Made by a program: the position numbers and the translations under genes. The notes below the pieces were generated by a model. That model searched no databases and was not told the origin of the DNA. It saw only the letters and a program-made list of their open reading frames with translations. From Sulfuritalea hydrogenivorans sk43H (GTDB lineage Bacteria > Pseudomonadota > Gammaproteobacteria > Burkholderiales > Rhodocyclaceae), in the NCBI GenBank assembly GCA_945870205.1, contig CAMBRI010000018.1, positions 1 through 34,363 of the forward strand: DNA of 34,363 nucleotides, in the 5' to 3' direction. Of the stretch, positions 1 through 34,363 are shown piece by piece; within the stretch, counting starts at the first letter, position 1, and each line of letters begins with the position of its first letter.

Positions 1-3
1 GTT

Positions 4-705
4 GTGATTTCGCCGAATGCTGGAGTTTCGCTGACCATCCTGCGGGCATTGCCGATCTTCGAGACCCTCGATGACGACTGCCTCAAGCCGCTGACCCGAG
101 TTGCCATGCTGCGTGCGGTTCCAAGGCATACCGTTGTGCTGCATGCCGGTGACCGCACCGACAACATCTACTTCGTGCTCTCAGGCGGCCTGAAGGTTCA
201 GGTCAGCGACGAAGAGGGGCGCGAGGTGATTCTCTCCATGCTCGGGCCTGGCGAACTGTTCGGCGAAATGGGTGTGCTCGACGACCATCCGCGTTCGGCG
301 ACTGTCCTGGCAGTTGAGCAGAGCGAAGTGGTGGTGATCGGCAAGGATGATTTCAAACGCTGCCTGGTCGATAATCCCGACGTATCACTCTTCATCATGC
401 GCAATCTCGCCAAGCGCCTGCGCTTGGCTGATCGCAATATCGAAAGCCTGGCGTTGCTCGATGTGTACGGGCGTGTTGCCCGCCTGTTGCTTGAGGCGGC
501 AGAGACCATCGACGGGCGCAAAGTGGTTACGCACAAGCTGACCAAGCAGGATATTGCGAAAATGATCGGCGCCTCGCGCGAAATGGTCAGTCGGGTCATG
601 CGTGACCTCACGGCGCAGGGGTTGATCCACGAGCAGGACGGCCAGTTGATTCTTATCGATCTCGCCGCGTTCAGGCGACATGGCGACGTCGACGCCATCG
701 CCTGA
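4..705 (+). CDS. Crp/Fnr family transcriptional regulator
   Basis: A 233-aa one-component regulator. Residues about 14-130 form a cyclic-nucleotide-binding beta-barrel. It has a phosphate-binding-cassette-like stretch at 86-99 (FGEMGVLDDHPRSA), whose G-E and R-S-A spacing resembles the cAMP pocket of Crp. A long dimerisation helix follows at about 125-155, then a winged HTH with the recognition region at about 180-200 (LTKQDIAKMIGASREMVSRVM). There is no Fnr-type N-terminal cysteine cluster, so an iron-sulfur oxygen sensor is unlikely. The effector cannot be decided from sequence: it could be cAMP, c-di-GMP or another ligand. The GTG at the window edge is only the first visible start and the true start may lie upstream. 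It is followed by about 145 bases before queA and looks separately transcribed. Family call firm, function unknown. Confidence 0.9.
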   Translation: MISPNAGVSLTILRALPIFETLDDDCLKPLTRVAMLRAVPRHTVVLHAGDRTDNIYFVLSGGLKVQVSDEEGREVILSMLGPGELFGEMGVLDDHPRSATVLAVEQSEVVVIGKDDFKRCLVDNPDVSLFIMRNLAKRLRLADRNIESLALLDVYGRVARLLLEAAETIDGRKVVTHKLTKQDIAKMIGASREMVSRVMRDLTAQGLIHEQDGQLILIDLAAFRRHGDVDAIA

Positions 706-758
706 CCAAAGGTGCAATCGCAGACATCGGCTGATCTGGCGGCCCAGGGATAGAGCTC

Positions 759-794
759 TGCTACTATTCGCGCCGGCCGCCGCATAGGCGGCCG
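759..794 (+). promoter_or_regulatory. Extended -10 promoter and 5' hairpin before queA
   Basis: TGC followed by TACTAT (759-767) makes an extended -10 element, with no convincing -35. The predicted start point, near 775, falls at the foot of a perfect 8-bp hairpin (774-781 pairing with 787-794, loop GCATA). The queA transcript would then begin with a GC-rich stem. This could protect the 5' end or reflect regulation. No preQ1 aptamer consensus is recognisable. Confidence 0.4.
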
Positions 795-850
795 AATGTC
801 ACATGACCTGCGGCATTCCAGATGCTGCATTGCCCTTCGTGTCCACCCTG

Positions 851-2989
<2,139 letters not shown>

Positions 2990-3024
2990 CGCCAAGTTAC
3001 GTCCGACATTCTTGGAGATTCATA

Positions 3025-3366
3025 GTGCTGATTTCAAATGCTTACGCGCAGGCGGCGGGTGCCGCTGCCGATCCGACGGGTGGTCTGATGGGCATGCTGC
3101 CCATCCTTCTGATGTTTGTCGTGCTTTGGTTCGTCATGATCCGGCCGCAGATGAAAAAGGCCAAGGAGCAACAGAAAATGGTCAGCGAACTGGCCAAGGG
3201 CGACGAAATCATCACCCAGGGGGGCATCGCCGGCCGCATTGGCAAGGTGGGAGAAAACTACCTGAGCCTCGAAGTGGCGGAAGCCAAGGACGGCCCGGTA
3301 GTGATTACCGTGCAGAAGAACGCCGTGGGCGCGCTACTGCCCAAGGGTACGCTGAAAAACCTGTAA
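3025..3366 (+). CDS. yajC: Sec translocase accessory subunit YajC
   Basis: YajC is a small inner-membrane partner of SecDF and SecYEG. This 113-aa protein has one membrane segment (about residues 22-40, GMLPILLMFVVLWFVMIRPQ), followed by the typical MKKAKEQQKM stretch and a small cytoplasmic domain with GDEIITQGGIAGRIGKV. The start is GTG, preceded at good spacing by GGAGA (from about 3014), and it gives the usual family N-terminus. The gene lies 36 bases after tgt and 45 before secD, in the canonical queA-tgt-yajC-secD-secF order. Confidence 0.95.
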   Translation: MLISNAYAQAAGAAADPTGGLMGMLPILLMFVVLWFVMIRPQMKKAKEQQKMVSELAKGDEIITQGGIAGRIGKVGENYLSLEVAEAKDGPVVITVQKNAVGALLPKGTLKNL

Positions 3367-3411
3367 TTTATTAAAGGTCGACCGCGTCGCCGCGGGTTCG
3401 GCCACCATGCC

Positions 3412-5289
3412 ATGAATCGCTATCCTCTCTGGAAAAATGTCACGGTATTGCTTGCCGTGGTGCTTGGACTGCTGTACACCCTGCCCAACTTTTTCGGCGA
3501 GGCGCCCGCCGTGCAGGTGGCCAGCGTCAAATCAACCCACAAGGTTGACGCCAGGCTGATGGCTCAGGTGGCGGATGCGCTCAAGGCGGCATCGGTCGTG
3601 CCGCACGGCATAGTGCTCGACACCAACAGTGTGCGTGTGCGGTTGAATGACACGGACACCCAGCTCAAGGCAAAAGACGTCATTGAAAAGGCCGTCAATC
3701 CGGTTGTGGCGGATGCGACCTACAGCGTCGCATTGAATCTGGTGTCGAACTCTCCCAATTGGCTGACCAGCATTCATGCCTTGCCGATGTATCTCGGCCT
3801 CGACCTGCGCGGCGGCGTGCATTTCCTGCTACAGGTGGACATGAAGGGCGCGCTGACCAAGCGCCTAGATTCGATCGGTGCCGACTTGCGCAGTCTGCTG
3901 CGTGACAAGAACATTCGTCATGGCGGCATCAGCCGTGAAGGACAGAGCGTGGCGATTCGCTTCCGCGACCCCGAAACGCGTGACAAGACCCGCGGTGTTC
4001 TGGCGGATAGCCAACCCGATCTGCTGCTTGCCGATGCCCAGGAGGGGGCGGATCTCAAGTTGGTGGCGACGCTCAAGCCCGAGGCGCAGAAGCGCATCCA
4101 GGAATTCGCCGTCAAGCAGAACATCACTACCCTGCACAACCGCATCAACGAACTCGGTGTCGCCGAGCCGGTAATCCAGCAGCAGGGCGTCGATCGAATC
4201 GTGGTGCAGTTGCCGGGGGTGCAGGACACCGCCAAGGCCAAGGATATCCTCGGCCGCACGGCAACCCTGGAAGTGCGCATGGTCGATGACGAAGCCAGCG
4301 CCAATCCAGGCATCATGGAGCAGGCGGCCCGTGGCCAGCCGCCGCCCGGAACCGACTATTACGTCGAGCGCGGCGGACGCGGCTTGCTGTTGAAGAAGCA
4401 GGTGGTATTGACCGGTGAGCGCCTGACCGATGCCCAGCCCGGCTTCGACAACCAGACCCAGGAAGCGGCGGTTCATTTGTCGCTCGATTCCGCCGGCGCG
4501 CGCATTTTCAAGGACGTGACGCGCGAAAGCGTAGGCAAGCGCATGGCGATCTTGCTGATCGAAAAGGGCAAGGGCGAGGTAGTCACTGCTCCTGTCATTC
4601 GCAGCGAAATCGGCGGTGGCCGCGTCCAGATTTCGGGCCGCATGAGTACCATGGAGGCCAACGATGTGGCGCTGCTGCTGCGCGCCGGATCGTTGGCGGC
4701 GCCGATGGAAATCATCGAGGAGCGCACCATCGGCCCCAGCCTTGGCGCCGACAATATCGCCAAGGGTTTCAACTCGACTCTTTGGGGCTTTGCTGCCATT
4801 GCCGTCTTCATGATGACCTACTATCTGCTGTTCGGCCTGGTCTCCGTGGTGGCGCTGTCGGCCAACATGCTGCTGCTGGTGGCTCTCCTGTCGCTGCTGC
4901 AGGCCACACTGACCTTGCCGGGCATTGCTGCCATTGCACTGGCGCTGGGCATGGCCATCGACTCTAACGTGCTGATCAACGAACGGGTTCGAGAGGAACT
5001 GCGCAACGGCAGCACGCCGCAGGCCGCCATCACGGCGGGCTATGAGCGTGCCTGGGCGACCATCCTCGATTCGAACGTGACCACGCTGATCGTCGGTGTC
5101 GCTCTGCTGATTTTCGGATCCGGTCCGGTCCGCGGCTTTGCCGTGGTCCATTGCCTCGGCATCCTGACCTCGCTGTTCAGTTCCGTGATCCTGTCGCGTG
5201 CCGTGGTCAACCTGATCTACGGTCGCCGCCGCAAGCTCGACAGTCTCAGCATCGGTCAGGTCTGGAAGCCCGGCCTGAGCGCCAAATAA
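3412..5289 (+). CDS. secD: Protein translocase subunit SecD
   Basis: SecD is an RND-type inner-membrane protein that, with SecF, uses the proton motive force to help pull secreted proteins into the periplasm. The 625-aa product is close to E. coli SecD in length. It has an N-terminal membrane helix (about 8-26), the DLRGGVHFLLQVD motif, a large periplasmic domain, and a C-terminal bundle of about five helices from residue 455. That bundle contains the ALGMAIDSNVLINERVREE motif of the SecD/SecF permease domain. No Shine-Dalgarno is evident before ATG 3412. A two-codon frame (ATG CCA TGA from 3407) overlaps the start and may allow reinitiation. Confidence 0.97.
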   Translation: MNRYPLWKNVTVLLAVVLGLLYTLPNFFGEAPAVQVASVKSTHKVDARLMAQVADALKAASVVPHGIVLDTNSVRVRLNDTDTQLKAKDVIEKAVNPVVADATYSVALNLVSNSPNWLTSIHALPMYLGLDLRGGVHFLLQVDMKGALTKRLDSIGADLRSLLRDKNIRHGGISREGQSVAIRFRDPETRDKTRGVLADSQPDLLLADAQEGADLKLVATLKPEAQKRIQEFAVKQNITTLHNRINELGVAEPVIQQQGVDRIVVQLPGVQDTAKAKDILGRTATLEVRMVDDEASANPGIMEQAARGQPPPGTDYYVERGGRGLLLKKQVVLTGERLTDAQPGFDNQTQEAAVHLSLDSAGARIFKDVTRESVGKRMAILLIEKGKGEVVTAPVIRSEIGGGRVQISGRMSTMEANDVALLLRAGSLAAPMEIIEERTIGPSLGADNIAKGFNSTLWGFAAIAVFMMTYYLLFGLVSVVALSANMLLLVALLSLLQATLTLPGIAAIALALGMAIDSNVLINERVREELRNGSTPQAAITAGYERAWATILDSNVTTLIVGVALLIFGSGPVRGFAVVHCLGILTSLFSSVILSRAVVNLIYGRRRKLDSLSIGQVWKPGLSAK

Positions 5290-5299
5290 AGGAATCGCG

Positions 5300-6256
5300 A
5301 TGGAATTCTTCCGCATCCGAAAAGACATCCCGTTCATGCGCCACGCGCTGACGTTCAACGTCATATCCCTCGTCACTTTCCTGCTTGCGGTGTTCTTCCT
5401 GGTCAACAAGGGGCTGCACTTCTCCATCGAGTTTACCGGCGGCACTTTGCTCGAAGTGAGTTATGCCCAGGCTCCCGATCTCGACAAGTTGCGCAAGCAG
5501 ATGGAGGCGGACGGCTTTACGGATACACAGGTGCAGAATTTCGGCTCGTCGCGCGATGTGCTGATCCGCGTGCCCTTGTCGAAGGATGCCGAAACTTCCA
5601 AGGTCGGTGCGCGTGTAATGGCTTCGCTGGCAAGAGTTGGCGCTGCGGCAGACAGTCCGGCGGCTGGCGTTGCTCCGACCTTGAAGCGCGTCGAGTTCGT
5701 CGGTCCGCAGGTGGGCAAGGAGTTGGCCGCCGATGGCGCGCTGGCGCTGCTGCTGGTCGTGTGCGGCATCGTGCTGTATCTGGCGATGCGTTTCGAGTGG
5801 CGTTTCGCCATTTCGGCCATCATCGCCAACCTGCATGACGTGATAATCATTCTCGGTTTCTTCGCGCTGTTCCAGTGGGAGTTTTCACTTCCGGTATTGG
5901 CGGCCGTGCTGGCGGTGCTGGGTTACTCGGTCAATGAGTCAGTGGTGGTGTTCGACCGGGTACGTGAAATCTTCAAGAAGAAGCGCGGCCTCACGACGCC
6001 GCAGGTGCTTGATCACGCGATTACCAGCACGATTTCGCGCACCATCATCACCCATGGCTGTACCCAGATGATGGTGACCTCGATGCTGATTTTTGGCGGC
6101 CCGGCCCTGCATTATTTTGCGCTGGCGCTGACCATCGGCATTCTGTTCGGCATCTACTCCTCCGTGCTGGTGGCAAGTCCCCTGGTGATGTGGATGGGGG
6201 TTTCGCGTGAGCAGTTCATCCAGGTCAAGGTCGAGAAACAGGAAGCCGTGGTCTAG
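5300..6256 (+). CDS. secF: Protein translocase subunit SecF
   Basis: SecF is the partner of SecD in the SecDF translocation complex. The 318-aa product has a first membrane helix at about 19-38, the family motif FTGGTLLEV at about 49-57, a periplasmic loop, and five C-terminal helices from about 145. The NESVVVFDRVRE block corresponds to the SecD permease motif and carries the conserved charged residues of the RND core. The gene follows secD by ten bases with AAGGAA (5288-5293) as ribosome binding site. The separate secD and secF arrangement is normal for proteobacteria. Confidence 0.97.
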   Translation: MEFFRIRKDIPFMRHALTFNVISLVTFLLAVFFLVNKGLHFSIEFTGGTLLEVSYAQAPDLDKLRKQMEADGFTDTQVQNFGSSRDVLIRVPLSKDAETSKVGARVMASLARVGAAADSPAAGVAPTLKRVEFVGPQVGKELAADGALALLLVVCGIVLYLAMRFEWRFAISAIIANLHDVIIILGFFALFQWEFSLPVLAAVLAVLGYSVNESVVVFDRVREIFKKKRGLTTPQVLDHAITSTISRTIITHGCTQMMVTSMLIFGGPALHYFALALTIGILFGIYSSVLVASPLVMWMGVSREQFIQVKVEKQEAVV

Positions 6257-6269
6257 CGGGCGGGCTCCA

Positions 6270-6950
6270 ATGCAGCACTTCCGGATCTGGGACCTGCCGA
6301 CCCGAATTTTTCACTGGGCGCTTGTGTTCTGCGTCCTTGGGTCGTTCGTCAGCGTCAAGATTGGTGGCAACGCGATGGTCTGGCATGGCCGCTTTGGCGT
6401 CGTGGTTGTCGGCCTGCTGGCGTTTCGGTTGGTGTGGGGTTTTACCGGATCGACTTATGCGCGCTTTGCCCAGTTCGTGCGCGGGCCTGCAGCGATCAAA
6501 GCCTACCTGCGGGGACAGTGGCAGGGAGTGGGGCACAACCCGCTCGGCGCGCTGTCGGTGCTCGCCATGCTCGGCACGCTGCTGCTGCTGGTGGCGACAG
6601 GACTGTTCGCTAACGATGACATCGCCTTCGAGGGACCGCTCTACGCGCTGGTCGGCAAGGAGTTCTCCGATCGTGCCGCGGGCATTCACCGCGTGATAGA
6701 GCCCCTGACCATCCTGCTGGTCCTGGCTCACCTGGGTGCCATCGCCTATTACGTGCGTTTCAGGAAGGAAACCCTGATCATGCCGATGATCACGGGAAGC
6801 AAAGTCGGCGCTGGCGAGACTGCAAAAGGTGGTGGTATCGTGGCCTTCAGCATCGCATTGGTTGTTGCACTTGCGGCGGTTTTTGGCGCGAGTGGTGCGT
6901 GGATACAGAAACCCCCGCCTCCGGCAGCGAATTCGACACCCAACTGGTAG
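6270..6950 (+). CDS. Cytochrome b561 family membrane protein
   Basis: A di-heme b-type cytochrome of the b561 / Ni-Fe-hydrogenase cytochrome b superfamily, moving electrons in the inner membrane. The 226-aa product has four membrane helices with likely axial histidines at H15, H39, H140 and H154. The family-typical WDLPTRIFHW opening and the HNPLGALSVLAML turn are present. A fifth hydrophobic segment near the C-terminus (about 190-212) precedes a short proline-rich tail. I chose ATG 6270, which gives the standard N-terminus. The longer frame from 6207 would overlap secF. It sits 13 bases after secF, but its likely functional partner is the cytochrome c' gene facing it across a shared terminator. 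The electron donor and acceptor are not known. Confidence 0.88.
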   Translation: MQHFRIWDLPTRIFHWALVFCVLGSFVSVKIGGNAMVWHGRFGVVVVGLLAFRLVWGFTGSTYARFAQFVRGPAAIKAYLRGQWQGVGHNPLGALSVLAMLGTLLLLVATGLFANDDIAFEGPLYALVGKEFSDRAAGIHRVIEPLTILLVLAHLGAIAYYVRFRKETLIMPMITGSKVGAGETAKGGGIVAFSIALVVALAAVFGASGAWIQKPPPPAANSTPNW

Positions 6951-6991
6951 CCGCCGGGGGACCGAAACAGGGACCGACGATGCTATACAGG

Positions 6992-7024
6992 AAAAACCGG
7001 CTACCCGTTGGGTGGCCGGTTTTT
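6992..7024. terminator. Bidirectional terminator between b561 and cytochrome c'
   Basis: An AAAAACCGGC...GCCGGTTTTT inverted repeat of about 14 pairs with one mismatch and loop GTT. It has A- and T-tracts on both ends, so it can stop transcription arriving from either side. It lies between the convergent cytochrome b561 and cytochrome c' genes. Confidence 0.85.
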
Positions 7025-7038
7025 TGCTGGTCGAGTGC

Positions 7039-7515
7039 TTACTTCTTTTCTTCCTTGCGGAACTTGTCGTGGCAGGCCTTGCAGGACTCGCCGAGCTTGC
7101 CGAACTGGACCTTGACGGCGGCGGCATCGCCCCCGGCAGCTACTGCGGCCATTTCCTTGGCCTCCTTGATGTAGGCGCCGGCAATCTTGCCGAGTTCGTC
7201 CTTGCTCTCCGGCTTGAAGAACTCCGGCTTCACGTTCGTATCGCGCCAGCCTTTTCCGGTGTTGGTATCGGGCTGGAATAGCGCACCCATGCCGGAGGTG
7301 GCAATCGCCTGGATCACATTGGCGGCCTGCACCACCTGATCCTTGTTGTAGGTACCTTCGATGTTGGCTTTGATCCTGCCCATGTTCCAGGCCATGGTCT
7401 GGTAAGCCGACTGACGCCAGCGAATCTGGTCTTCGGCTTTGCCGATCACTTGGCCCATAGCGGCAGAGGAAAGGCCAATTGCGAGAGTTGCAGCGACGAT
7501 GTTCGTGAATTTCAT
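7039..7515 (-). CDS. Class II cytochrome c (cytochrome c')
   Basis: A periplasmic four-helix-bundle heme protein. Members bind NO and CO at a five-coordinate heme and are linked to nitric-oxide tolerance. The 158-aa precursor begins with a signal peptide (about residues 1-21, ending near SSAAMG). The heme-attachment motif CKACH sits near the C-terminus (C145, C148, H149), the diagnostic position for class II cytochromes. ATG 7515 is preceded by AAGGAG at good spacing. The longer frame reading MAFLTTEQGAF is not a plausible secretion signal and was rejected. It converges on the cytochrome b561 gene. NO binding is a family property and was not tested here. Confidence 0.93.
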   Translation of the reverse strand: MKFTNIVAATLAIGLSSAAMGQVIGKAEDQIRWRQSAYQTMAWNMGRIKANIEGTYNKDQVVQAANVIQAIATSGMGALFQPDTNTGKGWRDTNVKPEFFKPESKDELGKIAGAYIKEAKEMAAVAAGGDAAAVKVQFGKLGESCKACHDKFRKEEKK

Positions 7516-7585
7516 GAAAGCTCCTTGTTCTGTCGTGAGGAAGGCCAATAGTTGCCGGCATCAGGTTTACGATTGGCGGCGGGAA

Positions 7586-7594
7586 ATTATTCCA
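7586..7594 (-). promoter_or_regulatory. Extended -10 element upstream of cytochrome c'
   Basis: On the minus strand TGG precedes AATAAT, an extended -10 with no clear -35. A start point near 7579 gives a leader of about 64 bases before the cytochrome c' gene. This suggests it is transcribed separately from the DUF2322 gene upstream. Confidence 0.35.
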
Positions 7595-7645
7595 TACTTC
7601 GCGTAACTCCCCTTTCGGTCGGCTGCGGCAGCGTCTTGCTGCAGG

Positions 7646-7975
7646 CTATTTGTCGCCCGTGGCAAAAATATGCTTGATTCGAAGCAACTTCTTGGGTTCG
7701 GCACCAAGCGCCAGCAGGCGGTCGATGTTGGGGTGCTTGCCCGGGTTCTGGCGCGCGTCATCAGCGTGCTCGGCATAGAGATCCAGCCCCTTGCGAGCGG
7801 CTTCTGGGGTGATGGCGCCGTAGATCTGTCCGAGATGGTTGTAGATGGCCAGCGAGCCGGCCTGGCCAGGCTTGTTTTCGATGGTGACGACCACGGCGGA
7901 ATCACCGTCGAGCAACTGGATCGCGGTCAGATGCGAAATGCGCGGCAACTGTTTCAGATTGTCGGCGAAGCTCAT
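7646..7975 (-). CDS. DUF2322 family protein
   Basis: A 109-aa soluble protein with no signal peptide or membrane helix, recognised as DUF2322 from the overall pattern (FADNLKQLPRI, GSLAIYNHLGQIYGAI, AEHADDARQNPGKHPNIDRLL). The function of the family is not known. ATG 7975 is used because it sits one base after the purB stop (TGA A ATG), an arrangement that indicates translational coupling. The longer frame would run into purB. The coupling ties its production to PurB, but no purine role can be read from the sequence. Confidence 0.8.
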   Translation of the reverse strand: MSFADNLKQLPRISHLTAIQLLDGDSAVVVTIENKPGQAGSLAIYNHLGQIYGAITPEAARKGLDLYAEHADDARQNPGKHPNIDRLLALGAEPKKLLRIKHIFATGDK

Positions 7976-7976
7976 T

Positions 7977-9465
<1,489 letters not shown>

Positions 9466-9495
9466 TTCCGCGCTCAAACACGCGTAAATGACCAA

Positions 9496-10104
9496 ATGAA
9501 ACTGATTGCTTCCCTTACCAGCCCCTATGTTCGCAAGATTCGCATCGTGCTGGCAGAAAAGAAGATCGACTACGAGTTGGTTATCGATTCACCCTGGGCG
9601 GAAGGCAACACAGTGGCCACACTCAACCCGCTGGGAAAAGTGCCGGTGCTGGTGCTGGACGACGATAGCACCCTCTACGATTCCCGCGTCATCGCGGAGT
9701 ATCTGGACACCGTGGCACCGAACAGTCGCCTGATCCCCGCTTCCGGTCGCGAGCGTATCAGCGTGAAACGCTGGGAGGCGCTGGCCGATGGCGTACTCGA
9801 TGCCGCGGTAGCTGCCTTCCTCGAGTCACGGCGACCGGATGGCGAGCGCAGCGCATCCTGGATCGAGCGACAGCGAGGCAAGATTGCGTCGGCGCTGCAA
9901 GTCATGTCCGATGAATTGGCGGACCAGCCCTGGTGTCACGGCAACAGCCTGTCACTGGCGGATGTCGCGGTCGGCTGCACCTTGGGCTATGTATCCTTTC
10001 GGCTCGATGACATCCGCTGGAGTGAGCAATATCCCAACCTGGCTCAACTCTACGAAAAACTGATGCAGCGTCCGGCTTTCGCGGACACCGTGCCGCAGGT
10101 CTAG
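9496..10104 (+). CDS. Glutathione S-transferase family protein (YibF-like)
   Basis: A 202-aa cytosolic GST-fold protein. The N-terminal thioredoxin-like domain (about 1-80) shows TSPYVRKIRIVLAEK, the cis-proline loop NPLGKVPVLVLDD and the glutathione-contacting DSRVIAEYLD. The all-helical C-terminal domain has ALADGVLDAAV and LADVAVGCTLGYVSFR. This pattern closely matches E. coli YibF, whose physiological substrate is unknown. ATG 9496 gives the exact family start, although no Shine-Dalgarno is visible before it. Reading further upstream would cross the promoter. Confidence 0.9.
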   Translation: MKLIASLTSPYVRKIRIVLAEKKIDYELVIDSPWAEGNTVATLNPLGKVPVLVLDDDSTLYDSRVIAEYLDTVAPNSRLIPASGRERISVKRWEALADGVLDAAVAAFLESRRPDGERSASWIERQRGKIASALQVMSDELADQPWCHGNSLSLADVAVGCTLGYVSFRLDDIRWSEQYPNLAQLYEKLMQRPAFADTVPQV

Positions 10105-10117
10105 CTTGAGGCAGTCG

Positions 10118-10140
10118 CTGGAGCCGGAGCCAGGTTCCAG
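10118..10140. terminator. Possible weak terminator hairpin between convergent genes
   Basis: CTGGAGCC and GGTTCCAG form an 8-bp stem with one G-U pair and a 7-base loop, located between the stops of the glutathione S-transferase gene and the 129-aa gene. There is no T-tract, so factor-independent termination would be weak. Confidence 0.3.
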
Positions 10141-10154
10141 TCGACCATTTGCAC

Positions 10155-10544
10155 TTAACCGTCCTTGTCCGTCTTGGGTGGGGGCGCAGTGCCATCCAGA
10201 CGAGCGATCAGGCGTGGCAGCAGATTCCTTTCGGCTTGATGGGTGAGTTCTCCCATCAACTGGTCGGCGAGGCCATCCGTCACTTTGAGGACAGCATGGG
10301 GTAACTCCTGGTCAAGCCAGCGTGAAAGCTCTTCGCGCAAGGCATCCAGGTGCTGCTGCATATGAGGTGGTGCCGTGGCAAGTGCTGCTTCGCGGTCCGT
10401 CACGATATCGGTGAGCACGGGCAGGTCGTCCTCGGGCGACGGTGCCGGTCCCGGGGCGGTCGCCGTCCCGGCAACAAAGACCCGGGTGCGCCGGATGAGG
10501 GCGTCGGCCTGGCGCAGGACATCGGCGGTATCGTTGTCAGCCAT
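10155..10544 (-). CDS. Hypothetical protein downstream of holC
   Basis: A 129-aa acidic soluble protein whose function I do not recognise. It starts with a helical segment (ADNDTADVLRQADALIRRTRVFV), then a proline-rich linker, then the segment EDDLPVLTDIV. I recall similar short 'DxPVLTxxV' segments from other uncharacterised betaproteobacterial proteins. The C-terminal half (about 55-120) looks amphipathic helical. It starts three bases after the holC stop, so it is almost certainly co-translated with holC and pepA. The position next to the polymerase III chi subunit is suggestive only. It could be a structural or regulatory protein of unknown role. Confidence 0.7.
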   Translation of the reverse strand: MADNDTADVLRQADALIRRTRVFVAGTATAPGPAPSPEDDLPVLTDIVTDREAALATAPPHMQQHLDALREELSRWLDQELPHAVLKVTDGLADQLMGELTHQAERNLLPRLIARLDGTAPPPKTDKDG

Positions 10545-10547
10545 TGT

Positions 10548-10973
10548 TCAAAAGCCTTCCGCGATGTCGCGAGTTTCCAGCGGATACCCGCGTTCCCGAT
10601 AGTAGCGATAGCGTTCCCGGCCGGGCAGTCGGTCGTCTTCGGCGACACTGATGATTTCAATCAATTGCTGAAAGCGGCTGAACCCCGGCGGGATTTCGTT
10701 CGATAGATTCAATAGGCACTTGTCATGCGGCGGGTTGTCGAGTCCGGATGCAAGAAGTACCGGCGTTTCTGCCGCCAGACCCTCGTCGGAATTGCAGTGA
10801 GGCGTGAAGCCGGTGGCCGGTGTGGTCCACAACAGGCGGTCCAATTCCTTGCTGCGCTCTTCGGCGGGCACATATACCAGTACCTGCCTTCCTTCGCGGC
10901 ATTCCCGTCCGAGCCAGGCAGCGACCGCCTGCAGGCGATTGTGCGTGCCGTGGAAAAAGCTGATTTGCGTCAT
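10548..10973 (-). CDS. holC: DNA polymerase III subunit chi
   Basis: HolC is the clamp-loader-associated subunit that links polymerase III to single-strand-binding protein through the psi subunit. The 141-aa product shows the family pattern: [32 protein letters not shown] at the N-terminus, then [16 protein letters not shown], then the [20 protein letters not shown] block. ATG 10973 was chosen because it matches the family start and overlaps the pepA stop by four bases (ATGA). The longer frame into pepA is spurious. Order pepA-holC is the common proteobacterial arrangement. Confidence 0.93.
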
Positions 10974-12493
10974 GCCTGCTTGCGCTTGCGGGCCGGTTTT
11001 CGGGCGCGGGCTGCGCGATCCATCAGGAAATGGGTGAGCAAGGGAACCGGGCGCCCGGTGGCTCCCTTTTCCTTGCCGGAGCGCCATGCGGTGCCGGCGA
11101 TATCGAGATGGGCCCAGTGGTACTTTTCCGTGAAACGAGCGAGGAAGCAGGCTGCGGTAATCGCGCCGGCCGGACGGCCGCCGATATTGGCCATATCGGC
11201 AAAATTGCTCTTCAGCTGTTCCTGATAGTCATCGAGCAAGGGCAATTGCCAGGCACGGTCATAGGACTCCTGGCCAGCATCGAACAGTTCCCGTGCCAGT
11301 CCGTCGTGGTTGGCCAGCAGACCCGTGGTTACGTGTCCGAGAGCGATGACGCAGGCGCCTGTGAGCGTGGCGATATCGACCACGCAGTCGGGATCAAAGC
11401 GTTCAACATAGGTTAGGGCGTCGCAAAGTATCAGGCGACCCTCGGCATCCGTGTTGAGAATCTCGACCGTCTGCCCCGACATCGAAGTGATCACATCGCC
11501 TGGCTTTGTTGCCGCCCCTCCCGGCATGTTTTCGGTGGATGGAATGACGCCAACGACGTTGAGCGGAAGTTTCATCATGGCGGCGGCCTTGAGCGCACCT
11601 AGGACGCTGGCTGCGCCGCACATGTCATACTTCATCTCGTCCATTTCCGGGCCCGGCTTGAGCGAGATGCCGCCCGAGTCGAAAGTAATGCCTTTGCCGA
11701 CGAGTACCACGGGCTTTGCTCCGGAAACCCCTCCGGTATGGCGCAGCACGATGAATTTTGGCGGTTCGTGCGATCCTCGTGCGACCGAGAGCAGAGTATT
11801 CATGCCGAGCTTTTCCATATCGGCCCGATCAAGAATGTCGACGCCCAAGTTGTGCGACTTTGCAAGTTGCCTGGCCTGGTCGGCGAGATAGCTTGGGGTG
11901 CAGATGTTGCCCGGCAGATTGCCAAGATCCTTGGCGAGCGCCACCCCGGCAGCGATCGCGAGGCCTTCGGCCAAGGCTGCTTCTGCAGTGGCAAGCTCGT
12001 TGCGGCGGGTGACGCAAAACGTCAGCTTTCGCAGCGGGCGTCGCACCTCGTCTTTCTTTGATTTCAGGCTATCAAAGCGATAAAGCGTTTCCTGGACCAC
12101 GAACGCAGCCTGCCGAATTTTCCAGGCGACATCGCGCTTCTTGACGCCGAGTTCCGTCAGATAGAGCGTACCGTCGAAGCCGCCGGTTTCATTGAGTTGT
12201 CGAACCGCGGTGGACAAGGCGGCGCGGTACTCCTTTTCGCGGAACTCCTTTTCCTTGCCAAGCCCGACTAGCATTATGCGATCGGCCTCGACGCCTGCAA
12301 CGCCGTGGAGCAGCAGGCTGGTGCCGGCTTTCCCTTCCATGTCACCGCGACGCAGGATGTCGCTGAGAAACTGGTTGGCGGCATGGTCGATGACCTCCGC
12401 AGCCGCAGAAAGCTTTCTCGGTTCGAAGACGCCGACGACGACACAGGCGCTGCGTTGCTTTTCCGGGCTTCCACTTTTTATGCTAAATTCCAA
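10970..12493 (-). CDS. pepA: Leucyl aminopeptidase PepA (M17)
   Basis: A cytosolic two-metal aminopeptidase that removes N-terminal residues, leucine preferred. In E. coli it also binds DNA at plasmid-resolution and carAB sites. The 507-aa product contains the metal-ligand segments [16 protein letters not shown] and [14 protein letters not shown], plus DLGNLPGN and MGAGSHEP-like regions typical of M17. The start is TTG at 12493, with GGAG about seven bases upstream. The resulting [24 protein letters not shown] is the standard betaproteobacterial N-terminus and no ATG fits. It heads the pepA-holC-hypothetical operon and diverges from lptF. Confidence 0.96.
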
Positions 12494-12563
12494 AATGCTC
12501 TCCTTGGGGCGACGGAAGGTTCGAGAAATTGTTCAGTTTCGGCTGATTTCCGTTAGCTCCCCG

Positions 12564-12593
12564 ATTATTCCTCAAGTTTTCACCAAAAGTCAA
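12564..12593 (-). promoter_or_regulatory. Sigma-70 promoter for pepA
   Basis: On the minus strand TTGACT (12588-12593) and AATAAT (12564-12569) are 18 bases apart, a good sigma-70 match. The start point would be near 12557, giving a leader of about 64 bases before the TTG start of pepA. No comparable promoter was found on the plus strand for lptF. Confidence 0.6.
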
Positions 12594-12613
12594 AGCAGGC
12601 ACTCCGCTACACG

Positions 12614-13696
12614 ATGATTTTTCAGCGCGCCGCAATTCGGGAGTTCACCCATACGGCGGCTGGAGTTTTTGTCGCCTTGTTCGCGATCCTGATGACCACC
12701 CAGCTGATTAGGCTGCTGGGCGATGCCGCCGGTGGAAAACTGGCCTCCGAAGCTGTTGTTGCCCTGCTCGGCTTTCGCGCCATCAGTTACCTGCCGGTAC
12801 TGCTTTCCCTGACGCTCTTTGTTGCCGTGTTGATGACCTTGTCGCGGTGGTATCGGGATTCGGAAATGGTGGTCTGGCTTGCATCCGGCATCCCCTTGAC
12901 TGCATGGATTAAGCCTGTTCTGAAATTTGTTGGGGCACCCGTGCTCGTGATCGCAATCCTGTCCCTGTTGCTGGCCCCCTGGGCAACCCAGAAGAGCGAG
13001 GCCTACCGTCAAAGCATGGATCAGCGCGACGACGTTGCGCGGGTTGCGCCTGGTGCGTTCAACGAGTCGGGCGCGGCTGATCGGGTGTTTTTTGTGGAAA
13101 GCGTGGCGGGCGCAGAGGGTCTGGTGAGGAACGTTTTCATCAGTTCTATCCAGCAAGGGCGTCTGGGGGTGATGGCGACGGCGCAGGGCCATACGGAAAC
13201 CCTGCCCAATGGTGATCGCTTTCTGGTCCTTGACAAGGGGCGACGCTACGAAGGGACAGCCGGTACGGCGGAATATAGGGTCATGGAGTTCGATCGCTAT
13301 GCCTTGCGCATCGAAACCAAGGAGGCCCGCGGATTCGAGGATTCGCCGCGAACCAAGCCATTTTGGGAGCTTGTGCGCGATCCGCAGCCGACCAACCTTG
13401 CTGAACTTCTGTGGCGACTGGGGCTGCCGCTTGCGGCCCTGAATCTGGCCATTCTTGCGATCCCCCTGGCCTTCGTCAATCCGCGTGCCGGTCGTACCAA
13501 TAATCTGGTTTTCGCCCTGCTCACCTACATGATCTACAGCAACCTGCTCAGCGTCAGCCAGGCGTGGGTTGCACAAGGGAAGCTGCGTTTCGAGATCGGC
13601 GTTTGGGCCGTGCACGTTGGCATGTTTCTGCTGCTCATCATCCTTTTCTATCGCCGGCAAAACCCTCTGGCGTGGGGGAAGTTCCGGTGGCGCTGA
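12614..13696 (+). CDS. lptF: LPS export ABC transporter permease LptF
   Basis: LptF is one of the two inner-membrane permeases of the LptB2FG machine that extracts lipopolysaccharide and passes it to LptC. The 360-aa product has the YjgP/YjgQ fold: three N-terminal helices (about 15-35, 50-75, 95-120), a periplasmic beta-jellyroll domain (about 130-265), and three C-terminal helices (about 275-345). It begins MIFQRAAIREFTHTAAGVFVALF, typical of betaproteobacterial LptF. The last ten bases overlap the start of lptG. It diverges from pepA with 120 bases between, the usual neighbourhood in this class. Confidence 0.95.
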   Translation: MIFQRAAIREFTHTAAGVFVALFAILMTTQLIRLLGDAAGGKLASEAVVALLGFRAISYLPVLLSLTLFVAVLMTLSRWYRDSEMVVWLASGIPLTAWIKPVLKFVGAPVLVIAILSLLLAPWATQKSEAYRQSMDQRDDVARVAPGAFNESGAADRVFFVESVAGAEGLVRNVFISSIQQGRLGVMATAQGHTETLPNGDRFLVLDKGRRYEGTAGTAEYRVMEFDRYALRIETKEARGFEDSPRTKPFWELVRDPQPTNLAELLWRLGLPLAALNLAILAIPLAFVNPRAGRTNNLVFALLTYMIYSNLLSVSQAWVAQGKLRFEIGVWAVHVGMFLLLIILFYRRQNPLAWGKFRWR

Positions 13697-14766
13697 AACT
13701 CTACGAGCGCCACCTCGCGCGCGAGATCTATGCGTCCACCGGACTGGTGCTCCTGGCCTTCCTGATGCTGTTTGCCTTTTTTGACCTGATCCACCAGCTT
13801 GAGAGCATTGGCAAAGGTGGCTATCAGCTTCAGCATGCGCTGGGCTATGTGACGCTGACCCTGCCGGGGCGGTTGTATGAGTTGTTTCCTATCGGTGTCC
13901 TGATCGGGACCCTGTATGCGCTGACAGTTCTTGCCCGTCACTCCGAGATTACCGTGCTGCGTGCTGCAGGCCTCTCTACCAGAGACCTCCTGATGACCCT
14001 GGGCAAGATCGGACTGGTATTCGCCGCATTGACACTGCTGGTGGGAGAACTGCTTGCCCCTCCGTCAGAGCGGGCAGCCCAGCAACTCAGGCTCAAGGCC
14101 ATGGGTTCTCTGGTGGCCCAGGAGTTTCGCTCCGGATTGTGGGTTAGGGATGAGCGCTCGTTCGTGAATGTCCGCGAGGTACTTCCGGACGCTTCCCTGC
14201 AACACGTGCGTGTGTTTCAGTTTGACGAGCGGTTCCAGTTGCTGTCGATCAGTCAGGCCGATCGCGGCCGCTATCTTGGTGCCGGCACGTGGTCACTGGA
14301 CGGAGTGGTCCGCACGGTGTTTTCGGGTGACTCGGCACATGTCGAACGCTATAGCGAACTGGCATGGAAGTCGGCGCTCAGTCCCGATCTGCTGGCAGTG
14401 CTCATGGTGGTGCCCGAGCGCATGTCGTTGGTCAACCTGTACCTTTTTATTCGTCACTTGAGCGGGAACCAGCAAAAGACTGATCGTTACGATATTGCAA
14501 TGTGGAAAAAGCTGATCTATCCCTTGGCTGCTCTGGTGATGATGGCGCTGGCGCTGCCGTTTGCCTACATGCAGGACCGGATGGGTGCGGTCAGTATTCG
14601 TGTATTTGCCGGAATCATGCTCGGTATCGGGTTCCACATGCTGAACGGACTGTTTTCCAGTCTCGGTGTAATCAACAGCTGGCCGCCCTTCTTTTCCGCA
14701 ATTACGCCGAGCGTTATTTTCCTGCTGACCGCTGCGGGCATGCTGTGGTGGGTCGAAAGGCGCTGA
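13687..14766 (+). CDS. lptG: LPS export ABC transporter permease LptG
   Basis: The second permease of LptB2FG. The 359-aa product shows the LptG pattern: LKLYERHLAREIYASTGLVLLAFLMLFAFFDLI, the LTLPGRLYELFPIGVLIGTLYAL helix pair, a periplasmic domain (about 125-265), and C-terminal helices with GFHMLNGLFSSLGVIN. GTG 13687 is the start, since GGGGGAAG precedes it at good spacing and the product has the family N-terminus. The frame extending to 13564 lies wholly inside lptF. The overlap with lptF implies coupled synthesis of the two permeases in equal amounts. Confidence 0.95.
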   Translation: MALKLYERHLAREIYASTGLVLLAFLMLFAFFDLIHQLESIGKGGYQLQHALGYVTLTLPGRLYELFPIGVLIGTLYALTVLARHSEITVLRAAGLSTRDLLMTLGKIGLVFAALTLLVGELLAPPSERAAQQLRLKAMGSLVAQEFRSGLWVRDERSFVNVREVLPDASLQHVRVFQFDERFQLLSISQADRGRYLGAGTWSLDGVVRTVFSGDSAHVERYSELAWKSALSPDLLAVLMVVPERMSLVNLYLFIRHLSGNQQKTDRYDIAMWKKLIYPLAALVMMALALPFAYMQDRMGAVSIRVFAGIMLGIGFHMLNGLFSSLGVINSWPPFFSAITPSVIFLLTAAGMLWWVERR

Positions 14767-14785
14767 TCAGCAAGAACAGGGCCGC

Positions 14786-15226
14786 CTAGTTGCGCTTGAA
14801 CACCAGCCGGGTACCGGCCAGCCGGTCATGAAGGAACTGCCGGTCGCGATCAAACAGCGCCCAGAGCACTCCAACACCCAGATAGACCAGGCTCGGCCAG
14901 GCCAGAACATAGCGCAGTCCGAGGCGAGCCAGAGATGGTTGCTCGCCGCTGGCTGTGGTCAGCCGGATCTTCCATGTCTGCATGGCCAGGGTTTGCCCCC
15001 AGCGATGCCAGTACCAGACAAAGTAGATGCCCAGCACGACAAAGACGTGAGCCAGCAATATCCAGCCTGGCACCGCGATGTCAAAGCCGATACCCAGAAC
15101 AACATGCGGTAGCATGAAGCTGACCGACAGGACGCCAAGGAGCAGCAGGCTTTCGTAGGCCATGCTGGCGATGCGACGACGGAGACTAGGTAGTTGATCC
15201 CCAAGGGTGGCCGCTGGGGCTGACAT
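14786..15226 (-). CDS. RDD family inner-membrane protein
   Basis: A 146-aa RDD-domain membrane protein of unknown transport or structural role. The first segment has SLRRRIASMAYESLLLLGVL (arginine-rich, then membrane), two more helices at about 45-70, and the C-terminal hallmark FDRDRQFLHDRLAGTRLV. An aspartate commonly found in the first helix of RDD proteins is a glutamate here (YESLL), as in many betaproteobacterial members. It is the last gene of the sigma-DUF3619-DUF3106-RDD run, nine bases after DUF3106, and converges on lptG. Confidence 0.85.
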   Translation of the reverse strand: MSAPAATLGDQLPSLRRRIASMAYESLLLLGVLSVSFMLPHVVLGIGFDIAVPGWILLAHVFVVLGIYFVWYWHRWGQTLAMQTWKIRLTTASGEQPSLARLGLRYVLAWPSLVYLGVGVLWALFDRDRQFLHDRLAGTRLVFKRN

Positions 15227-15235
15227 CGTGGCGCG

Positions 15236-15766
15236 CTAGCGGGCTGTGGGTCGATCGGCGGAAGTGACCGGCGGCGCAACGCTCGCGGCGGGCGCTTTGG
15301 CAGCGGCAGGAGTCTTGGAGGGTGCGGGACGTGGCGTTGGCTTCTTGACAGCCTCAGCCTTGAGGCGGGCTTTTTCGCTCTCGGGAAGCTCCTTGTACTC
15401 CTGCCATTTCTGCTTCACTGCCTCTTTCTTCTCGGGAGGGGCATTTTGCAGCGACATGTACTGGTCTCTTGCGCGCTTGCGCTCATCCGGCGTGAGTTTG
15501 GCCCAATCGGTCATCCGCCGCTGTATGCGGGCTTGCTCGTCGGGAGTCAAGGACGTGTAGCGCTGGGCAATACCGAGCCACTTCTTGCGCCTGAACCCTT
15601 CCATCTTGTCCCATTCGCCGGCCAAGGGCGCGAGAACGCGCTTCTGCTCTGCAGTCAACTGTGCCCATGAGGGTTGTGACAGAGGCGGGACAACGACTGC
15701 GTGGCTGAGCGGGGCGGCCAGCCAAAGCGCTACTGCGAGGATGAGTCCGAAGCGCGCTCGAGCCAT
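15236..15766 (-). CDS. DUF3106 periplasmic protein
   Basis: A 176-aa exported protein. Residues 1-23 form a signal peptide ending in SHA. Residues about 30-130 are charged and helical, built from repeats around the pattern W..LTPDE(Q/R)..R...(W/Y): LTAEQKRVLAPLAGEW, LTPDEQARIQRRMTDW, LTPDERKRARDQYMSL and ELPESEKARLKAEA. The remainder is alanine-, proline- and lysine-rich and probably disordered. The repeated LTPxE helices recall the LTxxQ motifs of periplasmic stress proteins such as CpxP and Spy, but this is a resemblance only. It overlaps the end of DUF3619 by 37 bases and belongs to the sigma operon. A periplasmic sensing or chaperone role is inference. Confidence 0.82.
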   Translation of the reverse strand: MARARFGLILAVALWLAAPLSHAVVVPPLSQPSWAQLTAEQKRVLAPLAGEWDKMEGFRRKKWLGIAQRYTSLTPDEQARIQRRMTDWAKLTPDERKRARDQYMSLQNAPPEKKEAVKQKWQEYKELPESEKARLKAEAVKKPTPRPAPSKTPAAAKAPAASVAPPVTSADRPTAR

Positions 15767-16116
15767 GCCTGGAAGCCTCGATCAAGATAAGCGGAAGGGG
15801 GCAGTTCGTCGGCCAGAAGGGCGCTGTCGATTTCCTCGTATTCCCTGGACTGCTCAAACGCATTCCAGTAGTAGGTGCCCGTGGCGCCTATGGTCAGGGC
15901 GAAGACAGCAAGCAGATTACGGACGTTAGGGAGCACTGCCAATTCCATCATGTGTCCGACCCCCGCCACACGCAGACCTCGCAACGGTACGCGCTGGCAA
16001 TTCAACGCTGACTGACGGGCCTCATGAAGGCGAACGCTCACTTTCTCGTCAAGGGTTTCCAAACCTTGATTGAGAATCTGCCTTGCCTTGTAGCCGAATT
16101 CCTTATCTTCATTCAT
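15730..16116 (-). CDS. DUF3619 protein, candidate anti-sigma factor
   Basis: A 128-aa single-pass membrane protein. The N-terminal 60 residues are cytoplasmic and helical (YKARQILNQGLETLDEKVSVRLHEARQSAL), a membrane helix spans about 66-84, and an acidic tail of about 45 residues probably lies in the periplasm. I recognise it as DUF3619. ATG 16116 overlaps the stop of the sigma gene (ATGA), so it is co-translated with the sigma factor. That position and topology are those of many ECF anti-sigma factors, so it may hold the sigma at the membrane. No recognisable zinc anti-sigma (HxxxCxxC) motif is present, so this role is inferred from context. Confidence 0.82.
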   Translation of the reverse strand: MNEDKEFGYKARQILNQGLETLDEKVSVRLHEARQSALNCQRVPLRGLRVAGVGHMMELAVLPNVRNLLAVFALTIGATGTYYWNAFEQSREYEEIDSALLADELPPSAYLDRGFQAWLERASDSSSQ

Positions 16117-16676
16117 AGCTCTATGCCCTTCGCCTTGAGTGCAGCAGCCAGAGTGTGCGTAGCGCGCGAACAGTGCGTTTTCACGCTGCCTTCCGAACAA
16201 CCCATCGCCGTTGCCGTTTCGGCAATATCCATTTCCTCCCAATAACGCATCAGGAAGGCTTCACGTTGACGTGGCGGTAGCTTCTCAATCTCTTTTTCAA
16301 TTACGCCAAGGAGTTGCGAGCGCTCCAACTGCCGGTGAGGTGTTGCCAGACCGTCTGACTCGCAATCAGCCGCAATAGTTTCAAGTGGATCAGAATCTTC
16401 ATCGTCATTGGGAGTCAGGGAGGATAGCAGTGTAGTCCACATCGAGCGCACCTTGGACCTGCGGTAGCTGTCGCGAATGGCGTTTTGAAGGATTCGCTGA
16501 AACAGCATCGGCCATTCGGTAACCGGGCGGTCACCGTACTTCTCGGCGAGACGCATCATCGCATCCTGGACGATGTCTAGTGCAGTTTCCTCGTTTCGAA
16601 TGGCAAACATGGCCTGTTTAAAGGCGCGCCGCTCAACGCTGGCAAGGAAATCGGAAAGTTCGGTTCGAGAACTCAG
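16113..16676 (-). CDS. ECF-type RNA polymerase sigma factor (CTG start)
   Basis: A 187-aa sigma-70 family factor of the extracytoplasmic-function type. Region 2 covers about 10-80, with the -10 recognition part ALDIVQDAMMRLAEKYG and WPMLFQRILQNAIRDSYRR. Region 4 covers about 125-180 (LPPRQREAFLMRYWEEMDIAETATAMGCSEGSVKTHCSRATHTL). The first ATG (16610) would cut off the first helix of region 2. The frame is open further upstream and encodes the family-like SSRTELSDFLASVERRAFKQA. The only usable start there is CTG at 16676, with AGGAG (16683-16687) six bases before it. No ATG, GTG or TTG exists in frame upstream of 16610. It leads a four-gene operon and diverges from ilvB. Confidence 0.87.
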   Translation of the reverse strand: MSSRTELSDFLASVERRAFKQAMFAIRNEETALDIVQDAMMRLAEKYGDRPVTEWPMLFQRILQNAIRDSYRRSKVRSMWTTLLSSLTPNDDEDSDPLETIAADCESDGLATPHRQLERSQLLGVIEKEIEKLPPRQREAFLMRYWEEMDIAETATAMGCSEGSVKTHCSRATHTLAAALKAKGIEL

Positions 16677-16682
16677 GGGGCA

Positions 16683-16687
16683 CTCCT
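16683..16687 (-). promoter_or_regulatory. Shine-Dalgarno fixing the CTG start of the sigma gene
   Basis: AGGAG on the minus strand, six bases before CTG 16676. It is the strongest ribosome-binding site in the interval and supports a CTG start over the downstream ATG at 16610, which has no Shine-Dalgarno. A candidate -10 (TATAGT, minus strand, 16723-16728) would place the transcript start about 40 bases before the CTG. Confidence 0.55.
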
Positions 16688-16732
16688 GCCGGGTCTCAGC
16701 AGTATTTCATTACAAAGAATGGACTATAAATC

Positions 16733-16761
16733 TTGACCATTCGCGGACGAGCCAGTAAGGT
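16733..16761 (+). promoter_or_regulatory. Sigma-70 promoter for ilvB
   Basis: TTGACC (16733-16738) and TAAGGT (16756-16761) are 17 bases apart. A start point near 16768 gives a leader of about 31 bases, too short for an ilv-type attenuator. TATACG at 16762 is an alternative -10 but at poor spacing. The divergent sigma-operon promoter overlaps this interval, so the two may interfere. Confidence 0.5.
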
Positions 16762-16798
16762 TATACGTTTCACTCGGAAAGTGTAACAGGTGTAATCA

Positions 16799-18508
16799 AT
16801 GCAGCTAACTGGCGCAGAAATCGTAATCAGGTGCTTGCAGGAGGAAAAGGTCGAGTATGTATTCGGCTATCCCGGCGGCTCGGTTCTCTATATTTATGAC
16901 GAACTCTTCAAACAGGACAAGTTCAAGCATGTTCTGGTTCGTCATGAGCAGGCGGCCGTTCATGCGGCGGATGCCTACTCCCGTTCTTCCAACAAGATCG
17001 GCGTCTGTCTGGTTACCTCGGGGCCCGGGGTGACCAATGCGGTGACGGGGATCGCCACGGCCCATATGGACTCCGTACCGATGGTGATCATCAGCGGACA
17101 GGTTCCGACCCAATACATCGGGCAGGACGCCTTTCAGGAATGCGACACGGTCGGGATTACCCGGCCATGCGTCAAGCACAACTTCCTGGTCAAGGATGTG
17201 AAGGACTTGGCGATAACTCTGAAGAAGGCCTTTTACATCGCCAAGACTGGCCGTCCCGGTCCGGTCCTGGTTGATATCCCGAAGGACATCACCAACCAGA
17301 AGTGCGAATTCGAGTACCCCAAGACGGTTGCCATGCGCTCCTACAATCCTGTGATCAAGGGGCACAGCGGGCAGATCAAGAAGGCGGTGCAGATGCTGCT
17401 CGAGGCCAAGCGGCCGATGATCTACGCCGGTGGCGGGGTGATTCTCTCCGACGCTGCGGAAAAACTGGTCAAGCTGGCGCGCAGTCTGGGTTATCCGGTA
17501 ACCAATACCCTGATGGGCCTAGGCGGTTATCCGGCGACCGACAAGCAATGGCTCGGCATGCTGGGCATGCACGGCACCTATGAAGCCAATATGGCGATGC
17601 AGAATTGCGATGTGCTAATTGCCGTGGGTGCTCGGTTCGACGATCGCGTGATTGGCAATCCGGTGCATTTTGCCGAGGTCGCGCGCAAGATCATTCACAT
17701 CGACATCGACCCGTCCTCGATTTCCAAGCGTGTCAAGGTCGATGTGCCGATCGTCGGCAATCTGCCTGACGTGCTGGACGAATTACAGAAAATGCTGGAA
17801 GCGTCTGCCGGCGTACCTGATGCGAAAGCGCTTGCTTCGTGGTGGAAGCAGATCGACGAATGGCGTGGCAAGAAATCGCTCAAATACAAGCAGGGCAAGG
17901 AAATTATCATGCCCCAGTATGTGGTTGAGAAACTCTACGAGGTCACGGGCGGCGATGCATTCATCACCTCTGACGTTGGCCAGCACCAGATGTGGGCGGC
18001 GCAGTACTACAAGTTCGACAAGCCGCGGCGCTGGATCAACTCCGGTGGCCTGGGAACCATGGGTGTCGGCTTGCCTTATGCCATGGGCGTACGGTTCGCC
18101 AACCCGAAGGCGACCGTCGCCTGCGTGACGGGCGAAGGTTCGATCCAGATGAATATTCAGGAGTTGTCGACCGCCAAGCAATTCCGCCTGCCGATCAAGA
18201 TCATCAATCTCAACAATCGCTATCTGGGAATGGTGAGGCAGTGGCAACAGATGTTCCATGGCAATCGCTACGCCGAATCCTATGTCGATGCGCTACCCGA
18301 TTTCGTCAAGCTGGCGGAGGCCTACGGGCATGTGGGAATGAAAATCGAGCGTCCCGCGGATGTAGAACCCGCCTTGCGCGAAGCCTTCACCAAGCACAAG
18401 AACGATCTGGTCTTCATGGATTTCCTGACCGATCAGACGGCTAACGTGTACCCGATGGTGGCGGCCGGCAAGGGTTTGTCGGAAATGATTTTGGCCGAGG
18501 AACTGTAA
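16799..18508 (+). CDS. ilvB: Acetolactate synthase large subunit
   Basis: The catalytic thiamine-diphosphate and FAD subunit of acetohydroxyacid synthase, which condenses pyruvate to acetolactate or with 2-ketobutyrate to acetohydroxybutyrate. The 569-aa product shows the catalytic glutamate region VRHEQAAVHAADAYSR, SGPGVTNAVTGIATA, the FAD region, and the thiamine-diphosphate metal motif near VTGEGSIQMNIQELST...NN. The usual GDG is GEG here; I recall that as a common betaproteobacterial variant. It is followed two bases later by its regulatory subunit. It is closer to E. coli IlvI in pattern, so ilvI would be an equally good name. No strong Shine-Dalgarno precedes the ATG. Confidence 0.95.
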   Translation: MQLTGAEIVIRCLQEEKVEYVFGYPGGSVLYIYDELFKQDKFKHVLVRHEQAAVHAADAYSRSSNKIGVCLVTSGPGVTNAVTGIATAHMDSVPMVIISGQVPTQYIGQDAFQECDTVGITRPCVKHNFLVKDVKDLAITLKKAFYIAKTGRPGPVLVDIPKDITNQKCEFEYPKTVAMRSYNPVIKGHSGQIKKAVQMLLEAKRPMIYAGGGVILSDAAEKLVKLARSLGYPVTNTLMGLGGYPATDKQWLGMLGMHGTYEANMAMQNCDVLIAVGARFDDRVIGNPVHFAEVARKIIHIDIDPSSISKRVKVDVPIVGNLPDVLDELQKMLEASAGVPDAKALASWWKQIDEWRGKKSLKYKQGKEIIMPQYVVEKLYEVTGGDAFITSDVGQHQMWAAQYYKFDKPRRWINSGGLGTMGVGLPYAMGVRFANPKATVACVTGEGSIQMNIQELSTAKQFRLPIKIINLNNRYLGMVRQWQQMFHGNRYAESYVDALPDFVKLAEAYGHVGMKIERPADVEPALREAFTKHKNDLVFMDFLTDQTANVYPMVAAGKGLSEMILAEEL

Positions 18509-18510
18509 GC

Positions 18511-19002
18511 ATGCGACACATCATTTCCATTCTCATCGAAAACGAGGCAGGTGCCCTTTCCCGTGTTTCCGGTCTGTTTTCGGCCCGCGCTTTCAACATC
18601 GAGTCCCTGACGGTGGCGCCGACCGAAGATGCGTCGTTGTCGCGCATGACCATCGTCAGCAGCGGCTCCGACGCAGTCATCGAACAGATCACCAAGCAGC
18701 TCAACAAACTGATCGACGTCGTCAAGGTCGTGGATTTGTCGGAGGCCGCGCACATCGAGCGCGAACTCATGCTGGTAAAGGTACGCGCCGCCGGCAAAGA
18801 CCGTGAAGAAATGAAGCGCATTGCCGATATCTTTCGCGGCCGCATCATCGATGTCACCGATTCGACCTATGTCATCGAACTGACGGGCAATGGTTCCAAG
18901 CTGGACGCATTTCTCGAAGCCATTGATCGCTCGCTGATCCTGGAAACCGTACGTACCGGCGTTTCCGGTATCGGGCGAGGCGATCGAATTCTCAAAGTCT
19001 GA
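18511..19002 (+). CDS. ilvH: Acetolactate synthase small regulatory subunit
   Basis: The 163-aa regulatory subunit, which activates the large subunit and gives valine feedback inhibition. An N-terminal ACT domain (about 1-76) begins RHIISILIENEAGALSRVSGLFSARAFNIESLTVAPTED, with the glycine-rich loop that binds valine. A C-terminal ACT-like domain follows (about 80-160), with RGRIIDVTDSTYVIELTG and the ending RTGVSGIGRGDRILK. The length matches E. coli IlvH. It sits two bases after ilvB and 22 before ilvC in a single transcription unit. Confidence 0.97.
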   Translation: MRHIISILIENEAGALSRVSGLFSARAFNIESLTVAPTEDASLSRMTIVSSGSDAVIEQITKQLNKLIDVVKVVDLSEAAHIERELMLVKVRAAGKDREEMKRIADIFRGRIIDVTDSTYVIELTGNGSKLDAFLEAIDRSLILETVRTGVSGIGRGDRILKV

Positions 19003-19009
19003 ACTCTGA

Positions 19010-20041
<1,032 letters not shown>

Positions 20042-20058
20042 TATTCGCGCGGGTTTTG

Positions 20059-20087
20059 AAAAGGGCACAGCCGAGCTGTGCCCTTTT
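20059..20087 (+). terminator. Rho-independent terminator after ilvC
   Basis: A perfect 12-bp stem (AAAAGGGCACAG with CTGTGCCCTTTT, loop CCGAG) with terminal T-tract. It separates ilvBHC from pssA. Confidence 0.92.
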
Positions 20088-20211
20088 CCCATTCGAGCGG
20101 TCAATTCGTGAGCGTGCGGTGCCGGTACTGGCGTTCCGGGTTGTGAATACACATATCGCACGACTTGTCTGAGCCGTTAGAATAGGACTCGTTTCCTACT
20201 TCTCGCAAACC

Positions 20212-20961
20212 ATGCCGGACATTCCACCTCGCAAGGCGTTGATGAATTCCGAACTGCGTCGGCGTGGCATTTACGTGCTGCCCAATCTGCTGACGACGGC
20301 CGGTCTCTTCGCCGGTTTTTACGCCATTGTGCAGGCCATGACGGGTCGCTTTGAGCATGCGGCGGTGGCGATTTTCATTGCCATGGTGTTCGACGGTCTC
20401 GATGGCCGTGTGGCTCGCATGACGCGAACCCAGAGCGCGTTTGGCGCAGAATACGATTCCCTATCCGACATGGTGTCCTTCGGCGCTGCTCCGGCATTGA
20501 TTGCCTTCGAGTGGGCGATGAAGGGCATGGGCAAGTGGGGATGGATCGCGGCGTTCGTGTATTGCGCCGGGGCAGCCCTGCGCCTGGCCCGCTTCAACAC
20601 CAATATTGGCGTGGTGGACAAACGGTACTTTCAGGGCCTGCCGAGCCCGGCTGCTGCTGCGCTGGTGGCAGGCTTCGTCTGGATCATCAATGACCTCAAC
20701 ATTGCCGGCGAAGATGTACGCTGGTATGCCTTCGCCCTGACGCTTTTTGCCGGCATCACCATGGTCAGCACACTGCGCTATTGGAGTGGCAAGGACATCA
20801 ATCTGCGCCGCAGCGTGCCCTTCATGGTGCTGCCGGCAATTGTCCTTGGCTATGTGCTGGTGTCTTCGTATCCGCCAGGCGTCTTGTTTGCCCTGTTTCT
20901 CGCCTACGCCTTGTCGGGCTACGTGATGGCGGTGTGGAGTTGGCGCAGCAGACGAAAATGA
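20212..20961 (+). CDS. pssA: CDP-diacylglycerol-serine O-phosphatidyltransferase
   Basis: PssA makes phosphatidylserine from CDP-diacylglycerol and serine at the inner membrane, the precursor of phosphatidylethanolamine. The 249-aa product is the multi-pass type (about eight helices), not the E. coli phospholipase-D type. It carries the complete CDP-alcohol phosphotransferase signature at 61-86: D61-x2-D64-G65-x2-A68-R69-x8-G78-x3-D82-x3-D86. ATG 20212 is used; ATG 20242 (MNSELRRRG) is an alternative nearer to the helical core. A possible -10 (TAGAAT at 20178) lies upstream. The psd gene that commonly lies between ilvC and pssA in betaproteobacteria is absent here. Confidence 0.95.
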   Translation: MPDIPPRKALMNSELRRRGIYVLPNLLTTAGLFAGFYAIVQAMTGRFEHAAVAIFIAMVFDGLDGRVARMTRTQSAFGAEYDSLSDMVSFGAAPALIAFEWAMKGMGKWGWIAAFVYCAGAALRLARFNTNIGVVDKRYFQGLPSPAAAALVAGFVWIINDLNIAGEDVRWYAFALTLFAGITMVSTLRYWSGKDINLRRSVPFMVLPAIVLGYVLVSSYPPGVLFALFLAYALSGYVMAVWSWRSRRK

Positions 20962-21044
20962 AGCTGCAGGCAATTGCGCCAGCGGAGACAAATCCCGGCC
21001 GCGGCGGGAACATGGCACTGGTTATAGCGACGGCAAGCGGAAGT

Positions 21045-21074
21045 ACCGGTAACTAAACCCGTAACACCCGTAAC
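21045..21074 (+). repeat. Three 9-base direct repeats upstream of the leuA promoter
   Basis: ACCGGTAAC (21045-21053), ACCCGTAAC (21057-21065) and ACCCGTAAC (21066-21074). The last two are identical and directly adjacent, and the first differs by one base. They end eight bases before the proposed -35, a typical position for an activator binding array. Confidence 0.6.
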
Positions 21075-21082
21075 AAAATCTG

Positions 21083-21111
21083 TTGCGCGGCAGGAATAAA
21101 GCCTTTATAGT
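21083..21111 (+). promoter_or_regulatory. Sigma-70 promoter for leuA leader
   Basis: TTGCGC (21083-21088) and TATAGT (21106-21111) are exactly 17 bases apart. The inverted repeat ATAAA-GCC-TTTAT (21096-21108) overlaps the -10. The start point would be at about 21118-21119, almost on the ATG of the 36-codon frame, giving a leuA leader of about 260 bases. Confidence 0.55.
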
Positions 21112-21118
21112 CATCGCC

Positions 21119-21229
21119 ATGTTTGCGACACTTGTGTTCTCCGCAATATTTCTGGCTTTTTCAGGCGCGCTGATCGCTCGCCTGCCGCTGCGCGCAAAGC
21201 TTTTGCCGCTGCTGCGCCGCGCGCGCTAA
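21119..21229 (+). CDS. Candidate leuA leader peptide (36 aa)
   Basis: A short open frame with nine leucines in 36 residues, including the cluster L28-L29-P-L31-L32 just before the basic end RRAR and the TAA stop. The first 20 residues are hydrophobic, so a tiny membrane peptide is the alternative reading. The ATG lies seven bases after the proposed -10, so translation would be leaderless; there is no Shine-Dalgarno. A hairpin follows 34 bases after the stop. Leucine-rich codons near a hairpin ahead of leuA are what ribosome-mediated attenuation needs. I see no proof of translation and no alignment was possible. Confidence 0.4.
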   Translation: MFATLVFSAIFLAFSGALIARLPLRAKLLPLLRRAR

Positions 21230-21263
21230 ATACATCCCCCCACAATCCGGTTGTTGATAGTAC

Positions 21264-21281
21264 CCGCTCCGCGAGGGGCGG
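21264..21281 (+). promoter_or_regulatory. Leader hairpin, possible attenuator
   Basis: CCGCTCC and GGGGCGG form a 7-bp stem with one G-U pair and a GCGA loop (GNRA type), followed by TTTAA. The U-run is short, so termination would be weak without other factors. It lies between the leucine-rich short frame and leuA. Confidence 0.35.
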
Positions 21282-21379
21282 TTTAACGCGTTCGTGGTTT
21301 TGCTAGTGTCAGTTGCGCCTGATGGCCAAAAAGCCAGCGTCAGCCTCCAGCGAAACCTCAATTTCACCAGGAGATAAGC

Positions 21380-22901
21380 ATGTCACAGGAACATTTGATC
21401 ATTTTCGATACCACCTTGCGTGACGGCGAGCAAAGCCCCGGCGCCTCGATGACCAAGGAGGAAAAGCTGCGTATTGCACGCCAGTTGGAGCGCATGCGTG
21501 TGGATGTCATTGAGGCCGGATTTCCGGCTGCATCGAACGGCGACTTCGAAGCGGTTAAGGCTGTCGCGGAAGCCATCAAGGATTCGACGGTGGCCGGCCT
21601 CTGCCGCGCCTTCGACAAGGATATTTCGCGCGCACTTGAAGCCGTCAAGCCGGCGAAGGCGGGGCGCATCCATACCTTCATCGCGACCAGTCCGATCCAC
21701 ATGGAGAAGAAGTTGCGCATGTCGCCGGATGACGTGCTTGTCGCCGCCCAGCATGCCGTGCGTTTTGCGCGCAACGGAATCGATGATGTCGAATTTTCCT
21801 GCGAAGACGCAGGACGTTCGGACCTTGATTTCCTCTGCCGCATTATCGAAGCCGTGATCAAGGAGGGAGCGTCCACGATCAACATCCCCGACACCGTTGG
21901 TTACAACGTACCGGAGCAGTATGCTGATCGGATTCGCCAGTTGCGCGAACGCATCCCCAATTCCGACAAGGTGATCTGGTCAGTGCATTGCCACAACGAC
22001 CTGGGCCTGGCGGTGGCCAACAGCCTTGCTGCCGTGATGGCAGGCGCCCGTCAGGTCGAATGCACCATCAACGGCCTTGGCGAGCGTGCCGGCAATGCCG
22101 CGCTGGAGGAAATCGTGATGGCTGTACATACGCGGCAGGACGTATTCCCCTGCATTACGCGCATTGACACCACGCAGATCGTCGCCGCATCAAAGATGGT
22201 ATCGAGCATCACCGGGTTTCCGGTGCAACCGAACAAGGCGATTGTCGGCGCCAACGCATTCGCACATGAGTCGGGCATACATCAGGATGGCGTGCTGAAA
22301 CATCGTGAAACCTACGAGATCATGCGTGCCGAAGATGTTGGCTGGAACGCCAACAAGCTGGTGCTCGGCAAACATTCCGGGCGCACGGCATTCAAGGCCC
22401 GATTGAAGGAGTTGGGCATCGAGGTCGAAAGCGAGCAGGTGCTGAATGCGGCTTTCACCCACTTCAAGGAACTGGCTGACAAGAAGCACGAGATTTTTGA
22501 CGAGGACTTGCATGCATTGATGAGTGATGAAATGGTTCCGACCGACGACGAGCACTACAAGCTCGTGTCGTCCATGTTTCACTCGGAAACCGGCGAAGCG
22601 CCGCAAGCCAAGTTGACACTCTCTGCGGGAGGTGCAGAAAGGCATGCCGAATCGAGTGGCAGCGGCCCGGTAGATGCAACCTTCAAGGCGATTGAAAGCG
22701 TTGCCGTGAGCGGCTCCGAACTGCTGCTCTACTCGGTAAATGCAATTACAACCGGTACCGATGCGCAGGGTGAAGTGACCGTGCGTCTGTCGAAGGATGG
22801 TCGCATCGTGAATGGTCAGGGGGCAGACACGGATATCGTGGTTGCATCGGCCAAGGCCTATATCAATGCGCTAAACAAGCTTACTTCCGGACAGGAGAAG
22901 C

Positions 22902-22918
<17 letters not shown>
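21380..22918 (+). CDS. leuA: 2-isopropylmalate synthase
   Basis: LeuA condenses acetyl-CoA with 2-ketoisovalerate, the committed step of leucine synthesis, drawing on the keto acid made with IlvBHC. The 512-aa product has the catalytic TIM barrel (about 5-270) with [37 protein letters not shown] and the metal histidines. The [13 protein letters not shown] region and a linker follow, then the C-terminal LeuA regulatory domain (about 390-512) that binds leucine. AGGAGA precedes ATG 21380 at good spacing. Its last 17 bases overlap the end of the convergent DUF2069 gene, and no terminator is visible. Confidence 0.97.
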
Positions 22919-23897
<979 letters not shown>

Positions 23898-23898
<1 letters not shown>

Positions 23899-24719
23899 TG
23901 TGGCTCCTGGCACCCTTTCGGCTGATCCTGCGCACCGCGCGCCGTTTTCATGGCGAACAATGCGTGCAAACGGCTGCGGCGCTATCCTTTGCGACCTTGA
24001 TCGGGCTGGTGCCGATGATTGCCGCGGCGTTTGCCCTGATTTCCTTTTTGCCAGTCGGGGTCGGTCTCGGGTCGGCACTGGAGAAGTTTCTGCTCGCCAA
24101 CCTGCTGCCGGAAAAGGCTGGTGTGATCATCGCGAAGTACCTGGGGCAGTTTGCCTCGCGAGCGGGAAGGGTGACGTTTTTGGGGGTTGCCGTGCTTGGT
24201 GTGACGGCCATGATGCAGATGCTCACCATCGAGCGAGCCTTCAACAAGATCTGGCGCGTCAAATCCAGCCGTCCGCTGTTGCGACGCATCGCCATGCATG
24301 GCCTTGCACTGCTGCTCGGGCCGCTGGTATTTGGCGCGAGTCTCCTCGCGATTTCGTTTGTCACCAGCATCTCGCTAGGCTTTATCGCCGAGCCCGATTG
24401 GGTGAGCAACATCGTGCTGCGAGGTCTGCTGCCCTTCGCCTTCATGTCGGCGTTGTTCGGCCTGCTTTATTGGGCCGTACCCAACAAGCCGGTGAAAGCC
24501 TGGCATGCCGCCTTTGGCGGAGCGATGGCGGCATTGGGCTTTGCCGGTCTGCAGAAGCTATTCACGCTCTATATTGCCGCTGGATTTACTGTTAATGCCG
24601 TGGTCTATGGCGCCTTCTCCGCGATCCCGGTGTTCCTGGTCTGGCTTTATGCATCATGGAGCGTAATCCTCATCGGCGCACTGGTCGTCGCCGAGTTGCC
24701 GCAATCCCCGCGGGCTTGA
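23898..24719 (+). CDS. YihY/BrkB family inner-membrane protein
   Basis: A 273-aa protein of the YihY (UPF0761) family, once mislabelled ribonuclease BN. Six membrane helices are visible, with the family motifs QTAAALSFATLIGLVPMIAAAFAL near the N-terminus, ERAFNKIWRV before helix 3, PNKPVKAWHAAFGGAMAALGF, and YGAFSAIPVFLVWLYASW in the C-terminal half. The family function is unresolved. There is no Shine-Dalgarno before ATG 23898, consistent with leaderless translation. It is divergent from wrbA and shows no evident operon partner downstream. Confidence 0.9.
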
Positions 24720-24865
24720 GCCTGACGCTCATGGCAGCGAGCGCCACCCGCAGAGGATGAAACACGCGCAAAGCGTCTTAGCGGCCCGTCCATCCCGTCC
24801 TTGCGGGGAGGCTATTGATTGGCTCGCCGCGCTCGATATAACCAGCGCCCCATCCTGTTGTTGCG

Positions 24866-26380
24866 TTAACTTGCCGTGGAGTTGCGAATAAACTCGAAAA
24901 CCTCGATGCTGGATGTTTCGATGAGGTTTCGATGCGGCATGCATTCGGCAACCTGCAAGTGGGAATCCTGCTCCTGCAGCAAGGTGAACGGGCGCGCATT
25001 GTAGTCGCCGCGCGTGGCGAGAATCGCCTCGCTGCGGTTCAGGCTCGGCAATGCCGGCAGTAGCAGAGCGGGGATCGGCGGCTCCGGATTGCGATTGTTC
25101 AGGGCCTGTATACGGACCGGTCTTGCTGAAGGCGCGAGAACTTCCAGTCCCATCTCGACGTGGCTGCTGCTTTTGCTGCGCGCCCAGCGCACGAGGCAAA
25201 TCTGCCAGCCAGCGCCGGCACCCGTGCGTAAACCGACAGCGCACCCCGCGACGATGCCGGTGACTTCCCCGACCACATGGACGATTGCATAACCTGAAGG
25301 GCTTTCGTTGAGCACGGTCCAGTCGCTGTAAGTCAGCTCGCATTCGGTGGACTTCGGCTCTGGCTGGGAGCCTTCTTCCAGGGCTGCCCACAAGCTGCTC
25401 AGTTGCGTACAGACGTTGACGGGCAGGGATTGTGGGCGGCGATTGAAGCTGCGCCGTCGCGGCATCGCCCAGCATTGACGCGCCCGCTCCAGCGCGTTCC
25501 GGTAGTCGGCTCCGGCCGCCTGGAGCGGCAGTCCCAGAGACGCTGGGGGAACGCCTTCATTCAACTGGTCTAGGTGGCGCGCCGCTAGGTCGGCCAGTTC
25601 GCCGAAACGGAAGTAGATGCACGATCCGCCGTCCGGAATCATGCGGACCAGGGAGACGGGCGGTTGATCAATATTGGCATCGAGCCAGAACCAGTCGCCG
25701 GGTGCCTCCGGGCGTATCGGGTCGACTCGGGTGGCGGTGGCATGAGTTGCGAGATATTCGGCCAGGAAGGCAATTTCACGCGCGGTGAGGCCTTCGGGTT
25801 GGGCTGCGGTGAGCGCCAGCATGGCCTTGAAGCGCAGATCGATGGCGCTGATTTCGGCGGGAAGCGTGGCGGTCGGGTCCACTGAATTGTGGGCGCGGTG
25901 GTACAGCGCCTGGACGTTGCGCCAGAAATCAAACGGCGTCGGAATTGCAATCAACTGAGTGGCGAGGAATTGGCGCGACAGGTTGTCGATTCCTTGCAGG
26001 CAAATCTGTGTTCTGCTGCGGTGAACGCGGGCAAGTGCCTGGGGGTCAGCGTCGCCAGCAATCTTGAGCCATGTTTCCCCGAGTTCGGCGCGCAGACCGA
26101 TCAGGCCTTGAGCGACGGTACCAAGGTGGGTTGGCAACGGAAGCTTGACGTCAAGCAGCATCGGAGTCAGTGCATCGTCAACACGCTGCGCGCGCAGTTG
26201 CAGCAGTTCGTCGATCTTGAGGCGATGCAGCACGGGAAGCCCCAGCGACGCTATTGCCGCCAGGTGTTTGCGCAGCGGCACCAGGTCGAGCAGGGGGTCG
26301 TCATGCTGCGGTTCGGCGAGCCAGTCCAAAGCCTGCTGTAACTGGATGGGCGGCGGCGATGAGGTTTTGATACGGCGCAT
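24866..26380 (-). CDS. Uncharacterised protein with a PilZ-like C-terminal domain
   Basis: A 504-aa cytosolic protein; I do not recognise a named family. Residues about 1-300 are mostly helical with leucine-rich stretches and no known catalytic motif. From about 305 the sequence changes: an RxxxR motif (R310-SFN-R314) is followed 43 residues later by NxSxxG (N358-E-S-P-S-G363). After that come a VGEVTGIVAGCAVGLR segment and GWQICLVRW at about 391-399, then an MGLEVLAPSARPVRI strand. These are the parts of a c-di-GMP-binding PilZ domain, though the gap between motifs is longer than usual. It could be a c-di-GMP effector. It diverges from pyrF. Confidence 0.72.
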   Translation of the reverse strand: MRRIKTSSPPPIQLQQALDWLAEPQHDDPLLDLVPLRKHLAAIASLGLPVLHRLKIDELLQLRAQRVDDALTPMLLDVKLPLPTHLGTVAQGLIGLRAELGETWLKIAGDADPQALARVHRSRTQICLQGIDNLSRQFLATQLIAIPTPFDFWRNVQALYHRAHNSVDPTATLPAEISAIDLRFKAMLALTAAQPEGLTAREIAFLAEYLATHATATRVDPIRPEAPGDWFWLDANIDQPPVSLVRMIPDGGSCIYFRFGELADLAARHLDQLNEGVPPASLGLPLQAAGADYRNALERARQCWAMPRRRSFNRRPQSLPVNVCTQLSSLWAALEEGSQPEPKSTECELTYSDWTVLNESPSGYAIVHVVGEVTGIVAGCAVGLRTGAGAGWQICLVRWARSKSSSHVEMGLEVLAPSARPVRIQALNNRNPEPPIPALLLPALPSLNRSEAILATRGDYNARPFTLLQEQDSHLQVAECMPHRNLIETSSIEVFEFIRNSTAS

Positions 26381-26410
26381 GGTCAGCAGAACGGCCGGGG
26401 ACGAAGCATG

Positions 26411-26423
26411 ATTCTAGTAGAAT
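26411..26423. promoter_or_regulatory. Palindromic -10 pair between the PilZ-like gene and pyrF
   Basis: ATTCTA-G-TAGAAT is a perfect 13-base palindrome that places a TAGAAT -10 on each strand, pointing away from the other. Start points near 26430 (+) and 26404 (-) give leaders of about 27 and 24 bases to pyrF and to the PilZ-like gene. No clear -35 elements are present. Confidence 0.45.
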
Positions 26424-26456
26424 CCGGACGCATTGTTGTGTTGGAAGGAATCCCGA

Positions 26457-27191
26457 ATGGCCAGCCTGATTTCCGCGAAGTCCATTGATCCGCAGGATCG
26501 CCTGATCGTTGCACTTGATGTTCCAGACGTAGCGGCAGCGCGCGTCCTCGTGACCGAACTGGGCGATGCGGTGGTGTTCTACAAAATCGGACTCGAACTG
26601 TTTATGACTTCCGGTTATTTCGACTTGTTGCACTGGCTGGTTGGTCAGGGCAAGAAGGTTTTTGTCGACCTGAAGTTCTTCGATGTTCCAGAAACTGTGC
26701 GCTCTGCCGTGAGAGCCCTGGCCGGCAGCGGCGCCACATTTGCCACGATCCACGGCAATCAGGCGATCATGGAGGCAGCCGTGAAGGACAAGGGCGACCT
26801 TAAAATTCTAGCCGTGACCGTGCTGACCAGTCTCGACCGCGGCGATCTCGATGATCTCGGCTTCAATTGCGACGTGGAGAAGCTCGTCCTATCGCGCGCG
26901 CGCCGTGCACTGGCCGCAGGGGTAGACGGGATTGTCTCCTCGGGCCTTGAAGCACCCATGATTCGGCACGAACTTGGCGACAAGCTGATGGTCGTCACGC
27001 CGGGCATTCGACCCGTCGAGAACAAGCCGGTGGATGATCAGAAGCGCACCGTCGATGTCGCCCAGGCGTTCAGGAATGGCGCCGACTATATTGTGGTCGG
27101 GCGCCCCATTCGCCAGGCGGCGGATCCGCGTCAGGCCGCGCTCGGTATCCAGCAGACCATTCGTGAGGTGTTTTCCGGCTTGGGCAATTGA
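26457..27191 (+). CDS. pyrF: Orotidine 5'-phosphate decarboxylase
   Basis: PyrF converts OMP to UMP, the last step of de novo pyrimidine synthesis. The 244-aa product is of type 1 (E. coli-like). It shows LIVALDVPDVAAARVLV, the catalytic VDLKFFDVPETV (the K and D of the charged active-site tetrad), VLTSLDRGDLDDLG, SSGLEAPMIR, VTPGIRP, and the phosphate-gripping IVVGRPI near the C-terminus. GGAAGGAA lies seven bases before ATG 26457. The longer frame from 26433 adds eight residues with no family match. It appears monocistronic; about 120 bases separate it from rpsP. Confidence 0.97.
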   Translation: MASLISAKSIDPQDRLIVALDVPDVAAARVLVTELGDAVVFYKIGLELFMTSGYFDLLHWLVGQGKKVFVDLKFFDVPETVRSAVRALAGSGATFATIHGNQAIMEAAVKDKGDLKILAVTVLTSLDRGDLDDLGFNCDVEKLVLSRARRALAAGVDGIVSSGLEAPMIRHELGDKLMVVTPGIRPVENKPVDDQKRTVDVAQAFRNGADYIVVGRPIRQAADPRQAALGIQQTIREVFSGLGN

Positions 27192-27253
27192 TGTAACGGG
27201 TGGGTCCGCAGCGCCATGGCGGCCACAAACCGAACGCCGTGCCAGTCCAGTCC

Positions 27254-27282
27254 TTGTTTTATCCGGGTTTTTGAAATAAAAT
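27254..27282 (+). promoter_or_regulatory. Sigma-70 promoter for the rpsP operon
   Basis: TTGTTT (27254-27259) and TAAAAT (27277-27282) are 17 bases apart. The predicted start near 27289 gives a leader of about 25 bases before rpsP. Confidence 0.65.
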
Positions 27283-27313
27283 CGCCGGCTTTCCCGCATT
27301 TCAAGAGAACACC

Positions 27314-27568
27314 ATGGTTGTTATTCGTCTTGCCCGCAGCGGTGCCAAGAAGCGCCCATTCTTCAATATGGTGGTAGCCGATTCACGCAATCGCCGTGAT
27401 GGCCGCTTCATCGAGCGCATCGGTTATTACAATCCTGTCGCCGCCGCAAGCGAGACTGGCCTCGTCGTCAACACCGAGCGCCTCGCCTACTGGCAGGGGC
27501 ATGGTGCCCAACTGTCGCCTACCGCAGCGCGTCTGGTCAAGCAGGCAGCGGCGACAAAGGCCGCCTAA
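27314..27568 (+). CDS. rpsP: 30S ribosomal protein S16
   Basis: S16 binds 16S rRNA early in 30S assembly. The 84-aa product begins [41 protein letters not shown], the unmistakable family pattern, and ends in an alanine- and lysine-rich tail. AAGAGAA precedes the ATG. It is the first gene of the conserved rpsP-rimM-trmD-rplS operon. Confidence 0.98.
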
Positions 27569-27573
27569 GTCGC

Positions 27574-28080
27574 ATGATTGTCTTGGGGCGCATTGTTGCC
27601 CCATTCGGAGTGCATGGCTGGTTGCGGGTTCATCCCTTTGGCGATGATCCCGAGGCTTGGCGCAAGATGCCACAGTGGTGGCTGTCCGGTGATGCGGAGG
27701 CTCCTGCCGATAGCTGGAAGGTGCACGATCTGGAAGCGATCAAGCTGCATGGCGACGGTGTCGTGGCCAAGTTGGCCGGGATTGACAGTCGCGATGCATC
27801 CGAGGCCCTCGGAAGCTGTTATTTCGGGGCCCCGCGCGATGCTCTGCCGTTACCCGGGGCAGGCGAGTTTTACTGGGCCGATCTGGTTGGCCTGGATGTG
27901 ACGAATTTGCAGGACCAGCCTCTGGGCCGGGTCAAGTCTCTGATCGAGACGGGCGCGAACCAGGTGCTGGTGGTCGTTGAAGGCGAGCGCGAGCGATTGC
28001 TGCCCTTCGTTGGACAGGTAGTAAAGGCGGTGGATGTTCCGGGAGGGACAATCATCGCCGATTGGGATAGCGACTGGTGA
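27574..28080 (+). CDS. rimM: Ribosome maturation factor RimM
   Basis: RimM helps mature the 30S head and 16S rRNA near S19. The 168-aa product has the N-terminal beta-barrel ([26 protein letters not shown]) and the C-terminal PRC-barrel (about 95-168) with [31 protein letters not shown] and [13 protein letters not shown]. It starts five bases after rpsP and its stop overlaps the GTG of trmD by three bases (GTGA). Confidence 0.97.
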
Positions 28081-28832
28081 GTTTGCGCTTCGATGTCATT
28101 ACGCTGTTCCCCGAGATGTTTGCGGCGCTTACGGCCTCGGGAATCACCCGGCGCGCGCTGGAGCGGGGATTGTGGCAGGTTGAATGCTGGAATCCGCGCC
28201 AGTGGACGCAGGATGTGCATCGGACGGTGGACGACCGTCCTTACGGCGGCGGGCCTGGAATGGTGATGATGGTGTCGCCGCTGGAGCAGGCGATCAATGC
28301 GGCACAAGCGGCAGCAGCAGCGGTAACTGGCGGCAAGGCGAAAGTGATTTACCTTTCGCCGCAAGGCGCACGGATCGATCAGCGGCGTATCGTCGAACTT
28401 GCGGCAAGCGATGGGGCGATCCTGCTCTGCGGTCGCTACGAGGGAATTGACGAGCGGCTGATCGAGCGCTGCGTGGATGAAGAATTGTCGCTGGGCGATT
28501 TTGTCCTGTCTGGCGGTGAATTGGCGGCAATGGCCTTGATGGATGCCTGCATCAGGCAGTTGCCGGGAGCACTGAATGATGAATCGTCTGCGGTCGAGGA
28601 TTCCTTTGCCGCGGGCCTGCTGGACTGTCCGCACTACACGCGGCCGGAAGTGTATGAAGGTAGTGCCGTGCCGGAAGTGCTGTTGTCCGGCAATCATGAA
28701 AGAATCCGGCGCTGGCGCCTGAAACAGGCGCTGGGACGGACGTGGCAAAGGCGCCCGGATCTCCTCGAGACGAGGGCGTTGAGTAGTGAAGAGGCCGATC
28801 TGCTGGCTGAGTTCCGGCGGCAAGGCAATTAG
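28077..28832 (+). CDS. trmD: tRNA (guanine37-N1)-methyltransferase
   Basis: TrmD methylates G37 of tRNAs reading CNN codons, preventing +1 frameshifts. The 251-aa protein has the trefoil-knot SPOUT fold: [11 protein letters not shown] at the N-terminus, [16 protein letters not shown], then the SAM-binding knot [33 protein letters not shown]. The C-terminal helical domain begins with LPGAL. The start is GTG overlapping the rimM stop, so translation is coupled. Confidence 0.97.
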
Positions 28833-28845
28833 AAACTGCGCGTAT

Positions 28846-28864
28846 CAGGACAAAAAGCGTCCTG
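28846..28864 (+). promoter_or_regulatory. Hairpin in the trmD-rplS gap
   Basis: CAGGAC and GTCCTG form a perfect 6-bp stem with the purine-rich loop AAAAAGC. It lies in the 88-base gap before rplS. It has no U-tract, so it is not a terminator. It may help set the separate output of L19, or be a remnant of a processing site. Confidence 0.35.
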
Positions 28865-28920
28865 CTCTGGGTGCAAGGTTGGCGGGTGGAATCCGCAGCC
28901 ATAAATGACGGAGTAATGCA

Positions 28921-29301
28921 ATGAACCTGATTCAGTTACTTGAAAAAGAAGAAATGGAACGCCTGGGCAAGACAATCCCGGCGTTTGCACCGGGCGATAC
29001 GGTGATCGTCAATGTCAATGTGGTGGAAGGTGATCGCAAGCGCGTCCAGGCTTTCGAAGGCGTGGTTATTTCGAAGCGAAATCGTGGCCTCAATTCCAAC
29101 TTCATCGTGCGCAAGATCTCGTCCGGCGAAGGCGTCGAGCGGACCTTTCAGACCTACTCGCCGCTGATTGCCAGCATCGAGCTCAAGCGCCGCGGCGACG
29201 TCCGCCGGGCCAAGCTGTATTACCTGCGTGATCGCTCGGGCAAGTCGGCGCGCATCAAGGAAAAACTCACCAGAAAAGTTTTGCCTGCTGCCACTGCGTG
29301 A
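28921..29301 (+). CDS. rplS: 50S ribosomal protein L19
   Basis: L19 sits at the 30S-50S interface of the ribosome. The 126-aa product has the family pattern: [66 protein letters not shown] and [23 protein letters not shown] precedes ATG 28921. It closes the rpsP operon ahead of a strong bidirectional terminator. Confidence 0.98.
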
Positions 29302-29371
29302 GTTTTCAGCGCAGGCTTGCCTGCGTCAGCATATTTTGAGCTGACGCGAAAGGCCTGAGCAGCCAGTCACA

Positions 29372-29407
29372 AAACGGGCCGCCCGAAGAGATTCGGGCGG
29401 CCCGTTT
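29372..29407. terminator. Bidirectional terminator between rplS and folE2
   Basis: A perfect 16-bp stem beginning AAACGGGCCGCC and ending GGCGGCCCGTTT, with loop GAGA and A- and T-tracts at the two ends. It serves both convergent genes. Confidence 0.93.
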
Positions 29408-29425
29408 CCATTTACGACCTGCTTG

Positions 29426-30232
29426 TCAGTAGCGCTTCTTGTTGCACTCGATCAGCGCGTAGGCCGAATGGTTGTGTATCGATTCGAAGTTTTCGCTCTC
29501 GACCACATAGGCATCGATGCGCGGATCGGCGTTAAGGGCGCCGGCGACATCGCGCACCAGATCCTCGACGAACTTGGGATTGTCGTAGGCCCGCTCGGTA
29601 ACGAATTTTTCGTCGGGGCGCTTCAGTAGCCCGTAGAGCTCGCACGAGGCCTGGCTTTCGGCCATGCGCACGATATCCTCGATCCACACCAGCTGGTTGG
29701 TGGTTGCGCTGATCGTGACATGTGAGCGCTGGTTGTGCGCGCCACGATCGGAAATCTTCTTCGAGCAGGGGCACAGGCTGGTGACCGGCACCACCACCTT
29801 GATGGTCTGCCGGTAGCGGCCGCCCTCGACAATCTCGCCGATGAAGGTCACCTCGTAGTCCATCAGGCTCTTGACCTTGGACACGGGTGCAACCTTGTTG
29901 ATGAAATAGGGAAAGCTCATTTCGAGGTGGCCGGTTTCGGCCTCGAGGCGGGACACCATCTCGCGCAGCATCGACTCGAAACTCTCGACCGAGATTTCAT
30001 CCTCGTGTACGTTGAGAATCTCGACGAAGCGCGACATGTGAGTGCCCTTGAAATTGTGGGGCAGCCCGACGTACATGTTGAAGGTCGCGATGGTGTGGCG
30101 CACGCCACCGCTCTTGTCCAGCACCTTGAAGGGGTGACGGATGTCCTTGATGCCGACCTTGTTGATCGGCAACTGGCGCGAATCCGCACTGTTCTGGACA
30201 TCTGCAATGGTGGACTTTTCAGTTGTAGCCAT
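29426..30232 (-). CDS. folE2: GTP cyclohydrolase FolE2 (type IB)
   Basis: FolE2 opens GTP to 7,8-dihydroneopterin triphosphate, the entry to folate and, through preQ0, to queuosine. The type IB enzyme is not obligately zinc-dependent. The 268-aa product shows [24 protein letters not shown], the metal/catalytic segment [23 protein letters not shown] (C154, C156, H166, H171), and the terminal [18 protein letters not shown] 30232 lies five bases after AGGAA. The upstream ATGs at 30250 and 30283 add residues without family support. It is separated from dxs by 80 bases containing its own promoter and an inverted repeat. Confidence 0.95.
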
Positions 30233-30267
30233 GGGATTCCTGCAATTCATGGTGTTTCTCGATGGGA

Positions 30268-30293
30268 GTATGAGTTCATGCAACGAACTATAC
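30268..30293 (-). promoter_or_regulatory. folE2 promoter covered by an inverted repeat (candidate operator)
   Basis: On the minus strand TGG-TATAGT (extended -10, 30287-30295) predicts a start near 30280. The same stretch holds an inverted repeat: arms GTATAGTTC and GAACT(C)ATAC are 9 bases each, with one extra base in one arm and a 7-base spacer (GTTGCAT). It covers the -10 and start point, so a bound repressor would block folE2. Zur is a possible ligand by family knowledge, but the sequence does not match a Zur box that I know. Confidence 0.45.
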
Positions 30294-30312
30294 CATTATC
30301 CGACGAAAATAC

Positions 30313-32175
30313 TCAACTATTACCATCTCGGGCGAGTCTTGCCGAGACGCTGCGCACGATGCCGGCGTCGTCGAGGCCAATTTCGGCCAGCAGCAAGGCC
30401 GAATCGCCATGGTCGATGAACCTGTCGGGCAGGCCCAACCGCAACAGCGGGGTGCGCAGGCCGGAGGCTTCGAGGGCGCGCGCCACCTCGGCACCGGCAC
30501 CGCCGATCAGTGCGTTTTCTTCAAGGCTGACCAGCAAGTCGTGGGTCGCAGCGAGCTGCAAGACCAGTTCCGTATCGAGCGGCTTGACGAAACGCATGTT
30601 GGCGACCGTGGCATCAAGCGTTTCAGCCGCTTTCAGCGCAGGGCCCAGCATCGCCCCGAAGGCCAGCAGTGCAACCTGGCGGCCTTGTCGCCGCAGCTCA
30701 GCGCGTCCGACCGGCAGGGTGTCGAGGCCGGGCTCTACTGCGGCCCCAGGCCCGCTGCCGCGGGGATAGCGCACCGCGCTGGGGCCGTCCAGCGTGAAGG
30801 CGGTGGAGAGCATCTTGCGGCACTCGTTCTCGTCACTCGGCGTCATCACCACCATGTTCGGAATGCAGCTCAGGTAGGACAGATCGAAGGCGCCGTTGTG
30901 CGTCGCGCCATCGGCGCCGACCAATCCGCCGCGGTCGATGGCGAATACCACGGGCAGATTCTGCAGCGCAATGTCGTGAATCAGCTGGTCGTAGGCACGC
31001 TGCAGGAAGGTCGAGTAGATGGCCACCACCGGCCGCATGCCCTCGCAGGCGAGGCCGCCGGCGAAGGTCACGGCATGCTGTTCGGCGATGCCGACGTCGA
31101 AATAGCGTTGCGGATACTCCTGGGCAAAACGCACCATGCCCGAGCCTTCGCGCATGGCCGGGGTGACGCCGACCAGGCGTTCATCAGCCTTGGCCTGGTC
31201 GCATAACCAGTCACCGAATACCTGCGTATAAGTCAGCCGGCCGGGTCCCGTGGCCTGCTCGATGCCATTGACGGCATCGAACTTACCCACGCCGTGGTAG
31301 AGGATGGGGTCGGCTTCCGCGAGCTTGTAGCCCTGCCCCTTGCGCGTGATGACATGCAGAAACTGCGGGCCTTTCAGGCGGCGCAGGTTTTGCAGCGTGG
31401 GAATCAGTGCATCGAGGTCGTGGCCGTCGATGGGCCCGATGTAGTTGAAGCCCAGCTCCTCGAACAGGGTACCCGGGGAAATCATGCCCTTGACGTGTTC
31501 TTCGACCCGGTTGGCGAACTGCAGCACATTGGGCATCGAGGCCAGAACCTTCTCGCCGGCGCGACGTGCGGCGTTGAAGGTGCCTCCCGAGAGAAGGCGC
31601 GCCAGATACTTGTTGAGCGCGCCCACCGGTGGCGAAATCGACATGTCATTGTCGTTGAGGATGACCAGCAGGTTGGCATCGATCACGCCGGCGTTGTTGA
31701 GCGCCTCGAAGGCTTGGCCGGCCGACATTGCGCCGTCGCCGATGATGGCGGCAACGCGGCGCTCCTCGCCCTTGTTGCGGGCGGCGACGGCCATGCCCAG
31801 CGCGGCGGAGATTGAGGTGGACGAATGCCCTACGCCGAAGGTGTCGTATTCGCTCTCGACGCGCCGCGGGAAGCCGGATACGCCATCCTTCATACGCAGG
31901 CGTTCCATGCCGGCGCGCCGGCCGGTCAATGCCTTGTGCGGATAGGTCTGGTGACCGACGTCCCATACCAGGCGGTCTTCGGGCGTATCGAAAACATAAT
32001 GCAGGGCAACCGTCAGTTCGACAGTGCCGAGGTTGGAGGATAGATGGCCCCCGGTTTTCGATACCGACTCGAGCAGGAACGCCCGCAGTTCATCGGCGAC
32101 TTGTGGCAACTGATCGCGTTCCAGTGCGCGCAGATCCGCCGGGCATTGAATGCGGTCGAGCAGGGTATGGCTCAT
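30313..32175 (-). CDS. dxs: 1-deoxy-D-xylulose-5-phosphate synthase
   Basis: Dxs joins pyruvate and glyceraldehyde-3-phosphate to DXP with thiamine diphosphate, the first step of the MEP isoprenoid route. DXP also feeds thiamine and pyridoxal synthesis. The 620-aa product has [22 protein letters not shown], the thiamine-diphosphate motif starting GDG at 146-148 with NDNDMSI near 174-180, the [15 protein letters not shown] block, and a transketolase C-terminal domain. Its ATG overlaps the ispA stop by one base (TGATG). No terminator is visible after it. Confidence 0.97.
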
Positions 32176-33059
32176 CAGAAAGTCCGCTCGACGATGAAAT
32201 CGGTCAGTTCGTGCAGACGCAGGGCAGACTCGCCGAACGGCTCCAGTGCATCGTGTGCGTCTTGTCTCAGTTTGGCTGACATGGCTTTGGCTTCTCTGGC
32301 GCCGAGGATGTTGACATAGGTGGGTTTGTTCTGGGCAGCGTCCTTGCCGGCCGTCTTGCCCAGCGTTGCCGTGCTTGCTTCGGCGTCGAGGATATCGTCA
32401 ACCACCTGAAACAGCAGTCCGATGCGATTGGCGAAGTGCCCCAGGCGTTCCAGCGCATCCGGCATCACTTCGCCGCAATGGGCGCCGAGCAATACCGCGG
32501 CACGAATCAGCGCGCCGGTCTTGCGAATATGCATGAACTCCAGTTCGCCGATGGTCAATGGCTGACCGACGGCAGCCAGATCGACGGCCTGGCCGCCGGC
32601 CATGCCGCGTGATCCGGACGCCGTTGCCAGCAGATGCAGCATTTCGATCTGCCGGGTGGCGGCGACCCCGACGAGACGGTTCGACAGCACCTGGAAAGCC
32701 TGGGTTTGCAGGGCATCGCCAACCAGCAGTGCCGTGGCTTCGTCGAACTCGACGTGGCAGGTCGGCTTGCCCCGGCGCAGCACGTCGTCGTCCATGCAGG
32801 GCAAGTCATCGTGGACCAGCGAATAGGCGTGAATCAGTTCGACGGCAATCGCCGGTGCGTCGAGTACCTGGCTGTCCGCACCGAAAATCGCGCCAGCGGC
32901 GTGACAAAGCAGCGGACGGACCCGTTTGCCGCCCCCCAGCACCGCGTAGCGCATTGCCTCGTGCAGTCGGGCAGGGGCAAGCTCGGGCGAGGGCATGGCG
33001 GCCTCCAGAGCCGCTTCGGTGCGTTGCTGGATGGTGGACATCCAGGTTGGAAAGTCCAT
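32175..33059 (-). CDS. ispA: Farnesyl diphosphate synthase (polyprenyl synthetase)
   Basis: IspA makes geranyl and farnesyl diphosphate from IPP and DMAPP, feeding undecaprenyl, quinone and other isoprenoids. The 294-aa product shows the first aspartate-rich motif at D84-D85...D90 ([20 protein letters not shown]), GGKRVRPLL at about 42-51, GGQAVDLAA, and the second motif DDxxD at D221-D225 ([12 protein letters not shown]). ATG 33059 fits the family start. The longer open frame runs through xseB in another frame. It lies seven bases after xseB and one-base-overlaps dxs, the classic xseB-ispA-dxs order. Confidence 0.96.
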
Positions 33060-33066
33060 GAGCGCC

Positions 33067-33423
33067 TCAGCTTCCCTGGTCGCCGTCGGCCGCAGGATTC
33101 CGTTTTCTGGCCGGGGGGGATCCCTGGGCCGGCACGGATTCCTTCGGGCTGTCGGCCGAGGGGATTTCCTGCGAAGGATCGAAGTCGCGCAAGCCATTGG
33201 CGTCGAGGATGCGAATCTGCTGCTCGGCGGCGTTCAGGGTCTCCTGGCAATGGCGCAACAGCGCCGCACCGCGCTTGTAGGCGTCCAGCGCGTCCTGCAA
33301 GGGCATTTGCCCCGCTTCCATGGCGGCGACGATGCCCTCGAGTTCGCTCAGGGCGGCTTCAAATGACGGGTTTGTTGCGGCGGTTGAATCGAGGTCTGGA
33401 ACGGAGTTCTGGAGTGTGGCCAT
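33067..33423 (-). CDS. xseB: Exodeoxyribonuclease VII small subunit
   Basis: XseB packs around the large XseA subunit to form the exonuclease that digests single-stranded DNA. The 118-aa product carries the family core SFEAALSELEGIVAAMEAGQMPLQDALDAYKRGAALLRHCQETLNAAEQQI (about 20-70). It is longer than the roughly 80 residues usual for the family. The extra tail (about 78-118) is proline-, serine- and charge-rich and probably disordered. The start ATG gives a 19-residue lead-in before the core. It begins the isoprenoid operon and diverges from the Rieske oxygenase gene. Confidence 0.94.
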   Translation of the reverse strand: MATLQNSVPDLDSTAATNPSFEAALSELEGIVAAMEAGQMPLQDALDAYKRGAALLRHCQETLNAAEQQIRILDANGLRDFDPSQEIPSADSPKESVPAQGSPPARKRNPAADGDQGS

Positions 33424-33472
33424 GAGTGAAGCCTTGGCCGAAAACGGTGACCAGCGGCAAGGTAAAACCGTA

Positions 33473-33514
33473 AAAATAGCCTAAGGTGCGCCCTCCGGTC
33501 AAATTGGCTACAAT
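33473..33514. promoter_or_regulatory. Divergent promoters between xseB and the Rieske oxygenase gene
   Basis: Minus strand: TTGACC (33497-33502) and TATTTT (33473-33478), 18 bases apart, reading toward xseB. Plus strand: TACAAT (33509-33514) as a -10 for the Rieske gene, without a clear -35. The minus -35 sits within the plus promoter's footprint, so the two would compete. A hairpin GCCGGT-TGAT-ACCGGC (33521-33536) lies at the start of the plus transcript. Confidence 0.5.
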
Positions 33515-33608
33515 TGCGCGGCCGGTTGATACCGGCAAATGTTCAGTCCTGACGGGTCTTGCCGTCCATTTCCGGTTTCCGGGTAAACCCTCTTGGAGGT
33601 TGGAATTC

Positions 33609-34363
33609 ATGTCCGATGTCGGCGCGCGCGCGCTCCTCTCGCCGGGTAATTCGCAGTTTCCGGTGCAGTGGTATTTCGATGAAAAGCTCTTCGAACAGGA
33701 GAAGAAGCTGATTTTCGATGCCGGCCCGGGCTATGTCGGCCATGAGTTGATGGTTCCGCAACTGCACGACTATCGTTCGCAGGAATGGCACGATCACGCG
33801 CGTCTGGTGGTGAATCAGCCCGACGGCTTCTACGAGATGTCCAACGTCTGCCGTCATCGCCAGGCCATCATGCTCGCCGGCGCCGGCAACGCGAAAAACA
33901 TCGTCTGTCCGATTCATCGCTGGACTTATGACACGGGCGGCGAACTCATCGGTGCACCGCATTTTCCTGCCAACCCCTGCCTCAACCTGGCCAAGCAGAA
34001 GCTGGAGAACTGGCAAGGACTGCTGTTCAAGGGCCCGCGCTCGGCCAATGCCGACCTCGCCGGCATGAATATCGCCAGCGAACTCGGTTTCAGCGGCTAC
34101 AAGCTCGATCATGTGGAACTTCACGAGTGCAACTACAACTGGAAGACATTCATCGAGGTATATCTCGAGGACTATCACGTGGTGCCCTATCACCCGGGAC
34201 TCGGCGGCTTCGTTACCTGCGACGACCTCACCTGGCAGTTCGGCGACTGGTATTCGGTACAGCGTGTCGGCGTCACTTCGCTGGCCAAGCCGGGTTCGGC
34301 GGCCTATCAGCGCTGGCACAAGGCGGTGCTGGACTACTACAACGGCGAACTGCCCAGGCATGG
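33609..34363 (+). CDS. Rieske aromatic-ring-hydroxylating oxygenase alpha subunit (partial)
   Basis: The first 251 residues of an oxygenase alpha subunit that runs off the window edge. The N-terminal Rieske domain has its [2Fe-2S] ligands at C81, H83, C100 and H103 (CRH...CPIH). The catalytic non-heme iron site is visible in NWKTFIEVYLEDYHVVPYH at 177-195, with bridging and ligand residues D188, H190 and H195. Such enzymes take electrons from a reductase to hydroxylate aromatic or other hydrophobic substrates. ATG 33609 follows GGAGG (33596-33600). The gene diverges from xseB-ispA-dxs. From memory this pairing recurs in betaproteobacteria. The substrate is unknown. Confidence 0.9.
   Translation, partial: MSDVGARALLSPGNSQFPVQWYFDEKLFEQEKKLIFDAGPGYVGHELMVPQLHDYRSQEWHDHARLVVNQPDGFYEMSNVCRHRQAIMLAGAGNAKNIVCPIHRWTYDTGGELIGAPHFPANPCLNLAKQKLENWQGLLFKGPRSANADLAGMNIASELGFSGYKLDHVELHECNYNWKTFIEVYLEDYHVVPYHPGLGGFVTCDDLTWQFGDWYSVQRVGVTSLAKPGSAAYQRWHKAVLDYYNGELPRH

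Follow-up and report, generated by a model that had tools for sequence, protein, structure and literature searches.

In the RpoE-RseA-RseB system, the gene for an ECF sigma factor is followed by those for a single-pass anti-sigma factor and a periplasmic protein. The Cnr system of Cupriavidus metallidurans, with the gene order cnrYXH, likewise pairs an ECF sigma factor (CnrH) with a short anti-sigma factor (CnrY), and CnrX is its periplasmic sensor. Exported helical proteins with repeated motifs of the LTP type make up the CpxP/Spy LTXXQ family (PF07813). An unusual start codon is known from infC, which reportedly begins with AUU, said to limit its expression and to serve autocontrol by IF3. 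According to PMC7406223, the two helices of the class II anti-sigma factor CnrY wrap the sigma factor, with helix 1 lying on sigma4 and helix 2 on sigma2. In Listeria, a weaker rsbW start codon leads to higher SigB activity, an effect that PMC13068326 attributes to an altered RsbW:SigB stoichiometry. PMC9845219 puts annotated CUG starts at 20 across 69 bacterial genomes, or 0.024% of ORFs, and PMC11497404 describes CUG initiation complexes as less stable in vitro than those on AUG, GUG, or UUG.

Here, we analyzed a four-gene locus in a 34,363-nucleotide stretch of Sulfuritalea hydrogenivorans sk43H DNA (the window; Table 1). The genes for an ECF sigma factor, a DUF3619 protein, a DUF3106 protein, and an RDD protein were all found on the minus strand where the original prediction had placed them, flanked by a divergent ilvI (start at 16799) and a convergent lptG (stop at 14766), both identified from their sequence rather than by family search. 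The sigma factor matches NCBIfam NF006550 (PRK09047) at 1.3e-81 (272.7 bits; curated cut-off, 173 bits) and Pfam Sigma70_r4_2 above the curated cut-off (6.1e-18), and its Sigma70_r2 score of 19.1 bits lies under the cut-off of 24. Curated Pfam cut-offs are also exceeded by DUF3619 (PF12279; 1.4e-26, 93.9 bits against 22.2), DUF3106 (PF11304; 5.4e-33, 114 bits against 24.3), and RDD (3.4e-18). We confirmed the claimed ATGA coupling of the sigma gene to DUF3619 at the junction. Of the downstream overlaps also claimed, that of DUF3619 with DUF3106 is present and spans 37 nt, and that with RDD is not, the RDD gene starting 9 nt past the DUF3106 stop. The proposal of LPS stress as the cue, read from lptFG, is unsupported, and we rejected it because lptG is simply a convergent neighbor, found in 56 of 89 loci (the window and 88 loci fetched from its order). 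In these 89 loci, ilvI is divergent in 65 and pepA is found in 48, and contig ends depress all three counts. The arrangement resembles RpoE-RseA-RseB in that a sigma factor is followed by a single-pass proposed anti-sigma factor and then a predicted periplasmic protein, but no RseA or RseB domain is among the Pfam matches at E<=1, and RpoE is a separate gene, over cut-off in 52 of the 60 genomes of the order examined for it.

Table 1. Coordinates of the locus and its features within the window.
Feature	Position	Strand	Basis
TTGACC, likely -35 of divergent ilvI, outside the sigma system	16733..16738	+	Motif versus ilvI presence
In-frame TAA, 11 codons 5' of CTG; ATG/GTG/TTG absent between	16707..16709	-	Reading frame
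Shine-Dalgarno AGGAG, 6 nt 5' of CTG	16683..16687	-	Read from sequence
Conserved CTG, apparent start codon of sigma	16674..16676	-	Alignment of sigma starts
ECF sigma factor gene (NF006550/PRK09047), 187 aa, CTG start	16113..16676	-	Pfam and NCBIfam profiles, reading frame
DUF3619 gene, proposed single-pass class II-like anti-sigma factor, 128 aa	15730..16116	-	ATGA overlap with sigma, Pfam, topology
Two-helix segment of DUF3619 predicted to be cytosolic (residues 3-41), with RLxxARxxAL block	15994..16110	-	Model, alignment
Most hydrophobic DUF3619 stretch (residues 59-77), predicted transmembrane	15886..15942	-	Hydropathy
Conserved DUF3619 C-terminal block DAxLLxDDLPxxAYLDxGFxxWL (residues 97-119), periplasmic by topology	15760..15828	-	Alignment
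DUF3106 gene: hydrophobic signal-like N-terminus, repeats after	15236..15766	-	Pfam
Six predicted 18-residue units of DUF3106 (residues 37-144)	15335..15658	-	Model, hydropathy autocorrelation
RDD membrane protein gene, accessory member	14786..15226	-	Pfam

The linkage of these genes held up in a neighborhood survey covering 120 genomes from the window's order, the window's own among them. Sigma, DUF3619, and DUF3106 occur together on the same strand in 84 of the 120, and RDD follows this core in 74 of 88 order loci and is missing in 14. Taken singly, NF006550, DUF3619, and DUF3106 score over cut-off in 88, 85, and 87 of the 120 genomes, respectively. Partial sets were found in five: two have sigma and DUF3106 with no DUF3619 match, their middle gene retaining the DUF3619 C-terminal motif; one has sigma alone; one (G063) has sigma and DUF3619, the DUF3106 match being absent; and one has a weak DUF3106 match only. 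Across 274 genomes of the window's class, DUF3619 matches occur in 23, namely, the window's genome, one other of the same order, and 21 outside the order, all 21 of them weak and mostly via the N-terminus. Loci were fetched from 20 of these 21 genomes, and all 20 also carry sigma and DUF3106, the sigma gene of one (L130) being split over two frames. DUF3106 matches occur in 74 of the 274 class genomes and in 13 of 200 genomes across the phylum, two of the latter outside the class. Sigma is present in 64 and lacks a match in 6 of a set of 70 gammaproteobacterial loci, 20 chosen by DUF3619 and 50 by DUF3106. A search for RDD in these 70 loci gave no match, which argues that RDD is not part of the core. 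We thus regard the core as a triad of sigma, DUF3619, and DUF3106, with RDD as an add-on, and judging from these profile matches, the triad is common in the window's order and also extends past it, across many proteobacterial families. The system appears to be undescribed: the papers searched, mostly open-access main texts, contained no mention of DUF3619, DUF3106, PF12279, PF11304, PRK09047, or NF006550, and the system was not found in the titles and abstract openings of work on ECF classification, ilvI/RDD, or unusual start codons.

We propose that DUF3619, which has the anatomy of an anti-sigma factor by sequence and structure prediction, plays a class II-like anti-sigma role. Its gene overlaps the sigma gene by ATGA or GTGA in 62 of 87 loci, and a single hydrophobic span was found by hydropathy in 85 of 86 DUF3619 proteins, after a median of 67 residues. 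Counts of lysine plus arginine are higher on the N-terminal side of the span in 65 of 85 proteins, equal on both sides in 12, and lower in 8, and in all 85 the N-tail carries more positive charge than the C-tail. Alignments (A1 and A2, 40 and 39 loci hand-picked from 89; A3 and A4, the window with 45 and 38 of 80 named loci) reveal two conserved blocks, RLxxARxxAL in the N-terminal part and DAxLLxDDLPxxAYLDxGFxxWL in the C-terminal part. A model of low confidence (pLDDT 69.5, pTM 0.29) places helices at residues 3-20 and 24-41, a long helix across the span, and a C-terminal helix. The suggestion that DUF3619 is the anti-sigma factor gains from position, coupling, topology, and predicted helices but not from a coevolution test. 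In that underpowered analysis of 212 sigma/DUF3619 pairs (effective number, 151), the cytosolic part of DUF3619 took 14 of the top 40 couplings against 17.7 expected, and the periplasmic part, where contact with sigma is impossible, took 19 against 14.7. The top coupling, which links sigma 44 to DUF3619 41, also ranked first in the betaproteobacterial subset, although it is weak. Like the Cnr system, the locus combines an ECF sigma factor, a short anti-sigma candidate whose presumed sigma-binding part is modeled, at low confidence, as two helices, and a separate proposed periplasmic partner, here DUF3106, although the gene order, sigma-anti-periplasmic, differs from cnrYXH. The likeness to CnrY is one of form, given that a PDB sequence search with DUF3619 found no convincing match (best E 0.48, unrelated). 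We infer that DUF3619 binds the sigma factor.

DUF3106 is, by prediction, an exported protein built of an 18-residue helix repeat. A signal-like hydrophobic N-terminus was found in 82 of 86 DUF3106 proteins, and two of the four exceptions are fusions. The core model averages a pLDDT of >=90 in each block of ten residues between 31 and 140, its helices start at 57, 75, 93, 111, and 129, and the hydropathy autocorrelation is 0.57 at lag 18 and 0.34 at lag 36. DUF3619 and DUF3106 are fused into one protein in two genomes of one genus, which, together with the N-in/C-out topology of DUF3619, would set DUF3106 in the periplasm beside the DUF3619 C-terminal motif. Of the role first suggested for DUF3106, a periplasmic partner thus fits the data, and kinship with CpxP/Spy does not. 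Both groups are exported and helical with LTP-type repeats, but DUF3106 has its own 18-residue repeat unit and no PF07813 match at E<=1 (Pfam), and the hhalign probability was 2%. Two LTXXQ proteins are encoded elsewhere in the window's genome, without a profile link to DUF3106. Searches with DUF3106 found no convincing relative in the PDB by sequence (best E 0.03) and no structural match at E<=0.001, and with Foldseek plus VIA-align the best hit (Z 4.3) was unrelated, CpxP, Spy, and CnrX being absent from the matches listed.

The sigma gene evidently starts with CTG. In the window, its frame contains no ATG, GTG, or TTG from the upstream stop to codon 23, which is the first in-frame ATG (16610). 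Coordinate 16676 belongs to this CTG codon, a point overlooked in the original prediction. We considered a sequencing error at the CCCCC run 5' of the CTG and dismissed it because the CTG is conserved. We pooled 167 sigma starts, which represent 164 distinct genes because three named loci duplicate order loci; the named loci are the best-scoring 80 of at least 571 and, for that reason, lean to Rhodocyclales and Burkholderiaceae, and the pool excludes one locus with a broken sigma gene (L101) and one at a contig edge (L119). The aligned start in these 164 genes is CTG in 102, ATG in 48, TTG in 9, GTG in 3, CTC in 1, and CCC in 1, so that 162 carry NTG. Among the 88 order loci, the counts are CTG 57, ATG 17, TTG 9, GTG 2, and other 3, two of these last carrying ATG one codon downstream, and among the best 80 of at least 571 named loci they are CTG 48, ATG 29, TTG 1, GTG 1, and CTC 1. 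The single CTC gene comes from a Rugosibacter and is preceded by an ATG four codons 5' of that position. Burkholderia, Paraburkholderia, Trinickia, and Collimonas are ATG-type among the matches listed, and Rhodocyclales, Sulfuricella, and Aromatoleum are CTG-type.

Several comparisons set this codon apart from ordinary leucine codons and from the starts of other genes. Internal columns that are >95% leucine use CTG in just 20 to 54% of the CTG-type genes (pool including the best 80 of at least 571). Starts are ATG in 62 of 63 ilvH and 61 of 62 ilvC genes; CTG occurs in 1 of 65 ilvI and 2 of 27 RDD starts, which are less well aligned, and in none of 30 RpoE genes (ATG 24, TTG 2, GTG 1, unresolved 3). 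In 30 of the 57 CTG order loci, the frame runs back from the CTG to a stop without passing a canonical start; the other 27 fail this test, and 17 of the 30 are free of canonical starts through codon 20 too. Of the 70 gammaproteobacterial loci, 54 could be scored (6 had no sigma match and 10 no readable FL motif), and the codon at the corresponding spacing from the conserved FL motif is CTG in 24 of these and another in 30. In a tree of 87 rows, the best topology needs no fewer than nine changes of the CTG label, and well-supported branches alone force just one. We regard the CUG start as ancient in this gene.

The start codon is paired with the Shine-Dalgarno sequence in opposite ways across sigma genes, CTG standing with one and ATG without. 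After near-copies were removed (165 to 131 genes, the best 80 of at least 571 included, for the promoter, information-content, and Shine-Dalgarno counts), a match of >=4 nt at a spacing of 4 to 11 nt precedes 62 of 86 CTG genes versus 1 of 31 ATG genes, 5 of 9 TTG genes, and 1 of 3 GTG genes (CTG versus ATG, Fisher 4.5e-12, kinship ignored). At shifted positions, the same criterion gave 7 to 15 of 86 in the CTG set and 1 to 4 in the ATG set, and in gammaproteobacterial loci the sequence precedes 21 of 24 with CTG versus 8 of 27 with a codon other than NTG at that place. A small number of events might account for the contrast, given that supported branches yield just one phylogenetically independent pair and, hence, no power. 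We lean toward the view that a CUG with a strong Shine-Dalgarno sequence has been kept across the split of Beta- and Gammaproteobacteria, with AUG lineages lacking one, by stabilizing selection on initiation that holds sigma below its anti-sigma factor. We infer selection for a low, fixed rate of sigma synthesis, and the rare CTG start perhaps serves to keep the regulator scarce. As in infC, the gene has an unusual initiation codon, which in infC reportedly limits expression, although the codon here is CUG and not AUU and nothing here points to IF3 as the regulator. The Listeria rsbW variants also involve start-codon strength inside an operon of sigma factor and antagonist, where it alters sigma activity, but there the change lies in the antagonist gene and arose under selection, and here it is an old trait of the sigma gene.

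The region upstream of sigma was searched for promoter elements in the same 131 genes (best 80 of at least 571 included). No ECF-type -35 element was enriched among the patterns tried (GGAAC in 17 of 131, shuffles 9 to 20), which leaves the usual autoregulation without support. The motif GGTCAA, present in 64 of 131, had been a candidate for an autoregulated ECF promoter, and we assigned it to ilvI as that gene's own -35 because it is found only where ilvI matches (32 of the 63 order loci that have an ilvI match versus 0 of the 21 that do not). An extended -10, TG[CTG]TANNAT, which we read as a sigma-70 type element, lies 5' of sigma in 61 of 131 genes versus a shuffled mean of 1.5, and the window's own sigma gene is without it. 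Taken together, these patterns make weak sigma-70 transcription of the sigma gene more likely than autoregulation.

We hypothesize, with a probability of roughly 0.65, that the locus encodes a conserved membrane signaling module in which DUF3619 holds the sigma factor, DUF3106 reports the state of the envelope, and the CUG start keeps sigma scarce. DUF3619 would hold the ECF sigma factor at the inner membrane, with its two N-terminal helices in the cytosol and its C-terminal LPxxAYLDxGFxxWL motif in the periplasm. DUF3106, the presumed sensor, would dock on that motif and report envelope condition, and a change in DUF3106 would free sigma. The sigma gene would have a weak promoter, probably of the sigma-70 type, and be translated from CUG, and sigma would thus stay in short supply compared with the translationally coupled anti-sigma factor, whose gene starts mostly with ATG or GTG; the reason for the CUG would then be stoichiometric.

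A simpler arrangement would keep the sigma/anti-sigma pair and let DUF3619 itself do the sensing, with DUF3106 and RDD merely cotranscribed envelope genes. The loci that lack RDD, the genome with sigma and DUF3619 and no DUF3106 match, and DUF3619's own conserved periplasmic block all agree with it, but DUF3106 is linked in 84 of 120 order genomes and in all 20 loci from outside the order and is fused to DUF3619 in two genomes, and we consider such an arrangement unlikely. It is quite improbable that DUF3619 is an adaptor and that another protein inhibits sigma. In favor of this reading, the coupling analysis shows no preference for the cytosolic part, and solved structures offer no sequence match; against it stand the coupling through overlapping genes, the single membrane span, the two helices modeled in the cytosolic part, and the co-occurrence of the genes. 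For the start codon, a constraint at the nucleotide level, such as an RNA or a regulator site, could have kept the CTG while the true start lies upstream or downstream. The 27 CTG order loci that fail the upstream-stop test are compatible with this, but the constancy of NTG (162 of 164 genes, best 80 of at least 571 included) and the ATG upstream of the sole CTC gene speak for initiation. In the 86 CTG genes (the best 80 of at least 571 in the pool), information content 5' of the CTG is low save at the Shine-Dalgarno sequence and slightly at the last preceding codon, and three-base, protein-type periodicity runs from codon 2 on, and we give a nucleotide-level constraint very little chance.

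In summary, our analysis suggests that the sigma-DUF3619-DUF3106 gene set very probably carries envelope signals to gene expression. If the proposed module is correct, most sampled genomes of the order (84 of 120) would possess an envelope-signaling sigma system apart from RpoE, as would roughly one in four genomes sampled from the class, judged by DUF3106 (74 of 274), and two DUF families would gain a testable role. A bacterial regulator would also have a deeply conserved CUG start codon, and gene callers limited to ATG, GTG, and TTG starts likely misplace the N-terminus of this sigma factor.

The sigma gene of the operon lacks an ordinary start codon in two loci that lie outside the Burkholderiales but within the Gammaproteobacteria (L161 and L164), where no ATG, GTG, or TTG occurs between the upstream stop and the conserved FL motif. 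The usual start codon position does not carry CTG in either locus, and some other unusual start is possible. A conserved non-ATG start was also seen in a further gene, pepA: of the 47 loci that were aligned, 35 have GTG as its first codon, 8 have ATG, and 4 have TTG. In another locus, L101, the sigma gene reaches a stop after only 59 codons, and the genome has a completeness rating of 68%; this short form is either decay or an assembly error.

The TTGACC element before ilvI, the divergent neighbor of the sigma gene, was found at 32 of the 63 Burkholderiales loci having ilvI versus 0 of the 21 without it. The element with its conserved downstream block is likely the ilvI promoter or leader. Outside the window, the same genome encodes two LTXXQ (PF07813) proteins above the family cut-off.

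Coordinates of the features
Feature	Location	Strand	Remark
TTGACC	window 16733-16738	+	conserved block downstream
pepA	window 10970-12493		
LTXXQ (PF07813) protein	G000 (window's genome):C91:2921-3205		above family cut-off
LTXXQ (PF07813) protein	G000:C58:10852-11142		above family cut-off

Two loci, L045 and L049, come from single-contig genomes of ~1.9 Mb (G076) and ~1.7 Mb (G031), and a profile search of both returned the operon sigma factor alone as an NF006550 match at E<=0.001. Of these two, only G031 was among the 60 Burkholderiales genomes searched for RpoE, and it gave a single, weak match. The operon sigma factor may thus be the only ECF sigma factor that a streamlined genome has retained.
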